From Polyangiaceae bacterium (GTDB lineage: Bacteria > Myxococcota_A > Polyangia > Polyangiales > Polyangiaceae), in the NCBI GenBank assembly GCA_019637265.1, contig JAHBVY010000001.1:1116001-1180000 (forward strand): a stretch of DNA of 64,000 nt, given 5' to 3'. Position 1 is the stretch's first letter. Every line of letters starts with the position of its first letter. The translations under genes and the position numbers were made by a program. The notes beneath the pieces are model-generated. The model searched no databases and was not told the DNA's origin. It was given only the letters and a program-made list of their open reading frames with translations. Shown one piece after another: positions 1 to 64,000 of this stretch.

Positions 1-573
1 AGCGCGCCGCCCGCGTCGGGCGCACCGGGGGCCGCGCCGGCGCCGAGCGGCAGGCCAGGGCTCGCCTCGCGGCCGCCGGACCCAGCGACGGATCGCAGCC
101 TGGACGACGGCATCCTCGAAGCGCGCATCGGTCAGCTCACCTTGGTGGATCTGGGCGCCGACGCGGTGCCGCTCGAGTCGGAGCTCGAGCGCCAGCGGCG
201 CCTCGCTCAAGAAGCGGGCGAGCGCCTGGTGCTGTGGACGGTGGTGCCGCGCTGTCAGCCGTGCCTCGGCGTGGCCGCCGCCCTCCCCGATCCGAAGCTC
301 CAGCGCGCCCTCGGCCCGACGCGGCTCGTGCGGGTCAACGTGCACGAGCACCTGATCGAGCTGGAGCGCCTGAAAATCCCCACGGATAAGATCCCAGGGT
401 TCGCCCTGCTCGGCCCTCGGAGCCGCGCCATCGACTACGTGAACGGCGGCGAGTGGGATGAGGACGTGGTCGACAACATCGCGCCGATACTGGAAAAGTT
501 CGTTCGAGGTGAACTCAAGCAGCGCCGCGAGCGCTGGCGGGGCGGCCGGCGCGACGACGAGACACCGATCTGA
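1..573 (+). CDS. Thioredoxin-fold protein, 5'-truncated by window edge
   Basis: The reading frame is open from base 1 and ends at a TGA at 571-573, so the start codon is upstream of the window; 190 codons are visible. The first ~45 residues are an Ala/Pro/Gly-rich linker. A thioredoxin-like domain follows: a beta-strand (LVLWTVV) leads to a CxxC motif, CQPC, at visible residues 85-88. A later KIPGF segment sits where the family usually carries its cis-proline. The tail is charged (KQRRERWRGGRR). The CxxC suggests a thiol-disulfide or thiol-binding role, but the flanking residues are not those of classical thioredoxin (WCGPC), so the exact reaction is unknown. An internal TTG at 142 is not a credible start, because the same frame is open and protein-like upstream of it. 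Confidence 0.75.
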   Translation, partial: SAPPASGAPGAAPAPSGRPGLASRPPDPATDRSLDDGILEARIGQLTLVDLGADAVPLESELERQRRLAQEAGERLVLWTVVPRCQPCLGVAAALPDPKLQRALGPTRLVRVNVHEHLIELERLKIPTDKIPGFALLGPRSRAIDYVNGGEWDEDVVDNIAPILEKFVRGELKQRRERWRGGRRDDETPI

Positions 574-696
574 CGTCCATCTGAGACGAGCCTCAGCGCG
601 GCGAGGCGGCGCCGATCCCAAGCTCGATTCGAATCGAACGCCGCGCGGCCGCAACTATCGAAGCGCCGCGCGCGGTGAGGTACACTCGCGCGGCCC

Positions 697-2241
697 ATGA
701 TGACGAGCGTCGAAGCAACCCAAGCCCCAGCACCAGCCCCTGGTATCGAGCCGGGGACCTTACGCGCCGCGTTGGAGGCGCAGCGCGCCGGCGGCACACC
801 CTACACCTTGAAGGCGGCGGTCGGCTGGGTGGTGCCCCTCGCGGTGGAGCTCGCGGAGTTTCACGAGGCGGGGGGCGCGGCTTACGTCCACCCGTCGGCG
901 CTCAGCGTCACCTCAGGGGGCGCCCACCTCGACTCCAGCAAGGCAGCCAGCCCACCCACGCTCGCCGCCGATCAGAGCTACCTCGCCCCCGAGGTCCGCG
1001 GCGCCAGTCCGGGCGGCGCCCGCGCCAGCGTCTACGCCATCGGCGCGCTCCTCTACGAGCTGGTGACGCTGCGCACCGTGGGTCCCACCATGCCGCGCCC
1101 GACGGAGGTGGTGCCGACGCTCCCGGCCGAGCTCGAGCTGATCCTGGGTAAGGCGCTGGTCGCCGATCCAGCACACCGCCCTGACGATCTGCGCGCCCTG
1201 GCGCAAGCCATCCATCACCTGGCGCCCACCGGCAGCATCGCGCCGCCGCCCGCCGACGAGTCGCACCTGGACCACGACGGCGCGATGGACGTCGACGTGT
1301 CGCTCTCGATGCTGCCTCCCGCGCCGAGCTTCGCCACCTCCCCTTACGAGGTGGCGGTGCGTGAGGCCGAGCAGCCGCAGGGCGGCCCAGATTCTCACGA
1401 CGAGCTGAGCGCGCTGAAGGCGCGCCTCGAGGCCGATCGGCGGCCGCGCTGGGTGGTCGTGAAGGAGGGCATGGATCATGGCCCCTTCAGCGCGGTGGAG
1501 CTGCTGCAGCAGATCGCCACGCACAGCTTCGTCGAGGCGGACCTGCTGAAGGACAACGTCAGCCGGGAGGAGCGCCCCATCAAGGACTGGGAGGACTTCG
1601 CCGTCTTCGCGCAGCACGCGCGGCGCCATCGTGATATCCAGGCGGAAAAAGTCGCCATCGAGCAGGTGGTGGTGAGCGAGAAGAAGTCCACCCGCAGCAA
1701 GGCGATCATCGGCGCCGCGGTGGTCTCCGTGCTGGTCGCCGTGATGGCGGTGTGGCTCTTCACCCAGCAAGGCGCGAAGGACGACACCGTGGCGGTGCAC
1801 GGGGAGAACGTCACCAACATCGAGACCCAGGGCGGGATCCACATCGACCCGAAGAAGGCGCGCCCCGGCGCGGGCAAGGGCGTGGTCAGCACCACGGCCG
1901 ATGGCACCCCCATCTTGTCCGGCGGCGGCAGCTGTGAGAGCGCGGTCGCCGCCTACAACGAGGTGATCTCGCTGGGGCAGAAGGGGCAGGCGGACATCAC
2001 CCGCGGGCAGTATGCCGCGGTGCTCAACAACGGGAGCTACGTCGCGGCCTGCGGGGCGCCCTCGAGCATGGCGGTCAACGTGTGCGCCGCGGTGCAGAAC
2101 GGCCGCGCGGTGGGCGTCACCGTCACCACCAACCCGAGCAACCCGGGGATCGCGAGCTGCATCGCGGGGCGCGTGCGCGCCATGTCCTTCCCCTCGAACC
2201 CGAAGCTCGACGTGGCCCGCACCACCTTCGCGGCAGAGTGA
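697..2241 (+). CDS. Kinase-like (pseudokinase) membrane protein with GYF_2-type domain
   Basis: 514 residues, ATG at 697 (a second ATG follows directly). Residues ~60-175 resemble the C-lobe of a Hanks-type Ser/Thr kinase: SYLAPEVRG (APE motif), a VYAIGALLYELVT helix (equivalent to DVWSLG) and a terminal HRPDDLRAL segment. I see no glycine-rich P-loop, no VAIK lysine, no HRD and no DFG, so it is probably catalytically dead. A GYF_2-like module follows at ~251-303 (WVVVKEGMDHGPFSAVELL), then one membrane span at ~336-356 and a C-terminal, probably periplasmic domain at ~411-514 with four cysteines. Myxobacterial signalling proteins often join these parts; a bacterial GYF_2 domain would bind a peptide or protein partner. 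The role is probably scaffolding or sensing at the inner membrane (inference). Confidence 0.7.
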   Translation: MMTSVEATQAPAPAPGIEPGTLRAALEAQRAGGTPYTLKAAVGWVVPLAVELAEFHEAGGAAYVHPSALSVTSGGAHLDSSKAASPPTLAADQSYLAPEVRGASPGGARASVYAIGALLYELVTLRTVGPTMPRPTEVVPTLPAELELILGKALVADPAHRPDDLRALAQAIHHLAPTGSIAPPPADESHLDHDGAMDVDVSLSMLPPAPSFATSPYEVAVREAEQPQGGPDSHDELSALKARLEADRRPRWVVVKEGMDHGPFSAVELLQQIATHSFVEADLLKDNVSREERPIKDWEDFAVFAQHARRHRDIQAEKVAIEQVVVSEKKSTRSKAIIGAAVVSVLVAVMAVWLFTQQGAKDDTVAVHGENVTNIETQGGIHIDPKKARPGAGKGVVSTTADGTPILSGGGSCESAVAAYNEVISLGQKGQADITRGQYAAVLNNGSYVAACGAPSSMAVNVCAAVQNGRAVGVTVTTNPSNPGIASCIAGRVRAMSFPSNPKLDVARTTFAAE

Positions 2242-2345
2242 GCCTCGCCGCTACGTGGGGCTGGCCGCCAGGCCCGCGTGACCCGCACCGCCTTCGCAGC
2301 GGAGCGAGCCCCGCCGCTACCGCGTAGGGCTGGCCGCCAGGCCCG
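2216..2345. repeat. Direct repeat of ~65 bp spanning the end of the preceding gene
   Basis: A stretch that includes the last codons and stop of the preceding gene (about 2216-2278) recurs with substitutions at about 2282-2345. Both copies run through CCGCACC(A/G)CCTTCGC, a GCCGCTAC segment and GGGCTGGCCGCCAGGCCCGC. The second copy has lost the stop codon (GAG TGA became GAG CGA). This looks like a local tandem duplication of the gene's 3' end. Confidence 0.7.
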
Positions 2346-2370
2346 CTTCGTGAGGCAGCGGAAGCGCCCC

Positions 2371-2558
2371 AAACCCGCCCAAGCTCACCAGCGGCCTTGC
2401 GGCGCGGTCCGGCTTTCGGCAGCCTTGCGGTCGTTCGTCGATGGTAGGGGCGGGTTTCAAACCCGCCCAAGCTCACCACCGGCCTTGCGGCGCGGTCCGG
2501 CTTTCGGCAGCCTTGCGGTCGTTCGTCGATGGTAGGGGCGGGTTTCAAACCCGCCCTT
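2371..2558. repeat. 88-bp tandem repeat carrying REP-like palindromes
   Basis: Two nearly identical 88-bp units start at 2371 and 2459, and a third unit is begun at 2547. Each unit contains GGCCTTGCGGCGCGGTCCGG and ends in the palindrome GGGCGGGTTT-C-AAACCCGCCC (2448-2468 and 2536-2556) preceded by GTCGATGGTAG. The same palindrome recurs elsewhere in the window (24172-24192, 26844-26864, 42351-42371). It lies just upstream of the SctJ-like gene, and a spurious frame runs through it, so that gene's start has to be taken downstream. Confidence 0.85.
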
Positions 2559-2605
2559 CTCCCGATGCCTCGCCGACGAGCAGAGCCTGCCAACAGAGTG
2601 AAGCC

Positions 2606-3403
2606 ATGATGAACAGGGGAGCTGTCCGCGCCTGGCGCACCGTGTGGCTCGCGCCGCTCTTCTTGCTCGGGTGCGCGGTGCCCGTCGCGGCCGATTTGGA
2701 CGAGGCGGGCGCCAACCGCGTGGTGGTGGCGCTGGAGTCGCGCGGGGTGGTCGCCGACAAAGAGGCGGACCCCACGGCGGAGGGGCGCTGGCGGGTGATG
2801 GTGGCGCGCGACGACGCCAGCGCGGCGATCGGCGCGCTCACTCAAGAGAGCCTGCCCGCCCCGGAGAGCCCCGGGGTGCTCGAGTCGATCGGCCAAGGCG
2901 GGCTGGTGCCCAGCCGCAGCTCGGAGCACGCGCGGCTGGTGGCCGGCACCGCGGGCGAGCTCGAGCGCTCCTTGCGGCAGATCGACGGCGTGCTCGGGGT
3001 GCGCGTGCACCTCGCGGTGACCAGCGCCGATCCGCTCGACATCGGGGGCACGCCCGAGCCGCCCTCCGCCAGCGTGCTCTTGCGTTACCGCGGGGCAACG
3101 CCGCCCATCGCGCCGGAGGAGGTCCAGCGCCTGGTCGCCGGCGCCGTGCCCAAGCTCGAGGCAGCGCGCGTCGCGGTGGTCGCCACCAGCGTGCCAGCGC
3201 CGCCCCAATCCCCCGAGCGTGAGCTCGCGCGCTTCGGCCCGGTGACGACCACCCGCTCGTCGCTCATGCCGCTGCGCGCGGGGGTCGGCGTCGCCATCCT
3301 CCTCAACCTCTCGCTGTTCGCCCTGCTTTGGTTCGTGGCGATGCAGCTCCGGCGCACCCGCGCCGAGCTCGAGCAGGCGCGCGCGCAGGGCCCGGCGGAG
3401 TGA
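2606..3403 (+). CDS. sctJ: SctJ/YscJ (EscJ/FliF-family) type III secretion ring lipoprotein homolog
   Basis: 265 residues from the ATG at 2606 (2609 is also possible). The frame is open further upstream but only through the tandem repeat, and this start places a lipoprotein signal peptide at the N-terminus with lipobox LLGC (Cys ~23). The mature part follows the SctJ pattern: a first small ring-building domain (DEAGANRVVVALESRG, residues ~32-80), then a second (ERSLRQIDGVLGVRVHLA to the AVPKLEAARVAVVA segment, ~115-195). A hydrophobic span at ~224-248 is followed by a basic cytoplasmic tail. SctJ normally forms the inner-membrane ring of a type III secretion basal body with SctD. No other secretion gene lies within this window, so the protein is isolated here. 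It is separated by 7 bp from the ATPase gene downstream and is probably co-transcribed with it. Confidence 0.8.
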   Translation: MMNRGAVRAWRTVWLAPLFLLGCAVPVAADLDEAGANRVVVALESRGVVADKEADPTAEGRWRVMVARDDASAAIGALTQESLPAPESPGVLESIGQGGLVPSRSSEHARLVAGTAGELERSLRQIDGVLGVRVHLAVTSADPLDIGGTPEPPSASVLLRYRGATPPIAPEEVQRLVAGAVPKLEAARVAVVATSVPAPPQSPERELARFGPVTTTRSSLMPLRAGVGVAILLNLSLFALLWFVAMQLRRTRAELEQARAQGPAE

Positions 3404-3410
3404 GCCTCTG

Positions 3411-4145
3411 GTGATCGAGCTCCGCGGGATCCAGAAGACCTTCGATCGCCCCGTGCTGAAGGGGGTGGATCTATTCGTCCCCGAGGGCTGCCTGTATGGC
3501 CTCGTGGGCCCCGGCGCCAGCGGCAAGAGCGTGCTGCTCAAGGTGATGACGGCCCTGTTGCGCCCCGAGGCAGGCTCGGTGCGCATCGCCGGCAAAGACG
3601 TGCTGTCGCTGAGCGATCTCGAGCTCCAAGAATTCCGTAAGGGAATAGGGATGCTGTTTCAGAACAACGCCCTGTTCGACTTCATGACGGTGGGCGAGAA
3701 CATCGCCTTCCCGCTCAGGCGCTTGTTCGACTTACCCGAGGAGGAGATCACCGCGCGCATCGAGGAGCGGCTCCGGGTGGTGTCGCTCCCTGGCTTCGAA
3801 GATCGCCTCCCCGCGGGGCTCAGCGGCGGACAGAAGAAGCGCGTCGGGGTCGCCCGCGCGACCATCGCCAAGGCGCCCATCGTGCTCTACGACGAGCCCG
3901 CCGCCGGGCTCGACCCCGTGACCAGCCAGAAGATCTTCGATCTGCTCCGCGCCGAGCAGCGCGCCACCGGGGCCACCGTGGTGATGGTCTCGAGCGACCT
4001 CGATCGGCTGCTGCCCGTCACCGACCGCATCGGGATGATGTACCGCGGCGAGCTGATCTACGACGGCACCACTGAGGACGCGCGCCAGAGCAGCAACCCC
4101 TACGTCTACCAGTTCATCAACGGCCTCCCCGAAGGCCCGCTATAA
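3411..4145 (+). CDS. ABC transporter ATP-binding protein, MlaF/MCE type
   Basis: 244 residues, GTG start at 3411, 7 bp after the SctJ-like gene. All ATPase motifs are visible: Walker A GPGASGKS (33-40), Q-loop (MLFQNNALFD), signature LSGGQKKR (~137-144), Walker B VLYDEP (~158-163) and a D-loop AAGLDP. The switch position reads MVSSDLDRL, so the usual H-loop histidine appears to be replaced by serine. The N-terminal segment and the ALFDFMTVGENIAFPL region are typical of ATPases that energise MCE (Mla/Mce) lipid transporters. No MlaE-type permease is next to it. It could work with a permease encoded elsewhere or with the SctJ-like lipoprotein (inference from linkage only). Confidence 0.85.
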   Translation: MIELRGIQKTFDRPVLKGVDLFVPEGCLYGLVGPGASGKSVLLKVMTALLRPEAGSVRIAGKDVLSLSDLELQEFRKGIGMLFQNNALFDFMTVGENIAFPLRRLFDLPEEEITARIEERLRVVSLPGFEDRLPAGLSGGQKKRVGVARATIAKAPIVLYDEPAAGLDPVTSQKIFDLLRAEQRATGATVVMVSSDLDRLLPVTDRIGMMYRGELIYDGTTEDARQSSNPYVYQFINGLPEGPL

Positions 4146-4174
4146 GCGCGCCAGCGAAGCCACCCAACGTCGAT

Positions 4175-4204
4175 GGTAGGGGCGCGGCACGCTGCGCCCC
4201 TACC
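4175..4204. repeat. REP-like palindrome, possible terminator
   Basis: Perfect 10-bp arms GGTAGGGGCG / CGCCCCTACC around a 10-base loop, 30 bp after the stop of the ATPase gene. No T-tract follows, so it is better read as a member of the dispersed GTAGGGGC palindrome family than as a classical intrinsic terminator. A degenerate partner (GGGCGCAGCACGCTGCGCCCC) lies at about 4314-4334. Confidence 0.7.
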
Positions 4205-4209
4205 AACGC

Positions 4210-4376
4210 TGACGGTCAACCGTACGAACAGTCAGCCCTACGAACGGCCAACCGCGCGAAACGGTCAGCCGTGCGGACGGTCAGCCGCACGCCCGTTCGC
4301 GCGACAGACGGCCGGGCGCAGCACGCTGCGCCCCACACGTCGACGATGGTAGGGCACCCTGACGGTCAGCCGTGCA
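4210..4376. repeat. Array of short palindromic units (ACGGTCAACCGT-like)
   Basis: Units resembling GACGGTCAACCGTACGA begin at about 4210, 4227, 4244, 4260 and 4277, with periods of 16-17 bp, and one more stands alone at 4361. The best copies have the inverted arms ACGGT / ACCGT around two bases. They lie between the convergent ends of the ATPase gene and the coiled-coil gene. This could be an operator array, a transcription-end structure or simple tandem expansion; nothing in the sequence decides between these. Confidence 0.65.
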
Positions 4377-4378
4377 GC

Positions 4379-5143
4379 TCAGAGACAAGAGCAGAGCGGA
4401 TCGCCGGGAGCGCAGTTGCACGGCTTGGCCTTGGGCGCCGGCGCGCTGCCACTCGCTGGGCGTGGGCCACCGGAGCCGAGGGCACCGCGCGCCTTCTTGG
4501 TCTCCGCCTGAGCGGCCTCGAGCTGCGCCTTGAGCACCGCGCGCTCCGCGTCGCTCTTCGCGGTCTTCAACGAAGCCTGCAGCTCCTCTTCGCGCTTCTC
4601 CTTCGCCTTCAGATCCTTCTGAAGCTGATCGAGCTGCTCCTGGATCCGCTGACGCTCGAGCTCGGCGACGCGCTTCTCCTCGGCGGCGCGCTGGTTGTTG
4701 CGATACACCACGAAGCCAGTGACGCTGCCGCCGATCAGCGCGGCGGCCAGGATGGAGCCGACGGCGATCTTGAGCTTCTTCTTGCCCTTGTCTTGGGCCA
4801 GCTCCGCCAGCTTGCGCTCGTGCTCCTGCTGGGCGGCGAGCGCTTCCATGCGGGCGCGCTGCTCTTGCTCGGCGCGCGAGCGCTCGATCTCAGCCTGCTT
4901 GACGGCCTCGACTCGAGCCTCCTCCTCGCGGCGGCGTGCCTCCTCTTGGCGGCGGCGCTCCTCCTCCTCACGGAGACGGCGCTCCTCCTCCTCACGCGCC
5001 TGACGCTCCGCCTCCTCACGAGCGCGGCGCGCTTCATCCTCGCGAGCTTGCGCGTCCGCCTCCTCCTTGGCGATGCGATCCTCCTCGAGGCTCATCAGCT
5101 CCTTGAGGGAGAAGAGAACCGAGCTTTCCTTCTCTTCGGCCAT
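4379..5143 (-). CDS. Coiled-coil membrane protein with Cys-rich C-terminus, function unknown
   Basis: 254 residues, ATG at 5143. Residues ~20-120 are a highly charged Glu/Arg/Ala coiled coil (runs such as REEEERRLREEEERRRQEE). One membrane span follows at ~125-147 (LKIAVGSILAAALIGGSVTG). A second coiled coil covers ~150-218, then an Ala/Ser/Pro/Gly linker, and the protein ends in CNCAPGDPLCSCL with five cysteines. There is no signal peptide, so the first coil is probably cytoplasmic and the Cys-rich tail periplasmic. The layout recalls TolA-like or tip-link proteins, but no family signature is recognisable. The N-terminal SVLFSLKELMSLEEDRI segment may be a short interaction motif. Confidence 0.75.
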   Translation of the reverse strand: MAEEKESSVLFSLKELMSLEEDRIAKEEADAQAREDEARRAREEAERQAREEEERRLREEEERRRQEEARRREEEARVEAVKQAEIERSRAEQEQRARMEALAAQQEHERKLAELAQDKGKKKLKIAVGSILAAALIGGSVTGFVVYRNNQRAAEEKRVAELERQRIQEQLDQLQKDLKAKEKREEELQASLKTAKSDAERAVLKAQLEAAQAETKKARGALGSGGPRPASGSAPAPKAKPCNCAPGDPLCSCL

Positions 5144-5811
5144 GAGCGGCTGGACTCCTTAGCTAAAGCACACGGGCGTGCGGTGGGTGCGCGCTCCAGG
5201 TGAGCGCTGACTCGAACAGGGTTCAGACCTCGGCGCCGGGGAGCGATGCACCACGAGCGCCGACCTGAGGCGTGACCCAACGCGGGCCACAGCTGGCGAA
5301 TAGCAATCCGAGACTCAGGTCGTCAACGGGCCAGCAAGGGAAAGCCGTAGAAAAGCGGGCGCCGCGCTCGGCGCGATGCGTCCTGGTGCCATGGCCCAAC
5401 TCGAGCCACCGCCAAGCCGATGTGGTGAGCGCCGTCCTCGCGTCGTGACGCCAAGCCATGAAAGCCTGAGCCATGAAGCCTGAGCCGTGAGGCGAAGCCG
5501 CGCGCGCATGGGCACTCCGACGCGCAGCCACCGCTCCTCCTTGGGTGGATAATTCTGGGTGGATATACGCGTACCCTAGCGTTGCTCACGAGCGCCCTGG
5601 CCCAGACGCCTGCTGAATCCACAGGTTTTTTTGGGGGGGGTTCGCGTCCAGCGCGACACAGCGGGTGGCACCCCGGGCCTGGAGCGTGTCCCTGCGAGGG
5701 CAGCATGAGCCGTCGCGCTCCATCCAGCGGCGCGCGGCGTCGGGCGCTGGATGCGAGCACCTGACGTCGGTGCTCGCTTGACCTCCGCGGTGGACACCGT
5801 AGCGTTGTGGG
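5144..5811. other. 668-bp intergenic region without a recognisable gene
   Basis: No frame here has convincing codon use or a recognisable product. Near 5450-5500 a short phrase (CATGAAGCCTGAGCC) is repeated imperfectly. At 5626-5640 there is a T7G8 tract, one of the dispersed T/G motifs of this window. At its downstream end TTGACC (5778-5783), 16 bp and TAGCGT (5800-5805) could be a sigma-70-like promoter whose transcript would begin almost at the ATG at 5812. That promoter call is weak. Confidence 0.5.
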
Positions 5812-6390
5812 ATGCGCTGGTGGCGGTCGGGCTGGACATGGCTGGGAGCCGCGCTCGTCGCGTGCTCGGGACCGCAATCACCGGGTCAGCTCGGGGATGA
5901 CTGCTTCCGCGCGAACGACTGTGACTATGGCCTCGCCTGCGTCGAGGGGACCTGCTCAGACGACCTCACGGGGTTGATCTCCACGGTGGATGGCCCGGCG
6001 GGGGGTGCGGGCGGCACGGACCCAGCAGGCGGCGCGGGCGGCACGGACCCAGCAGGCGGCGCGGGCGGCACGGATCCAGTAGGCGGCGCGGGCGGCACCG
6101 GCGCGGTGGGCGGCACCGCTGGGATCGGCGGCTCCGGCGCGGCAGGTGGCTCCGGCGCCACCGGTGGTACGGGCGGCACGGGAGCGTCCGGTGGCACGGG
6201 CGGTACGGGTGGCACCGGGGCTTCAGGCGGCACGGGTGGGACCGGCGCGTCCGGTGGAACGGGGGCTTCGGGTGGCACCGCGGGCGCGGGCGCATCCGGC
6301 GGCACGGCGGGCGCTGGAGGCACCGCAGGCACCGGAGGCGGTGGCACCGGCGGTGTGGCGGGCACTGGCGGCGCCGCTGGGGCCGGCTGA
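5812..6390 (+). CDS. Small lipoprotein: Cys motif followed by Gly/Thr-rich tail
   Basis: 192 residues. A short signal peptide ends at lipobox LVAC. The next ~40 residues hold a compact Cys motif (CFRANDCDYGLACVEGTC), common in myxobacterial surface lipoproteins. From about residue 63 to the end it is only low-complexity repeats: three GGAGGTDPA units, then GGTGGTGAS-type repeats. Such Gly/Thr linkers normally join the membrane anchor to a C-terminal domain; here the protein stops at the linker, so it may be a truncated or minimal member of its class. The product would be tethered to a membrane. Function is not deducible. Confidence 0.65.
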   Translation: MRWWRSGWTWLGAALVACSGPQSPGQLGDDCFRANDCDYGLACVEGTCSDDLTGLISTVDGPAGGAGGTDPAGGAGGTDPAGGAGGTDPVGGAGGTGAVGGTAGIGGSGAAGGSGATGGTGGTGASGGTGGTGGTGASGGTGGTGASGGTGASGGTAGAGASGGTAGAGGTAGTGGGGTGGVAGTGGAAGAG

Positions 6391-6410
6391 GCCGTTCGTC
6401 AGCTAGACTG

Positions 6411-7433
6411 CTACTCGCGCCAGAACAGCTTCCAGGGGTTGTGCTTCAGATCGCGCACCATCTCCTGGAGGTCGTCGTAGAGCGCCTCGTCCATCACCAG
6501 GGCGCCCACGCTGCCCTTGCCGCGCTTCACGTGGGCGATGATGCTCTGAGCGTCCGCCGTCGCGAGCTTCGCGCGCCCCGTCAGCTCGCTGGCGTCCTTC
6601 GTGATCTTGTCGATACGAGCCAGCTGCTCGGGGCGTGAGAGCTCCCCCGTGAGCTTCTTGGTGTCGGCGATCACGGCGCGCCCGTCGGTCATCATCGGCC
6701 CCAGGTGCCGGTTCACCGTCACCGTGGTGGTCTCCACGTTGTTGATGATGCGGTTGATCTGCGGGTTCTCCACGTAGCGACCACGGGCGCTCTTCAGCGT
6801 GTCGTTCGCCTCCACCGTGAGCGTCTCCACGTTGGTGACGATGTTGTCGAGCTTCTTGCTATTTTCCTTGAAGAAATTCCCGGTGCCGGTGAGCGTGTTG
6901 TGGAGACCGTCGAAGGTCTCGCTGATCTTCTTCTCGTTCTTGGTGATGCCGGTGTAGGCGGCGTGGAGCAGCTCGTAGCTCTCCGCGAGCAGCAGATCGA
7001 GGCGCGGGGGGCTCACGCCGTCCACCTCGGCGCCGTCTTGGAGCACCGGCCGATCGTGAGAGCCAGGATCCACCGCGAGGAACTGCTCACCCAGCACGCC
7101 CTGGCTGGTCACGTACCAGCGGGAGTTCTCGAAGATCGCCTGCTGGTAGCGGGTCTCTATCTTCGCCACCACCAGGATGGGCGGCAGCGGTTGGTTCGTG
7201 GCGGCGTCCACCTGACCCCCGCGGAACTCGATCTCATCCACCACGCCGATCTTCTTGCCGGCGATGCGCACGGGGGAGCCCGTCTGCAGGCCCCCCGGGT
7301 TCTCGAAGCTCACCCGCACCTTGTAGGTGGGCTCGAAGCTGAGCCCGCCCATCACCAGCATGAAGCCCCCGAGCAGCCCGAGCGCCACCAGGATCAGGAT
7401 GCCGACCTTCACTTCAATCGAACGCTGACTCAC
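6411..7433 (-). CDS. mlaD: MCE-domain lipid-transport protein (MlaD-like)
   Basis: 340 residues, GTG start at 7433, 21 bp after the ATPase gene that precedes it on this strand. An N-terminal membrane anchor (~10-30, VGILILVALGLLGGFMLVMGG) is followed by an MCE domain at ~36-125 (YKVRVSFENPGGLQTGSPVRIAGKK and VLGEQFLAVDPG are its typical landmarks). The remainder to ~310 is predominantly helical. MCE proteins form hexameric rings that carry phospholipids between inner and outer membranes. The protein is longer than E. coli MlaD (~180 residues) and nearer in layout to the longer MCE proteins of other diderms. It pairs with the adjacent ATPase, but no permease gene lies between them or nearby. 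Confidence 0.9.
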   Translation of the reverse strand: MSQRSIEVKVGILILVALGLLGGFMLVMGGLSFEPTYKVRVSFENPGGLQTGSPVRIAGKKIGVVDEIEFRGGQVDAATNQPLPPILVVAKIETRYQQAIFENSRWYVTSQGVLGEQFLAVDPGSHDRPVLQDGAEVDGVSPPRLDLLLAESYELLHAAYTGITKNEKKISETFDGLHNTLTGTGNFFKENSKKLDNIVTNVETLTVEANDTLKSARGRYVENPQINRIINNVETTTVTVNRHLGPMMTDGRAVIADTKKLTGELSRPEQLARIDKITKDASELTGRAKLATADAQSIIAHVKRGKGSVGALVMDEALYDDLQEMVRDLKHNPWKLFWRE

Positions 7434-7454
7434 GTTGAGGCCTCCGCTTCGAGC

Positions 7455-8198
7455 TCACGCATCCATGGGCCCCTCGGCCCGACCGTGAATGAACTGCTGG
7501 ATGATACCATCCGTGGAGTTACGGAAGTCGTCCGGCGTCCCGAGCAGCTTCACGTGTCCTCCGTACAGCATCACGATGCGGTCGGCGATGGTGAAGATGC
7601 TGACGAGGTCGTGGGAGACGACGATGCTGGTGACGCCGAGCTCATCGCTCAGCTGGCGGATCAAGGTGTCCACGCGCCGCGCGCTCACCGGGTCGAGGCT
7701 GGTGGTCGGCTCATCGAACAGCACGTACTGAGGCTCCAGCGTCAGCGCGCGCGCGATGGCGATGCGCTTGCGCATGCCGTCACCGAGCGCCGCGGGGTAG
7801 CGATCGGCGAACTCACGCATCCGCACGCGCTCGAGCAGGCGGTGGGCCTCCGACAGCGCCTCGCGCGGCTTCAGCCCCCGGTGCTTGCGCAGGGGGAGCG
7901 CCACGTTCTCCGCGCAGGTCATGGAATCGAACAGCGTGGAGTGCTGAAATACCATGGCGCACTTCTTGCGCACCCGGTACATCGCGCGCTCGCTGAAGCG
8001 GCTCACCTCCTCACCGTCGAGCCAGATTTCCCCACCGTCTGGGTAGAGCAGCCCGATCAAGTGCTTGATCAGCACGCTCTTCCCCACCCCGGAGGCGCCG
8101 ATGATGAAGAACACCTCCCCCAGGTTGACGTCGAAGCTGACCCCCTTCAGCACCTGCTTCGGGCCAAAGGACTTCTTGACGTCGACGAACCGGATCAT
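7455..8198 (-). CDS. mlaF: ABC transporter ATP-binding protein, MlaF type
   Basis: 247 residues, ATG at 8198. Walker A GASGVGKS (34-41), Q-loop VFQHSTLFDSM, Walker B VLFDEP (159-164), D-loop TSLDP and H-loop SHDL are intact. The signature motif is LGDGMRKR (138-145) instead of the usual LSGGMRKR: the serine is gone and the first glycine is replaced by aspartate, so ATP sandwiching may be altered. It is immediately upstream of the MCE protein gene on the same strand and should energise that transporter. The permease (MlaE) expected in such operons is absent; the gene upstream is an FHA-GGDEF protein. Confidence 0.9.
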   Translation of the reverse strand: MIRFVDVKKSFGPKQVLKGVSFDVNLGEVFFIIGASGVGKSVLIKHLIGLLYPDGGEIWLDGEEVSRFSERAMYRVRKKCAMVFQHSTLFDSMTCAENVALPLRKHRGLKPREALSEAHRLLERVRMREFADRYPAALGDGMRKRIAIARALTLEPQYVLFDEPTTSLDPVSARRVDTLIRQLSDELGVTSIVVSHDLVSIFTIADRIVMLYGGHVKLLGTPDDFRNSTDGIIQQFIHGRAEGPMDA

Positions 8199-8237
8199 GC
8201 GCGCATCAACGAGGACAGGCCGCTCACTTCGCCGGGC

Positions 8238-9152
8238 TCAGTAGCACACGCGGTTTCGCCCGCCCTGCTTCGCCCGGTACAGCGCCTCGTCGGCCCGCTT
8301 GAACAGCGCCTCTGCGCCCTCCACCGCCACCTCGCGCGTCGCCAGGCCGACGCTCACCGTCACCGGCAGGCGCCGCTGCTCGAAGTGGAACGTGTGCTGC
8401 TCCACCGCCACGCGCACCGCCTCGGCCACCTGGTACGCCGTGGGGAAGTCCACCCCGACGAGCGCCACGGCGAACTCCTCACCCCCGACGCGCCCCACCA
8501 GGTGCCCGCCCGGCACCACCTGGCGCACCACCTGCGCAAGCTGCCTCAGCACCGCGTCCCCCGCCGCGTGGCCGTGGGTGTCGTTGATGCGCTTGAAGTG
8601 ATCGGCGTCGAAGATGATGAGGCTCGCGAGGCTCACCCCCGGGCGGCTCAGCTCCGTCGCCAGGTAGTCGTGGAAGTGCTTCTTGTTGGCGACCCCCGTG
8701 AGGCCGTCCACCGTCATCAGGTCGTAGATTTCCTTGTGGTACTCCGCCTCGATGTTGTCGCCGTCGAGGAACTTGAGGAGCACCTTCCCCACCCCCACGC
8801 GGTCTCCATCCCGGAGCCGGTGGTGCTGCACCTTCACGTCATTGACGAAGGTGCCGTTGGTGGAGCCCAGATCTTGGAGCTGGTAGTAGCCGGCGAACGA
8901 CTCCACCCGCGCGTGCTGGCGGCTGATGAGATCCGAGTCGAAGTGGATGTCGCAGCTCGGGTCGCGCCCCATCACCACCGGGCGATCCAGGTGGATCTGC
9001 AGGCCGATCTTGGAGCCGACGATCACCACCAAGCAAGCGGCGCCCGCGCTCTCCACCTTCGGAGGCTCCGTCATCTGCACCACGCGCGTCACGGCGAGAT
9101 CCCGAGACCGAGCGGGGGGGCCGGAGCGCTGACTGTCGGGCATCGCCGCCAT
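8238..9152 (-). CDS. FHA-GGDEF protein, probable diguanylate cyclase
   Basis: 304 residues. An FHA domain lies at ~40-130, with GRDPSCD, SRQHARVE and the LGSTNGTFVN loop, the residues that bind phosphothreonine peptides. A GGDEF domain follows at ~140-304 with the active-site GGEEF and the substrate-binding segment FKRINDTHGHAAGD, so c-di-GMP synthesis is likely. The RxxD inhibitory site normally placed a few residues before GGEEF is not present (the sequence there is PGGHLVGRV), so product feedback is probably lost. It is cytoplasmic, with no membrane span. Activation would follow binding to a phosphorylated partner, such as a Hanks-type kinase target. It lies 39 bp upstream of mlaF on the same strand and may be co-transcribed. 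Confidence 0.9.
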   Translation of the reverse strand: MAAMPDSQRSGPPARSRDLAVTRVVQMTEPPKVESAGAACLVVIVGSKIGLQIHLDRPVVMGRDPSCDIHFDSDLISRQHARVESFAGYYQLQDLGSTNGTFVNDVKVQHHRLRDGDRVGVGKVLLKFLDGDNIEAEYHKEIYDLMTVDGLTGVANKKHFHDYLATELSRPGVSLASLIIFDADHFKRINDTHGHAAGDAVLRQLAQVVRQVVPGGHLVGRVGGEEFAVALVGVDFPTAYQVAEAVRVAVEQHTFHFEQRRLPVTVSVGLATREVAVEGAEALFKRADEALYRAKQGGRNRVCY

Positions 9153-9269
9153 TATGTTCGGCGGCCGCGCCGCTGTCTACGCGGCCGCCATGGCGCTGGT
9201 GCTCGACCCCACCGCGCCGCGCCGACGAAGCTGATCCGGGCGCGCCCGATCCGCGCTATAGCCGCGCCG

Positions 9270-10010
9270 ATGGCCGAGCTATTGAGCGCCGCCCGGGACC
9301 ACCTGGCCTTCCCCCTCGACTACCCGACGCTCGAGTCGGCGCGGCGGGGCGCCGAGCAGGTTCGCGGTGAGATGGGGGTGCTCAAGGTGGGGCTCGAGCT
9401 GTTCACCGCGGTGGGGCCCGAGGCCGTGCGGCTCGGGGAGGCGCTAGGGATGGCGGTGTTCCTCGACTTGAAGCTGCACGACATCCCGGCCACCGTCGAG
9501 AGCGCGGTCAGCAGCGCCGCCGGGCTCGGGGTCCGCTACCTCACGCTGCACGCGAGCGGCGGACCGCGGATGCTGGAGGCGGCGCAGGAGGCGGCCGCGC
9601 GCGCCGGCACCGGGCTCACCCTGCTGGCGGTGACGGTGCTCACCAGCCTGGACGAGCGTGATCTCGGCGCCGTGGGCGTGAGCCGCGCCCCGGGCGCGCA
9701 GGCGCTGGCGCTGGCAGAGCTCGCGCTGAGCGCCGGCATCGGCGGGCTGGTGTGCTCCCCGGCGGAGCTCGCGCCGCTCCGCGAGCGACACGGCGACGCG
9801 CCCGCCCTGGTGACCCCAGGGATCCGCCCGGCGGGCGCCGAGCGCGGCGATCAGAAGCGCGTCGGCACGCCTCACGAGGCGATCCTCGCGGGCTCCAGCC
9901 TGCTGGTGGTGGGGCGCCCTGTCCGTCAGGCGCCCGATCCACGCGCCGCGGCGGCCGCCCTGCGCGCCGAGGTCGCCGAGGCGCTCAGCGCCCGGGAGGC
10001 CCGATCGTGA
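9270..10010 (+). CDS. pyrF: Orotidine 5'-phosphate decarboxylase
   Basis: 246 residues from the ATG at 9270. The frame is open far upstream, but only as antisense of the three preceding genes, so this first Met before the conserved barrel is chosen. The enzyme decarboxylates OMP to UMP, the last step of de novo pyrimidine synthesis. Visible motifs are the catalytic FLDLKLHDIPAT (~60-71), VRYLTLHASGG, the phosphate-binding TPGIRP and the terminal VVGRPVRQAPDP. The N-terminal strand reads LAFPLDYP rather than the usual IVALDVP, but the Asp is kept. The stop overlaps the next start (GTGA), so pyrF and rlmB are translationally coupled. Confidence 0.95.
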   Translation: MAELLSAARDHLAFPLDYPTLESARRGAEQVRGEMGVLKVGLELFTAVGPEAVRLGEALGMAVFLDLKLHDIPATVESAVSSAAGLGVRYLTLHASGGPRMLEAAQEAAARAGTGLTLLAVTVLTSLDERDLGAVGVSRAPGAQALALAELALSAGIGGLVCSPAELAPLRERHGDAPALVTPGIRPAGAERGDQKRVGTPHEAILAGSSLLVVGRPVRQAPDPRAAAAALRAEVAEALSAREARS

Positions 10011-10771
10011 GCCACCCTGACCCTAGCCCCTCGGAGGGCGCGAGCGCCGGGCCCGCGACGCGGCTGGTGCTCGGGCTGCAGCCCACCCGCGAGGCGATCC
10101 GCGTCCACCAAGGCGCGCTGGGGCGCGTGCTGATCGACGACCGGCGGCTCCCGCGCCTCGACGCGCTGGCGCGCTACGCCGCGGCGCAGGGCGTGAAGCG
10201 CATCGACCGGGTGCGCGCGAGCGAGCTCGATCGCCTGGCGCGCGGCGCGAGCCACCAAGGCGTCGCCTGCTACGCCCCGGAGCTGCGCCTCACGCCGCTC
10301 TCGGCGGTGCTGGGGCGTGACCCGCTGCTCGTCTTGGCGCTCGACGGCGTGCAAGATCCTCAGAACTTCGGCGCCATCGTCCGCAGCGCGGTGGCCATCG
10401 CCCAGGCGCCCGTGCTGTGGCCCGAGAGCTCTTCAGCCCCGCTGACTCCGGCCACCTTCCGCGCCTCGGCCGGCGCCATCGAGCACGCCGAGCTGATCCG
10501 GGTGCCGTCGCTGCTCAGCGCGCTGCACGCCGCGGTGGAGGCGGGCTGCGACGTGGTGGGGCTCGAGGCGGGCGCCCAGCAGACGCTCGAGGAGCTACCC
10601 CTCGGCTCCAAGCGGGTGCTGGTGATGGGCTCGGAGCACGAAGGGCTCGGCCGCGCGATCCGCAAGGCCTGCACCCACACCGCTCAGCTGCTCCGACCGC
10701 ACGCCATCGACTCGCTCAACGTCTCGGTGGCCGCTGGGATCGCGCTGTTTCAAGCGCGCCCGAAACCCTGA
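10007..10771 (+). CDS. rlmB: SpoU-family 23S rRNA 2'-O-ribose methyltransferase (RlmB-like)
   Basis: 254 residues, GTG at 10007 overlapping the pyrF stop by 4 bases. The N-terminal substrate-binding domain (VLGLQPTREAI, then SHQGVACYAPEL) and the C-terminal trefoil-knot SPOUT domain carry the family motifs LALDGVQDPQNFGAIVRSA, VMGSEHEGLGRAI and IDSLNVSVAAGIALF. RlmB 2'-O-methylates G2251 of 23S rRNA, and TrmH-like relatives modify tRNA; the RlmB-style N-domain favours the first. The overlap with pyrF suggests a shared transcript. A palindrome-containing gap follows. Confidence 0.9.
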   Translation: MSHPDPSPSEGASAGPATRLVLGLQPTREAIRVHQGALGRVLIDDRRLPRLDALARYAAAQGVKRIDRVRASELDRLARGASHQGVACYAPELRLTPLSAVLGRDPLLVLALDGVQDPQNFGAIVRSAVAIAQAPVLWPESSSAPLTPATFRASAGAIEHAELIRVPSLLSALHAAVEAGCDVVGLEAGAQQTLEELPLGSKRVLVMGSEHEGLGRAIRKACTHTAQLLRPHAIDSLNVSVAAGIALFQARPKP

Positions 10772-10845
10772 ACAGGCGCGCGGCGTCCGCGCGCGGCGTT
10801 CCATTCAATGGATCGCCCTCACGTGCCCCACGAGCGACCAAATAA

Positions 10846-10867
10846 GTGACTGATTTCAATCAGTTAC
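10846..10867. repeat. Near-perfect 22-bp inverted repeat
   Basis: GTGACTGATT-TC-AATCAGTTAC has 10-bp arms with one mismatch and is unusually AT-rich for this genome. It lies in the gap between the converging rlmB and cysteine desulfurase genes. The two-base spacer is too tight for a good RNA hairpin, so a protein-binding site or fortuitous palindrome is more likely than a terminator. The next 60 bp hold several short CCTCAGG/CCTGAGG phrases. Confidence 0.5.
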
Positions 10868-11026
10868 ACCACTTTTCGAGGTAACCTCTGAGGACCTCGG
10901 AGTTCCCTCAGGCGATACCTGAGGTTCGTTGACACCTGAAAATTCCGTCTTCAGCGGTGCCTGCTCACCCCGCTCCAGCAGCTCGGTCCGCAAGGCGCAC
11001 TCAGTGCGCGCGCAACGCCCGCTCGA

Positions 11027-12133
11027 TCAAGCCGCCAGCAGCTGACGGAGCACTCGCAACACCTCGTCGACGTCGGCGGCGGTGGTGTCCTCCCCCAGGC
11101 TGAAGCGCACGCTGTGGGTCGCGGCTTCGGTGCGGCCCATCGCCAGCAGCACCGGGCTCGGCTCGAGTGAGCCGGCGCTGCACGCGCTGCCCGCAGACAC
11201 CTGGACCCCAGCGAGGTCCAGCGCCGCCACCAGCTCGTCGCCGCGCCACGCCGGGAAATGGAGGTTGGTCACGTGGGGCGCACGGGGCGCTGACCCGTTC
11301 GGCGTGGCCAGCGCCTGGATGCCGCGCTCCAGCGCGTCACGGAGCGACCCAACCCCCAAAATCCCACGCTGAAACACCGGCAAGCGCGCGAGGGCGGCCC
11401 CAAACCCGGCGGCCGCCACCGCGTCCTGAGTGCCTGGCCTGAGGCCCCGCTCCTGCGCTCCCCCGACGAGCACCGGCCTCGGCACCGGCACCACGCCGGC
11501 CCGAGCCCGCAGCGCCAGCGCGCCGATCCCCTTGGGGCCTCGGATTTTGTGGGCGGCGACGGTGATGGCGTCCGCCACCTGGAGCGGCCCGAGCGGCACC
11601 TTCCCGAGCGCCTGCACCGCGTCCGAGTGCAGCTTGAGGCCCAGCGGGCGCGCCGCCTCGGCGGCGGCCTCCAGCGGCTGGATCACGCCGGTCTCGTGGT
11701 TCACGGCCATCAGGCTGAGCCAGCTGCCCTCGGGCAGCGCGCGGCAGTGTTCGGCGATCGCCGCCACCTCCAGCTGACCATCGGGGCGCACCGGGAGCCA
11801 CACCACGGGGCGCCCGTCCGTCTCGATTCGTTCAGCGACCCTGACCACCGAGGGGTGCTCCAACCGGCTCAGCGCGAGGCCAGGCGCCGAGCGGAGCATG
11901 AGGTTGTTCGCCTCCGTGCCGCCGCCCGTCAGCACCACGTCGCGCGGGGAGAGCTCGAGCAGCTGGGCGAGCGCCTCACGGGTGTCCTCCAGCGCGCGCC
12001 GCGCCTCGCGACCCACCGCGTGGACACTCGAGGGGTTACCCCAAGAGCGCTCCGCTGCGCGATGCATCGCCGCGAGCACCTCCGGCGCCGGCGGGGTGGT
12101 GGCGTTCCAATCGAGGTAAATGGCGCGGCTCAC
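11027..12133 (-). CDS. iscS: Cysteine desulfurase (IscS/NifS class)
   Basis: 368 residues, ATG at 12133. This PLP enzyme takes sulfur from cysteine for Fe-S clusters, thiamine or tRNA thiolation. Visible landmarks are IYLDWNATTPP at the N-terminus, GGTEANN (cofactor contact), the MAVNHETGVIQP segment, the PLP-lysine loop AAHKIRGPKG, and the persulfide cysteine in SAGSACSAGSLEPSPVL with the C-terminal SVRFSLGEDTT. No iscU, iscA or iscR is next to it, but a frataxin gene lies 30 kb away in this window. An odd G-rich phrase encoding GILGVG (~11349-11362) matches the dispersed T/G motif and may be an in-frame insertion in a variable loop. Confidence 0.93.
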   Translation of the reverse strand: MSRAIYLDWNATTPPAPEVLAAMHRAAERSWGNPSSVHAVGREARRALEDTREALAQLLELSPRDVVLTGGGTEANNLMLRSAPGLALSRLEHPSVVRVAERIETDGRPVVWLPVRPDGQLEVAAIAEHCRALPEGSWLSLMAVNHETGVIQPLEAAAEAARPLGLKLHSDAVQALGKVPLGPLQVADAITVAAHKIRGPKGIGALALRARAGVVPVPRPVLVGGAQERGLRPGTQDAVAAAGFGAALARLPVFQRGILGVGSLRDALERGIQALATPNGSAPRAPHVTNLHFPAWRGDELVAALDLAGVQVSAGSACSAGSLEPSPVLLAMGRTEAATHSVRFSLGEDTTAADVDEVLRVLRQLLAA

Positions 12134-12155
12134 AGGACGCTCCCATCGAGGTAGT

Positions 12156-12253
12156 TGCTTAAACTGACCACGTGGCGGCTCGCGGAACAGTCATGGAAGC
12201 TGACCACATGGTGGCCCCCCGTACAGTCATCGAAGCTGACCATGAGGTGGCTC
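12156..12253. repeat. Three imperfect ~36-bp direct repeats
   Basis: The phrase ACTGACCACGTGGCGGCT at ~12162 recurs as GCTGACCACATGGTGGC at ~12199 and GCTGACCATGAGGTGGCT at ~12236. The last two are each preceded by (G/T)ACAGTCAT(G/C)GAA. They fill most of the gap between the hybrid kinase gene and the cysteine desulfurase gene. No function can be assigned. Confidence 0.65.
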
Positions 12254-12263
12254 ACCGCGCGCA

Positions 12264-13532
12264 TCACGCGTCGGAGCTCGGCACCCGCTCCGGCCACGTC
12301 AGGTAGAAGGCGGAGCCCCCGAAGGTGACGCCCCCGATGCGGACGGTGGGCGGAGACTCCACCCGCACCTCACCGCCGTGCCCCGTGATGATGCCGCGGG
12401 TGATGGACAGCCCCACGCCCGTCCCACCGAATTGCCGCGTGGGAGAGCCGTCCGCCTGGAAGAAAGGCTCGAAGAGCCGCGCGCTGAGCGCCTCCGGCAC
12501 GCCGCCGCCGGTGTCCGCGATGCAGAGCTCGAAGCGCAGGTCGCCAGCGTCCTCACCCGCGTCGCCATCGACCCAGCCGTCACTCGGGCCCGCGATCGGC
12601 CGCAGGCGCACCCCGATGTGACCGCCCTGGGGCGTGAACTTCACCGCGTTGTCCAACACCTGGCCCACCGCGCGCCCGAGCCGCTCTGGATCGCCGTAGC
12701 CCAGCTGCTTCGAGCCGGGCAGCTCCAGCACCAGGGTCTGACCCGCGGCTTCGATAGCGGCTTGATAGCGGCCGATCACGGCGTGCACCAGCGCCGTGAG
12801 GTCGTACTCCCGCCGACTGAAGCGGAGCCGCCCCGTCTCGATCCCGGTGACGTCCAGCAGGTTGTCGATCATCGCGCGCAGGCGGCCGACGCAATCGTCG
12901 ATGGTGCGCAGCGCCTTGCCCTGCGCGTCGGTGAGGGGCCCGAGCTCGAGGTCACGCAGCATGCGGACGTAGCCGACGATCGGCGTCATGGGGGTGGCGA
13001 GCTCGTGGGAGATGTTGCGGTAGAACTCCTTACGCGCGCGGTCGAGCTCCACCATCTTGAGGTTGGCGCGCGACAGCTCCGCGACCTTCTCCTCCAGGTG
13101 CGTGACGATGCGCTGGCTCTCTTTGCGCAGGTGCTCACCGCTCACCTCCGGCGCGCCCACCTCGCGATGCCCCCCAAGGAAACCGGTGACGGTGCGCGCG
13201 AAGCTGCGCGCGTCGATCGGCTTCTGCAGGAAGCCCGTCGCGCCCACCGCGAGGCTGGTGTCGCGGTTGCCCTCGGCGGTGATCGCCACGATGGGCGTGT
13301 GCTTCAGGTGCTCCTCGGCGCGCAGTCGGAGCGTCACCTCGTAGCCGTCCATCCCCGGGATGGCGATGTCCACCAAGATCAAGTCGGGGCGCGTCTCGCG
13401 CGCCTTGCGGATCCCCTCCAGGCCGTCCTCCGCCTCGATCACCTCGAACCCCGCGGCGACGAGCAGCTTCCTCACCAAGAGCCGGTTCGCGGGCTCGTCC
13501 TCGATGTGCAAGATCTTCGGCACGCTGGGCAC
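12264..13532 (-). CDS. Response regulator-histidine kinase hybrid
   Basis: About 422 residues if the GTG at 13532 is used; the frame stays open to a GTG at 13613, but the extra ~27 residues are basic and look non-coding. An N-terminal receiver domain (KILHIEDEP; phospho-acceptor Asp in LILVDIAIPGMDGYE at ~56; LQKP lysine) is followed by a coiled linker (~140-165), a HisKA domain with His in NISHELATPM (~173) and a HATPase domain (LDNAVKFTP N-box, IADTGGGVP, GGTGVGLSITRGI). There is no membrane span, so it is a soluble hybrid kinase that may receive phosphate from, or signal to, other two-component proteins. No partner gene is adjacent. Confidence 0.9.
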   Translation of the reverse strand: MPSVPKILHIEDEPANRLLVRKLLVAAGFEVIEAEDGLEGIRKARETRPDLILVDIAIPGMDGYEVTLRLRAEEHLKHTPIVAITAEGNRDTSLAVGATGFLQKPIDARSFARTVTGFLGGHREVGAPEVSGEHLRKESQRIVTHLEEKVAELSRANLKMVELDRARKEFYRNISHELATPMTPIVGYVRMLRDLELGPLTDAQGKALRTIDDCVGRLRAMIDNLLDVTGIETGRLRFSRREYDLTALVHAVIGRYQAAIEAAGQTLVLELPGSKQLGYGDPERLGRAVGQVLDNAVKFTPQGGHIGVRLRPIAGPSDGWVDGDAGEDAGDLRFELCIADTGGGVPEALSARLFEPFFQADGSPTRQFGGTGVGLSITRGIITGHGGEVRVESPPTVRIGGVTFGGSAFYLTWPERVPSSDA

Positions 13533-13777
13533 CGTAACCCTGGCACCATTTCGCCCGCGAATGAACCCCGGCGCGGCGAAGGGGCACCGGGAGGTGCGGC
13601 GCCGTGGGAGCACCTACGGACGAAGCTCACTCGAAGGGAGGGGGGTTTGGGGTTTGGCAGCGCGCTGGGCGCTCCCGCCCAGTCGCTCGCACGGGGGGCC
13701 ACACCGCGCGCTGGATCCGCGGCGTGGTGTGCTAAAAGCGCGAGCCACGCCGCCACCAGGCTGCGCGACGACTCACC

Positions 13778-14290
13778 ATGACTCGACGCCCCCTCGGCGC
13801 CGCGATCCTCGCGGCGCTCACCCCGCTCTCCCTCGGCTGCGCCGATCTCACGGCGCCGCAAATCGACGCTCAGCGCGGCGCGGCCCAGCCCGCCCAAGCT
13901 CAGCCCGCCCAAGCCCAGGCGGCGCCGCAGCCCGTGCCCCCGGCTCCGCAAGTCCTCGAGCCCCAGGGTGAGAGCGTCGAGGCCTCGCACATCCTGATCG
14001 GCTACACCGGCGCGCCGCGCTCCAGCGCGACCCGCACCAAGGCGGAGGCCGAGGCCGAGGCGCAGCGCCTCTCGGGGCTCGCCCGCGCGCCAGGCGCCGA
14101 TTTCGCGGCCCTCGCCAAGGAGCACTCGGAAGATCCTGGCTCGGGGCCGCGCGGCGGCGCGCTCGGCGCCTTCACCCGCGAGCGCATGGTCAAGCCGTTC
14201 TCCGACGCGGCCTTCGCCCTCGAGGTCGGTCAGGTGAGCGGCCCAGTCGAGTCGCAGTTCGGCTACCACGTCATCCTGCGCACCAAGTGA
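13778..14290 (+). CDS. Parvulin-type peptidyl-prolyl isomerase lipoprotein
   Basis: 170 residues. A signal peptide ends at a lipobox-like LSLGC, and a Pro/Ala/Gln linker (repeated AQPAQAQ) leads to a rotamase domain at ~68-170: ASHILIGY, FAALAKEHSEDPGSGPRGGALG, the VKPFSDAAFAL segment and FGYHVILRTK. These are the standard PpiC/SurA parvulin motifs. It should help fold exported or outer-membrane proteins at the membrane surface. Its stop overlaps the start of lnt (GTGA), so a protein that itself needs lipidation is coupled to a lipidation enzyme. Confidence 0.9.
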   Translation: MTRRPLGAAILAALTPLSLGCADLTAPQIDAQRGAAQPAQAQPAQAQAAPQPVPPAPQVLEPQGESVEASHILIGYTGAPRSSATRTKAEAEAEAQRLSGLARAPGADFAALAKEHSEDPGSGPRGGALGAFTRERMVKPFSDAAFALEVGQVSGPVESQFGYHVILRTK

Positions 14291-16119
14291 CCCGCCGCGA
14301 CCCAAGCGAGCCCGAGGCGGAAGCCGAGGCGACGGAAGGCGCTGCCTCTGAGGCAGCTGAAGGCGCCGAGGCAGCTGAAGGCGCCGAGGTAACTGAAGGC
14401 GCCGAGGCGACTGAAAGCGCTACCTCTGAAGATGAGGCAGCTGAAGGCGCCGAAGAGCCCAAGCAAGGCCGCGCAGAAGCAGACGCCGAGCACGACGAAG
14501 GCGCAGACGAGAGCGCGGCGAAGAGCCCCCAAACCGCTGAGAGCCCGTCGAAGGTCGGCGCCGAGCCCACCGCGCCGCCGCCGCTCGCGGCGCGCGTCGC
14601 CTACCCGCTCGCGGTTTTGTCAGGGTTCCTGTATTTCTTGGCCTTCCCCGGGGTCGATCTGTGGCCGCTCGCGGCGATCGCCTGGGTGCCGCTCATCGTC
14701 GCCATGGAGGGGCAATCGCCGCGGCGCGCGATGGGGCTCGGCTGGGCCGCCGGCTTCACGATGACGATGACCGGCTTCTACTGGCTGCTCGAGATGCTGC
14801 AGACGTTCAGCGGCTTCGGCGTCGGGCTGTGCCTCCTGTTCATGAGCATCCTGTGCGCCTACCAGGGCGGCCGCATCGCGCTGATGGGCTGGCTGTATGG
14901 GCGCGCGCGCGCGCGCGGGTGGCTCGCCGGAGGCGCCTTCGCGGCGGCCTTCGTGGCCAGCGAGCTGCTCTTCCCGCTGCTGTTCCCCTGGTACTACGCC
15001 GCCACGGTGCACCAGCTCCCAGCGCTGCTCCAGGTGGCGGAGCTGGGCAGCCCGATCGGCGTGGGGCTCACCCTGGTGGCGCTCAACTGGGCCATCGCGA
15101 GCCTCATCATCGCGCGTCGTCAGGGGCGCGCCCCAGCGCTGCGCGGGCTGGCGTTGCTCGCCGCGGTGCCGCTCGTGAGCGCCGCCTATGGCGCCGTGCG
15201 GATCCACCAGGTGGACGCGGCGGTCGCCGCCGCGCCCAAGGCGAAGGTGGGCGTGGTGCAGGGCAACATGAGCCTGATGGGTAAGCGTCAAGACCGCGAA
15301 GAGGGCCTGCGCCGACACCTCCGGCTGAGCCAAGACTTGGTGCGGCGCGAGGGCCCGCTGGATCTGGTGGTGTGGCCGGAGACGGCCGTGGTGGGCGCGC
15401 TCGACGAGACCACCGCGAACCTCCACTACCAGCTGCGGGTCACGCCCTACATCGGCGCGCCCGCGGTGTTCGGCGGGGTGCTGGTGCGGCAGGTGGAGGA
15501 CGCGCGCGGCTACGTGCTGTTCAACTCGGCGCTCGTCAGTGGAGCTGATGGTAAGGTGGTCGGTCGTTATGACAAGCACTACCTGCTCGCCTTCGGCGAG
15601 TACCTCCCCTTCGGGGAGACCTTCCCGAGCCTCTACGAGATCTCGCGCAACTCGGGCCGCTTCACCCCCGGCAAGGAGGCCAAGCCGATCCCCTTCGGGG
15701 ACCGCCACTTGGCCGTCTTCATCTGCTACGAGGACATCATCCCCTCCTTCGTGAACTCGATCATGCGCGAGGGCGAGGCGGACCTACTCGTCAACATCAC
15801 GAACGACGCCTGGTTCGGGGACACCACCGAGCCGTGGATCCACCTGGCGCTGAGCAAGCTCCGCGGGATCGAGCAGCGGCGCTTCTTCGTGCGCAGCACC
15901 AACAGCGGGGTGAGCGCCGTCATGGATCCGGTGGGCCGCGTGGTGGGTCACACCGGGACGTTCCAAGAGGACACGCTCGCGGCGGAGGTGGCCTGGCTCC
16001 AGGGCGGCACCCCGTACCGCGTCTATGGCGACACGCCTTGGTATCTCGTCAGCCTGCTGAGCCTGGGCTTCGCCTTCGTCCCCCGCTCGCGTCTCCGAAA
16101 GCCTCGTCAGGGCGGGTGA
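14287..16119 (+). CDS. lnt: Apolipoprotein N-acyltransferase with acidic N-terminal extension
   Basis: 610 residues, GTG at 14287 overlapping the PPIase stop. Lnt adds the third acyl chain to the lipoprotein cysteine. Several membrane helices cover ~105-300. The nitrilase-like domain at ~320-575 carries the catalytic triad: Glu in VWPETAV, Lys in YDKHYLLAFGEYLPFGE and Cys in VFICYEDIIP. A last membrane helix lies near the C-terminus. The first ~100 residues are an unusual Ala/Glu/Thr-rich repeat tract (EGAEATE-like units) absent from ordinary Lnt; it would lie in the cytoplasm. It may be a spacer or an interaction tail. An alternative start nearer the first helix cannot be excluded, but no better ribosome site is evident. 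Confidence 0.93.
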   Translation: MTRRDPSEPEAEAEATEGAASEAAEGAEAAEGAEVTEGAEATESATSEDEAAEGAEEPKQGRAEADAEHDEGADESAAKSPQTAESPSKVGAEPTAPPPLAARVAYPLAVLSGFLYFLAFPGVDLWPLAAIAWVPLIVAMEGQSPRRAMGLGWAAGFTMTMTGFYWLLEMLQTFSGFGVGLCLLFMSILCAYQGGRIALMGWLYGRARARGWLAGGAFAAAFVASELLFPLLFPWYYAATVHQLPALLQVAELGSPIGVGLTLVALNWAIASLIIARRQGRAPALRGLALLAAVPLVSAAYGAVRIHQVDAAVAAAPKAKVGVVQGNMSLMGKRQDREEGLRRHLRLSQDLVRREGPLDLVVWPETAVVGALDETTANLHYQLRVTPYIGAPAVFGGVLVRQVEDARGYVLFNSALVSGADGKVVGRYDKHYLLAFGEYLPFGETFPSLYEISRNSGRFTPGKEAKPIPFGDRHLAVFICYEDIIPSFVNSIMREGEADLLVNITNDAWFGDTTEPWIHLALSKLRGIEQRRFFVRSTNSGVSAVMDPVGRVVGHTGTFQEDTLAAEVAWLQGGTPYRVYGDTPWYLVSLLSLGFAFVPRSRLRKPRQGG

Positions 16120-16455
16120 GCGGCCTCAGCCATTGTGGCAAAGCGAGCGAATAGGGGCAGCCAGGCGTGCGTCCAACCGGCCGCTGGCGCGATCCAGGGC
16201 CAGCCAAGTAGAGTGAGCTCGGGAAACGAGCTTGTCGGCGGCCCCCCAGCTAGGTCATGGTTGCGTCAGCGGAGGAAGCTCTCCCAGTCGCGCGGCGTAA
16301 GGCTCCCCGCCCCACACCCCTCAGGGGCTCGTCATTTGGTCCACCCCACCACCTCACCCTCTACTCACCTCGCTGCGGGCGAGGTCCAGTATCAGCGGAC
16401 AGTTTAGCGAATTGGGGGCACTCGCGGCCCCGAAGCGCATCAAGGAGTAAGCATC
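16120..16455. other. 336-bp intergenic leader region
   Basis: No credible gene is visible. The region should carry the promoter of the downstream lipoprotein gene. A clear Shine-Dalgarno AAGGAG at 16442-16447 lies 8 bases before its ATG. I could not pick a convincing -35/-10 pair. Confidence 0.5.
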
Positions 16456-17121
16456 ATGAGCATCACTTGGAATAAGATCGCGGTCTTCGGCTTCGCGGCC
16501 ACCCTCTTCGCCTCCGGCTGTGTCATCACCAGCGGCGACGACGACGACAACACTGGCGGGCGCGGCGGCTCGAGCGGCTCCGGCGGTTCGAGCGGCTCCG
16601 GTGGAACCGCCGGCACGGCGGGCTCCGGCGGCACGGCGGGCACTGCAGGGACGGCGGGCACCGCTGGGACAGCAGGCACCGCGGGTACGGCAGGCACGGC
16701 GGGCACTGGTGGCACGGCGGCATACGAGTGCGACCCGGACGTGGGCGAGCGCCCCACGCCCACCACCCCCGGCAGCTGCAGCGTGTTCGACACCACCGAT
16801 GCGTGCGAGGCCTGCCTCGCGGCCAGCTGCTGCACCGAGTGGGAGAGCTGCGCGGCCCAGGGCCCTGGGGATCCGTGCTTCTTCGGCAGCCCCTTCGTGG
16901 ACGAGACCGGCGCCCCCTATGGTGAGGCTGCCTGCATCGCCGCCGAGATCTGGGAGGCGACCAAGAACGGTCAGACGGTCGAGGAGGCTGAGGGTCCGGC
17001 CATCGCGAAGTGCACCACCCCGGCGTGTGGGCTCGTCAGCGTGGCGACCAACGACTTCTACGGCTGCATGCGGAACTCCTGCGAGGTCCAGTGCTTGGAC
17101 GGCTCGGCCGCGGCCCCGTGA
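16456..17121 (+). CDS. Lipoprotein with Gly/Thr/Ala linker and Cys-rich domain
   Basis: 221 residues. The signal peptide ends at lipobox FASGC, followed by an acidic patch (SGDDDDN) that could act as a sorting signal near the lipidated cysteine. A linker of GSGG and GTAGTA repeats covers ~32-90. The C-terminal domain (~93-221) has about fourteen cysteines with an ACEACLAASCCTEWESC core and a late GCMRNSCEVQC. This small helical Cys-rich domain is typical of myxobacterial surface lipoproteins of unknown function. It is monocistronic, with a good ribosome site before it and an intrinsic terminator after it. Confidence 0.8.
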   Translation: MSITWNKIAVFGFAATLFASGCVITSGDDDDNTGGRGGSSGSGGSSGSGGTAGTAGSGGTAGTAGTAGTAGTAGTAGTAGTAGTGGTAAYECDPDVGERPTPTTPGSCSVFDTTDACEACLAASCCTEWESCAAQGPGDPCFFGSPFVDETGAPYGEAACIAAEIWEATKNGQTVEEAEGPAIAKCTTPACGLVSVATNDFYGCMRNSCEVQCLDGSAAAP

Positions 17122-17149
17122 TCGTCGACTGATCGATAAGCAACCTGCC

Positions 17150-17187
17150 AAGGCCGCCCGGTTCTCCGCGGCGGCCTTCGCGTTTTT
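17150..17187 (+). terminator. Rho-independent terminator of the Cys-rich lipoprotein gene
   Basis: A perfect 9-bp stem AAGGCCGCC / GGCGGCCTT (17150-17158 and 17170-17178) with an 11-base loop is followed after four bases by TTTTT (17183-17187). It lies 29 bp after the stop codon and is the clearest intrinsic terminator in the window. Confidence 0.85.
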
Positions 17188-17321
17188 GTCCCACGGGCTC
17201 ACCCTGGTGGGCAGGCGCCGCGAGCCATGAGCGCCGCCTCGAAGCACGCCGCGCCCACGCCTGGAAGCTGCGGGCGGCTCTCGCTACCGCATCGCGGCGG
17301 CTGTGTTACGGTTCCGCCGCC

Positions 17322-17975
17322 ATGATCACCATCGGCTGCGCTGGTTTCGCTGTCCCCGCCACGCGGTACTTCAAAGAGTACTTGTTCGTCGAGGTGCAGG
17401 AGACCCAGCTCCAAACGCCGGGCCCCGGCACCCTGCGGCGCTGGCGCCGCGAGGCGCCCCAGGGCTTCGAGTTCGCCTTGCTGGGCCCCAAGCAGATTGG
17501 ACAGGAGGGCTTCCGGCTGGGGAAGGTGATCGAGAGCGCGCTCGATGGGCTCGAGCAGGTGGCTGAGGAGCTGGACGCGACCACGGCGGTGTTCGTGGCG
17601 CCCCCGGAGTTCGCGGCCAACCGCGCCAACAAGGCCGCGCTCAAGGAGTTCTTGGTCTGGATGCAGGGCCGCCGCTTCCGCCGCGTGGTGTTCGAGCTAG
17701 GGGAAGGTTGGAAAGCGGACGAGGCAGACGCCATCGCCGAGGAGACGGGGTCACTCGCCGCGCGCGATCCGCTGCTGCAAGGCCCCTCGCGTCGGCCGGA
17801 GGCCTACTACCGGCTGCCCGGGCCCGCCGGGTACAAGTCGCGCTACGAGGACCCCGCCATCGAGCGCCTGGCGGAGGTCGCCCGCGAAGCGGTGCACGAG
17901 CACGCCACCTACGTGTTCGCCAACGTGGATACCTTCGCGGACGCCAAGCGCTTCAAGAAGCAGCTCGGGCTGTAG
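17322..17975 (+). CDS. DUF72 (YecE-like) family protein
   Basis: 217 residues, ATG at 17322. The start ITIGCAGFAVP, the early VEVQETQ strand and the ATTAVFVAPPEF, FELGEGW and YVFANVDTFADA segments fit the DUF72 TIM-barrel-like family. It is slightly short for the family (usually ~240-280). The biochemical role of DUF72 is not established; some members are linked to Fe-S or nucleic-acid functions only by context. It is not in an obvious operon. Confidence 0.85.
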   Translation: MITIGCAGFAVPATRYFKEYLFVEVQETQLQTPGPGTLRRWRREAPQGFEFALLGPKQIGQEGFRLGKVIESALDGLEQVAEELDATTAVFVAPPEFAANRANKAALKEFLVWMQGRRFRRVVFELGEGWKADEADAIAEETGSLAARDPLLQGPSRRPEAYYRLPGPAGYKSRYEDPAIERLAEVAREAVHEHATYVFANVDTFADAKRFKKQLGL

Positions 17976-18011
17976 CCCGCAGCACCCTACGGCGTCGACA
18001 CACGTGACTCG

Positions 18012-18575
18012 TTAGTCCTGTGACAGGACCACTGGCAGGCCCAGGGCCAGCTCGGCCAAGGCCGCGCCAGTCAGCTCACCTAACTGATTGAGCGCGGCGT
18101 CGCGATCCAAGGCGAGCCCTGGGCGCGCGCCGAGAGCCACCCGGCGCACCACGTCGGGGCCCAGCGCTTGGCTTGGCTCCTCCCCGCCCTGGATGGCGGC
18201 GCTGGCCCGCAGCACCAGCTCCACCCCGCGCGCGGCAGGCCCGCCGGGCGCCGCTCCCACCGAGAGCGCCCGCTCGTCGAGCCGGAGTAGGCTCAGGCTG
18301 AGCTTCGCCTGGCTCGTCTCCGAGAGCGCGCCGTAGGCCATGAGGCGGCGCCGCGCACCCCGCAGCGCGCCGCGCACCACCAGGGGCTCCGCCACCCAGA
18401 GACGCCCCAGGCCCACCCCCAAACCCCCGCTGGGAGCCCCCGCCAGCGGCGAGTATCCACAAGCGCTGAGCGCCGTCAGCGGAGCCACCCCAGCGCACAG
18501 AAACCCCATGAATCCATGGAGCAACGCGCGCCGCCCCAGGGGGCGCGGTTTCACGGGAAACAACAAGCTATCCAC
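18012..18575 (-). CDS. lptE: LptE-like LPS-assembly lipoprotein (by synteny and lipobox)
   Basis: 187 residues from a GTG at 18575 (a Met at residue 23 is an alternative start). A signal peptide with a GRRALL basic stretch ends at lipobox LSACGYSPLAG; CGY followed by a short beta-rich protein is the usual LptE start. The middle has alternating beta segments (LWVAEPLVVRG, KLSLSLLRLDE, VELVLRASAAI), and the C-terminal helix LTGAALAELALGLPVVL resembles the family end. It follows leuS on the same strand, as in the widespread leuS-lptE arrangement, although 376 bp of repeats separate them. LptE plugs LptD in the outer membrane. Sequence identity to LptE is not obvious by eye. Confidence 0.6.
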   Translation of the reverse strand: MDSLLFPVKPRPLGRRALLHGFMGFLCAGVAPLTALSACGYSPLAGAPSGGLGVGLGRLWVAEPLVVRGALRGARRRLMAYGALSETSQAKLSLSLLRLDERALSVGAAPGGPAARGVELVLRASAAIQGGEEPSQALGPDVVRRVALGARPGLALDRDAALNQLGELTGAALAELALGLPVVLSQD

Positions 18576-18951
18576 AGCCGGACGAGCGTTCAGCGGCGCG
18601 AGCGTTCAGCGGTGCGCGGGCGATTGAATCCACATGGAGAAGGCTCGTGAGCACAGCTGGCGGTGCCACGAAACCACATGGAGAAGGGACCGCGCGGAGC
18701 CACCGTCGGGCGCTGGATCCGCGCGGAGCCACCACGCTGAATCCGCGCGGCACCGAGCGCCAACACCATGACGCCGAGGGGACGGCGCGGCAACGGATCC
18801 GCGCGGCACCGCGCGCCGAGCAACGCCGTGACACGAGCCCTGACGAGGAGACAGCGCCGCGGCGAATTCGCGGCGCCGCGCGCCCAGCGACGCGATGACC
18901 GCAAGCATTGGTTCCGCGCGGTACCATGAGCGTCTGAAATCCGCGCGGCGC
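18576..18951. repeat. 376-bp intergenic region filled with CCGCGCGG repeats
   Basis: At least six copies of a CCGCGCGG core, mostly as (A/T)TCCGCGCGG(C/A)(A/G)CC, occur at about 18690, 18718, 18741, 18796, 18912 and 18939, plus a related GCGGCGAATTCGCGGCGCC palindrome near 18860. A 13-bp direct repeat CACATGGAGAAGG lies at 18631 and 18675. No protein-coding frame is convincing. The stretch separates leuS from the LptE-like gene. Confidence 0.75.
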
Positions 18952-21606
18952 TCACACGATCAGGTTGATGATCTTTCCGGGGCGGTAAATCACCTGACGT
19001 GGGGCGCGCCCGGCGAGGGAGCGGACGACGGCGGGGTCCGCGAGCGCCGCTTGGGTGGCCTCGCTCTCGCTGGCGTCCTTTGCCAGCTGGACGCGGCCGC
19101 GCACCTTCCCCAGCACTTGCACCGCCAGCTCCACCACGTCGTCCTCGCACAGGGCGGGGTCGAAGCTGGGCCAGGCGGCGTCCGCCACGCTCGGCGCGTG
19201 CCCGAGGCCCTCCCACAGCTCCTCCGCGAGGTGCGGCGCGAACGGGCTCAAGATGAGCACCAGCGCCTCGAACGCCTCGCGCGGCGGCTGAGGCAGCGAG
19301 GTGAGGTGGTTCGTGAGGGTCATCATCGCGCTGACGGCGGTGTTCAGGCGCAGCGCGTCGATGTCCTCCCCCACCTTCTTGATGGTGCGGTGCACGCGGC
19401 GGCGGGTCTCCAAATCCGCCGGCTCGTCGCTCACCCCGCGCTGCGCCAGCTGGTGCACGCGATCGAGCCAGCGCCGCACGCCGAGCAGGCCGCTCGTCTG
19501 CCACGGCTTCACCTGCTCCAGCGGGCCCATGAACATCTCGTAGGCGCGCAGCGCGTCGGCGCCGTGCTCCGCCACCACCTCGTCAGGGTTCACGACGTTG
19601 CCGCGGCTCTTCGCCATCTTCTCGGTGACGAGCATGAGCTCCACGTCGAGCGTCGGGTGGAGGTACTTACCCCCCTGGGCGCGCACCTCGGCAGGTGACA
19701 CCCAGCGCTCCTCCACCGGCGCCCCCTGAAAGGTCAGCTCACCGCTCTCGGCGTCGCGCGCGAGCTCCTGTGACAGCCCCGAGATGGGCCGCTCGGTCTC
19801 CTCACCTTCACCCCCCTCGAGCGCCACGTAATAGCGGTAGGCCTGCCCCAGAATCATCCCCTGGTGCACCAGCTTCTGGAACGGCTCCGGGTGCTTCACC
19901 ACCCCGCAGTCGAACAGCACCTTGTGCCAGAAGCGGGCGTACAGGAGGTGCAGCACCGCGTGCTCCGCGCCGCCCATGTAGAGGTCCACCGGCATCCACG
20001 CGTCGTAGGCCTCCTGACTGAATATTTCCTCCTGGTTATTCGGATCCAGGTAGCGGAGGTAATACCAGCAAGAGCCCGCCCACTGCGGCATGGTGTTGGT
20101 CTCACGGGCGTACCAACGCCCCTCACGCTGGAAGAAGCGCCACGTGAGCGCCTTGGCCAGCGGGCCTTGAGGGTCCCCCGGGTGATAGTCCTCCAGCTCT
20201 GGCAGCGTGAGCGGCAGCTCCTCTTCGCCGAGCGCGATCGGCCGCGAGTAGTCGATGGTGTAGGCCGCGCCCTGGGTCGGGTCCCCATCTGTTTCCATGG
20301 GGAAATAAATCGGGATCGGCTCGCCCCAGTAGCGCTGGCGGCTGAACACCCAATCGCGCAGCCGGTAGTTCACCTTGGCCTCCCCGAGGCCGCGCTCCAC
20401 TAACCAGCGGGTGATCTCCTTCTTTGCCTGCTCGGTGGACAGGCCATCGAAGGCGCCCGAGCCCATCGCGACGCCGGGCTCGCTGAGCGCCTCCGTGAGC
20501 TCCTGCCCAGCTGAGCTGCGCTCCGTGTCCACCACCTGCACGATGGGCAGCCCGAACGCCTGCGCGAACTCGAAGTCGCGCTGATCGTGCGCTGGCACCG
20601 CCATGATGGCGCCGGTGCCGTAAGAGCCGAGCACGTAATCCGCGGTGTAGATCGGCACGCGGCGATCATTCACCGGGTTGATGGCGTAGGCGCCGGTAAA
20701 AACGCCTGTCTTCTCCTTGCCGAGCGCCGTCCGCTCGAGATCGCTCTTACGCGCCGCCACCTCGGCGTAGCGCGTCACCTCGGCGCGCTGCGCCTCGGTC
20801 GTGAGCTCCAGGGTGAGCGGGTGGTCAGGTGCGATGACGACGTAGGTGGCGCCGAACAGCGTGTCCGGCCGCGTGGTGTAGACGCGGAGCTCCGCCTCCT
20901 GATCCGCCACCCGGAACGTCACCTCCGCGCCCTCGCTCCGGCCGATCCAATCGACCTGCTTCTGCTTCGTCTCCGGCCAGTCGAGCCCCGCGAGATCGGC
21001 GGCCAGGCGCTCGGCGTAGGCCGTGATCTTGAGCTGCCACTGGCGGAGCGGCTGGCGCACCACGGGGTGCCCGCCGCGCTCGCTGCGGCCGTCGATCACC
21101 TCCTCATTCGCGAGCACGGTGCCGAGCGCTGGGCACCAGTTCACCGGCACCTCGCCTTGGAACGCCAGGCCGCGCTTGAACAGCTGCAGGAAGATCCACT
21201 GCGTCCAGCGCACGTAGCCGGTGTCCGTGGTGTTCACCTCCCGCGACCAGTCGTAGGCGAAGCCGAGCCGCTTCAGCTGCGCGCGGAAGTGATCGATGTT
21301 CTTCCGCGTGGTCTCGCGCGGGTGGGTGCCGGTGTTGATGGCGTGCTGCTCCGCGGGGAGCCCGAACGCATCCCACCCCATCGGGTGCAGCACGTCGTAG
21401 CCCTGCATCCGCTTTTTCCGCGTGAAAATATCGGTCGCGGTGTAGCCCTCGGGGTGCCCCACGTGGAGCCCGTGACCCGAGGGGTAAGGGAACATGTCGA
21501 GCACGTAGAGCTTCGGGCGCCCTGGGTGACGCACCGCGCGGAAGGTCTCGTGCTGCTCCCAGTACCCTTGCCAGCGCGCCTCGATGACGCGGTGATCATA
21601 AGCCAT
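18952..21606 (-). CDS. leuS: Leucyl-tRNA synthetase
   Basis: 884 residues, ATG at 21606. It charges tRNA-Leu. Class I signatures are present: the HIGH-type motif GHGLHVGH (~45-52) and the KMSKS-type motif EKMAKSRGN (~660). The CP1 editing domain shows TTRPDTLFGATY and VPAHDQRDFEFA, and the catalytic core shows MPQWAGSCWYYLRY. The C-terminal anticodon-binding and LSEI-type domain ends in PRQVIYRPGKIINLIV, the standard bacterial LeuRS end. Length and motif order are normal for the bacterial type. Confidence 0.98.
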   Translation of the reverse strand: MAYDHRVIEARWQGYWEQHETFRAVRHPGRPKLYVLDMFPYPSGHGLHVGHPEGYTATDIFTRKKRMQGYDVLHPMGWDAFGLPAEQHAINTGTHPRETTRKNIDHFRAQLKRLGFAYDWSREVNTTDTGYVRWTQWIFLQLFKRGLAFQGEVPVNWCPALGTVLANEEVIDGRSERGGHPVVRQPLRQWQLKITAYAERLAADLAGLDWPETKQKQVDWIGRSEGAEVTFRVADQEAELRVYTTRPDTLFGATYVVIAPDHPLTLELTTEAQRAEVTRYAEVAARKSDLERTALGKEKTGVFTGAYAINPVNDRRVPIYTADYVLGSYGTGAIMAVPAHDQRDFEFAQAFGLPIVQVVDTERSSAGQELTEALSEPGVAMGSGAFDGLSTEQAKKEITRWLVERGLGEAKVNYRLRDWVFSRQRYWGEPIPIYFPMETDGDPTQGAAYTIDYSRPIALGEEELPLTLPELEDYHPGDPQGPLAKALTWRFFQREGRWYARETNTMPQWAGSCWYYLRYLDPNNQEEIFSQEAYDAWMPVDLYMGGAEHAVLHLLYARFWHKVLFDCGVVKHPEPFQKLVHQGMILGQAYRYYVALEGGEGEETERPISGLSQELARDAESGELTFQGAPVEERWVSPAEVRAQGGKYLHPTLDVELMLVTEKMAKSRGNVVNPDEVVAEHGADALRAYEMFMGPLEQVKPWQTSGLLGVRRWLDRVHQLAQRGVSDEPADLETRRRVHRTIKKVGEDIDALRLNTAVSAMMTLTNHLTSLPQPPREAFEALVLILSPFAPHLAEELWEGLGHAPSVADAAWPSFDPALCEDDVVELAVQVLGKVRGRVQLAKDASESEATQAALADPAVVRSLAGRAPRQVIYRPGKIINLIV

Positions 21607-21718
21607 GGGCTGCCTCTACTTCCTAGCTCCCGAGGCGGCAATCTCCTCAGGCGTGCTCGACAGGGCCGCGCGTGCCCGAGCCTGAGCCTCGGTGGCGGCG
21701 CAGGTTCACCGAGCGCGC

Positions 21719-23170
21719 TCAGTGCGCCGCGGCGCGCCGGGCCCTCTGGATGCGCGCCGCCGCCTCGGCCAACTGCCGATCGAGCTTCTTGGTGAGCCGC
21801 GCGCGGCGCTTCTCGGTCGCGCGCGGCTCCTCCCCGGTGCCGGCCTCCACCTGGCCGAGGGCGCGGAGTGGATCGCGCGCGTGGTGCTCGTACAGCTTCG
21901 CCAGCTCGAGCCGCACCGCCGGGTCGTCCACCTCGCGCGTGAGCGCTTCGAAGTCGCGCAGCGCGCGGGCGCGATCGCCGCGCGCCTTGGCCAGCCGGGC
22001 CGTGAGCTCGAGCCCTGGCGCCCCCGCGCCGCGGGCCAGCGCCCGCTCCGCCGCCGCCTGCGCCGCGGCCATGTTGTTTCCACGCTGAAATGTACGCGCC
22101 GCGCCCACCAGGTCGAGCGGGTGCAAGGCCTCGAGCGGCTCACCGTAGAGCCCCACCAAGGCCACCATGCTCGCGACGTCCCACAGGTTGTGCTGCACCA
22201 CTTGGGTGAGCGCGCCCTCGTCCCCGCTGCGGAGGAAATGCGCGTAGCGCGCGGCGATCTCGGCGCCCTCCACGTCCCCTTCTCGGGTGAAGCCGAGCAC
22301 CTCGCGCTCGAGCACCTGGAGCCGGCAGCTCCCGAGGCGCGCGCGATGCAGCCGCCGCGCCACGTGCAAGAGGTCGAGGTGGGGGCGCGCCGCCGGTGGC
22401 GGCAGCTGGTTCATGACGTAGCGATCGAGCAAGAGCGGCCAATCGAAGGCCTTACCGTTGAAGGAGATGAGCAGGGAGGCGCCCTCCGCCCGCTCCCGGA
22501 GGTAGCCGAGCGCCGCCGGCTCATCCGCGGGCTCGCGCACGAAGAGCTGCTCCAAGGTGAGCCCCGCCGCGCCGAACCAGCCGACGCCGATCAGGAAGGC
22601 CACGGTGCCCGCGCCCACGCCGAGCCCCGTGGTCTCGGTGTCGAAGTACAGCGCGCGCTCGGGCGGCGCCGCCGACAGCGAGGCGTCGAGCCCCAAGAGC
22701 GCGAGCAGCTCCGGCGCGGCGGCGCGCGCGGGCTGCGCGGCGGCGCGCCCCACCGCGAAGTCGAAAGGCAAGGTCACCTGACGCAACCACAGCCGGCCCT
22801 CCGGGCGCTCCACGGCGTCGAACGGAAGTGATCCGTGCGCCCGACTGACGGGCGCGCCCTCGGGCCCACCTATCACCGCCTGCATCCGGCGCCTGAGCTC
22901 GGCCAACGCATCCGAGGCCTCATGGTTTGGTGCCGTCCAACCCCCCAAAAACGAGCTCGAGCCCTGCTCCCCTTCGGCCACGCCTTCGGCCGCAGCCTCG
23001 GTACTTCCAGCCACTGAAGCGCCTCCAGCAACGTCGGTGAGCTGACTACCAGGCGCACCGGGCGGCGACGCTGAGGCGCCTCCAGCGGCACCCACGGCCT
23101 GGCTGGGTGGTCCCAGGCGAGCCAGCTTGCGCTTCAAGTCCACTGAACATCCATACACCATCGCGCCCAT
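21719..23170 (-). CDS. mrfB: RNase H-like exonuclease, YprB/MrfB family
   Basis: About 483 residues from the ATG at 23170 (23161 also possible; the frame runs on to 23257 without protein-like sequence). After a basic VDLKRKLARLG start and a low-complexity linker, a DEDD-type exonuclease domain appears at ~170-345: motif I YFDTETTGLG, motif II SFNGKAFDWPLL, DLLHVARRL, and motif III QHNLWDVASMV. The C-terminal ~110 residues are helical, TPR-like. In Bacillus subtilis, YprB (MrfB) acts with the helicase YprA (MrfA) in excision repair of mitomycin C damage; a YprA-like helicase is encoded at 32097-34730. The reading FLGGWTAPNH near residue 80 is encoded by a copy of the dispersed G-rich repeat. 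Confidence 0.8.
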   Translation of the reverse strand: MGAMVYGCSVDLKRKLARLGPPSQAVGAAGGASASPPGAPGSQLTDVAGGASVAGSTEAAAEGVAEGEQGSSSFLGGWTAPNHEASDALAELRRRMQAVIGGPEGAPVSRAHGSLPFDAVERPEGRLWLRQVTLPFDFAVGRAAAQPARAAAPELLALLGLDASLSAAPPERALYFDTETTGLGVGAGTVAFLIGVGWFGAAGLTLEQLFVREPADEPAALGYLRERAEGASLLISFNGKAFDWPLLLDRYVMNQLPPPAARPHLDLLHVARRLHRARLGSCRLQVLEREVLGFTREGDVEGAEIAARYAHFLRSGDEGALTQVVQHNLWDVASMVALVGLYGEPLEALHPLDLVGAARTFQRGNNMAAAQAAAERALARGAGAPGLELTARLAKARGDRARALRDFEALTREVDDPAVRLELAKLYEHHARDPLRALGQVEAGTGEEPRATEKRRARLTKKLDRQLAEAAARIQRARRAAAH

Positions 23171-23200
23171 GGGCTCCAGCCTGAGCAGCAGATCGCGAAA

Positions 23201-23222
23201 GGGCAGGCACGGGGGCCTGCCC
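23201..23222. repeat. REP-like palindrome, GGGCAGGC variant
   Basis: Arms GGGCAGGC / GCCTGCCC flank ACGGGG, followed by CCTACC. The same variant occurs at 51530-51551, 51641-51664 and 52610-52631. The preceding phrase CAGATCGCGAAAGGG is repeated before another palindrome at about 24083. Confidence 0.7.
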
Positions 23223-23320
23223 CTACCTGGCCAAGCGCACGGCACGCAGCGCCCCATGGAATGGTGAGGGTAGCGTCCCTTTCAGTCGATGAAGAGGAGG
23301 GCAGCGTCCGTCAGGATACC

Positions 23321-24003
23321 TTACTCATCCTTCGGGAAGCAGAAGGGGCTCGCCACGTCACCCGCGTTGCCGGAGCAGCTGCAGCCCGTCTCAGTCTGCC
23401 CACAGAGCTGGCCCGCACGTGGGGCCTCTGAGCGGCACTCCATCCCGTCAGGGCACGCACCTGACTTGGTGCACGCGGGGCGTAGGCAGCAGTCTTCGTC
23501 CCAAGCGCTCGTGCGGCCACCGCACCGCCACATCTCCCGGGTCTTCTGCTCGTTGCAGGTGGACTGGATCTGCGCTGGGCTCCCCTCGACCAGGCGCTCG
23601 TAGCAGTGAGCCGCGAAGCAAGGCTCCGGTAGTGACTTCCTGGACTCCGCCAGATCACACGGCGCCCACCCAATCACCAAGTGGTTCTGATACCGCTGCA
23701 TCACCCAAACTGCTCGTCGTCCGACGACCTCCGGAAACACTGGAAGACCGCGGCATCACGGAGCTCCGAGCCCACGCACATCTCGATCGATTCGCGCTCC
23801 TCGGTCTCCACACAACCGCTATTCCGCGTCGGCACCGCTCGCAAAGTGATGAGCCTCATGCCCGATGGGCAGCCCTCCTCCTCGCTGGGCGCCTCCTCCG
23901 GCGCGTCCCCGCAAGCCGCCACGATGAGCCCGCTCGACACGAGCGAGCCCCCGAGCAGGAGCGCCCTCACCAGTGAGCCGTATCGTCCCGACCTCCACCT
24001 CAT
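23321..24003 (-). pseudogene. Cys-rich lipoprotein gene, copy 1, broken by a 1-base deletion
   Basis: Start ATG at 24003. The first frame gives a lipoprotein signal (ALLLGGSLVSSGLIVAAC), then CPSGMRLITLRAVP and CFRRSSDDEQF, and hits a TGA near 23700. The next frame continues without loss: VMQRYQNHLVIGWAPCD, EPCFAAHCYERL, STCNEQKTREMW, then a Cys-rich end (EDCCLRPACT, CSCSGNAG) stopping at 23321. Against the paralog at 26068-26789, copy 1 reads CAGTTTGGGTGATG where copy 2 has CAGTTCTGGCTGATG: one base is missing, which shifts the frame. With both frames joined, the protein would have ~227 residues. It is divergent from the paralog and separated from it by folD-coaE. Confidence 0.8.
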
Positions 24004-24110
24004 CGTCAGCCCCTTGAACCTGACCAACCCTACTACCTGGCGCCTCGACGCGCACCCGCAAAGAACGCCCTTCAATCGTCACCAGATCGCGAAAGGGGCG
24101 GGCATGGGTG

Positions 24111-24192
24111 CACACGGGGCGTTTCAAACCCGCCCCGGCGTGTGACGCGTCGCCGCTCGATACGCCGGTAGGGGCGGGTTTCAAACCCGCCC
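24111..24192. repeat. Two REP-like palindromes upstream of folD
   Basis: The first is a larger imperfect palindrome, CACACGGGGCG(T)TTCAAACCCGCCCC then CGTGTG (24111-24144). The second, GGGCGGGTTT-C-AAACCCGCCC at 24172-24192, is preceded by GGTAG. A third degenerate phrase (GGTTGAACCCGCGGG) lies near 24213. The group fills the gap between pseudogene copy 1 and folD. Confidence 0.75.
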
Positions 24193-24253
24193 GGCAGCGC
24201 GGTGCGTGCAGGCGCGGTTGAACCCGCGGGGGGGCGGGTGTAGCAGCCCGCCC

Positions 24254-25114
24254 ATGGCACAGCGCATCGATGGCAAAAAGGTGGCGGCGACGGTGCGGCG
24301 CGAGGTCGCTCAGGAGGCGGCGCGGTTCCGCGAGCGCTTCGGTCGCGCCCCGGGGCTCAGCGTGGTGCTGGCGGGGGACGACCCGGCCTCAGCGGTCTAC
24401 GTCCGCAATAAAGAGGCGGCGGCGAAGGAGTGCGGCTTCGAGGGGGAGGTGCTGCGCTTGCCGAACGAGGTGAGCACGAGCGAGGTGCTCGACACGGTGC
24501 TCGCCCTCAATGAGCGCCGGGCGGTGGATGGCATCTTGGTGCAGCTCCCGCTGCCGCGCGGCGTGGATGAGGCGCCCATCCTCGAGGCCATCGACCCACG
24601 CAAGGACGTGGACGGTTTCCATGTGGAAAATGTGGGCGCGCTGTGGTCGGGCTTGCCAGGCCTCGTCCCGTGCACCCCGAGCGGCTGCATGCGCCTGCTC
24701 AGGGAGGCGCGGGTCGATCTCGCTGGGAAGCGCGCGGTGGTGCTCGGGCGCTCGAACATCGTGGGTAAGCCGATGGCGGCGCTCTTGCTTCGAGAGCACG
24801 CGACCGTCACCGTGGCGCACTCCCGCACCCAGGGGCTCCCGGAGCTGTGCCGTGAGGCGGACGTCCTAGTGGCGGCGGTGGGCCGCGCGAAGCTCGTGAA
24901 GGCGAGCTGGGTGAAGCCCGGCGCCGTGGTGATCGACGTGGGGATGAACCGCGACGAGCAGGGCAAGCTGTGCGGCGACGTGGACTACGCCGAGGTCGAG
25001 CCGGTGGCGGGTGCGATCACGCCGGTGCCGGGCGGCGTGGGCCCGATGACGATCGCGATGCTGATGCAGAACACCCTCACGGCGGCGCTCGCCATCGAGC
25101 AAGCGCGGCGCTAG
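24254..25114 (+). CDS. folD: Methylenetetrahydrofolate dehydrogenase/cyclohydrolase
   Basis: 286 residues from the ATG at 24254; an upstream in-frame start at 24206 lies in repeat DNA and is rejected. FolD interconverts 5,10-methylene-, methenyl- and 10-formyl-THF. Visible motifs are the catalytic [13 protein letters not shown] (Tyr/Lys), [11 protein letters not shown], the dinucleotide-binding [11 protein letters not shown] and the C-terminal [18 protein letters not shown]. Length and motifs are canonical. It converges with coaE, and 42 bp separate the two stops. Confidence 0.97.
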
Positions 25115-25156
25115 GTCGCCGAGCGGCGGGCATCAAACCCCCAAAAACCACTTGGA

Positions 25157-25798
25157 TCAGGGGGATCGGGGGGTTGGGTAGCGCCCTGGGTCCACCCCGA
25201 GCCGCTCACACAGCGCTGCCAGCACCTGGTCGGCTCGGGCCAGCGTTTCAGTCAGCTCACCTGAGTTGTCAATGACAAAGTCAGCTTGACTTACCTTATC
25301 AGCGAGCGGCAGCTGGCTCTCGATGCGCGCCAGCACGGCCTCGCGCGACGCGCCGTCGCGCGCCATGGCGCGGCTGAGCTGCACCTCGAGCGGCGCGCTG
25401 ACCACCACGATGGGGCGCAGCACGTCCGCCAGCTTTGATTCGAACAAGAGCGGCACGTCGTAGCAAACCAGCGGGTGACCCAGGCTCGCAAACTCCTGCA
25501 CGCGCTGAACCGACAGCGCGCGCACCAGCGGGTGGGTGAGCTGGTTCAGCCGCGCGCGCGCCTCCGGGTGCGCGAACACGTGCGCGGCCACCGCCTCGCG
25601 ATCGAGCTCGCCCTCCGCCGTGAGCACCCAGTCACCGAACTCACTGGCGATCGCCAGGAGCCCCGGCGTGCCCTTGGTCACCACCTCACGCGCCAACTGA
25701 TCGGCGTCGACCAGCGGCACCCCCCGCGCCGCGAAGTGCCGCGCCACGGTGCTCTTCCCCGTACCAATCCCCCCCGTGAGCCCGAAGACGTGCGTCAT
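25157..25798 (-). CDS. coaE: Dephospho-CoA kinase
   Basis: 213 residues from the ATG at 25798; the upstream extension to 25861 lacks protein character. CoaE phosphorylates dephospho-CoA, the last step of CoA synthesis. The N-terminal P-loop GLTGGIGTGKST is followed by VDADQLAREVV and the lid/substrate region DVPLLFE. The last ~12 residues (DPGRYPTPRSP) are encoded by a copy of the G-rich dispersed repeat at 25168-25190 and probably replaced the native C-terminus without harm. Confidence 0.95.
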   Translation of the reverse strand: MTHVFGLTGGIGTGKSTVARHFAARGVPLVDADQLAREVVTKGTPGLLAIASEFGDWVLTAEGELDREAVAAHVFAHPEARARLNQLTHPLVRALSVQRVQEFASLGHPLVCYDVPLLFESKLADVLRPIVVVSAPLEVQLSRAMARDGASREAVLARIESQLPLADKVSQADFVIDNSGELTETLARADQVLAALCERLGVDPGRYPTPRSP

Positions 25799-26067
25799 GG
25801 GGAGGTTATACAGCTGGCGGCGGTGCGATGGGGTGCATGCGAAGCGCTCGCTGCGCGCCATGGAGGTGGCTCGCGATGCGCTTCGATGGAGGTGCTCGGG
25901 CGCCGTGGGTGCTGGGAGGCGTCGAGGTGCTCGCGTTCACGTCGGCCGGCGTAATTGCCTACGATGGCTGGGGTTTGTGCGGGGTCGCGGGGGCTCGTCG
26001 AGGTAGGTGATCGAGGCGTTGGCTGGTACCATGGGTTGGTCAGGGTAGATCATCGAAGGAGCTGAAG

Positions 26068-26789
26068 ATGAGGCGGAGGTCGGTACGATGCGGCTCACTG
26101 ATGAGGGCGCTCCTGCTTGGGGGCGCGCTCGTGTCGAGCGGGCTCATCGCGGCGGCTTGCGGGGGTGCGACCACGGAGGACTGTCCATCGAATTTCAAGC
26201 TCACCACGCTCCAGGCCGTGCCAGCGAACGCGGACGGCACCTGCGTGGAGACGGGGCAGCACGAGGTGATCGAGCTGTGCTTGAGTGAGGAGCTCCGTGA
26301 TGGTCCAGCCTCGCCTTGGCTCAGCTCGCCACCCCCGCGCTCGCGGAGGCGAAGCAGCGCGAGCACACCCTATGGGTGCTTCAGACGGTTGGCTGACGGC
26401 AGACAGTTCTGGCTGATGCAGTGGTACCGGAACCAGGTGCCTACGGGGTGGGCGCTGTGTGATCCCGGGAACCCCACCAAGTTGCCACCGCGGCCTTGCT
26501 TCACGGCTCACTGCCCCGATCACCATGGCCTCCTGAGCCCGGGGAAGATCCACTCCACCTGCAGTGAGGACAAGACCCGGGAGATGTGGTGGGTCGCACG
26601 AGCGCTTGGGAGGAGGACTGCTGCCTACGCCCGCCGTGCACCGAGTCAGGTGAGTGCCCTGATGGGATGGAGTGTCGCCTGGCGCTGACGGTAGCGACGT
26701 TCTGCGGAGAGACAGAGACCGGGCGCTGCAGCTGCTCTGGCAACGCAGGTGGCATGGATAGCCCCTTCTGCTTCTCGAAGGATGAGTAA
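26068..26789 (+). pseudogene. Cys-rich lipoprotein gene, copy 2, frameshifted
   Basis: ATG at 26068 with a GAAGGAG ribosome site a few bases upstream. The signal peptide (ALLLGGALVSSGLIAAAC) and the downstream PSNFKLTTLQAVPAN, CFRRLADGRQFWLMQWYRN, PCFTAHC and STCSEDKTREMWW match copy 1. After REMWW the frame is lost and resumes in another frame from about 26586 (GRTSAWEEDCCLRPPCT, CSCSGNAG), ending at 26789. Copy 1 has 7 more bases here, so a 7-base deletion explains the shift; the uncorrected frame ends at 26688. Copy 2 also carries about 60 extra bases in frame (after SEELRD, coding SSPPPRSRRRSS) that copy 1 lacks. Both copies thus carry different lesions. Confidence 0.8.
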
Positions 26790-26843
26790 GGTGTCCTGAT
26801 GATGTGAATGGCTGCTGCCTTGGTGTCCTTACCCATTCAGACC

Positions 26844-26864
26844 GGGCGGGTTTGAAACCCGCCC
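26844..26864. repeat. REP-like palindrome, GGGCGGGTTT variant
   Basis: Perfect GGGCGGGTTT-G-AAACCCGCCC followed by CCTACCAGCGCCCCTAC. It lies between the convergent pseudogene copy 2 and the MopE-repeat lipoprotein gene, where it could also end transcription, though no T-tract follows. Confidence 0.75.
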
Positions 26865-26876
26865 CTACCAGCGCCC

Positions 26877-28814
26877 CTACTGGATGAACTCACACTGCAG
26901 GGTCACGCTGTTGCACGCCGAGCCGGGCGCGACGAACGGGCAGATGTCACCGAAGTAGCTGGTGCAGGGGAAGCCGCAGGCCCACGAGGTGTGCGTGTAG
27001 CAGATCTGGTCGAAGGGGCAGTCGGCGTTGGAAGCGCAGCCGCAGTTGAAGTCGTCGGGGATGCCGTTGCCGTTCTCGTCGCGGCCATCACAGCACTCGG
27101 TGACGTAGTAGTCGCTCGCGCTGCAGTCCGGGTCGGCGCAGTCGGCCACGCCATCGCAGTCATTGTCCAAGCCATCAGTGCAGGCGTCCACCCCGAACTC
27201 CGCGGTGGGCGGCCGCCCGCTGTTGCAGTTGAAGCAGTGCGGCGCGTTCACGCAGTCCGGGTCGGCGCAGTCCACGTAGCGGTCACCGTCGTTGTCGATG
27301 CCGTCGTTGCAGATCTCCGGCGGGTTCGGCTCGATCTCCACGTTGAGCACGAAGGGCCCCTCGTTCGGGCCGCCCACCGGATCCACCGTGTAACCGTCGA
27401 CGAACACGTAGTAGGTGCCGGGGTACAAGATGTGGAAGTCGAGCCGCGCGGCCCACGCCACGCCGCCGCTGTCGTCATCGCAGCCGAACTCACGGCCTCC
27501 GTTGCACGAGCCCTGACGCACGTAGAGCACCGAGTCGAAGCTGGTGCCGATGGTGTCGAGGTGCACCCGTGAGGCGGTGTCGAGCACGAAGTAGAACACC
27601 GCCTCCCCCGCGTCGCCGCCGCAGGTGCCGCGCGTGCGCCCCAGGTTGCCCGTGGTGTCGCCGGGGTATTGGCCGGTGCCCGGGATGAAGCGCGGCGACA
27701 GGCAGTTCGACTGCTTGATGACGCAGGTCGGGTTCGAGGCGCAATCAGGGTCGTCGCAGTCGATCAGGTTGTCGTTGTCGTCGTCGAGGCCGTTGTTGCA
27801 GATCTCGGCGGTGGGGGCGCAGCTCGGGTGGAAGAAGCAGGAGTCGTCCGCGCAGTCGATGCGCCCATCGCAGTCGTTGTCCACGCCGTCATCACAGACC
27901 TCCGGGCGGCACTGGGAGCACGCCGGGCTCGCCACGCAGTCCAAGTCCGCGCAGTCCACCCGACCATCGCAGTCATTGTCCACGCCGTCGTTACAGATCT
28001 CCGGCCTGCCCGGCGGCACGCAGGTGCACGCCGCCGTCCCGACGCACTCACTGTCGGCGCAGTCGATCAGCCCATCGCAGTCGTTGTCGATGCCGTCATC
28101 GCAGCGCTCGCGCTGGTTCCTACAAATGCACTCGTCCGTGCCCATGCAGTCGAAGTCATCGCAGTCGATGCGCCCGTCGCAGTCGTCGTCGAAGCCGTTG
28201 CCGCACAGCCCCACCTCGCTCGTGGCGCAGCCGCAAGCTGGCGTGCCGGCGCAGCTCGCGTCGAAGCAATCCACGCGGCCGTCGCAGTCGTCATCGACGC
28301 CGTTGTCGCAGATTTCTCCGGCTGGGTTCGGCACACAGCCGCAGCTGGGCACCCCGAAGCACGCTGGGTCGAAGCAGTCAGTGACCCCGTTGCAATCGTT
28401 GTCGTCGCCGTCGAAGCAGTTCTCGAGCTGACCGGGGTTGGTGTTCGGGTTCAAGTCGTTGCAGTCGGTGCCGCCACAGCTCGCCGCCGGGTAGCCATCC
28501 CCGTCGTCGTCCCGGAGCGAGTGCTGGCAAACCCCACCCACGCACCGATCGGTCGTGCAGGGATCCCCGTCGGCGCACTCCGTATCCACACGGCAAACCT
28601 CGATGCCGCCCGTGCCGCCGCCGGCCATGCCACCGATGCCGGCCACACCCGCCGCGCCCGCCACGCTCCCCCCGAACCCGCCGGAAGCCGCCGAGCCCCC
28701 CACCCCGCCGTTACCGCCACTCGCCGGCGGCTCGAACTCGAGCGACGAGCGACTACAGCTCACCCCCAGGACCAACGCCCCCACCGCCAACCAACCCATG
28801 CCACGCCCGAACAT
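26877..28814 (-). CDS. MopE-type metal-binding-repeat lipoprotein
   Basis: 645 residues from the ATG at 28814. The signal peptide ends at lipobox LGVSC, followed by a Gly-rich linker and a short Cys module (CRVDTECADGDPC). Repeats of the form CxDGxDNDCDGxxDCxDxxC follow: seven before residue ~350 and two more near 540-590, with a CCDGRDENGNG variant. These match the putative metal-binding repeat of MopE-like proteins, with Asp side chains arranged as in calcium loops. Between the repeat blocks lies a ~120-residue beta-sandwich-like domain resembling PPC (VHLDTIGTSFDSVLYVRQGSC, LYPGTYYVFVDGY). The end is again Cys-rich. It is probably an outer-surface protein that binds Ca2+ or another divalent metal. 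Its codon use matches its neighbours. Confidence 0.85.
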   Translation of the reverse strand: MFGRGMGWLAVGALVLGVSCSRSSLEFEPPASGGNGGVGGSAASGGFGGSVAGAAGVAGIGGMAGGGTGGIEVCRVDTECADGDPCTTDRCVGGVCQHSLRDDDGDGYPAASCGGTDCNDLNPNTNPGQLENCFDGDDNDCNGVTDCFDPACFGVPSCGCVPNPAGEICDNGVDDDCDGRVDCFDASCAGTPACGCATSEVGLCGNGFDDDCDGRIDCDDFDCMGTDECICRNQRERCDDGIDNDCDGLIDCADSECVGTAACTCVPPGRPEICNDGVDNDCDGRVDCADLDCVASPACSQCRPEVCDDGVDNDCDGRIDCADDSCFFHPSCAPTAEICNNGLDDDNDNLIDCDDPDCASNPTCVIKQSNCLSPRFIPGTGQYPGDTTGNLGRTRGTCGGDAGEAVFYFVLDTASRVHLDTIGTSFDSVLYVRQGSCNGGREFGCDDDSGGVAWAARLDFHILYPGTYYVFVDGYTVDPVGGPNEGPFVLNVEIEPNPPEICNDGIDNDGDRYVDCADPDCVNAPHCFNCNSGRPPTAEFGVDACTDGLDNDCDGVADCADPDCSASDYYVTECCDGRDENGNGIPDDFNCGCASNADCPFDQICYTHTSWACGFPCTSYFGDICPFVAPGSACNSVTLQCEFIQ

Positions 28815-29091
28815 GGGCGCACCATAGCCGCTCCGCTCGCCCACTTCAGCGTTCAAATATTGACGCGAGCACCCCCTCCAAACAGGCCAGGTGACGCCCC
28901 CCTGAACGCCTACCCACCACGCTCCGTCACCGGTGGCTGCGCGCGCAAGGAATCAGGACGTTCCCGGATCACCGTGCCCCCACCTGCGCGCCCACGCCGC
29001 AGCAGCGCCTGCGGTCGAGCCCCTCACCACTCAGGCAAACGCGAGCACCTCAGGCCCACGGGCCAGAGAAGAGGTCAGGGAGCCCGCAGGC

Positions 29092-29952
29092 TCACATCGC
29101 CACGTCGAGCACCGTGACCGCGCCCTCCGCCACGCGGAGCTCCACCGACACCACCTGGGCGCCATCGTCCAGCGTGATGGGCACCAGCATCCCTGGGTGA
29201 GCCCGCGCCGTGAGGTTCACCAGCGCGATGTAACCGCGCGCCCCAGTGGACTCCAGGTTGGCGCTCAGGGTGGGGCCATCGTCGTACAGCACCAGCTCCG
29301 CCCCCGCCGACTGCCGCACGGTGACCCCCGCTTTGGGGCTCTCGGTGTCGGCGTCCACCACGTGGAGCAGCACCTGACCATGGGTGGACAAGGGCGTGGT
29401 GGCGGTGTGGGCGCTCGCGACCCAAAGGTCGATGGTGGACCCACGCACGAACAGCAACGTCTGATCCGTCACTCGACTGACGTCCATCGGCTGCCAGGTG
29501 GGTAAGAGGTCCGGCGTGCCCAGCGCTTGCACTCCCACCCAACCGGGCTCCGGCGTGACCCCCGTGAGCTCGAAGCGCCCCTCCCCGTTGGTGTCCGCCT
29601 CCACGAAGCCGCTGTCCCTCGCCTCCGCGGTGACACGCGTCAGCCCCTCGAACGGCATCGAGGCCGTCAGCGTGTCATTCAGTATGGCAACCTGACCGAT
29701 GAGCGTCCCCACCCCAGAGTCGTCGCCGGTCCCACCGCTGCCACCGCTGCCGCCGTTACCACCGCTGCTCCCCCCTTGGCCCACGCAGGTCCCGACGCAG
29801 CCCGCGCCGATCCCCGGCGGGCGCTCGTGATCTTGCCCGCAGCCCGCCAGCATGAGCCCACTCAAGAGCACCAGGCAGCCGCGGGCGCCAAGCCTCCCCA
29901 CGGGCCCACCGCACGCCGCACCCATCGAGCGCCCAAGCTCCCAGCTCGTCAT
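29092..29952 (-). CDS. Lipoprotein with beta-sandwich (carboxypeptidase-regulatory-like) domain
   Basis: 286 residues from the ATG at 29952 (29925 also possible). It has lipobox MLAGC, a GGSSGGNGGSGG linker, then a segment GTLIGQVAILND...FVEADTNGEGRFELTGV typical of a carboxypeptidase-regulatory-like fold (~75-130), followed by a second, beta-rich half to the end with no recognised family. It starts 11 bp after the lgt stop on the same strand and is likely the last gene of an lspA-lgt-lipoprotein transcript. The product itself needs Lgt and LspA. Function unknown. Confidence 0.7.
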   Translation of the reverse strand: MTSWELGRSMGAACGGPVGRLGARGCLVLLSGLMLAGCGQDHERPPGIGAGCVGTCVGQGGSSGGNGGSGGSGGTGDDSGVGTLIGQVAILNDTLTASMPFEGLTRVTAEARDSGFVEADTNGEGRFELTGVTPEPGWVGVQALGTPDLLPTWQPMDVSRVTDQTLLFVRGSTIDLWVASAHTATTPLSTHGQVLLHVVDADTESPKAGVTVRQSAGAELVLYDDGPTLSANLESTGARGYIALVNLTARAHPGMLVPITLDDGAQVVSVELRVAEGAVTVLDVAM

Positions 29953-29963
29953 CGTGGCTGAGC

Positions 29964-30911
29964 TTACGACGCCGCGCCCGTCGAGGCCAACCGCGCGACC
30001 CGAGCGCGATGCGCCCACACCGCGGCCCCCACCAGCACCACGCCAATCAACTGCGAGGTGCTGAGCCCCAAGAGCCCGCCGCGATCGTCATCGCGCATGA
30101 ATTCCAGCAGGAAACGCAGCACGGCGTAGCCCGCCACGAAGCCGAGGAACACCTGCCCGTCATAGCGCTTCCGACCGTGGAGCCAGAGCAGCAGCACCGC
30201 CGCCAAGATCAGCGACCCCACCGACTCATAGATCTGGGTGGGGTGCACCGCGAGCGACGGCGCGAACGGGCTCTCGAGCAGCCCCGCCTTCCACTGCTGC
30301 TCGCTGGCCGGCGAGTGCGAGGGGAACACCAGGCCGAGCGGGCCGCTGGTCTGCACCCCGAAGCAGCACCCCGCGAGCAAGCACCCCAGGCGCCCGAAGG
30401 TCAGCCCCACTGGCACCACCAGGCCCGCCATGTCCGCCGCGCGCCAGAACTTGAAGCGATCACTCTTGAGCAGCCAACGCGCGACCAGCGCCGCCCCGAG
30501 GAAGCCGCCGTAGTAAGTCAGCCCCCCGCGATAAAACTCCGCCCAGGCCCAGCAGTTCGACTTCGTGGGCCGACACACCCCCGCCGCCGCGTCCCACGCG
30601 GAGGCCTCGAGCCCGCCGCACTCCGTCTGCGTGATGCGCCAAGCGACCTTCGATGGATCCGTGCACAGGTGCACGTAGTCCCAGAAGTAACCGTCCGCGA
30701 TCACGTGGAGCAGGCGCCCCCCAGCGACCCCTGCCAGCAGCATCGCCAAGCCCAGGTTGATGATCACGTCAGGGTCTTGACCTATCCGCTTGGCCCACAG
30801 CGCGCCCAGCGCGGTCGCGAAGATGAAGCCCGCGACGAGCAGCAGGAAATAGCTCGGGACCGGCACCGCCAACCCGGTGCCCTCGAACAGGGTGAAGAGG
30901 CGACCTTGCAC
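29964..30911 (-). CDS. lgt: Prolipoprotein diacylglyceryl transferase
   Basis: 315 residues, GTG at 30911, 3 bp after the lspA stop. Lgt moves diacylglycerol to the lipobox cysteine, the first maturation step. Several membrane helices are visible. Family landmarks are FYRGGLTYYGGFLGA, the signature GRLGCLLAGCCFG and the C-terminal HPTQIYES and LLEFMRDDDRGG. An inserted, probably periplasmic loop of ~50 residues (~80-128) carries three cysteines (HLCTDPSK, TECGG, GVCRP) not found in the short E. coli enzyme; longer Lgt forms with such loops exist in related bacteria. Confidence 0.96.
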   Translation of the reverse strand: MQGRLFTLFEGTGLAVPVPSYFLLLVAGFIFATALGALWAKRIGQDPDVIINLGLAMLLAGVAGGRLLHVIADGYFWDYVHLCTDPSKVAWRITQTECGGLEASAWDAAAGVCRPTKSNCWAWAEFYRGGLTYYGGFLGAALVARWLLKSDRFKFWRAADMAGLVVPVGLTFGRLGCLLAGCCFGVQTSGPLGLVFPSHSPASEQQWKAGLLESPFAPSLAVHPTQIYESVGSLILAAVLLLWLHGRKRYDGQVFLGFVAGYAVLRFLLEFMRDDDRGGLLGLSTSQLIGVVLVGAAVWAHRARVARLASTGAAS

Positions 30912-30914
30912 CGC

Positions 30915-31913
30915 TCACCCCTTGGGGGCGTCGTTCGCCGGCTCGGCGGCGCTCGACGTGGAGGCCTCGACGTCGGTGCTCACGGCACCGGAGGCTCGGG
31001 CCTCGGCGTCGGCTGCTTCGCCTGGATCCCCCGGCGCCTCCTCCAGATCGAGCGCTGTTTTTTGGGGGGGTTGGGGAGCCGCCGTGGCGTCGCCTGCTTC
31101 AGCCCCAGGCGCTGGGGCCCGCTGGCTGGCGGCCTGCTCCAACCCAGCAGGCTCACTGACAGTCTCGGGAGCACCCAACTCAGCAGGCTCACTGACGGTT
31201 GGCTCTGAAGCGGTGAGCTGGGCGCTCGACTCAGCTGGCGCGGCCGCCGCGACGGCGGCGTGTGGGTGCTTGCGCGAGGCGATCATGTCCACCGCCATCA
31301 ACGCCACGCCAACGCAAATGGAGATGTCGGCGACGTTGAAGGTGGGCCAGTGGTCCGTCACCGTCCAGCTCTCCGCGTAGCGCTGGATGAAGCCGTTCAG
31401 CGAGCCGACCCAATCCGCGCGGTAATCGATGAAGTCGATCACGCTGCCGCGCACGATGCGATCCGCCAGGTTCCCGAGCGCGCCGCCGAGCACCAGCGGG
31501 AGGCCCCACTTGAGCGCCCACTGGTCCCGGTGCAGCCGACCATACAGCGACACGATGAACACCACGGCCAGCACGCTGACCGCGAAGAAGAAGGGCCGGC
31601 GCACGAGCTCGCCGGCGTCCTGCAAGATCCCCCAGGCGCCGCCGCGGTTGAGCGCCCAGGTGAAGCTCAGGTGATCTTTCAGCACCACGATCGGCTCGTG
31701 GCTTCCCTCCAGCGCCAGCGCAGCCCACGCCTTGGAGGCGACGTCGAGCACCAGCGACACCGACGCCACCACACCAAAGAAGCGGAAGCTCGGGCGCTGA
31801 CTCAGATCGGGCGCTGCCACTGGTGTCGGCGCATCCTCCTCTGGCGAGGTGTCCTTCGAGGCGGTCAAAGGCGACACCGCGCTGGCTTGGGGATCCTGCA
31901 GCACCTCACTCAT
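30915..31913 (-). CDS. lspA: Signal peptidase II with long C-terminal tail
   Basis: 332 residues, ATG at 31913; ordinary LspA has ~160-200. Residues ~43-215 are the four-helix aspartyl protease that cleaves signal peptides after Lgt action: DVASKAW, the first catalytic Asp in GNLADRIVRGSVIDFID and the second in FNVADISICVGV. Before it stands a ~40-residue polar leader. After it a ~115-residue low-complexity tail rich in Ala/Glu/Ser/Pro contains a repeated VSEPAELGAPET / VSEPAGLEQA phrase; by topology the tail would lie in the cytoplasm. The stretch PQPPQK within the tail is encoded by the dispersed T/G repeat (31058-31076). It is the first gene of the lspA-lgt operon. Confidence 0.95.
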   Translation of the reverse strand: MSEVLQDPQASAVSPLTASKDTSPEEDAPTPVAAPDLSQRPSFRFFGVVASVSLVLDVASKAWAALALEGSHEPIVVLKDHLSFTWALNRGGAWGILQDAGELVRRPFFFAVSVLAVVFIVSLYGRLHRDQWALKWGLPLVLGGALGNLADRIVRGSVIDFIDYRADWVGSLNGFIQRYAESWTVTDHWPTFNVADISICVGVALMAVDMIASRKHPHAAVAAAAPAESSAQLTASEPTVSEPAELGAPETVSEPAGLEQAASQRAPAPGAEAGDATAAPQPPQKTALDLEEAPGDPGEAADAEARASGAVSTDVEASTSSAAEPANDAPKG

Positions 31914-32096
31914 GCTGGCAGGCGTCTACGACATCCGCGCGAGCAGGGCCAGCGGCGCGAAGGGCGGGAGTCATGACCCGTGGGGATCTGCGCCAACCAC
32001 TTTGCCTGAAGCCACATGCACCCCAAGCGCTTCGGCCAGGCGGCCGAGATGGGGTGGTGCCTTGAAAAACCGCCGCACGGATGTTTAGTATCGGCG

Positions 32097-34730
32097 ATGA
32101 ACGCGCCTTGGGAGAGCCGGTCTGGGGTTGCTGAAGTGGTCGCCCGCTGGCGCGAGGCGGACCGCGTCCGGGAGTGCGTGGTGGCGGACACGACGCTGCC
32201 CGCCGAGGCGGGCGCACCGCTGGCGCCCGAGCGCTTGGCGCGCCCCCTCGATCCACGCCTGATCGGCGCGCTCCGGCAGCGGGGGATCGAGTCTTTGTAT
32301 CGCCACCAGGTGCAGGCGATCGACGCCGCGCGCGCCGGCAAGCACGTCGTCATCGCCACGCCCACCGCGAGCGGCAAGAGCCTGTGCTTCCACCTGCCAG
32401 TGCTCGATGCGCTCGCCGCGGATCCTCACGCGCGCGCGCTGTACCTCTACCCCACCAAGGCGCTCAGCCGCGACCAAGAGCACGCCGTGCGCGCGCTGGC
32501 GGGCCATGCGCAGCTCGACCTGGGCGCCGCGGTGTTCGACGGCGACACCCCGGGGGACGCGCGGCGCGCGGTGCGCGACCGCGCGCGCCTGGTGCTCACG
32601 AATCCGGACATGCTCCACAGTGGGATCTTGCCGTCACACCCGCGCTGGGCCGCGCTGTTCCAGGGCCTCCGCTACGTGGTGATCGACGAGCTCCACACTT
32701 ACCGCGGCGTGTTCGGCTCACACATGGCCCACGTGCTGGCGCGGCTCCAGCGCATCGCACATTTCCACGGGGCAACTCCAGTCTTCATCACCGCCACCGC
32801 CACCATCGGTAACCCGCGCGAGCACGCCGCGCGCCTGATCTCACAGCCGCCAGAGTCCATCGAGCTGGTGAACGAGTCCGGCGCGCCCCGCGGCGCGCGG
32901 CAGCTGTACGTGTACAACCCGCCCATCGTGAATGAGGAGCTGGGGCTCCGCGGCAGCGCGCTGAAGCACGCCGTCTCACTCGCGGCCGATTTGATCCGCG
33001 CGCGGGTGCCGACCCTGGTGTTTGGCCCCTCACGAAACAGCGTGGAGGTGATGCTGAAGTACCTCCGGGCGGAGGTGGGTGACGTCGCAGGGTCCGACGC
33101 GATCATGGCGTATCGCGGCGGCTACCTGCCGGAGACGCGGCGCCGCGTGGAGCGCGGCCTGCGCGACGGACAGATTTTGTGCGTGGTGTCGACCAACGCC
33201 CTCGAGCTCGGCATCGACATCGGGGAGCTCGCGGCGGTGGTGAGCGTCGGTTACCCCGGGAGCATCGCGGCGACCTGGCAGCGCTTTGGCCGCGCGGGGC
33301 GCCGCGGCGGTGTCGACGCGGAGCCGAGCATCGCGGTGATGGTGCTGCAGAGCGGCGCGCTGGATCAGTACGTGGGGCAGCACCCTCGGCTGCTCACGGA
33401 GGCGGGCGCGGAGGAGGCGCGCATCGACCCTCACAACGTGGAGATCTTGCTGCAGCACCTCAAGTGCGCGGCCTTCGAGCTGCCCTTCCGCCTGGCAGCA
33501 CGAGCGCAGGCGCCGAAGGTGACGAGCGGCCCGCCGCTGCCCACCGCGCCCTACGGCCCGCTCAGCCTGGAAGACACCGCGGAGGCCCTCGCTTACTTGG
33601 CTCGAGGGGGGCTCTTACACGCCGCGGGCGACCGCTACCACTTCACCGCGGAGGCCTTCCCCGCCAGCCACGTCAGCCTGCGCAAGGTGGGGCACGACAA
33701 CTTCGTCATCATCGACCAGGCCACCGGGAAGGCCCTCGCCGAGCTGGACTGGCGCGCCGCCCACACCATGCTCCACGTGCAAGCCATCTATCAGCACGAC
33801 GGCGAGCAGTATCAGGTGGAGCGCCTCGACTTCGAGAATCACAAGGCCTTCGTCACCCAGGTGGAGCCGGATTACTTCACCACCGCCCTCACTTACCGCA
33901 GCGTCACCCTGCTGGACGCGATGGAAGAGCGCCCATTGGTGTCGCTCGCCGCCTCGGGGCACCCGGCGCCGTCAGGCATGGTCAGCTCAGGTGACGACGA
34001 GCCACTGAGCGGTGTCGTCAGCTGCACTGATGGCCAACGCACCCAAGAGCCGCCGCGTGATGTCGGCATCTACACTGACGGCTCACGCGCGGCGACACCG
34101 CGCATCGGCTTGGGTGAGGTGAGCGTCGTCGAGCGCGTCACTGGCTACAAGAAGATCAAGTATTTTACCCATGAAAACGCGGGTTACGGCGACGTGCACC
34201 TGCCCGCGATGCAGATGCACACCCAAAGCTTCTGGCTCACCCTGCCGGAGCCGCTGGTGGAGCGCTTGATGGCGGAGGCGCGCGCGCCGCGCGCGCAGCT
34301 GATCGAGGCGCTACGCGGCGTGGGGCGCGCGCTCCGCACGGTGGCCACCGTGGCGCTCATGTGCGAGCCGAGCGACCTGGGTCACACCCTGGGGGACGGT
34401 GAAGAGCCACCTGGTGAGGCGAACGAACCATCTGATCGCGGCGCCGCGGCGCCGAATGGAAGCGCAGGCGGGAGCGGCCCGATCGGCCGCGTGCCGCACG
34501 TGCACTTCGGCGGCTTCCACCCCACCCTGTTCCTGTTCGACGCAGTGCCGAACGGCGTCGGCCTCGCGGAGCGCATCTACGCCTTGGCGCCCACCCTGCT
34601 CGCGCGCGCGGAGGGGCTGATCACCGGCTGCCCCTGCGTCGCCGGCTGCCCCGGCTGCGTCGGCCCCAGCGAGACCGACTGGGGACAGAAGCGCCTGGCC
34701 CAGGTGGTGGCGCGCGCGTTGACGGACTGA
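32097..34730 (+). CDS. mrfA: DExH helicase with C-terminal four-Cys motif, YprA/MrfA (Hrq1-like) family
   Basis: 877 residues from the ATG at 32097 (an earlier in-frame ATG at 32016 overlaps the upstream non-coding region). SF2 helicase motifs: Walker A ATPTASGKS (~87-95), TNPDML, Walker B VVIDELH (~194-200), ITATATIGN, motif V STNALELGIDIG and motif VI QRFGRAGRRGG (~394-404). The C-terminal ~400 residues form the DUF1998-type region ending in CPCVAGCPGC (~846-855), the four-Cys zinc motif of this family. B. subtilis MrfA is a 3'-5' helicase that works with exonuclease MrfB on mitomycin C lesions; the MrfB-like gene is at 21719. Two hydrophilic insertions (~620-665 and ~765-800) make it longer than the Bacillus protein (~750). 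Confidence 0.88.
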   Translation: MNAPWESRSGVAEVVARWREADRVRECVVADTTLPAEAGAPLAPERLARPLDPRLIGALRQRGIESLYRHQVQAIDAARAGKHVVIATPTASGKSLCFHLPVLDALAADPHARALYLYPTKALSRDQEHAVRALAGHAQLDLGAAVFDGDTPGDARRAVRDRARLVLTNPDMLHSGILPSHPRWAALFQGLRYVVIDELHTYRGVFGSHMAHVLARLQRIAHFHGATPVFITATATIGNPREHAARLISQPPESIELVNESGAPRGARQLYVYNPPIVNEELGLRGSALKHAVSLAADLIRARVPTLVFGPSRNSVEVMLKYLRAEVGDVAGSDAIMAYRGGYLPETRRRVERGLRDGQILCVVSTNALELGIDIGELAAVVSVGYPGSIAATWQRFGRAGRRGGVDAEPSIAVMVLQSGALDQYVGQHPRLLTEAGAEEARIDPHNVEILLQHLKCAAFELPFRLAARAQAPKVTSGPPLPTAPYGPLSLEDTAEALAYLARGGLLHAAGDRYHFTAEAFPASHVSLRKVGHDNFVIIDQATGKALAELDWRAAHTMLHVQAIYQHDGEQYQVERLDFENHKAFVTQVEPDYFTTALTYRSVTLLDAMEERPLVSLAASGHPAPSGMVSSGDDEPLSGVVSCTDGQRTQEPPRDVGIYTDGSRAATPRIGLGEVSVVERVTGYKKIKYFTHENAGYGDVHLPAMQMHTQSFWLTLPEPLVERLMAEARAPRAQLIEALRGVGRALRTVATVALMCEPSDLGHTLGDGEEPPGEANEPSDRGAAAPNGSAGGSGPIGRVPHVHFGGFHPTLFLFDAVPNGVGLAERIYALAPTLLARAEGLITGCPCVAGCPGCVGPSETDWGQKRLAQVVARALTD

Positions 34731-34900
34731 GGCGCGGTGTCCTCAGAGCTGCCGGTGCGCTCCGTCAGCTCGGGCGCCCGATGAGCGCGGCCAGGAGCGC
34801 CGAAACGCGAGCACCCCGCGCGGCACCTGACAGCGACATGGTAGGGCGTTCAGCGCCGCGCGGCTGGCCCCAACCCCCCCCTCCGATCTAGGCTCACGAA

Positions 34901-37036
34901 GTGGCACAAGCGGCGCGCTCCAGAGGGTGGCGAGGCGACACCGTCAGGTGGCTCGCGCTACCGCTGCTCTCGCTGTCACTCGCGAGTTGCATCGCGCGCA
35001 GTGAGGGTGAGCTCCGGCGCCAAACGGAGGACGACGCCGGGCCCATCGGGCCGGTCCTGGACTCCGGCGCCGAAGACGCGCGCTTCGACCTCCCGGACGC
35101 CGCGCCCCACGCGGTGCTGGCGGTCAGTCCCCCTCACGGCCCGTGGCGAGGCGGGCAGCTAGCCACCCTCCGCGGCAACGGCTTCAGCAGCGCGGCGCGA
35201 GTTTGGATTGGGGGGTTGGAGCTCCCGGCCTCGGACGTGCTGGCGGTGGACCCAACCCGCTTGCAAGTCACCATCCCACCCGGCGAGCCGGGCCCGCAGC
35301 TCGTGGTGGTGCAAAACGGTGAGGACGGCTCCACCCGCGCCGAGCTCAGCGGTGGCTACAGCTACGACGCCTTCTACGCGGACCCGCCCTCGGGGCCCAC
35401 CTCCGGCGGCACCCGGGTGCGCCTCCTGGGCAAGGGCACCCAATGGGAGGAGGGCACTGAGGTGCTCGTGGACTTGAAGCCCTGCACCGACGTCACAGTC
35501 GTCAGTGAAACTGAGCTCGAGTGCTCGGTCCCCCAGGGGACCCCTGGGGGCAAGAACCTGCGCGTCACCACCCCTGACGGCGTCGCCGTCGACGTGCTGG
35601 ACGGCTACCTGTACGGCGACTCCGACAACGGCTTCCGCGGCGGCTTGAGCGGCGGTCAGCTCGGGCAGACGCTCAAGGTGCTGGTGCTGGACGACTACAC
35701 GGGGCAAGCCATCGGCAATGCGCTCGTGATCTTGGGCAGCGATCTAGCGAGCGCCACCCAGCTGCGCACCAGCGCGAAGGGGCTGGTGCAGGCGACGGGC
35801 GAGCTCGGCCCCCGCGTCACCGTCACGATCGGCGCGAAGTGCTACCAACCGGTGACCTTCGTCGACGTCCCGGTGGACACGGTGACTGCCTACCTGCGCC
35901 CGGTCCTCAGCGTGGACTGCATCGGTGACGGCGATCCGCCTCCGGTCGGTGGCAGCCCGAGCTACGGCGCGAACCTGGCCGGCGAGCTGGTGTGGCAGGG
36001 CGGCCGCGAGTTCGAGAAGGCGAGCTGGACCAACGTGCCCCAGCCGAGCTCCCCCGGCGAGGTGGAGGCCGCCTACCTGTTCCGCTTCACAGCCGATCCC
36101 ACGCGGGAATTCACGCTGCCGGCGGAGTCCGCCCGCATCACGCCGAGCGCGCCGGGCAACCTCGGCTACAGCTTCGCGATGGCCACCGGCGCGGGCAACC
36201 TGAGCCTGTACGCGCTCGCCGGCATCGAGAATCGCACGCTCTCCCCGCCCACCTTCGTGGCCTACGCCATGGGCGTGGTGCGCGGGATCTCGGCGCAGCC
36301 CGCCGGCTCCGTGGAGGGGGTGTACATCCCCATGAACATCCCGCTCGATCACGCCATCACCCTGCGCCTGGGGAGCCCCTCCCCGACGCCGAAGGGCCCC
36401 GATCGCGTGCGCGCGTCGGTGGCCGTCAGGTATGGGAACGAAGGCTACGCGCTGTTCCCGGCGGGCAGCCGTACGGAGCTCTTACCACTCAGCGGCGAGG
36501 TCACGGTGGTCGGCGTGCCGCCGCTCGGCGGCGATCTCTTGGGCTCGGCGTACGTGGCGGGCGCGCGCGCCTTCACGGGCCCCAGCGACCTCGCGCCGCG
36601 CTCGGTGATCGGGCTGCGTGGCCAGACGAGCAGCGCGGTCCCGGTGGACCTCACCGGCTTCGTGCAGGTGCCGCAGCTGGTCAGCCCGCGAGGTACCGAC
36701 GCTTGGGGCGGTGAGCCGCTGGTCCTGGATTGGGTGGCGGGCGGCGCCGCGGTCGACTTGGTGGTGGTCGACGTGCTCGGCTCGAGCGGGCTGGTGCAGT
36801 GGACCATCGCGGCCCCGACCAGCTCGTTCCCCAGCGCGGGTGAGAAGCCGCTCAGGGTGCCTGAGCTCGCCGCGCTGCCCGAGCTCGGCCTGCGCCCCGG
36901 CCCGATCACCGCCGCGATCACCCTCGCCCACATCCCGGACTTCGACTACGGCTCGCTCCGCTACCGGCAGCTCACCCAAGCGGGTTGGGCAGCCCACGCG
37001 ACCGACGTGGCCACGCTGCGCATCAGCGCGCCGTGA
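34901..37036 (+). CDS. IPT/TIG-domain surface lipoprotein
   Basis: 711 residues, GTG at 34901. The signal peptide ends at lipobox LASC. Two Ig-like IPT/TIG repeats follow: ~70-155 (VSPPHGPWRGGQLATLRGNGF) and ~157-238 (ADPPSGPTSGGTRVRLLGKG). Next comes a carboxypeptidase-regulatory-like segment (~250-345, DDYTGQAIGNALVIL) and a ~350-residue beta-rich C-terminal half without a recognised family. It is predicted to be membrane-anchored and surface or periplasm facing. The next gene starts 12 bp after the stop, so the two are an operon; both are large extracytoplasmic lipoproteins. Its role (adhesion, scaffold, carbohydrate contact) is not deducible. Confidence 0.8.
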   Translation: MAQAARSRGWRGDTVRWLALPLLSLSLASCIARSEGELRRQTEDDAGPIGPVLDSGAEDARFDLPDAAPHAVLAVSPPHGPWRGGQLATLRGNGFSSAARVWIGGLELPASDVLAVDPTRLQVTIPPGEPGPQLVVVQNGEDGSTRAELSGGYSYDAFYADPPSGPTSGGTRVRLLGKGTQWEEGTEVLVDLKPCTDVTVVSETELECSVPQGTPGGKNLRVTTPDGVAVDVLDGYLYGDSDNGFRGGLSGGQLGQTLKVLVLDDYTGQAIGNALVILGSDLASATQLRTSAKGLVQATGELGPRVTVTIGAKCYQPVTFVDVPVDTVTAYLRPVLSVDCIGDGDPPPVGGSPSYGANLAGELVWQGGREFEKASWTNVPQPSSPGEVEAAYLFRFTADPTREFTLPAESARITPSAPGNLGYSFAMATGAGNLSLYALAGIENRTLSPPTFVAYAMGVVRGISAQPAGSVEGVYIPMNIPLDHAITLRLGSPSPTPKGPDRVRASVAVRYGNEGYALFPAGSRTELLPLSGEVTVVGVPPLGGDLLGSAYVAGARAFTGPSDLAPRSVIGLRGQTSSAVPVDLTGFVQVPQLVSPRGTDAWGGEPLVLDWVAGGAAVDLVVVDVLGSSGLVQWTIAAPTSSFPSAGEKPLRVPELAALPELGLRPGPITAAITLAHIPDFDYGSLRYRQLTQAGWAAHATDVATLRISAP

Positions 37037-37047
37037 TAGGTTTCCGT

Positions 37048-39045
37048 ATGAAAAAAGGAGCCCGCCGCGCGCTGTCGTCACTCGGCTTGGCGCTCCTGTG
37101 CGGCGCCTTCGTGCCTGCCAGCTGCTCTTACGATCGCGCCGATCGCTACCTCGGCGAGGCCTCGGCGCCGCAGGCCGCCTGCGCGCTCGGCGCCGTCCGC
37201 TGCACCCTGAACGTCGAGCGCTGCGAGGACAGCCCCGGTGGGCGCCGCTTCACGCTGGTGGAGGACTGTGAGGGTCGAGATCAGGTCTGCAATCCGCGTG
37301 AGCTGCGCTGCACGGCGTGCCTGCCCGGAGGCACCCGCTGCACCGACAACCAAGTGGTGCAGTGCAATGACGCGGGCGAGGTCGAGTCCGTCATCTCCGA
37401 GTGCGATCCCAGCTCGGGCCGCGTCGCCTGCCGGAGCGGCGCCTGCGTGGACCTGTGTGAAGAGGCGCGGCGGAGCCGCAGCAACGTCGGCTGCGAGTAT
37501 TGGGCGGTGGATCTCGACAACGCGATGATCGACGACACCTCGAACGCCGCCGCGCAGCAGTTCGCGGTGGTGGTGTCCAACCCCCAACCCGATCTCATGG
37601 CACACGTGGTGATCGAGCAAGACGACGCCGAGCCGGGCAGCCTCACGCCCCAGATCCAGCGGGTGGCCAGCGCCGAGATCCCGCCGATGTCGCTCCGCGT
37701 GTTCAAGCTCGGGCCCCGCGAGGTGGATGGCTCACCCCCCGGTGAGTACAACACCGGCACCCACACCGCGCTCACCCGCGCCGCGTACCGCGTCACGAGC
37801 CAGGTGCCGGTCATCGCCTATCAGTTCAACCCGCTCGAGAACGTCAACGTGTTCTCGAACGACGCCTCGCTGCTGAAGCCGGTCGAGGCGATCCCGGGCG
37901 CCTCCACCCTCACGCCCGCCTACGTGGTGCTCGGCTGGCCTCAGACCATCGCCAGCACGGAAGATCCGAACACCAACTTCAACCCGCGCAATCCCACGGA
38001 CTTGCGGGCGTTCGTCACCATCGTGGGCACGCGCCCCGATACCCAAGTGCGCGTCCACCCCAAGACGCGAGTGCTCGGCGCCCCGGGCGTCCCCGAGACG
38101 CGACCCGGTGAGGCGCTCGACCTCGTGCTGCAGCCCTTCGACGTGCTGAACCTCGAGACCGACGACTTCAACGCCGACCTCACGGGCAGCCTGATCGAGG
38201 CCACCCACCCCGTGGTGGTGTTCAGCGGCTCGGAGGCGAGCGACGCGCCCTTCTTCTCCACCCTGGCGTCGCGCCGCTGCTGCGCCGACCACCTGGAGGA
38301 GCAGCTCGACCCGATCCGCACCGCCGGCAAGCGCTTCATCGCGCCCGTGGCGGCGAGCCGCACCCGCGCGCTGGACGCCGCCGGCGCGTCCATCGGTATC
38401 ATCAGTGAACCTGATTACTTCCGGGTGATCGCGGTGTCGCCACGCGGCGCTCGCGTCCGCACCACGCTCCCCGGCCGCGAGGCGATCACCCTGCCCGAGC
38501 GCGGTTCGTTCGTCGACCTGACGGCAGAGGCGCATTTCCTGGTGGAGAGCGACGAGCCGGTGATGCTCGGCAACGTGAGCCCCAGCCAGATGGCGGCGGG
38601 GGTGCCGCGGAGCCTGCCCGGTGGCGATCCGAGCTTCCTCATCATCCCGCCCATCGAGCAGTTCCGCGCGCGCTACGTGTTCTTGACGCCCGATAAGTAC
38701 GCCTTCGACTTCATCCGCGTGATCGCGCCACGCGGCGCTCGGGTGCTGCTCGACGGCAGCGACATCGAGGGCAATCCCAACTGCGAGCGCGCCCCCGGAG
38801 ACGGCCTGAGCGTGGCCGAGCGCGGCGGCGAGCCCGCGTTCTACGTCCACACCTGTCAGCTCTCCTTCCCAGTAGTGAACCCCGCCCTCGACGCGCCGGA
38901 CAACCTCTCCGAGGGGCGCCAGAACGACGGGGTCCACCGCATCGACTCCGACCGCGCCGTGGGCGTGCTGGTGGACGGCTTCGACGCGTTCGTCAGCTAC
39001 GCCTACGCCGCGGGCACGGATTTGCGCGACATCGCGGTCTTCTAG
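37048..39045 (+). CDS. IgGFc-binding-domain lipoprotein
   Basis: 665 residues from the ATG at 37048; the upstream in-frame start at 36985 lies inside the previous gene. The signal peptide ends in FVPASC. Residues ~25-155 are a Cys-rich region with three or four CxxG-type modules (ALGAVRCTLNVERC, RCTACLPGGTRC, CRSGACVDLC). The rest resembles the IgGFc-binding N-terminal domain seen in bacterial surface proteins: FAVVVSNPQ, VPVIAYQFNPLENVNVFSNDAS near the start, then HPVVVFSGSE, SDEPVMLGNVS and a final FVSYAYAAGTDLRD. The binding target is unknown; the domain name comes from a vertebrate mucus protein. It is the second gene of a two-lipoprotein operon. Confidence 0.82.
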   Translation: MKKGARRALSSLGLALLCGAFVPASCSYDRADRYLGEASAPQAACALGAVRCTLNVERCEDSPGGRRFTLVEDCEGRDQVCNPRELRCTACLPGGTRCTDNQVVQCNDAGEVESVISECDPSSGRVACRSGACVDLCEEARRSRSNVGCEYWAVDLDNAMIDDTSNAAAQQFAVVVSNPQPDLMAHVVIEQDDAEPGSLTPQIQRVASAEIPPMSLRVFKLGPREVDGSPPGEYNTGTHTALTRAAYRVTSQVPVIAYQFNPLENVNVFSNDASLLKPVEAIPGASTLTPAYVVLGWPQTIASTEDPNTNFNPRNPTDLRAFVTIVGTRPDTQVRVHPKTRVLGAPGVPETRPGEALDLVLQPFDVLNLETDDFNADLTGSLIEATHPVVVFSGSEASDAPFFSTLASRRCCADHLEEQLDPIRTAGKRFIAPVAASRTRALDAAGASIGIISEPDYFRVIAVSPRGARVRTTLPGREAITLPERGSFVDLTAEAHFLVESDEPVMLGNVSPSQMAAGVPRSLPGGDPSFLIIPPIEQFRARYVFLTPDKYAFDFIRVIAPRGARVLLDGSDIEGNPNCERAPGDGLSVAERGGEPAFYVHTCQLSFPVVNPALDAPDNLSEGRQNDGVHRIDSDRAVGVLVDGFDAFVSYAYAAGTDLRDIAVF

Positions 39046-39139
39046 CACTCGGCCGTTCATCAGCTTAGCTGACTGAGAATCGGCGCGTTCGTCGCGCGCT
39101 TCGTCGCACACCGACGGCACGCTCGCGCGGTGACGCTAG

Positions 39140-41158
39140 CTAGCGTGGACCTGACGCCTGGCTCGCGCCCTCGAAGGCGGCGTCCAGCGCCGGCACGCCG
39201 GTGCGGCGCGCCGTGACCAACCCCGCCTTGCCACCGCTCTGACGCCAGAGCCGCTGGCAGTCCGCGCGCGTCAGGCGCCGTGGGCCGAAGCTGCTCGGGT
39301 CCGCGGCGTCGGAGTCCATCAGGTGCGTCGGGTCGTCGACGCCGAAGTCATCCGGGTGCCCAGGCAGCGCGAGCAGCACGTGCCCGAGCTCGTGCGCCAA
39401 GACGAAGCTCTGCGACCCGCTGCGGAGCCCCGCGTGGTCCACGATGACGGCGCTCCGGAGCCCCGAGCCGTCCGTGTAGATGAACGACTCCCCGATGCGC
39501 CCGCTGCCAGCGAAGCTCGGGATCACCACCACGTCCACCTCGGTCGGGTCGTCCCCCATGAGCGCCTTGAGCAGGCTCCGCTCCTCGAGCGTCCCTGCCC
39601 CGGAGCTGAAGTCACTGAAGTGGCTGAGCCCATCGGCGAGGTTCACCTCACCCAGGCACACACCCAGCGCCGCGTCGCGCCCGACCGGCTGCGCCCGACC
39701 GTCCACCGAGAGCGGCGCGAGCCGCGCGGGGGCGCCGTCCTTCTTGAACAGCAGGAGATCCACGCTGGGGATCTCCGCGAAGGCCACCGCCGCGTTGCGA
39801 CTTATTTCCGCACGGAACCCAAGGCGACGCGCGGCGGCCGCCGCCAGCCGCGCCGCCGCGAGCGGGGTCAGCCCCGCGGGGAGGGTCACCTCGAGGCGCC
39901 GCCCCTCGACCTCGAACGCCACCGAGCCGCCGCCGGTGAGGGCGCCCCGCGCGCACCCGAACGCGACCAGGCTTGGCGGAGGGGGATCCACCACCCGCAC
40001 CGCCTCCACCTCGAAGCTCACGCCGCACTGCGCGAACAGCGCGGTCGCGTCGGCGAGCTCGCGCGTCATCACCTGCTCCGCCCCGCGATCGCTGCCGCCC
40101 ACCGCGGGGGTGCCACCCGCGGCCTGCCGCAGCACGTGGACTCGCAGCCGCGCGACGCCGCGCCGCGGCACGGCCGCGCCCAAGTCAGGGCCCACCACGC
40201 GCAGCTCAGCGGGGGCGCGCGCGGGCGACGGCTCCGCCGCGACGTCGAGCTCCACGCGCCCGTCGATCGCGACCCGCAGCGCGGGCCCCAGCCTCGGGTG
40301 GAGTCGGTCAGCCAACATGCCCACCAAGGACAGGCCCTCGGTCACCGCGCAGGCGAGCCCTTGAGCGTTGCCCTCCCCAGCGGCTCCCTCGGCATGCCCA
40401 GCTCCCGCGGCCCCGCTCAGCGCTAGTGGACAGGCCACCTCCTTCAAGGTCAGTGGGCCTAACTGATCGAGCTGCCGCCCGCGCTCCGTGGTGCTCGTGA
40501 GCCACAGCTCAGCGGGCAGCTGCCCCTGCGGCCCCATCACCCCCACCGCGAAGCGCTCCGGGTCGTTCTTCTCCACCGGCAGCGTGCGACGGACGCTCCC
40601 ATGGGCGGGCGCGACCCAAGCTGAGCGCGCCTCGTCACCCGGGCCGAGCTCCACCCGGAACGCCTGCAGCACGCGCGCCGTGAGCCGCAGCCCCGAGCCC
40701 TGCGAGCTGAGCCCCACCACCCCCGGCTGGAGGCCCTGCAGCAGCAGCGCTCCCGATCCACGCGCGGTCCCCTTCGCGTCCGCCGACGAACGCCGCCCGC
40801 CGCGCCACAGCGCCGCACGCCGAGCGTCCCCCGCGCGCAGCGCCCACCCCTCCCCCGGCAACGTGAGCCGCTCGTCCCCCAAGGTGGCGCTCAGCGCCGA
40901 GTCTTCACGATCGACCACCCCGTCGAGATCGTCGTCGTCATCGTCCACCCATAAAGTCACCTCTCGAGGAGGAGGCTCAGGATCTGGCGCCTCGGCCTTG
41001 GCAACGTCAGGCGAAGCGCCGATCAGCGCGCCAAACAGCAGCCACGCCGCCGCCCAGCCGCTCGTGAAACCGCCACTAAAACCCCACCCCAACCTCGGCT
41101 CCCTCTGCGACCTCGTGCCGCTCTCGACGGCACGGCGAGCAGCAGCGCGGGCGCCCAT
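39140..41158 (-). CDS. Secreted metzincin-like zinc metalloprotease
   Basis: 672 residues, ATG at 41158. A long basic N-terminus precedes a signal-like hydrophobic segment (~30-55, AAAWLLFGALIGASPDVAKAEA). An acidic Asp patch follows (WVDDDDDDLDGVVDRED, ~70-86), like a Ca-binding repeat. The middle is beta-rich and unassigned. Near the C-terminus, HELGHVLLALPGH (~585-597) gives the HExxHxxxxxGH zinc motif, and HLMDSD shortly after supplies the Met-turn, so a metzincin-like peptidase is likely. Leu-Ala-His before HELGH is typical. The substrate is unknown. It converges with the IgGFc lipoprotein gene and has no obvious partner. Confidence 0.8.
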   Translation of the reverse strand: MGARAAARRAVESGTRSQREPRLGWGFSGGFTSGWAAAWLLFGALIGASPDVAKAEAPDPEPPPREVTLWVDDDDDDLDGVVDREDSALSATLGDERLTLPGEGWALRAGDARRAALWRGGRRSSADAKGTARGSGALLLQGLQPGVVGLSSQGSGLRLTARVLQAFRVELGPGDEARSAWVAPAHGSVRRTLPVEKNDPERFAVGVMGPQGQLPAELWLTSTTERGRQLDQLGPLTLKEVACPLALSGAAGAGHAEGAAGEGNAQGLACAVTEGLSLVGMLADRLHPRLGPALRVAIDGRVELDVAAEPSPARAPAELRVVGPDLGAAVPRRGVARLRVHVLRQAAGGTPAVGGSDRGAEQVMTRELADATALFAQCGVSFEVEAVRVVDPPPPSLVAFGCARGALTGGGSVAFEVEGRRLEVTLPAGLTPLAAARLAAAAARRLGFRAEISRNAAVAFAEIPSVDLLLFKKDGAPARLAPLSVDGRAQPVGRDAALGVCLGEVNLADGLSHFSDFSSGAGTLEERSLLKALMGDDPTEVDVVVIPSFAGSGRIGESFIYTDGSGLRSAVIVDHAGLRSGSQSFVLAHELGHVLLALPGHPDDFGVDDPTHLMDSDAADPSSFGPRRLTRADCQRLWRQSGGKAGLVTARRTGVPALDAAFEGASQASGPR

Positions 41159-41273
41159 CGCGCCAGCTTAGCAGCTCACTTACGGAAGCACTTCATGACC
41201 CGCCACGTACGCTAGAAAATACTTGCGGCAAACCCCCGCAAACCACGGTACTACCCGCTCTTAGGAGAACCTT

Positions 41274-41648
41274 ATGCGCCGAGCAGCCACTATCGTCCTG
41301 TGTGCCGTCGTCCCAGCCATCCTCGCGAGCGCCTGCCGCAAGAAGGAGGAGGAGCCGCCGGCGAACTACCAGCAGCCGCCCTATCAGCAGCAGCCGCCCT
41401 ATCAGCAGCAGCCGTACGATCCTTACGCCCAGCCCACGGCCACGGCGTACCCCACGGCCACCGCGCCAGCGGGCACCTACGGCAACCCGAACCCGCAGGG
41501 CCTGCCCTGTCAGACGGACGCCACCTGCCTCACGCACAAGTGCAACCTCACGGTCGGCAAGTGCGCCTACCCCTGTCAGACGCAAGACGACTGCCAGCCT
41601 GGCTTCAGCTGCGCCGCGCCGTTCTGCGTGCCGGCCATGGGGCAGTGA
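41274..41648 (+). CDS. Small lipoprotein with Gln/Pro/Tyr linker and Cys motif
   Basis: 124 residues, with ribosome site AGGAG (41263-41267) 6 bases before the ATG. The signal peptide ends at lipobox LASAC, then KKEEEPP, a repetitive linker (YQQPPYQQQPPYQQQPYDPY, then TATAYPTATAP), and a compact eight-Cys motif CQTDATCLTHKC...CQTQDDCQPGFSC. This Cys motif is shared in type with other lipoproteins of this window. The product would be membrane-anchored; function unknown. A strongly structured intergenic region follows. Confidence 0.8.
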   Translation: MRRAATIVLCAVVPAILASACRKKEEEPPANYQQPPYQQQPPYQQQPYDPYAQPTATAYPTATAPAGTYGNPNPQGLPCQTDATCLTHKCNLTVGKCAYPCQTQDDCQPGFSCAAPFCVPAMGQ

Positions 41649-41691
41649 TTCACCCCCATTGAGCGCGGGGGCCTTCCCCCTGGTGGTGCCC

Positions 41692-41805
41692 CTAGAGCGG
41701 CGATCAGTTCGCCCGCCAGACGGACCAGGGAAACCGACCCCGTGCGGGCGAGGGCTCGGTTTCCCTGGTCCTCTGCTTGGTGCTGCTTCCCTTCGGCCGC
41801 TCTAG
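41692..41805. ncRNA. Candidate structured RNA: nested perfect inverted repeats
   Basis: An outer 10-bp pair CTAGAGCGGC (41692-41701) / GCCGCTCTAG (41796-41805) encloses an inner perfect 16-bp pair GGACCAGGGAAACCGA (41722-41737) / TCGGTTTCCCTGGTCC (41756-41771) with an 18-base GC-rich loop. Between the stems are 20- and 24-base single-stranded arms. Such nesting is far beyond chance and could be a stable RNA, a 3'-UTR processing structure of the lipoprotein gene, or the remnant of a palindromic mobile repeat. Transcript evidence is missing. Confidence 0.5.
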
Positions 41806-41817
41806 CCCTCGGATTTG

Positions 41818-41849
41818 AGGACAACAAACGGTAAACCGTTTGTTGTCCT
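41818..41849. repeat. Perfect 14-bp palindrome with TAAA loop
   Basis: AGGACAACAAACGG-TAAA-CCGTTTGTTGTCCT. The arms are perfect and rich in A/T for this genome. The geometry (14-bp stem, 4-base loop) suits an RNA hairpin or a dimeric regulator site. It stands between the nested repeat and a terminator-like hairpin, 110 bp upstream of cyaY. Confidence 0.8.
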
Positions 41850-41858
41850 AGCCCACCC

Positions 41859-41900
41859 AAGACGCCCACGTCGCCTCGAGCACGCTGGGCGTCTTCCGTT
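41859..41900 (+). terminator. Terminator-like hairpin upstream of cyaY
   Basis: A 9-bp stem AAGACGCCC (41859-41867) / GGGCGTCTT (41887-41895) with a 19-base loop is followed by CCGTTTG. The T-run is short, so termination would be weak; it closes the run of structured elements. Confidence 0.5.
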
Positions 41901-41959
41901 TGCGCGGCCGCGCAGTCTCGCGCGACAAGCGGTGCACCCTCTGTTAGCTAGGGAGAGCC

Positions 41960-42292
41960 ATGGACGAAGCAGAGTACGAGCGGCGCGCCTTCCCGGAGCT
42001 GCGCGCGCTGGTGGGCGCCATCGACGCGCTGGAAGCGGATGGTCTGGAGGCCGAGCTGTCGGGAGACATCCTGTCGCTCAGCTTCGAATCAGGGGACGAG
42101 TACGTCATCAACAGCCACCGCGCCGCCCGGCAGATCTGGATGGCCGCGGAGCGCACCGCCTGGCACTTCGACTGGGATGAAGCAGGCGGGCATTGGGTCG
42201 CGCGGAAGACGGGCGACGAGCTGTGGGCGACGGTGGCCTCCGTGCTGAGCCGTAAGCTCGGACGCCCGGTGAGCCTCAGTCAGTCTGGTTGA
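41960..42292 (+). CDS. cyaY: Frataxin / iron donor protein
   Basis: 110 residues, ATG at 41960. Frataxins bind iron and tune the cysteine desulfurase during Fe-S cluster assembly. The family pattern is clear: an acidic first helix (MDEAEYERRAFPELRALVGAIDAL is the helix region), the beta-sheet ILSLSFESGDEYVINSH, RAARQIWMAAE and the HFDWDEAGGHWVARKTGDEL strand pair, and a final helix. Length matches bacterial CyaY (~105). It is monocistronic here and not next to iscS, which is 30 kb away in this window. Confidence 0.92.
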   Translation: MDEAEYERRAFPELRALVGAIDALEADGLEAELSGDILSLSFESGDEYVINSHRAARQIWMAAERTAWHFDWDEAGGHWVARKTGDELWATVASVLSRKLGRPVSLSQSG

Positions 42293-42350
42293 CGGACAGC
42301 GCGGCGGCGACTGAGCACAGCGCTTTCTATGCCGTATGGCAATCAGGTGA

Positions 42351-42371
42351 GGGCGGGTTTGAAACCCGCCC
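42351..42371. repeat. REP-like palindrome, GGGCGGGTTT variant
   Basis: Perfect GGGCGGGTTT-G-AAACCCGCCC followed by CCTAC, between the convergent cyaY and ileS genes. A copy of the G-rich dispersed repeat (42411-42438) lies next to it and overlaps the ileS stop. Confidence 0.75.
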
Positions 42372-42434
42372 CTACGGGCGCCAGCGCGGCGGCGCCTTGA
42401 CGGCTCGGGTAGCGCGCTGCCAAACCCCCAAACC

Positions 42435-45400
42435 CTACTCGAAGCGCACGCCGAGCTGCTCGTCGCCTAGCGGCTCGGCGCCCTCGGCGCTCGCCTCCCA
42501 GCGCAGCGACTCGGCCAGGCACTCCTGCTGGATGTGCGCCTGGTTCGCGCTGACGATGCGCTGGATGCGCTCGCTGCCGCCTAGCACCAGCCGCACCTGC
42601 TCACTGAACTCCAGGCGCCGCTCCTTGCGCGCGGTCTGCACCCGGCTCAGCACCTCGCGCAGGTAACCCTCGTCGATCAGGGCCTCGGTGAGCGTGGTGT
42701 GCAGCACCACCACCCCCACGGCGCCCGTCTCCGCGGCGAAGCCCGCCGCCGCCGACACGCTGACGGAGAGCTCCTCCGCGGACAGCGAGATCGCGCCGCT
42801 CGGCAGCTCGACGGAGATGGACCCTTCGCGCGTGAGCTCCGCGAACAAGGCGTCGCCGCTGGCTGCGCCGAGCGCCTGCTTCACCGCCTGCACCTGCTTG
42901 CCGAGGCGCGGCCCCAGCGCGCGGAAGTTGGGCTCCACCTTGAAGCTCACCGCGCCCTCCTCGTGCCCTGGGTACATCAGCCGGAGCTCGTGCACGTTCA
43001 GCTCCTCCTGGATCAGCGACGCGTAGGGAGCGATGCGCTCGCGCAGCGCGCCGTCGTTGAGCACCACGTCCGCGCGGCCGAGCGGCTGCCGCACCTTCAG
43101 CTTGCTCGCGGCGCGCACCCGGAGGCCCAGGCTCACGATGTCGCGCACCGCGGCCATCTCCTCCGCGAGCGCCTGATCGATCTGCTCCGTATTTGCCTCA
43201 GGGAAATCCTCCAGGTGCACGCTCTCGCGCGCGCCCGGGGCGCCAGCGTGCACCACCAGGTTCTGGTACATCTCCTCGGCGAAGAAGGGGACGAACGGCG
43301 CGCACAGCTTGGAGAGCTCCACCAGCACCGTGTAGAGCGTGCTGTAGGCAGCCTGCTTGTCCGCCTCGAGCCCCGGCGCCCAGAACCGGTTGCGGCTCCG
43401 GCGCACGTACCAGTTGCTGAGCGACTCCACGAGCTCTTGGAGCGCCACCGCCGCGTCATAAGCGAGGTACGCGTCCATCGCGCGCCGCACGCGCTTCGTT
43501 ATGAGCTGGAGCTCGCTCAGGATCCAACGGTCGAGCCCCTGCGGCGCTCGATCCGCCTGCGCCTCGGCCGACGGGCGCCAGCCGTCCAGGTTCGCGTAGA
43601 TGGTGAAGAACGAGTAGACGTTGCGGAGCTTCACCAGAAAATCTTTCTGGAGCATGCGCACGTTGCGGAGCGAGTGCCGCGTGTTGCTCCACGGCGGCCC
43701 GCTCGCGTAGAAGAACCAGCGGAACGCGTCGGCGCCCGGCGCCGGCGTGGCCTCGTCCTCCACCCGCACCCTGGTCTCCGCGGGGAAACCTGGCACCTCC
43801 ACCGGGCGGCTCGCGAGGCCCGACTCCGCGGGCCGAAGGCCCAGCGCCTGACGATCAGCGTCGCTCACCACCGCCACCCGCCGCGGCAGCTTCTTGTGCG
43901 CCTTTAGCGTCACGCGCCGCCGCACCTCCCCCCGCTCCGGGTGGTAGATGACCACCTGGGCGCCGTCATTCAGGTCCATCCCGGCCAGATCTTCCCGCGC
44001 GATGAGCACCACGCCAGGCTCTGGCGTCACGCCGGGCGCCTCGCTGAGCACCGCGAAATCCATCGCCACCTTGTCCAAGATGATGTCCGGCGGCGTGTAG
44101 TTCCCCTTACTCTTGCTCTCCTTCTTGCCCTCGCGGTCCCCCACGTGCCCGAGCACGATGCAGGTTTTGTACGGCAGCGGGAAGCCGCGCGGCGGCGCGA
44201 GCCCTAGCCGCGCTTGCGTCTCCTCATCGAAGACCAGGGTGGCGATCATGAGCAGGGAGTAGAACCAGCCGCGCGTCTGATCGATGGCCTCCGAGATGAA
44301 ATCCGCCGGGAACGTCTCGGCGAAGCGCTCCTCCGAGCCTGGCTGGTGCGGGTAGCCCCACTGCGCGAACGGCATGCAGCCGGAGTCGAACCAGCAGTCG
44401 ATCACCTCCGGCACGCGGCGCATCTCCCCGCCGCACTCGGCGCAGGGCAGCGTCACCTCATCGATCCACGGCTTGTGCACCATCAGGTGATCGGACAAAT
44501 CCGGGTTGGCGCGTTTATCCGCGTGAAAATGATCGAAGGCCGCGGGGTTCAGCCGGAGGATCTCCTCCGTGCTCGGCGGCGCCACCCGCGCCTCGCAGGC
44601 GCCGCAGCACCACACGTTGAGCGGCGTGCCCCAGAAGCGCTCGCGGCTGAGCGCCCAGTCCACGTTGTTGTTCAGGAAGTCCCCGAAGCGGCCGTCCTTG
44701 ATGTGACTGGGCAGCCAGGTCACCGCCTGGTTGTTGGCCTTCGCCTGCTCCAGCCGCTCTGTCGTGCGGATGAACCAGCCGGGGCGCGCCATCTGGATCA
44801 GCGGATCTTGATCCGCGCGCCAGCAGTAGGGGTACTCGTGACGGTAAGTCTCGCTGTGGAGCAAGAGCCCGCGCGCCGCGAGCTGCTTCGAGATCAGCGG
44901 ATCGGCCGCCTTCACCCACAGCCCGCTCAGCTCGCCCAAGCCGTCTATCAGCGTCCCGTCAGGGTTCACCGCGCACAGAAGCTCCACCGCCTCCGGCGCC
45001 TCGTAGCTCGCGAGCTCGCGCTTGTGCGCCGCGTGGTCATCCTCACCAAAGGCCGGCGCCACGTGGACGATGCCCGTGCCGCTGTCCAAGGTGACGAAGT
45101 CCTCCGCGACCACCCGCCACCAAGCGCGCACCTCCCCGCCGCCCCGCCGCTTCACGGTGAGGCCCTTCCGCTCGGCGTAGTAGAGGTCGAACGGCGGCTC
45201 GTAAGTCGTCCCGACCAGCTCGGAGCCGAGCAGCGTGCGCTCCACCTCGAGCTCGGCGCCCAGCTTCTTCGCGAGCTCCGGGGCGAGCGCCGCCGCGACG
45301 ATCAGGCGACCTGACCTGAGCTGCGCTGCGCCCTCCTTCGCCTGCAGCTTCGCCACGACGTACTCGACGCTGGCCTTCACCGCGGCGTAGCCGTTGCTCG

Positions 45401-46124
45401 GCAGCGTCCAAGGCGTGGTCGTCCACACCACGAGCGCCGCGCCCGAGAGCTCCTGCCCCTCCTCCACTGGCAAGAGCACGTAAGCGCTCGGGTCGTCCAC
45501 CGTCTTGTAGCCGAGGCCCACCTCCGCCGCGCTGAGCGCGGTGCCGCCCTGCGCCCACCACCACACCACCTTGTGCCCCTGGTAGAGCAGGCCCTTCTTG
45601 TAGAGCTCGCTGAGCGCCCACCACACGCTCTCCACGTACTGCCGGTGGTAGGTGACGTACGCGTCCTCCAGCGTCACCCAGAAGCCGAGCCGCTCGGTGA
45701 GCCGCTCCCACTCCGCGGTGTAACGGAACACGCTGTCGATGCAGCGCCGCACGAAGGGGCGCACGCCATAGGCCTTGATCGCCTCTTTCCCGTGGATGCC
45801 GAGCTCCTTCTCGACCTCCACCTCCACCGGCAGGCCATGGGTGTCCCAGCCACCTTTCCGCACGGAATGTGCGCCGAGCATGGTGTGGTAGCGCGGGAAC
45901 AGGTCCTTGCTCACGCGGGTGAGCACGTGGCCATTGTGGGGCAGCCCGTTGGCCGTGGGCGGCCCCTCATAGAACACGAAGCGCCGCACCTCACCCTCAG
46001 CGCGCGCCCGCTGGCTGATGCTCTTGGCGAAGATGTCCCGCTCACGCCAGAGCGCCAAGATGGCGGCCTCATACTTCGGGAAGTCGAGCTCGGTGGGGAC
46101 GGGGCGGAAGGCTTCGGTGGACAT
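42435..46124 (-). CDS. ileS: Isoleucyl-tRNA synthetase, archaeal/eukaryotic-like type, with insertion
   Basis: 1229 residues from the ATG at 46124; the frame extends upstream to 46211 without support. Class I signatures: GLPHNGHVL near residue 60 and KESKSKG (~667-673) as the KMSKS loop. WWWAQGGTALSAAEVG, YHRQYVESVWW and the long C-terminal region (~250 residues after the anticodon-binding helices) mark the second IleRS clade, shared with archaea and eukaryotes and often mupirocin resistant (family knowledge). Directly after KESKSKGNYTPPDIILD an extra ~110 residues (~685-795) intervene before GADAFRWFFYASGPPW, which normally follows at once. The stop lies in a copy of the dispersed G-rich repeat. 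Confidence 0.96.
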   Translation of the reverse strand: MSTEAFRPVPTELDFPKYEAAILALWRERDIFAKSISQRARAEGEVRRFVFYEGPPTANGLPHNGHVLTRVSKDLFPRYHTMLGAHSVRKGGWDTHGLPVEVEVEKELGIHGKEAIKAYGVRPFVRRCIDSVFRYTAEWERLTERLGFWVTLEDAYVTYHRQYVESVWWALSELYKKGLLYQGHKVVWWWAQGGTALSAAEVGLGYKTVDDPSAYVLLPVEEGQELSGAALVVWTTTPWTLPSNGYAAVKASVEYVVAKLQAKEGAAQLRSGRLIVAAALAPELAKKLGAELEVERTLLGSELVGTTYEPPFDLYYAERKGLTVKRRGGGEVRAWWRVVAEDFVTLDSGTGIVHVAPAFGEDDHAAHKRELASYEAPEAVELLCAVNPDGTLIDGLGELSGLWVKAADPLISKQLAARGLLLHSETYRHEYPYCWRADQDPLIQMARPGWFIRTTERLEQAKANNQAVTWLPSHIKDGRFGDFLNNNVDWALSRERFWGTPLNVWCCGACEARVAPPSTEEILRLNPAAFDHFHADKRANPDLSDHLMVHKPWIDEVTLPCAECGGEMRRVPEVIDCWFDSGCMPFAQWGYPHQPGSEERFAETFPADFISEAIDQTRGWFYSLLMIATLVFDEETQARLGLAPPRGFPLPYKTCIVLGHVGDREGKKESKSKGNYTPPDIILDKVAMDFAVLSEAPGVTPEPGVVLIAREDLAGMDLNDGAQVVIYHPERGEVRRRVTLKAHKKLPRRVAVVSDADRQALGLRPAESGLASRPVEVPGFPAETRVRVEDEATPAPGADAFRWFFYASGPPWSNTRHSLRNVRMLQKDFLVKLRNVYSFFTIYANLDGWRPSAEAQADRAPQGLDRWILSELQLITKRVRRAMDAYLAYDAAVALQELVESLSNWYVRRSRNRFWAPGLEADKQAAYSTLYTVLVELSKLCAPFVPFFAEEMYQNLVVHAGAPGARESVHLEDFPEANTEQIDQALAEEMAAVRDIVSLGLRVRAASKLKVRQPLGRADVVLNDGALRERIAPYASLIQEELNVHELRLMYPGHEEGAVSFKVEPNFRALGPRLGKQVQAVKQALGAASGDALFAELTREGSISVELPSGAISLSAEELSVSVSAAAGFAAETGAVGVVVLHTTLTEALIDEGYLREVLSRVQTARKERRLEFSEQVRLVLGGSERIQRIVSANQAHIQQECLAESLRWEASAEGAEPLGDEQLGVRFE

Positions 46125-46310
46125 GGTGAGCGATGCTGTCAAAAAGAAGGAATTCTGGCTGACTGAAGCGCTGAGCTGGCGAAGCAGTCGGAGCGACTGA
46201 TGAGCCAACACCGGAGCCCTCGGCCCAGGCGATGCGCGCGCCTCACGTTCTTTTTTTGGGGGTTGGGGTGTACCACGTCAGGCCCCAGGGCTCGCCATCT
46301 TCCCCTGGGA

Positions 46311-46967
46311 TCACGCCGTGAGGATGGAGAGCGCCGCGAGCAGCGCCGGCAGATCTTCCCCCGGGTCCATCACCGCGCCCATCACCGCCACCCCGCAGGC
46401 TCCGTGGGCGAGGCAAGCCGCGGCGCTCGCCGCCGTGACCCCGCCCAGGGCATAGACCGGCGCTTGGAGCTCCTCTCGCGCCGCGGCCAGCGCCGTCAGG
46501 CCCAGCGCCGGCCGGCCCTTGCGCGGGCTCACGATGGGCGAGAGCACCCAAGCGTCGGGCAAAGCGCCTGAGGCCGGCGAATCACCGAGTGGGCTCAGGC
46601 TGTGGCGCGCGGCGCTCAGCCACAACGTGGGGCAGCGCTCCCGCACCGCCTCGATCGGTAGCCCAGCCTCCGGCAGGTGCAGCCCGTCCGCGCCCACGAG
46701 CAGCGCCAGGTCGAGGCGGTCGTTGATCACCAGGCGCTGCCCGGCGCTCGCCGTCTCCGCCCGCAGCTCCCGCGCGAGCGCGAGCCGCGCGGCGGCGCTC
46801 AGCTCACGATCGCGCAGCTGCACCACCACGCTGCCTGGCTTCGCCAGCGTGAGCAGCCGACTGAGCCGCGCGCGTCGGCCTGGCTGCTCGACGCCGCTGG
46901 TGATCGCCATCAAGCGCGGCAGCGCGCTCACGGGCCCTTCGCTCGATGCACCGTTCGTGGACACCAT
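46311..46967 (-). CDS. thiE: Thiamine-phosphate synthase family protein
   Basis: 218 residues from the ATG at 46967; starts at 47003 or 46910 are also possible. TIM-barrel landmarks: LMAITSG, VVVQLRDRELSAAARL (substrate loop), LVINDRLDLALLVGADGLHLPE and the phosphate-binding ALGGVTAASAAACLAHGACGVAVMGA. ThiE joins HMP-PP and thiazole phosphate; the shorter TenI relatives lack this activity, and the retained LRDRELS / INDR residues favour ThiE. Its N-terminal bases contain an 18-bp phrase repeated at the end of the next upstream gene. thiG is 5 kb away. Confidence 0.85.
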   Translation of the reverse strand: MVSTNGASSEGPVSALPRLMAITSGVEQPGRRARLSRLLTLAKPGSVVVQLRDRELSAAARLALARELRAETASAGQRLVINDRLDLALLVGADGLHLPEAGLPIEAVRERCPTLWLSAARHSLSPLGDSPASGALPDAWVLSPIVSPRKGRPALGLTALAAAREELQAPVYALGGVTAASAAACLAHGACGVAVMGAVMDPGEDLPALLAALSILTA

Positions 46968-47025
46968 CGAGCGCGGCAGCTGGTTTTGGGGGTTGGACGG
47001 CACCGCCTCAGGAGGGACTCAGCGC

Positions 47026-47268
47026 TCACGGGCCCTTCGCCAGATCCGTCCGCGCCATCTCCGCGAAGCGGCTGTTCGGGTAGCGCGCCACGAGGTACTC
47101 CAGGGTCTCGCGCTGCGCCGACGGGTTCCCCTGCGCCTTGAACTGCTCCGCCAGACCGTACAGCGCCTCGGCTGGCGTCTCCTCGCGGCGCTTGTCGAAA
47201 TCCGGCTCCCCTTGGCACTGCATGGGGGCGCTCGCGAGCAACGCGGCGAGCAGCAGACCGAGCCTCAT
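47026..47268 (-). CDS. Small secreted TPR-like protein
   Basis: 80 residues, ATG at 47268. A signal peptide (LGLLLAALLASAPMQC) is followed by a short mature part with one TPR-like helix pair (ALYGLAEQFKAQGNPSAQRETLEYLVARYPNSRFAE), as at the end of CpoB/YbgF or BamD proteins. The cysteine after APMQ could be a degenerate lipobox. It sits 58 bp upstream of thiE on the same strand. Function unknown. Confidence 0.65.
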   Translation of the reverse strand: MRLGLLLAALLASAPMQCQGEPDFDKRREETPAEALYGLAEQFKAQGNPSAQRETLEYLVARYPNSRFAEMARTDLAKGP

Positions 47269-47346
47269 GACGCGCGAGCGTCGCAGGAGCCACGAGGCTT
47301 GGCAAGCCTCGACGCCCCGCGCGCCGAGGCGTAGAGGGAGAGCGCC

Positions 47347-48543
47347 ATGCGGCTCGAACCAGCCCCTTCGCCCGCTGAAGACCCGCGTGAGGCCCGCGCG
47401 CTGCGGCCCTACCGCGAGCCGGCGAGCGCCGCTTCCCGCGCGCTGCTGCTCACCGCGCGCGCCGAGCAGACGGAGGCTTCACGACGCGAGCTCCGGGCGG
47501 CCTGTGGCTCGCTTGGTCAGCCTATTTTACGAAGAGCGGCGCAGCAGAACCGCTGTGAGGCGCTGGTGGGGGTCACGCTGCGAGAGCTCCTCGGTGAGGC
47601 GTTCGACCCCTCCTGGCGCCGGGCGGTGGAGGAGAACCGCGCGCGCGTCGACGCGCTGACCGGGGCGCTGCTCGAGGCGCTCCAGGCGCTCGAGGCCTGC
47701 GGCGCGCGCGGGGCGGTGATCGAGGGGGGCAGCACGGTGTTCAGCGCGGGGCTCGCGCCGGCGGCGTACGGCGCGGGTGACTTCGACTTGCTGGTGGATG
47801 AAGACAGGTTCAATGACTGCCTGGAGGCGCTCGCGGCGCGTGGGTTCCAAGCGCCTGAGCGCGCGGGGCGCGCCATCACCTCCCGCGTGCAGCTGAGGCA
47901 CCCCTCGACGGTGCGCGAGCTGTGGATCGAGGTGGGCGCTCGAGCCTTCGATCGGCTCTGGGTGCCGCTCAGGCTGAAGCAGCCCGCCGCGCACTGGCTC
48001 GCGAGACGTCAGCCGGGGGTGGACCCGCGGGTGTGGGTGCTGCACCCGAGCGACGCCCTATGCGTCGCGCTGGTGCACGCCTCGCTGCACTCGTACGTGC
48101 TGTCGCCTGCCCTGCGACTCCAGGTGGACATCGATCGGGCGGCGCGGCACCCGGGCGTGGACTGGGACGAAGTGACTCACACCCTGCGCGAGATGGGCGC
48201 CGCGACGCGCGCCTTCGCCTCGCTGATGCTGGCGCGCGCGCTCCTCGGTACGCCCATCCCCGAACAGGCGCTCACCCGGCTCATGCCGAACGGCGCGCGC
48301 TGGGACTCGCTGCGGCGCCTGCTCGAAGCGGAGGGGGTGCTGACGGACGGCAGGCCCAAGCTCCGAGGCTCGAGCCGCGTGCGGCTCGACTACCTGCTGT
48401 GGGACGCGCCGCGGCGCGCCTGGCTCCAGAACCTGCTCTGGCCCGAGGCCACCTGGCTCGCGCGCCATCACGGCCCGCTGCCGCTGTGGCGGGCTCAAGC
48501 GCGACGCTACCTGCGCCTCGGGCGCGCGCGACTCGGGCGCTAG
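47347..48543 (+). CDS. Nucleotidyltransferase-fold protein (NTP_transf_5-like)
   Basis: 398 residues, ATG at 47347. A helical N-terminal half leads to a nucleotidyltransferase core: GGSTVFSAGLAPAAYGAGDFDLLVDEDRF with the metal-binding Asp pair in DFDLLV (~143-149). Several helices follow (LHPSDALCVALVHASLHS and similar). This layout fits the uncharacterised nucleotidyltransferases found in polysaccharide and exosortase-type loci. A FemAB-like gene starts 80 bp downstream on the same strand, followed by a convergent VanZ-like gene. The substrate is unknown. Confidence 0.75.
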   Translation: MRLEPAPSPAEDPREARALRPYREPASAASRALLLTARAEQTEASRRELRAACGSLGQPILRRAAQQNRCEALVGVTLRELLGEAFDPSWRRAVEENRARVDALTGALLEALQALEACGARGAVIEGGSTVFSAGLAPAAYGAGDFDLLVDEDRFNDCLEALAARGFQAPERAGRAITSRVQLRHPSTVRELWIEVGARAFDRLWVPLRLKQPAAHWLARRQPGVDPRVWVLHPSDALCVALVHASLHSYVLSPALRLQVDIDRAARHPGVDWDEVTHTLREMGAATRAFASLMLARALLGTPIPEQALTRLMPNGARWDSLRRLLEAEGVLTDGRPKLRGSSRVRLDYLLWDAPRRAWLQNLLWPEATWLARHHGPLPLWRAQARRYLRLGRARLGR

Positions 48544-48623
48544 CGCGTTACTTCGGTTCTCGAACGCCAACTCGCGACCGTAGCGCGCTGGTAGCGCGCG
48601 ACTCGCTGCTCTAGAACGCCGCG

Positions 48624-49670
48624 GTGTTTCACCTCTATCGCGCGGAGATCCCAAACGAGCGCGCCCGCTGGCTCGAGGCCTGGGAGCGGAGCCCCGGTCG
48701 AGAGCCCTCGTGCCACCCCAGCTACGTGGAGCTGTTCTCACGCGGGGACGAGCGAGCTCGGCTCGCCCACTACGAGGCGCCGGGCGGTGGCGTGCTCTAC
48801 CCGCTCATCCAGCGCCCGCTCGCGAGCCTCGACTGGGCCGCGGGCTCAGCGGGCTGCGACTTGAGCTCTCCCTATGGTTATGGCGGTCCCTACGCCTGGG
48901 GCGACGCCGTGGGCAGCGCACCTGAGTTTTTCGAGGGACTCGACCAGTGGGCGCAGGCCGAGGGCGTGGTGAGCTCCTTCACGCGACTGTCGCTGTTCGA
49001 GGACGACCTGCCGGCGCTGCCCAGCGCGCCCTCGCCGCGCTTCGGCAACGTCGTACGCCCTCTCGACTTATCAGAGGATGAGCTGTGGCGCGACTACGCG
49101 CACAAGGTGCGGAAGAACGTGAAGCGGGCTCAGGCAGCTGGGCTGACTGTCTCCGCCGACCCAGGGTTCGAGACGCTGAGCACCTTCATCCGCATCTACA
49201 CCGAGACGATGGATCGCCGCGCCGCGAGCGAGAGCTTCTACTTCAACGCCGAGTTCTTCACGCGCCTGGTGCGGGAGCTGCCGGGCGGCGCCGTGCTGTT
49301 CAACGTGTGGCACCAGGGTGAAATCATCTCCACCGAGCTCACCCTCCGCTCCACGAAGACGCTCTACTCCTTCCTGGGCGGCACCCTGGCCGAGCACTTC
49401 GATCTCAGGCCGAACGATCTGCTCAAGCACGAGGCCATCCTGTGGGCCAAGGCGGCGGGGCTCCAGCGCTTCGTGCTCGGCGGAGGCTACGGCGGTGAGG
49501 ACGGCATCTATCGCTACAAGCTGGCGTTCGCTCCTCGAGGCACGCGGCCCTTCTGCGTGCTGAACCGCGTGCACGACGCGGAGGCAGAGGCCGCCTTGAT
49601 CGCAGGGCGGAGGCGAGCCGAGCCTGGCTGGGAGCCCAAGGAGGGCTTCTTCCCGAGCTACCGAAGTTAG
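48624..49670 (+). CDS. FemAB-like GNAT-fold peptidyl/acyl transferase
   Basis: 348 residues, GTG at 48624. Two GNAT-like halves are visible. The second carries the FemAB/GNAT_6 landmarks YAHKVRKNVKRAQAAGLTV, IYTETMDRRAASESFYFNAEF, GAVLFNVWHQGEIISTELTL and FVLGGGYGGEDGIYRYK. Family members add amino acids or acyl groups to envelope precursors, and relatives occur in exopolysaccharide loci. It is probably co-transcribed with the nucleotidyltransferase gene. There is no signal or membrane span, so it is cytoplasmic. Confidence 0.85.
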   Translation: MFHLYRAEIPNERARWLEAWERSPGREPSCHPSYVELFSRGDERARLAHYEAPGGGVLYPLIQRPLASLDWAAGSAGCDLSSPYGYGGPYAWGDAVGSAPEFFEGLDQWAQAEGVVSSFTRLSLFEDDLPALPSAPSPRFGNVVRPLDLSEDELWRDYAHKVRKNVKRAQAAGLTVSADPGFETLSTFIRIYTETMDRRAASESFYFNAEFFTRLVRELPGGAVLFNVWHQGEIISTELTLRSTKTLYSFLGGTLAEHFDLRPNDLLKHEAILWAKAAGLQRFVLGGGYGGEDGIYRYKLAFAPRGTRPFCVLNRVHDAEAEAALIAGRRRAEPGWEPKEGFFPSYRS

Positions 49671-49784
49671 TACTATTACCTAACTAACTGGACCCCGCGC
49701 CAGGGCACCGCACCACCTCGCCCTGTATCGTCTCTTTTCTTGGGGGGGGTTTGGCAGCGCACTGCACGGCTCAGCGTTAGTTCG

Positions 49785-50192
49785 TCAGTTTACAGACCGT
49801 AACGAACGCACGATGCCCACCAAGCCCGCGCCCAGCACCGCCCCCACGGCGTCCGCCACCAGGTCGAGGAGCTCAGCCGAGCGGTAAGGCACCAGCGCCT
49901 GCAGCAGCTCGAGCGCGCCGCCGAGGCTCGTGGAGCCGAGCACGCCGAGCAGCGCCCGACGCCGCCCGCGGAGCACCGCGGTGAGCAGCGCCGCGAACCC
50001 CGCGAACACCACCAAGTGCCCCAGCTTGTCCTGCGGCACCCAGGTGTCGCCGAGGTTCAACTGAGGCCCCGGCGTGAGCCCCAAGACGAGCACGCCGACC
50101 ACGTAGCCGGCGATGAGCAGCCACCCGAACCAGCTCGAGCGCGGAGCGTCCGTCGCACGAGCCTGCTGGGTTGCCTTCTCCGGTTCGATCAC
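49785..50192 (-). CDS. VanZ-like membrane protein
   Basis: 135 residues, GTG at 50192. Four membrane helices (~22-40, 57-72, 80-100, 112-130) with the VanZ-like signature QDKLGHLVVFAGFAALL and the YRSAELLDLVADAVGAVLGA end. VanZ-like proteins recur in surface polysaccharide gene sets, and some give low-level teicoplanin resistance; the context here suggests an envelope role. The TTTTTTGACG just upstream is not a terminator for this strand. Confidence 0.85.
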   Translation of the reverse strand: MIEPEKATQQARATDAPRSSWFGWLLIAGYVVGVLVLGLTPGPQLNLGDTWVPQDKLGHLVVFAGFAALLTAVLRGRRRALLGVLGSTSLGGALELLQALVPYRSAELLDLVADAVGAVLGAGLVGIVRSLRSVN

Positions 50193-50243
50193 GATCGGTT
50201 GCTTAGCTGACTTTTTTGACGAGCGGCGCCATCTCCAGCGTCT

Positions 50244-51488
50244 CTAGGTCGTCCGCGCCGTCTCCTCGAGCTCACGCCCCTTGGTCTCCGGGAGCCAGAG
50301 GAAGATGAGCACGAGCGCCGCCAGCTGGAACGCCGCGGTGGCGCTCACGGCGGGCCCCCACCCCACCCGCTCGGCGGCGGCGCCCACCACGAACGGGCTG
50401 AGCACGTAGCCGAGGCGGCCGAGCAGGTTGTTCGACCAAGCGAACGCGTCCCCCCGCAAGGTGGTGGGGAACAGCTCGGTGGTGAAGGCGTTCAGCACCG
50501 GCGGCACCGCGCTCGCCCCGAAGATCCCCAAGATGAGGCACAGCGTGAGCGGCCAGAAGCCCTCCAGCGTGTAGCAGCCATACACCCCCACCGCTCCCAG
50601 CACGAAGATCACCGCGCCCCCGGCGCGACGCCCGATGACGTCGAGCAGGACCCCGGCGCCGAACACCATCGGCATCGACACCAGCGCCGCCAAGGTGATG
50701 GCCTTGCCGACGTCCGCGGCGTCCCAAGCGCGCTCGGCGATCACGAACTCCTTCCAGAACGTGATCCCGTTTTGAGTGCAGATGTACGCGAGGAACCAGA
50801 TCAGGCTGAGCCGGAGCATGCGCTTCCGGTGAGGCGTCCCCCAGATGTGAAAGAAGCTCCGCTTGCCCTCGGCGCGGCGCTCTTCACGGCTCGCCTCGAA
50901 CCGCCGCGTCTCCTTCAAGCCCCGGCGCGCGAAGGCCAGGATGATGAGCGGGATGATGCCGACGAAGTAGACCGTGCGCCACGTGTGCTCGGTGCGGAGC
51001 AGGACGGGCACCACCCCGGCGCAGGCGATGGCGCCGAGGCTCGTGAACGCCTGCAAGACCCCGATCACCACGCCGCGGAACTTGGCGGGGAACTCCTCCG
51101 CCGCGATCACCATGCTCACCGCCCATTCCCCGATCAGGAACACCCGCGCGATGAACTGGAGCAACGCGAACACGTAGACGTTCGGCGCGAAGGCGGTGAG
51201 GAAGGTGAAGATGGTGTAGCCCGCGATCGTCCAGGTGAGCACCCGGCGACGCCCCCAGCGGTCAGCCCCACGGACGAGCAGGTAGGCCACCACCGTGCCC
51301 GCGTTGACCACCCCGACGAGCACCCCCGCGCCCGTCCGGCTCACGCCCATCTCCTCGCGCAGCTCCGGGAGGATCTGGGTGAGCGCCATGAAGTCGTAGC
51401 CCTCGAACAGGCACGCGACGCTGAGGAAGATGAACAGCTTCCAGTGATAAACCGTCAGCCCTGGATCACTCGCCTTACTCTGCTCCAA
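50244..51488 (-). CDS. Major facilitator superfamily transporter
   Basis: 414 residues, TTG start at 51488 supported by a strong GGAGGGAG ribosome site a few bases upstream. Twelve membrane helices can be traced. MFS signatures: FEGYDFMALTQILPEL at helix 1, the loop motif GADRWGRRRVL, RVFLIGEWAVSMVIAAEEFP and the ELFPTTLRGDAFAWSNNLLGR segment. It resembles sugar/organic-acid proton symporters; the substrate cannot be told. It is 51 bp upstream of the VanZ-like gene on the same strand. Confidence 0.9.
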   Translation of the reverse strand: MEQSKASDPGLTVYHWKLFIFLSVACLFEGYDFMALTQILPELREEMGVSRTGAGVLVGVVNAGTVVAYLLVRGADRWGRRRVLTWTIAGYTIFTFLTAFAPNVYVFALLQFIARVFLIGEWAVSMVIAAEEFPAKFRGVVIGVLQAFTSLGAIACAGVVPVLLRTEHTWRTVYFVGIIPLIILAFARRGLKETRRFEASREERRAEGKRSFFHIWGTPHRKRMLRLSLIWFLAYICTQNGITFWKEFVIAERAWDAADVGKAITLAALVSMPMVFGAGVLLDVIGRRAGGAVIFVLGAVGVYGCYTLEGFWPLTLCLILGIFGASAVPPVLNAFTTELFPTTLRGDAFAWSNNLLGRLGYVLSPFVVGAAAERVGWGPAVSATAAFQLAALVLIFLWLPETKGRELEETARTT

Positions 51489-51529
51489 GCTCCCTCCTCG
51501 ACGCCGCCCTCAGAAACCACCCGCTGGGG

Positions 51530-51664
51530 GGGCAGGCACGGGGGCCTGCCCCTACATCATCAACGTCGACCGCCAATGAACACATGAAATCCAACCGCGG
51601 GGGGATCGTGACTACCTCGTCCAAGGCGCATCTCGAAGGGGGGCAGGCACGGGGGCCCTGCCCC
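51530..51664. repeat. Two REP-like palindromes, GGGCAGGC variant
   Basis: GGGCAGGC...GCCTGCCC at 51530-51551 and a copy with one inserted base at 51641-51664, each followed by CCTACATCA(T/C)CAA(A)CGTCGA(C/T)CGCC. The 110-bp spacing and shared flanks suggest a local duplication. They fill most of the gap between the MFS gene and thiG. Confidence 0.75.
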
Positions 51665-51732
51665 TACATCACCAAACGTCGATCGCCGCTGAACCGCCTG
51701 CGCCTCACACCACCCCCTCTGGCTGTGGGGGC

Positions 51733-52515
51733 TCAAATGAGGCCTGCCTCGGGGCTCGACGCGCTGGCGTAGAGCTTCTTCGGCATGCGCCCGGCGAGGA
51801 ACGCCTTGCGCCCGGCGCTCACCGCCTCTCGCATCGCCTCCGCCATCTGCAGCGGGCGCTGGGCCAGGGCGATGGCGGTGTTCATCAGCACCCCGTCGCA
51901 GCCGAGCTCCATCGCCACCGCGGCGTCGCTCGCGGTGCCCACCCCGGCGTCGACGATCACCGGCACCTTGGCCTGCTCGATGATGATGCGGAGGTTGTAA
52001 GGGTTACGGATCCCGAGGCCAGAGCCGATGGGCGCCGCCAGCGGCATCACCGCGGCGCAGCCGATGTCCTCCAGCTTGCGGCACACGATGGGGTCGTCGA
52101 TGCAGTACGGCAGCACGGTGAAGCCCTCTTTGACGAGCACCTTGGCGGCCTCCAGCGTCTGCTCGTTGTCGGGGTAGAGCGTCTTCGGGTCGCCGATCAC
52201 CTCGAGCTTCACCAGCTCGGCGATGCCGAGCTCACGCGCCAAGCGGAGCGTGCGGATCGCCTCCTCCGCGGTGTAGCAGCCCGCGGTATTGGGCAGGATG
52301 GTGTACTGACCGCTCAGCACCAGCTCCATCATCGAGCCGGCGCCGCGGTCCTTCAAATCCACGCGGCGAAGCGCGACGGTGACCACCTCGGCGCCCGAGG
52401 CCTCGAGCGCGGCGCGCGTCTCCTCCACGTCGCGGTACTTCCCAGTGCCGACGAAGAGCCGTGAGCCGAAGCGGTGCGAGCCGATGGTGAGCGCGTCGTC
52501 CATGGAAAAGCGCAT
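51733..52515 (-). CDS. thiG: Thiazole synthase
   Basis: 260 residues from the ATG at 52515 (52503 also possible); the frame is open to 52710 through repeat DNA and is rejected there. ThiG builds the thiazole phosphate ring from DXP, dehydroglycine and ThiS thiocarboxylate. Visible motifs: [39 protein letters not shown], the Schiff-base lysine in [28 protein letters not shown] and the glycine-rich [29 protein letters not shown]. ThiS, ThiF and ThiO are not adjacent. Confidence 0.96.
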
Positions 52516-52609
52516 ACCGAATGCACCCAGCGCCGGCAAGCCTGCCCAAGGCGACCCCATGGCAGAGCCGGGGGCGACGAACACCAACGCAGCCCATATG
52601 GACGAGGTA

Positions 52610-52683
52610 GGGCAGGCCCCTGTGCCTGCCCCCTCGCGGCGCCACTCGTCGCGGTGCCGTCTAACCCCCAAACCCCAAACCCT
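52610..52683. repeat. REP-like palindrome plus G-rich dispersed repeat upstream of thiG
   Basis: GGGCAGGC...GCCTGCCC at 52610-52631, then (on the minus strand) GGGTTTGGGG, GGGGGTTAGACGGCACCGC at ~52651-52683. The second phrase is one of four tail-A copies of the dispersed motif. Confidence 0.7.
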
Positions 52684-52714
52684 TCGCTCGATCTCGAAGG
52701 CGATCTCCACCTGG

Positions 52715-53503
52715 CTAGGTCGCGAAGAAGGCTGACAGCTCGGCGAGCGGCGCCGGCGTGAGCCCCAGCTCGCGGAGCCGCGTCACGTCACTCCGCGCGA
52801 CCACCAGCGCGCCGCCCGACTGCAGGCCCGCCATCAGTTGAGCGACCACCCGCTCCGTCCCGGCGTCCGCGAAGTAGATGAGGACGTTCTTACACAAGAT
52901 GAGATCCCAGCTGCCGGGCGGTGGCCCCTGCATCAAATCGCGCACGATGAAGCTCGCTTGGAGCGACGACGCGATCGTCACCGCGCCGTCCTCCAGCGCC
53001 ACGTAGCGCGCGCGCCAGCGCGCCGGGAGGCTCTCCTCCGACCCCGCCGGGTAGCGGCGGCTCTGCGCGCGCTCGATCGCCGGCCCGCTGCGATCGATGC
53101 CCACCACCATCGCGTTCAAGCCGAGCTCGGCGCACAGCATCGCCAAGGTCCAGGTCTCTTCTCCGGTGGAGCAGCCCGCCGACAACAAGCGCAGCCGCCC
53201 GCCGCGCGCGGCGCGCTGCTCGAGCCAGCTCCCGAGCGCCGCCCACTGCGTCGGATCACGGTGGAAGCGCGTCTCCCCCACCCGCAGCTCATCCGCCAGC
53301 TGCGCCAGCCAGCGCCGATCTCGAAGGCGTTGGGCGAGTGAGCCTTGCGTCGCGGGGGCACGCTCGATCGCCCGCGTGAGGCGCGCGACCACCCAGCCCG
53401 GCACCGCGCCCCCCGCGCCCCGGAGCCCCACGCCCAGCTCGCGCTCGAGCTGCTGGAGGACCTGCTGGATCACCGCGGGATCGAGCTCGGCGTCGTTCAC
53501 CAC
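52715..53503 (-). CDS. cheR: CheR-type chemotaxis protein methyltransferase
   Basis: About 262 residues from a GTG at 53503 (53500 also possible) that overlaps the cheW stop. CheR methylates glutamates of chemoreceptors with SAM. The N-terminal helical domain with [13 protein letters not shown] (equivalent of TNxTxFFRxP) is followed by the SAM-binding [17 protein letters not shown] and the LCKNVLIYF motif. No receptor, CheA or CheY gene is in the window, so it serves a system encoded elsewhere or the adjoining CheW. Confidence 0.92.
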
Positions 53504-54009
53504 GCCGCGGCCCCGCTCCCCTCGCGCCGCGCGGCCTGCGACAGCACCCGCTCGACGTCGAGCACCACGCAAGGTGGCGAGACCGGGATCATCCCCGCGC
53601 CGACCGCGCGCACTTGGGGGCTGAGCGTGTCCGGCAGCTCAGCGAGGCCGCGCGCCGGGATCTCCCGTAAGCCTGCCAGACCATCCACCAACAGGCCCGC
53701 GCGACGGCGCTGACGGTCGCGCGCCACCACCACCCGCGCGTCGGCGCCCCGCCCCGCGCTCGCGCCGCCGAGCAAGAGCCCCAGATCGAGCACCGGCAGC
53801 ACCTCCCCGCGCAAGCTGGTGACGCCCGCGATCACCTCGGGTGCGTGGAACACGCGCGTGAGCGGGCGCAGCCCGATCACCTCCTGCACGTCCGCCAGCC
53901 GCAGCACATAGTGAGACTGACTGACCACGACGCAGATGCAGCGGGTGTCGAGGGACTGCCCCAGCGCGCTCGCTTCGCCGCCCGCCGCTCCATCCATGGA
54001 GGGGCTCAT
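53497..54009 (-). CDS. cheW: CheW-type adaptor
   Basis: 170 residues from the ATG at 54009, 1 bp from the acyltransferase stop. The CheW fold is evident: CICVVVSQSHYVLRLADVQEVIGL, VFHAPEVIAGVTSLRGEVLPVLDLGLLLG (the receptor/CheA-binding core) and the final strand GMIPVSPPCVVLDVERVL. It overlaps cheR by several bases, so the two are translated together. It would couple receptors to a CheA kinase encoded outside the window. Confidence 0.93.
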   Translation of the reverse strand: MSPSMDGAAGGEASALGQSLDTRCICVVVSQSHYVLRLADVQEVIGLRPLTRVFHAPEVIAGVTSLRGEVLPVLDLGLLLGGASAGRGADARVVVARDRQRRRAGLLVDGLAGLREIPARGLAELPDTLSPQVRAVGAGMIPVSPPCVVLDVERVLSQAARREGSGAAAW

Positions 54010-54010
54010 A

Positions 54011-54937
54011 TCACCCGCCAGCTCCCAGTTCACGGGCCCGCGCGGCGTGCGCTGGTTTCAGCGCTTCGAGCGCTGGCCGCTCGGGTGGAGGTCGCTTCCA
54101 GCGGCGGTGGAGCCACAGCCACTCGGCGGGGCGCGCTCGCACCTGGTCGGCGAGGGCTTCCGTGAGGGCGCGCGTGACGCGCTCGGCCCAGGCTCGCTCA
54201 GGGACCCCCGGGGGCTCGAACCGCGCGACCACCTCCAGCCGCTGCCTGCCATCCGCCAGCCGCTCGGGGAACACCGCGACCAGCGGCGCCCGGTAACGCG
54301 CGGCGAGCAACGCCGGCGCGAGATCCACGTCGGCCAGCTCGCCCAAGAACGGGTGAGTCACTACCGCGCGCCGCCGCTCCGGCGCCTGATCGATCACCAT
54401 CGCCAGCGCACCGCCGCGCGGAAGCTCCCGCGCCGCCGCCCGCGTCACCGCCCCGGCGCTCACCAGCTGCACCCCGTAGCGACGCCGGAGCCCCTGCCAC
54501 AGCAGGTCGGCGAGCTTCGACGAGAAGTGCTTGGTGACCACCGTGAGCCGCCGCTCGCGGGCCATCGCGCACGCCGCCAGATCCCAGTTGCCGGTGTGCG
54601 CCGTCGCCACCACCACCCCCGTGGGCTCCGTCAGCAAGCGCCGGAGCTCGGGCCCCATCACGACGACGCGCTCGAGCGAGCGCTTGCCCGGCAGGCTCAA
54701 CCACACGAGCTCGAGCACACCACGGCCTAGCCCCGCGTAGACCTCGGGCGCTACCCGAGGATCGAGCCCCGCGCGCGCGAGCGACGCCTCCACGTGGGCG
54801 CGCCGCACCCGCAGCACCCCACCCACCAGCCACGCCAGCGCGCGACCCACGGGCTGACACAGCCAGAGCCCGAGCTTGGTACGGAGCACGAACGGGAGCG
54901 CCAGCAGAGCGGCCGCGAGCGCCCCCCAGAGCATCAC
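54011..54937 (-). CDS. LpxL/HtrB-family lipid A acyltransferase homolog
   Basis: 308 residues, ATG at 54937. An N-terminal membrane helix (~3-20) is followed by the acyltransferase motif TAHTGNWDLAAC (HxxxxD), KHFSSKLADLLWQGLRRRYG and MVIDQAPERRRAVVTHPFLG, all typical of the late acyltransferases of lipid A synthesis; the WLWLHRRWK end is diagnostic. It adds secondary acyl chains to lipid A on the cytoplasmic face or acts on another lipid. Its start overlaps the upstream gene (ATGA), and cheW begins 1 bp after its stop. Confidence 0.88.
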   Translation of the reverse strand: MMLWGALAAALLALPFVLRTKLGLWLCQPVGRALAWLVGGVLRVRRAHVEASLARAGLDPRVAPEVYAGLGRGVLELVWLSLPGKRSLERVVVMGPELRRLLTEPTGVVVATAHTGNWDLAACAMARERRLTVVTKHFSSKLADLLWQGLRRRYGVQLVSAGAVTRAAARELPRGGALAMVIDQAPERRRAVVTHPFLGELADVDLAPALLAARYRAPLVAVFPERLADGRQRLEVVARFEPPGVPERAWAERVTRALTEALADQVRARPAEWLWLHRRWKRPPPERPALEALKPAHAARARELGAGG

Positions 54938-55239
54938 CCTGCGGCGCCCCGAGACCCCGTGCTCGCGAAGCCCGCCTTGCGGGTCTGCTTGGTGGCGGCG
55001 TCCACGTGGCCCGCGAACACTTGTGCGCTGTCCACCACGTAGCTCTCACCCTTCACCGTGCGGAGCAAGAGCAGGCTCCCCTGGCGCTTCAGCCCCTCCA
55101 CCCGGCTCACGCTGAGGCTGGCCCCGGCGTGCGCGAGGTACAGCGTCAGGTGGCGCCCGTCAGCCGGGGTGTACCAACCGGCCTCATCCTCTTTGCCCTC
55201 GGCCAGCGCGAGGAGCGCGCTCAAATGCTCGTCCGTCAT
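54934..55239 (-). CDS. Small conserved-looking protein of unknown function
   Basis: 101 residues from the ATG at 55239; the longer frame to 55443 is antisense-like and rejected. It is a compact, soluble protein: helix MTDEHLSALLALAEGKEDEA, then strands HLTLYLAHAGASLSVSRVEGL, LLLLRTVKGESYVVDSAQVFA and a basic tail (AATKQTRKAGF). No family is recognised. Its stop overlaps the acyltransferase start by 4 bases, making it the first gene of the block with the acyltransferase, cheW and cheR. Confidence 0.65.
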   Translation of the reverse strand: MTDEHLSALLALAEGKEDEAGWYTPADGRHLTLYLAHAGASLSVSRVEGLKRQGSLLLLRTVKGESYVVDSAQVFAGHVDAATKQTRKAGFASTGSRGAAG

Positions 55240-55328
55240 GCCCGAGGCTCTGCTCGACGAACGCTCGGCTGTCAAGCCAGGGGCGACGTGGGCGTGGGGG
55301 CGCCGCGCCTGGTAGGCTCGACGCGCCC

Positions 55329-56231
55329 ATGGCGAAGCAGCCCGCCCCGAAGGACTCGAGCCGAGCCCAGCGCTCGGGCGACAGGAGCCCAGACGAAGCG
55401 CCCGCCGGCGGCGCGGCGCTGGACCCGGACGAGGCGGGCTCACGCGGCGCGGGCGGCCGCGTGTTCACGCGCGAGGAGCACGTGGTGGTCGACCACGTGA
55501 ACAAATACTTCGGCAGTTTTCACGCGCTGCGCGACATCAGCATGACCATCCGCCGCGAGCAGATCGCCGTCATCATCGGCGGCTCCGGCGCGGGCAAGAC
55601 CACCTTGCTCAGGATCTTGGTGGGCCTCGAGCGGCCGAGCGACGGGCATTTGTACCTGGATGGTCAGGACATCGCGCGGATTAGCGAGCACCAGCTGAAC
55701 AAGGTGCGGAAGAAGTGCGGCATGGTGTTCCAGTACGCCGCGCTGCTCGACTCCTTCAACGTGATGGACAACGTGGCCTTTCCCTTACGGGAACACACCA
55801 AGCTGAAGGAGCGCGAGATCCGCGAGCGCGTGAAGGAGAAGCTCAACATCTTGGGGCTGGTGGACATCGAAGATCGCTTCCCGTCTCAGCTCTCCGGCGG
55901 CATGAAGAAGCGCGTGGGCCTCGCGCGCGCCCTGATGTTGGAGCCCGAGTTCCTGGTGTACGACGAGCCCACGAGCGGCCTCGACCCGCTCACGAGCCGC
56001 ATGGTGGACGCGCTCATCCATGAGACGCGCGACCGCTTCGGCGTCACCAGCGTCGTGATCAGCCACGACATGGCGAGCGCGATCAAGATCGCGGACTACG
56101 TGTTCTTGCTGAACAAGGGCACCATCGCCGATCAGGGGACGCCGCGCGAGCTGGTGGACGGCAAGAGCCCGATGGCGAACGAGTACTTCGCCTCGAGCGG
56201 CATCGACGCCAGGGGCCTGCTCTCGGATTAG
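55329..56231 (+). CDS. ABC transporter ATP-binding protein, MlaF/MCE type
   Basis: 300 residues, ATG at 55329. A ~45-residue hydrophilic extension precedes the ATPase. Walker A GGSGAGKT (84-91), Q-loop VFQYAALLDSFNVMDNVAFPL, signature LSGGMKKR (188-195), Walker B LVYDEP (209-214), SGLDP and H-loop SHDM are all intact. The sequence is close to classical MlaF/Mkl ATPases, closer than the other two such genes in the window. Neither permease nor MCE protein is adjacent. It diverges from the gene block beginning at 55239. Confidence 0.9.
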   Translation: MAKQPAPKDSSRAQRSGDRSPDEAPAGGAALDPDEAGSRGAGGRVFTREEHVVVDHVNKYFGSFHALRDISMTIRREQIAVIIGGSGAGKTTLLRILVGLERPSDGHLYLDGQDIARISEHQLNKVRKKCGMVFQYAALLDSFNVMDNVAFPLREHTKLKEREIRERVKEKLNILGLVDIEDRFPSQLSGGMKKRVGLARALMLEPEFLVYDEPTSGLDPLTSRMVDALIHETRDRFGVTSVVISHDMASAIKIADYVFLLNKGTIADQGTPRELVDGKSPMANEYFASSGIDARGLLSD

Positions 56232-56282
56232 TCAGCTTTCCTGGCGCGATGAACGGTTCGCCGTTCGTCGTGCTCGAATCAG

Positions 56283-57899
56283 TCAGCTGGCCTCGGCATC
56301 ACCTCGCGCGGCGGCGGGGCGAGCCAGGTGCTCGGCGTGAGACTCCTGGGCTCGCCGTAGGGCGCGGCGCAGGTCGCGGAGCATCAAGGGGCAGCTGAGC
56401 GCCATCCAGCTGAGCAGCATCCCGAGCACGGCGCCGGTGACGCCGAGCCAGGCGATGAGCGGCGGGGTGCAGAGCACCATGGCCAAGGCGGCGAGCGCGC
56501 CGCCCAGGGCCTGCCCTTTCAAGATCCCGCTGCCGTTCAAGAACACGATGATGCTGGCGAAGGTGCCCGTGACCGCGATCCAAGCGCCGAACGCGAGCAA
56601 CGCCCCGGGCGTGGGCACCGCCGCCTCCTGGCGCGTCCAGAGCAAGATCAAGGGCTCACCAACCAGCACCAAGCCGGCGCCCGTGAGCAGGCCCATGCTG
56701 GTGGTGTAGAGCAGCGAGCGCTTGAAGGTGCGGAGGATCCAAGCGTGGTCGCCGCGGCTCTGGGCCTCGGCGTAGGCGGGCCACAGGGAGTTCACCGGGA
56801 TGAAGATCAGGCTGAACGCCGCCGTCCCGAGGCGGTAACACACGCTGAAGGGCGTCACCGCGGCGGGCCCCAGGACCGATGAGAGCATCACGGCGGGCGC
56901 GGCGGCCAGCGCCGACGTGCTGAGCTGCGGCATCAAGAACAGGACCCCCTGGCGGCGCAGATCACCGACTATATCCGCACGGTAAACTGGCCTGAGCTGG
57001 CTGAAGATCGGGCCCAGGCTCCGCGCCGCCATCAGCCCCACGCCCCAGTTGACGAGCAAGGTGGGCGCCACCGTCATCGCGACGAAGGCGGTGAACGGCA
57101 CCCGCAGCGCGCCCCCCAAGAACACCGCCAGCAAGGTGAGCGCGCTGGTCACACAGGTGCCGAGGCCGTTCACCCACCCCAGCTGCAGCCCAGTAGCGAA
57201 GCGCACCCCCGCCATGAGCGGCAGCCCCAACGCGAAGCCGGCGAACACCACCGCGAGCGCCGGGCCCGTCTGCGGCGCCAGGGCGTGATTTTGCACATTG
57301 AAATAGGACCCCCACGGCAACAGGAGGCAGAGCGGCAGCCCCAGCGCGAGGAGCGCGAGCCCAATCTGCGCGAGCAGCCGCCGCCCGGTGTACAGCAGAT
57401 CGCGGATCGCCTGCTGATCGTCCCTGCCGAACGCCGCCGAGATCTTGTTTTGGAGCCCCAACCCCAAGCCCAAGTCAGCGAAGCTGAGCAGCTGCACCGT
57501 CCCCACCAGGGTCATCCACAGCCCGAAGGCCTCCGTGCCCAAGTAATGGAGCGCGACCGGCAGCTGCACCAGGTGCACCCCCAGCGTGACCACACGCGCC
57601 GCCGAGCCCGACAGCGTGGCCAGCGCGATCAGGCGGTTCCGACGCTGGCGGGTGGCGCTCAGCCGCTCGGCGCCGCAGCCCCGAGGCTCCGCGCCATCAC
57701 CCAATGTCGAGACGCTCGAGCGCTCCGTAGACTCGGCCCCGGCGCCCTGCGACTCGGCTCCATCGCCCGATGTCGAGACGCTCGAGCGCTCCGCGGCGCC
57801 CTGCGGCTCAGCCCCAGCGCCCTGCGACTCGGCCCCAGCGCCCTGCGGCTCGGTCTCCCCGCCCTGCGGCTCGGCCCCGCTCGATGTTGGGGTGCTCAA
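56283..57899 (-). CDS. Polysaccharide flippase, Wzx/MATE-like, with repetitive N-terminus
   Basis: 538 residues. The first ~85 residues are low complexity, with repeats of GAExQGAGAES and ERSSVSTxGDGAE, then a basic RQRRNRL leads into about twelve membrane helices. LALHYLGTEAFGLWMTLVGTVQLLSF-type helix 2/3 order, ADLGLGLGLQNKISAAFGRDD and the FIPVNSLWPAYAEAQSRGD loop fit the polysaccharide-transport branch of the MOP superfamily. It would flip undecaprenyl-linked oligosaccharide. It lies 77 bp downstream of the Wzc-like gene on the same strand. The cytoplasmic N-tail is unusual for the family. Confidence 0.88.
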   Translation of the reverse strand: MSTPTSSGAEPQGGETEPQGAGAESQGAGAEPQGAAERSSVSTSGDGAESQGAGAESTERSSVSTLGDGAEPRGCGAERLSATRQRRNRLIALATLSGSAARVVTLGVHLVQLPVALHYLGTEAFGLWMTLVGTVQLLSFADLGLGLGLQNKISAAFGRDDQQAIRDLLYTGRRLLAQIGLALLALGLPLCLLLPWGSYFNVQNHALAPQTGPALAVVFAGFALGLPLMAGVRFATGLQLGWVNGLGTCVTSALTLLAVFLGGALRVPFTAFVAMTVAPTLLVNWGVGLMAARSLGPIFSQLRPVYRADIVGDLRRQGVLFLMPQLSTSALAAAPAVMLSSVLGPAAVTPFSVCYRLGTAAFSLIFIPVNSLWPAYAEAQSRGDHAWILRTFKRSLLYTTSMGLLTGAGLVLVGEPLILLWTRQEAAVPTPGALLAFGAWIAVTGTFASIIVFLNGSGILKGQALGGALAALAMVLCTPPLIAWLGVTGAVLGMLLSWMALSCPLMLRDLRRALRRAQESHAEHLARPAAARGDAEAS

Positions 57900-57976
57900 T
57901 CGCTCCTCTACGCTCAGCTCAGCCTGTGCCTGACTGCCCTCGGTGGGTGGCCCCGCGCTCGGTGCAGCCAGCGCGC

Positions 57977-60196
57977 TCAGCTCTGCGCCGCGTCGTCTTC
58001 ATCCGACGCGTAGGCTGACTGGTAGTAATACTGCATGCCGTACTCGCCGTAGGCATTCCGGCTCGCCGAGGCACCATTCAAGACGCCACCCACCAAGGTG
58101 CCCTTCACGTTGCGAATGGAGCGCACGGCGCGGCGCGCGATGTCCTTGCGCGTCTTGAAGGCGCGCACCACGAACACGGTGCCATCCACCCGCGTGGACA
58201 GCACCACGCCATCCGTCACGGGGCCGAGTGGCGGGCTGTCGATGACGACGCGATCGAAGCGCGCGCGGAGCTCGTCCAGCACCTTGCCGAAGGACTCGCT
58301 GTGCAGCAGCTCGGCGGGGTTCGGCGGGATGGGGCCGCAGGGCAGCACGGAGAGCCGCGGCACCTCGGTCTCGAACAGGCCTTGATCCAAGTGGGCGATG
58401 TCGAGCAGCGCGTTCGTGATGCCGGCGCCGCCGCTGCTCCCGAACACCCGGTGGATGCGCGGGCGGCGCATGTCGCAGTCGACCAGCACCACCCGCTGCC
58501 CGGCCTGCGCCATCGCCGTGGCGATGCAGCAAGCCAAGGTGGTCTTGCCCTCCATCGGCGCCGCGCTGGTGATGAGCAGCGTTTTGTAAGGATTGTCAGG
58601 CGACATGAACATGATGTTCGTACGGATCGCCCGCGCCGCCTCGGCCGCGCCGCTGGTCGGGTGGGTGTGCACCACCAAGCCCAACTGCTCGTCCCCAGCG
58701 GGGCCACGGCCGCGCCGCTCACGCCGTGAGCGCTTGGGCCCAGGATCTGCGTGCTCCAGCGCGGGCAACACCCCCAAGAGCGGCAGCTCTGGGTCCACAT
58801 CGGCCAGCGTCTTCACGCTCTTGTCCAGGAACTCACGCCCCACCACCAGGCCCGCGCCGAGCACCACCCCAGCGACCAGCCCCGCCGCCAAGTTCACCGG
58901 CAGGCTCGGCTGCACTGGATCATTCGGGAGCGTCGCCTCATCCACCACGTGGATGTTGTTGACGCGCATCATCAGGGTGAGGTCGCTCTCCTTGGTGCGG
59001 TCGCGCACCAGGGAGTAGAGCCGCTCCGTGTTGTCCTTCGAGCGCCGCAAGCGGTTGAACTCGATCTCCATCAGGTTCAGCTCCAGCGCCCGCTTGTTCG
59101 CTGCGTTGTACAGGCTCTGAAGTCCGTTTACCTGACGGCTGGCGGCGGTGTAGTCGCGATCCACGCCGCCCTTCACGTTCTTGATCTCGCGCACCACGGC
59201 GGCGCGCGTCGTCTCCACGCGAGAGCTCGCCGCGGCGACCTCGGGGTGGAGCGCCCCCTTGCCCTCGGCGAGCAAGCCGTCACGCTGCTTGACGGAATCG
59301 ATGTAGCCCTCGCGCAGCCGCTGCAAGAGCGGGCTCGCGAGCAGCTCCGTCGACGGTAAATCCGCCGGATCTTTCTCGTTGATGCCGGTCAGCACCGAGC
59401 GCCGCGCGCTCAGCTCCTCACGCTTGGCGCGCACCTCCGTGAGCAGCTCGTTCAGCTTACCCATCTCCGCGCGCAGCATGTTCGACTGCTCGTCCATGGA
59501 GAGGGAGAGGATGTTCTTGTCCTTCTTGTACTTGTGCAGATCGAGCTCTTGACTCTCGAGCTCCCGCTTCAAGGTGCCCTCTTGACCACGGAGCCAATCC
59601 ACCGCGGAGTTGGTGGAGTCCAAGACGTCATCGAGGTTCTGCTTGCGGTAGCTCTCGATCACCGTGGTGACGATGCGCTGGGCGCGCACCGGATCGGCGT
59701 CGCGGAAGGCGATGGTGACCAGCCGGCTCTGCTTCTGCGGCTCGATGGCGAGCCGCGACGTCAGCACCGCCGCGGCGTCGTCCACGCTCACCTCGGGGAT
59801 GGGCAGCCCCTCTGCCGAACGACGATTCCTGAGGAACGCCGGATCGCGATGCAAGCTCAGCGTCTGCACCACGCGCTTGGCCAAGCGCCGCGACTCCAGG
59901 ATGCGGTACTGGGTCTCGTAATACTCGCGGTTGTTCAGGTACGCTCCAGTCCCCATTTCCACCACCGACTGGATTTCGTTGCCCAGGGGGCGGGGGGGGG
60001 TTGGATCGATCTGGATGGTGCCGCTCGAGCGGAAGATCTCCGTTTGGCGGAAGGTGATGACGACCGCGACCACCAGCGTCAGCGCCACCGCGCCCACGAA
60101 GAAGCCCCAGCTCTTGCGGAGCGCCGCCGAGACCGCGCTCAGGGTCACCTGAACGCCCTGGCTATCCCCTCCCTCGGCCTCCTCACGCTCCTGCAT
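57977..60196 (-). CDS. Wzc-like polysaccharide co-polymerase / BY tyrosine kinase
   Basis: 739 residues from the ATG at 60196. The N-terminal membrane helix (WGFFVGAVALTLVVAVVI) opens a Wzz domain with a long coiled coil (~150-420), and a second helix lies near ~445 (LPVNLAAGLVAGVVLGAGLVVG) with the proline-rich segment before it. The cytoplasmic BY-kinase domain shows Walker A SAAPMEGKTT, Walker A' VVLVDCDMRRPRIH and Walker B VVIDSPPLGPVTD, and ends in a Tyr cluster (AYGEYGMQYYYQSAYASDED), the autophosphorylation site. It controls length and export of surface polysaccharide with a Wzy/Wzx system; the flippase is next to it. A G-rich repeat at 60234-60262 lies just upstream. Confidence 0.93.
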   Translation of the reverse strand: MQEREEAEGGDSQGVQVTLSAVSAALRKSWGFFVGAVALTLVVAVVITFRQTEIFRSSGTIQIDPTPPRPLGNEIQSVVEMGTGAYLNNREYYETQYRILESRRLAKRVVQTLSLHRDPAFLRNRRSAEGLPIPEVSVDDAAAVLTSRLAIEPQKQSRLVTIAFRDADPVRAQRIVTTVIESYRKQNLDDVLDSTNSAVDWLRGQEGTLKRELESQELDLHKYKKDKNILSLSMDEQSNMLRAEMGKLNELLTEVRAKREELSARRSVLTGINEKDPADLPSTELLASPLLQRLREGYIDSVKQRDGLLAEGKGALHPEVAAASSRVETTRAAVVREIKNVKGGVDRDYTAASRQVNGLQSLYNAANKRALELNLMEIEFNRLRRSKDNTERLYSLVRDRTKESDLTLMMRVNNIHVVDEATLPNDPVQPSLPVNLAAGLVAGVVLGAGLVVGREFLDKSVKTLADVDPELPLLGVLPALEHADPGPKRSRRERRGRGPAGDEQLGLVVHTHPTSGAAEAARAIRTNIMFMSPDNPYKTLLITSAAPMEGKTTLACCIATAMAQAGQRVVLVDCDMRRPRIHRVFGSSGGAGITNALLDIAHLDQGLFETEVPRLSVLPCGPIPPNPAELLHSESFGKVLDELRARFDRVVIDSPPLGPVTDGVVLSTRVDGTVFVVRAFKTRKDIARRAVRSIRNVKGTLVGGVLNGASASRNAYGEYGMQYYYQSAYASDEDDAAQS

Positions 60197-60389
60197 CAGA
60201 CAATCAGTGCTCGAACCCGCGCTGCCTCGCGTTGCGGTGCCGTCCAACCCCCCGAACCCTCACGAAGAGCGAGCCCAGCGCGCTCACGGCGCGCGCGGTG
60301 GGCCAGGATTTTGAAGGCGGCGTGAAGGCAGGATGTGCTAGCAGAACCCATCGAACCCGCTTTCAAGGGGCTGGAGCAGTACTTTGGAT

Positions 60390-61367
60390 ATGGTTGCGAA
60401 GCAAGCCCGCGACGTTCACGCGGAGCTGCTGAAGCCGGTGCCTCCCTCGCCCCTCTCGGCGGAAGAGCCCGTGCGGCTCGGGCTCGTCGGCGTGGGCCGC
60501 TGGGGCAAGAACCTGCTCCGGGTGCTGAGTAGCACGCCGGGGGCCGAGCTGACCGGTGTCGCGGAGCCGCGGCCGCTCTCGCCACTCCCGGTGCCCTGCG
60601 CTCCGCAGCTCGATGAGCTGCTCGCCCAGCCCTCCATCGTCGGCTTGGTCATCGCGACTCCGTCAGCCCTCCACGCGGCCCACGCGAATCAGGCCCTGGT
60701 CGCTGGGCGCCACGTGTTCGTCGAGAAGCCCCTCGCGCACTCCGCGGCCGCGGCCCACGCGCTGTGCGAGCTGGCGGCGGCGCGCGGGCTGTGCCTGATG
60801 GTCGGGCACATCCTCCGCTACCACCCGGCGATCGACGAGCTCAAGCGGCGGATCGCAACGCTGGGGCGGCCCAAGCGCCTGGATCTGGTCCGGCTGGCTG
60901 GCCGGGCGAGCTCGGAGGACCCGTGGTGGTGCCTGGCGCCGCACGATCTCAGCCTGATCGAGCACCTGCTCGAGAGCCCCATCGCGAGCGTCGCTTGCAG
61001 TGAAGCGAACGGGCGCGTGGTGACCCAGGCGCTCAGTCACTCGGGGGTCCCAGCGCGCGTCGAGGTGGGCTTCGGAGCGGTCAAGCAGTCTCACGTGGAG
61101 GTCGAGTGCGAGGCCGGCAGCGCCCGCTTCGATGCCTCGGGCGCCCTCCAGATCGCTCAGCCGGGCCAGGCGCCGCGCACCGTGCCCAGCTCCGGCGCGG
61201 AGCCGCTGGGGATCGAGATGGCGCACTTCATCCGCTGCATCCAGACCGGGTCAGAGCCACTGACGAATGGCCTGGAGGGCCTGAGGGTGGTGAGCGCGCT
61301 GGAGGCGGGGGATCGCTCTCGCCGCAGCAGCGGGCGCTGGCAAGACGTGGTGAGATGGCCGAGCTAG
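60390..61367 (+). CDS. wlbA: UDP-sugar 3-dehydrogenase, WlbA/WbpB (Gfo/Idh/MocA family)
   Basis: 325 residues from the ATG at 60390. The N-terminal Rossmann fold shows GLVGVGRWGKNLLRVL and the EKP motif VFVEKPLA, followed by GHILRYHPAI and a C-terminal sheet. With the next two genes it fits the UDP-GlcNAcA to UDP-2,3-diacetamido-2,3-dideoxy-hexuronate pathway: this enzyme would oxidise C3 of UDP-N-acetyl-glucosaminuronate. Its stop overlaps the acetyltransferase start by about a dozen bases. It diverges from the Wzc-like gene. Confidence 0.85.
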   Translation: MVAKQARDVHAELLKPVPPSPLSAEEPVRLGLVGVGRWGKNLLRVLSSTPGAELTGVAEPRPLSPLPVPCAPQLDELLAQPSIVGLVIATPSALHAAHANQALVAGRHVFVEKPLAHSAAAAHALCELAAARGLCLMVGHILRYHPAIDELKRRIATLGRPKRLDLVRLAGRASSEDPWWCLAPHDLSLIEHLLESPIASVACSEANGRVVTQALSHSGVPARVEVGFGAVKQSHVEVECEAGSARFDASGALQIAQPGQAPRTVPSSGAEPLGIEMAHFIRCIQTGSEPLTNGLEGLRVVSALEAGDRSRRSSGRWQDVVRWPS

Positions 61368-61942
61368 AGGCGGCCTGGGTGCATCCCTCGGCGGTGGTGG
61401 ACGCGGGCGCTCGGCTCGGCGCGGGGACGCGCGTCTGGCATTTCGCGCATATCTGCGCGGGGGCTCGGTTGGGCGAGCGCTGCATGGTCGGTCAGGGCTG
61501 CTACGTGGCGAGCAGCGCGCGCCTGGGGCGCGGGGTGAAGCTCCAGAACAACGTCAGTGTGTATGACGGGGTCACCCTGGAGGATGAGGTGTTCTGTGGG
61601 CCGAGCGCGGTGTTCACCAACGTGCTGAACCCGCGCGCCTTCGTCAGCCGCCGTGACGAATACCGCCCTACCCTGGTGCGGCGCGGCGCCAGCATCGGCG
61701 CCAACGCCACCTTGGTGTGCGGCGTCACCCTCGGTGAATATTGCCTGATCGGCGCTGGCGCCGTGGTGACTCGGGACGTCCCCGCCCACGCGCTGATGGT
61801 CGGTGTGCCCGCGCGCCGGCTCGGGTGGGTCAGCCGCCGTGGCCACGCGCTCCGCTTCGACGCCGGAGGTCAGGCTACCTGCCCTGAGAGCGGCGAGCGC
61901 TACCGGCTGGTGGCGAACCTCGTCAGCCTGGTGGACGAATGA
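61355..61942 (+). CDS. wlbB: Left-handed beta-helix N-acetyltransferase, WlbB/WbpD type
   Basis: 195 residues from the ATG at 61355. Hexapeptide repeats run through most of the protein: VHPSAVVDAGARLGAGTRVWHFAHI, VGQGCYVASSARLGRGVKLQNNVSVYDGV, VFTNVLNPRAF, GANATLVCGVTLGEYCLIGAGAVVTRDVP. WHFAHI and LQNNVSVYDGV are typical of the WbpD/WlbB enzymes that acetylate the C3 amine. It overlaps wlbA at its start and wlbC at its end (ATGA), so all three are translated together. Confidence 0.9.
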   Translation: MAELEAAWVHPSAVVDAGARLGAGTRVWHFAHICAGARLGERCMVGQGCYVASSARLGRGVKLQNNVSVYDGVTLEDEVFCGPSAVFTNVLNPRAFVSRRDEYRPTLVRRGASIGANATLVCGVTLGEYCLIGAGAVVTRDVPAHALMVGVPARRLGWVSRRGHALRFDAGGQATCPESGERYRLVANLVSLVDE

Positions 61943-63075
61943 GCGAGCCCATCCCGCTGATCGATCTGGAGCGCCAACACCGGGCGCTCGAGCAGGAGCT
62001 GAGCGCCGCCTTCCAGCGGGTGCTCCGCGCGAATCGCTTCATCTTGGGTGAAGAGGTGCAGGCGCTCGAGCGGGAGCTCGCGGCCCTCATCCAGGTGCCG
62101 CACGCCCTCGGCGTGAGCAGCGGCACCGACGCGCTGATCCTCGCGCTGAAGGCGGCGCGAGTGGGCCCTGGGGATGAGGTCATCACCACCCCGTTCAGCT
62201 TCTTCGCCACCATCGGCGCCATCTTGCAAGTCGGCGCGACGCCGCGCTTCGCGGATCTCGAGCCCGGCGGCTTCAACCTGGACCCGAAGCGAGTGGCCGA
62301 GAGCATCACCGAGCGCACCCGCGCGGTGCTGTGCGTGCACTTGTTCGGCGCTCCCGCGGCGGCGCGCGAGCTGCGCGCGTTGTGTGACCGAGAGGGCCTC
62401 ACCCTGATTGAAGACGCCGCGCAGGCGCTCGGCGCCTCCATCGACGGGCAGCCGGTCGGCAGCTTCGGGCACCTCGGCTGCTTCAGCTTCTTCCCCAGCA
62501 AGCCGCTCGGCGGCTTCGGTGACGGGGGGCTCATCAGCACCGCTGACGATGCGCTCGCGGCGCGCTGCCGGCTCCTGCGCGCCCACGGCGCGCCGCGCCC
62601 GCACGAGCACCAGCTCTTGGGCGGCAACCACCGGCTGGACGCGCTGCAAGCGGCGCTCCTGCGGGTGAAATTGCCGCACCTCTTCACGTGGCGAGCCGCG
62701 CGTGAGGCGCACGCCCGCGCCTATGACGCGGCGTTCATGGGGCGCGCGGGGCTCGCGGTGCCGAGCGCGCCGCCCGGCGCCAGCTCGGCGCACGCCCACC
62801 ACACCCTGCGTTTCCTCGCGGAATCACCCGGCGTCCGCGACCGCGCCGCGCAAGGGCTCGCGGCGCGCGGCGTGAGCACCGCCGTTTACTACGCGAAGCC
62901 GCTCTACGCGCAGCCGGTGCCCGAGCTCCAGGCCACCCTGCGAGGTGACGAGCCGCGCCGCTGCCCCGAGGCCGAGCGCCGCTGCCAGGAGGTGCTCACG
63001 TTGCCGCTATTCCCCGAGCTCACGACGGAGGAGCGCGAGCGGGTGATCGCGGCCACCTTGGAGCAGCTACGGTGA
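61939..63075 (+). CDS. wlbC: PLP sugar aminotransferase, WlbC/WbpE (DegT/DnrJ/EryC1/StrS family)
   Basis: 378 residues, ATG at 61939 in a 4-base overlap with wlbB. Visible landmarks: IPLIDLERQH, VSSGTDALILAL, PFSFFATIGAI, IEDAAQALGA, the PLP lysine in FFPSKPLGGFGDGG and NHRLDALQAALLRVKL. It would transaminate the 3-keto sugar made by WlbA before WlbB acetylates it, giving UDP-2,3-diacetamido sugars for O-antigen or exopolysaccharide. Confidence 0.92.
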   Translation: MSEPIPLIDLERQHRALEQELSAAFQRVLRANRFILGEEVQALERELAALIQVPHALGVSSGTDALILALKAARVGPGDEVITTPFSFFATIGAILQVGATPRFADLEPGGFNLDPKRVAESITERTRAVLCVHLFGAPAAARELRALCDREGLTLIEDAAQALGASIDGQPVGSFGHLGCFSFFPSKPLGGFGDGGLISTADDALAARCRLLRAHGAPRPHEHQLLGGNHRLDALQAALLRVKLPHLFTWRAAREAHARAYDAAFMGRAGLAVPSAPPGASSAHAHHTLRFLAESPGVRDRAAQGLAARGVSTAVYYAKPLYAQPVPELQATLRGDEPRRCPEAERRCQEVLTLPLFPELTTEERERVIAATLEQLR

Positions 63076-63136
63076 CGCCCCTCGCTTCGGGCGCTCGAGT
63101 CAGTTACCCTAACTATTCCGTCTTGGGTCCAGGGCG

Positions 63137-64000
63137 ATGACCCCCCAGCGCCTCGCCTCGTTCAACGTCGACCTCGACGAGGTCGGCGAATACTACGCCA
63201 TCCACGGCCTGGGCGCGCCGCCCCCTGCCCTCACGCGCCGCGTGTATGAGCTCGCGCTGCCGCGGCTGCTCCGCTTCGCGGACGCGCTCGAGCTGCCCCT
63301 CACGCTGTTCGTCATCGGCCGCGACCTCGACGCAGTCGAGGCCCGGCGCGCGCTGACGCCCTTCACCTCGCGCGGCGATGAGCTCGGCAATCACAGCCAA
63401 GATCACGCCTACGACCTGAGCCGCCGAAGCGAAGCGGAGCGCCGCGAGCAGCTGATCCATGGCGCGGCCTCCATCGCGCAGCTGACCGGTGAGGCGCCCC
63501 TCGGCTTCCGCGCGCCGGGCTACACCTTGAGCCCCGCGCTGATAGGCGATCTGATCGACCTCGGCTACCGCTACGACTCCTCGCGCTTCGCCTGCCCAGC
63601 TTACTACGCCGCCAAAGCCGCCGTGCTCGCCTGGCAGCGACTGCGAGGGCGCCGGAGCGCTTCCGTCCTCGACCACCCCCGCGTGCTCCTCACGCCCGCC
63701 CTGCCGCACCGCCTCGAGCAAGCTCACTCGGACGGACCCATGCCGGGGGGCGCCCTCCCTGCGAAGAGCGCGCTCCAAGAGCTCCCCATCACCGTCACCC
63801 GCGGGCTGCGGCTGCCCTTCATCGGGACCAGCCTGGCGCTCCTGGGCCGCTCACCGCTCGGCGCGGCGCCCGCCCTGTGGCTCACCCGGCAAGTGGAGGG
63901 GCTCCCCTTCGTCAACCTCTCGCTCCACGGGCTCGATTTCCTGGACGCTCAGGATGGCCTGAGCGCGCTGAGCCAAAGTCAGCCTGACTTGCGCATCCCC
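63137..64000 (+). CDS. Polysaccharide deacetylase (NodB-like), 3'-truncated by window end
   Basis: An open frame from the ATG at 63137 runs to the last base; 288 codons are visible. The NodB fold is recognisable: the first Asp in SFNVDLDEVGEYYAI (~8-22), the metal-binding NHSQDH (~95-100), RAPGYTLSPALI (~132-143) and the late SLHGLDFL motif. It would remove N- or O-acetyl groups from surface or cell-wall polysaccharide. Deacetylases of this form are common beside exopolysaccharide assembly genes. It begins 61 bp after wlbC and probably belongs to the same transcript. Confidence 0.88.
   Translation, partial: MTPQRLASFNVDLDEVGEYYAIHGLGAPPPALTRRVYELALPRLLRFADALELPLTLFVIGRDLDAVEARRALTPFTSRGDELGNHSQDHAYDLSRRSEAERREQLIHGAASIAQLTGEAPLGFRAPGYTLSPALIGDLIDLGYRYDSSRFACPAYYAAKAAVLAWQRLRGRRSASVLDHPRVLLTPALPHRLEQAHSDGPMPGGALPAKSALQELPITVTRGLRLPFIGTSLALLGRSPLGAAPALWLTRQVEGLPFVNLSLHGLDFLDAQDGLSALSQSQPDLRIP

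Follow-up and report, generated by a model that had tools for sequence, protein, structure and literature searches.

Introduction

Short non-autonomous transposons (MITEs) and related palindromic repeats have been described in several bacterial groups. The repeat unit of pneumococcus (RUP), a MITE of 107 bp that is present in about 100 copies, has been attributed to IS630-Spn1 (PMC2229807). RUP is short and gene-free, has terminal inverted repeats, inserts at TA and lies mostly between genes (PMC2229807), as does the repeat described here; it is sometimes found inside IS transposase genes (PMC2229807), a position that is also seen at one locus of the genome G060 (L180, below). On the other hand, RUP is AT-rich, shares its ends with a known IS of the same genome and has no reported conserved interior motif (PMC2229807), whereas the present element is GC-rich and about 160 bp long, is built from two hairpin modules, has stems that covary and a loop that is conserved, and had no IS partner that we could find. 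A second likeness, drawn from described architecture only, is to BOX (boxA-boxB-boxC) of Streptococcus, which is built of modules, is predicted to form RNA-like hairpins, has ends that hybridise in the fold and shows a target-site duplication (PMC3049150), and for which mobilisation by ISSpn2 has been proposed (PMC3049150). BOX has lone and multiplied modules (PMC3049150), and module B of the present repeat likewise occurs alone (L047, L072) and doubled (L180); the published description of BOX nevertheless sets it apart in sequence, host and terminal repeats.

Two further systems bear on the mode of movement. The REP/REPIN-RAYT repeats resemble the present element in that they are palindromes between genes and carry a fixed tetranucleotide at the base of the hairpin, but the genome studied here has no Y1 transposase, and its repeat has terminal inverted repeats and duplicates a TA. 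Elements of the IS630 family use TA as their target and duplicate it on insertion (PMC2170065), and a preference of IS630 for TA within CTAG is credited to Tenzen and Ohtsubo 1991 in the same paper. The present repeat resembles IS630/Tc1-mariner elements in both respects, as these are set out in PMC2170065 and the references cited there; it differs in having no transposase gene inside, and the IS630-type genes that we saw lack the ends of the repeat.

Results

Architecture of the repeat beside cyaY

The feature studied here lies in a 64,000-nucleotide window, by which we mean the whole stretch of DNA analysed, between a small lipoprotein gene (41274-41648) and, on the same strand, a gene at 41960-42292 that the initial annotation had taken for cyaY, an assignment borne out by a Pfam match to frataxin (PF01491, Frataxin_Cyay). 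The gap from the stop of the lipoprotein gene to the ATG at 41960 measures 311 bp, and not the 205 bp first given. A cluster of three perfect hairpins had been described in it, and all three are present. The nested inverted repeat with a 10-bp outer and a perfect 16-bp inner pair was confirmed as one large nested hairpin at 41692-41805, in which the outer stem pairs CTAGAGCGGC (41692-41701) with GCCGCTCTAG (41796-41805), and the inner stem, hairpin A (41722-41771, plus strand), pairs GGACCAGGGAAACCGA (41722-41737) with TCGGTTTCCCTGGTCC (41756-41771) around a loop containing GGGCGAGGG. The perfect 14-bp palindrome with a TAAA loop was likewise recovered as hairpin B (41818-41849, plus strand; arms 41818-41831 and 41836-41849). 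The terminator-like stem is 10 bp rather than 9 bp long (41859-41895, plus strand; arms AAGACGCCCA at 41859-41868 and TGGGCGTCTT at 41886-41895), and the cluster as a whole is not a single unit: the first two hairpins belong to one repeat, and the third stem lies outside it, the copies elsewhere stopping at 41851. With its weak T-tract, this stem may serve the lipoprotein gene as a terminator and is separate from the repeat; the terminator search called no terminator-like site at 41859-41895 by its own rules.

The complete copy, delimited by the extent common to copies elsewhere in the genome, runs from CTAG to CTAG over 160 bp (41692-41851, plus strand), and the repeat between both TA copies occupies 41695-41848. 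The TA of the target duplication is found at 41693-41694 on the left, inside CTAG 41692-41695, and at 41849-41850 on the right, inside CTAG 41848-41851. The left terminal inverted repeat, GAGCGGCGATCAGTTCG (41695-41711, plus strand), is supported by the agreement of the ends in G060, a relative discussed below; the right one, with the reverse complement GGACAACAAACGGTTTACC (41830-41848, minus strand), is at the same time the 3' arm of hairpin B. Inside the element, the left end recurs in inverted form (GCCGCTCTAG, 41796-41805, plus strand); this copy closes the outer 10-bp stem, and its CTAG (41802-41805) forms the border of modules A and B. The region 41685-41855 folds at -98.9 kcal/mol, compared with -62.8 +/- 4.4 for shuffled sequences (z -8.2), so that its hairpin folding is far beyond chance; the opposite strand is also very stable (z -7.1 against shuffles). 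The same window holds a second piece of the repeat, a degenerate right-end fragment (module B; 56240-56289, minus strand; profile search, E 2.4e-5) that lies directly behind a stop codon.

Copies in the host genome

A search for further copies, proposed with the initial annotation as a check, was answered by the host genome itself (G000; 5.7 Mb, 98.5% complete; copy numbers derived from searches). By blastn, about 28 places matched query positions 51-213 at 77-90% identity, together with fragments, and overall the genome holds about 30 full-length copies, most of them 80-90% identical, in addition to fragments and solo ends. The copies start with CTAG-AGCGGCGATCAGTTYGCC and finish with GTCGTCCTAG, and when aligned with their flanks they show sharp ends that correspond to 41692-41851 of the window. 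The right-end motif had 66 matches in the genome compared with 2 for the reversed control; many of these matches come from incomplete copies or from 3' hairpins that stand alone between CTAG sites (L047, L072, L064), module B thus occurring elsewhere without module A. With genes predicted by a simple codon-score gene caller, 19 of 21 full copies fell cleanly between genes, and copies were found in tandem, convergent and divergent gaps alike and in both orientations. The two ends of the host copies agree at about 13 of 20 bases, as judged by eye from the alignment.

Homologous families in other genera

No match was detected by blastn in 38 relatives, and the closest genome, G001, which is of the same genus and 82% complete, yielded no copy by blastn or by covariance model. 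A first covariance model, built from 32 own-genome copies, gave at least 25 matches in G060, at least 25 in G010 and 5 in G042, with weak matches in G003 and G084; G060, G010, G042 and G003, which represent other genera of the same GTDB family, carry homologous multicopy families. A pattern of the terminal repeats matched 690 times in G060, 153 times in G010 and 34 times each in G042 and the host genome, with 0 matches in every control. The relatives follow a common plan written in other stem letters, namely CTAGAGCACCGATCAGGTTGCC, stem A, an inner CGGTGCTCTAG and a hairpin B ending in CTAG, and their long paired stem A is capped by CCC...GRGGYGA...GGG. The two ends match at 18 of 20 bases in G060, where the left one reads CTAGAGCACCGATCAGGTTG and the right one, reversed, CTAGAGCAGCAATCAGGTTG. 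The assembly of this genome breaks at the repeat (for example C27:4-140, C95:4-140 and the end of C297); the copies there are thus alike enough to interrupt assembly, and this points to recent activity of the repeat in G060.

A second covariance model, built from five genera, matched 22 of 184 genomes of the order at E<=0.01. Several of these matches, in other genera and families, share the terminal repeats but enclose interiors that are unrelated and for the most part palindromic; six loci (L282, L285, L287, L288, L293 and L303) have nearly the same 20-bp ends (CTAGAGCRSCGATCRGTTTG) with unrelated interiors. To judge from these sequences, the shared ends would define an order-wide terminal-repeat superfamily, which should depend on one common transposase. 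The reverse combination was seen in G084, where L290 keeps the inner architecture and a GGGTGAGG-type loop with different ends (TACAGC...GCTGTA), and L119 has the same architecture and GGGTGAGG-type loop with ends that are different or missing; the interior thus appears to be conserved in G084 where the ends are not. A model match in G002 (L118) was taken as false, being without terminal repeats, and the weak second-model matches L297 and L298 look unrelated or doubtful.

The pair of lipoprotein gene and cyaY is syntenic in seven relatives, and the repeat is absent from the gap in all seven. In six of them the gap is repeat-free and about 90 bp or less, some genes nearly abutting, compared with 311 bp here; because the two genes lie so close together in these six, the window copy is a derived insertion. 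The seventh, G023 (L202), is the one syntenic relative with a longer gap, which has palindromes of its own (GAACGCCGATCGGTCGAACCGATCGGCGTTC) together with a AGAGCGACGAACGGTT stretch similar to a terminal repeat; a related element may have inserted there independently and at an earlier time.

Stem pairing between and within subfamilies

In the own-genome alignment, 17 of 42 pairs had changed on both sides, a covariation reached by 0 of 500 shuffles, and across five genera compensated changes were found in 19 of 28 predicted pairs; the controls in both comparisons keep shared ancestry. The shape of the hairpins has been kept while almost every letter changed, which is unusual. Within the main subfamily (21 copies) the picture is different: unpaired cells in stem A amount to 5.7% compared with 6.0% expected under independent arms, with no compensated private change. 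Stem B is paired somewhat more often than expected (4.8% of cells unpaired, 8.0% expected). In resident copies the pairing of stem A therefore erodes as neutral sequence does, and only the founders of subfamilies have it intact. Since its covariation lies between and not within subfamilies, pairing is kept in the propagating lineage and not locus by locus, a pattern in keeping with a transposon whose structure is either important or formed anew as it propagates; in such a transposon the pairing of stem A would matter for propagation itself. The covariation to be looked for in the covariance analysis suggested with the initial annotation is real across subfamilies and genera, but it belongs to the mobile family.

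These data bear directly on the proposal that the hairpins are a structured small RNA or host riboregulator, kept at the locus for its function as a 3'-UTR of the lipoprotein gene or a leader of cyaY. A very stable fold on both strands, stems that covary across subfamilies and genera and the placement between two genes of the same strand would all be expected of such an RNA, but a stem A that is unpaired about as often as independent arms would be, with no compensated private change in the main subfamily, argues against a locus-specific riboregulator, as do the orthologous gap of six relatives without the element, the presence of about 30 copies, in either orientation, in gaps of tandem, convergent and divergent genes, and the lack of an Rfam match. 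We therefore consider this explanation improbable, and neither the structured small RNA nor the regulated 3'-UTR offered by the initial annotation is supported as a role specific to this locus, since copies occur in all gene arrangements and the long stem does not stay paired once a copy has inserted. Selection for shape could still act elsewhere: it is possible, if doubtful, that a structured core, comprising hairpin A with its purine loop GRGGYGAGG and hairpin B, is kept for its shape across genera while the stems are rewritten, such that the element carries a functional RNA, or a DNA hairpin needed by the transposase or the host replication machinery, with selection on the active lineage and not on resident copies.

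Target site and precise insertion

Flanking bases were counted over 116 complete copies from three genomes. TA was found at the left end in 84 of these, the left TA was preceded by C in 105 and the right TA followed by G in 102, and the element itself nearly always starts with G and ends with C. In all 11 copies with a left flank other than C, the right end still had C before TA, so that the duplication is TA and not CTAG; the target is TA, preferred inside CTAG and duplicated on insertion. Two G060 copies lie inside other repeats that were also found uninterrupted (L278 compared with L114, and L155 compared with L267), and in the uninterrupted versions the flanks are joined by a single TA, the junction being exact with nothing gained or lost; neither empty site is an orthologous allele of the window copy, both being paralogous repeats from another genus. 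Where copies stand in tandem, they share one CTAG (L019, G060:C278 and G003:C40). In at least four copies (L002, L008, L012 and L021), and perhaps also in L023, the TAG of the terminal CTAG serves as the stop codon of the adjoining ORF, as expected from insertion into a C-TAG stop.

A MITE that derives from a different DDE family, such as the IS5 group with its 4-bp duplication (CTAG/CWAG), would share the CTAG target and has a precedent in MITEPsy1, a 100-bp MITE of Pseudomonas syringae with a 4-bp CTAG or YTAA duplication and a probable IS5-type origin (PMC3189936). The 4-bp duplication was rejected on the 11 informative copies, in which the right end remains C-TA even though G, A or T stands at the left flank, so that only TA is duplicated; furthermore, no IS5/IS4-type locus with these ends was found in four genomes, which makes such an origin very unlikely.

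Search for the mobilising enzyme

The TA rule is the insertion rule of IS630/Tc1-mariner elements, and an enzyme of this type most likely moves the repeat in trans. The host genome has a single IS630-type gene, without the ends of the repeat, and the IS630-type fragments of G060, G010 and G042 are also without these repeats as element ends; in total, none of six IS630-type loci carries the MITE ends as element ends, and the same holds for 16 DDE_Tnp_1 loci. No autonomous element with these terminal repeats was thus found among the DDE_3 or DDE_Tnp_1 loci, in a search confined to these transposase families and, in G060, to a smaller part of the genome, and the partner may be lost or unsampled. 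As no IS with shared ends was found, we class the repeat as working like an IS630 MITE rather than as derived from a named IS. In G060, a copy with module B doubled head to tail splits an IS630-type transposase gene (L180, G060:C191, around 1850-2060), and a truncated copy adjoins another IS630-type fragment (L183).

Movement by a RAYT (Y1 tyrosine transposase), as for REP/REPIN-type repeats, would suit an element that is palindromic, intergenic and modular, with a conserved CTAG at each hairpin foot and solo hairpins. The 98.5%-complete host genome nevertheless has no Y1 transposase by a search that was positive in 5 of 14 control genomes, and the IS605/RAYT hypothesis was rejected on this ground. 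True terminal inverted repeats and the TA duplication contradict a Y1 enzyme as well; Y1 enzymes are not known to make such ends with a TA duplication. Such an origin is thus very unlikely. Intrinsic transcription terminators that are merely alike are a highly improbable explanation: several copies and solo B hairpins do stand directly behind stop codons, but hairpin B is followed by CTAG with no T-tract, no terminator-like site was found, copies also lie between divergent genes, and an identity of 80-90% over 160 bp, unpaired parts included, would go unexplained.

Comparison with known families

Rfam searched at permissive thresholds returned chance matches only, far below gathering scores, and no match was detected by blastn in phages and plasmids. 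The terminal-repeat pattern gave 30 matches in viral contigs, which by our estimate is about the chance number. The exact loop pattern gave 18 single matches in unrelated phyla among 84,980 named genomes, which were judged to be chance, in a search to which diverged members are invisible and which possibly omitted the records of the present genomes themselves. By a word search, a recent review of prokaryotic MITEs makes no mention of IS630, compensatory stem changes or myxobacteria (PMC10969869). The family is apparently undescribed, and the initial designation of the feature as an undescribed element holds as far as it was tested, no Rfam, phage or plasmid match and no published description having been found.

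Discussion

The feature beside cyaY is very probably one copy of a MITE, most likely moved in trans by an IS630/Tc1-mariner-type transposase. It is short, gene-free and multicopy (about 160 bp, about 30 full copies in the host genome and 690 end matches in G060), has terminal inverted repeats (CTAGAGCRSCRATCRGKTTG), and is inserted precisely, with duplication of TA in 11 of 11 informative copies and two paralogous empty sites. A palindromic mobile repeat had been among the options of the initial annotation, and with many copies, homologous families in other genera, terminal inverted repeats and a TA duplication it is the one that the data bear out. Several points count against the MITE: the conserved interior (stem A and the GRGGYGA loop) exceeds what terminal repeats alone would need, no autonomous partner was found, G001 has no copy, and the empty sites are paralogous. 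The mobile repeat family itself is real, well supported and of a known kind.

The element is a unit of about 160 bp between two TA copies, with imperfect terminal inverted repeats and no gene, whose interior consists of two self-complementary modules: in A, a long hairpin is capped by a purine loop that is conserved, and in B, a shorter one contains the right terminal repeat. It goes into TA, mostly within CTAG, and duplicates the TA, and the copy studied here landed between the lipoprotein gene and cyaY, where any effect on the mRNA of either gene would be incidental.

The conspicuous hairpin cluster beside cyaY is in this way accounted for by a mobile repeat, and the same repeat shapes intergenic DNA in several genera, with hundreds of end repeats in G060. 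Its many copies, subfamilies and compensated stem changes offer a direct test of why mobile repeats often keep hairpins, the candidate causes being transposition, RNA or a side effect of their origin. Furthermore, splitting covariation into its between-subfamily and within-subfamily parts is a cheap analysis that can be repeated on RUP, BOX and NEMIS.
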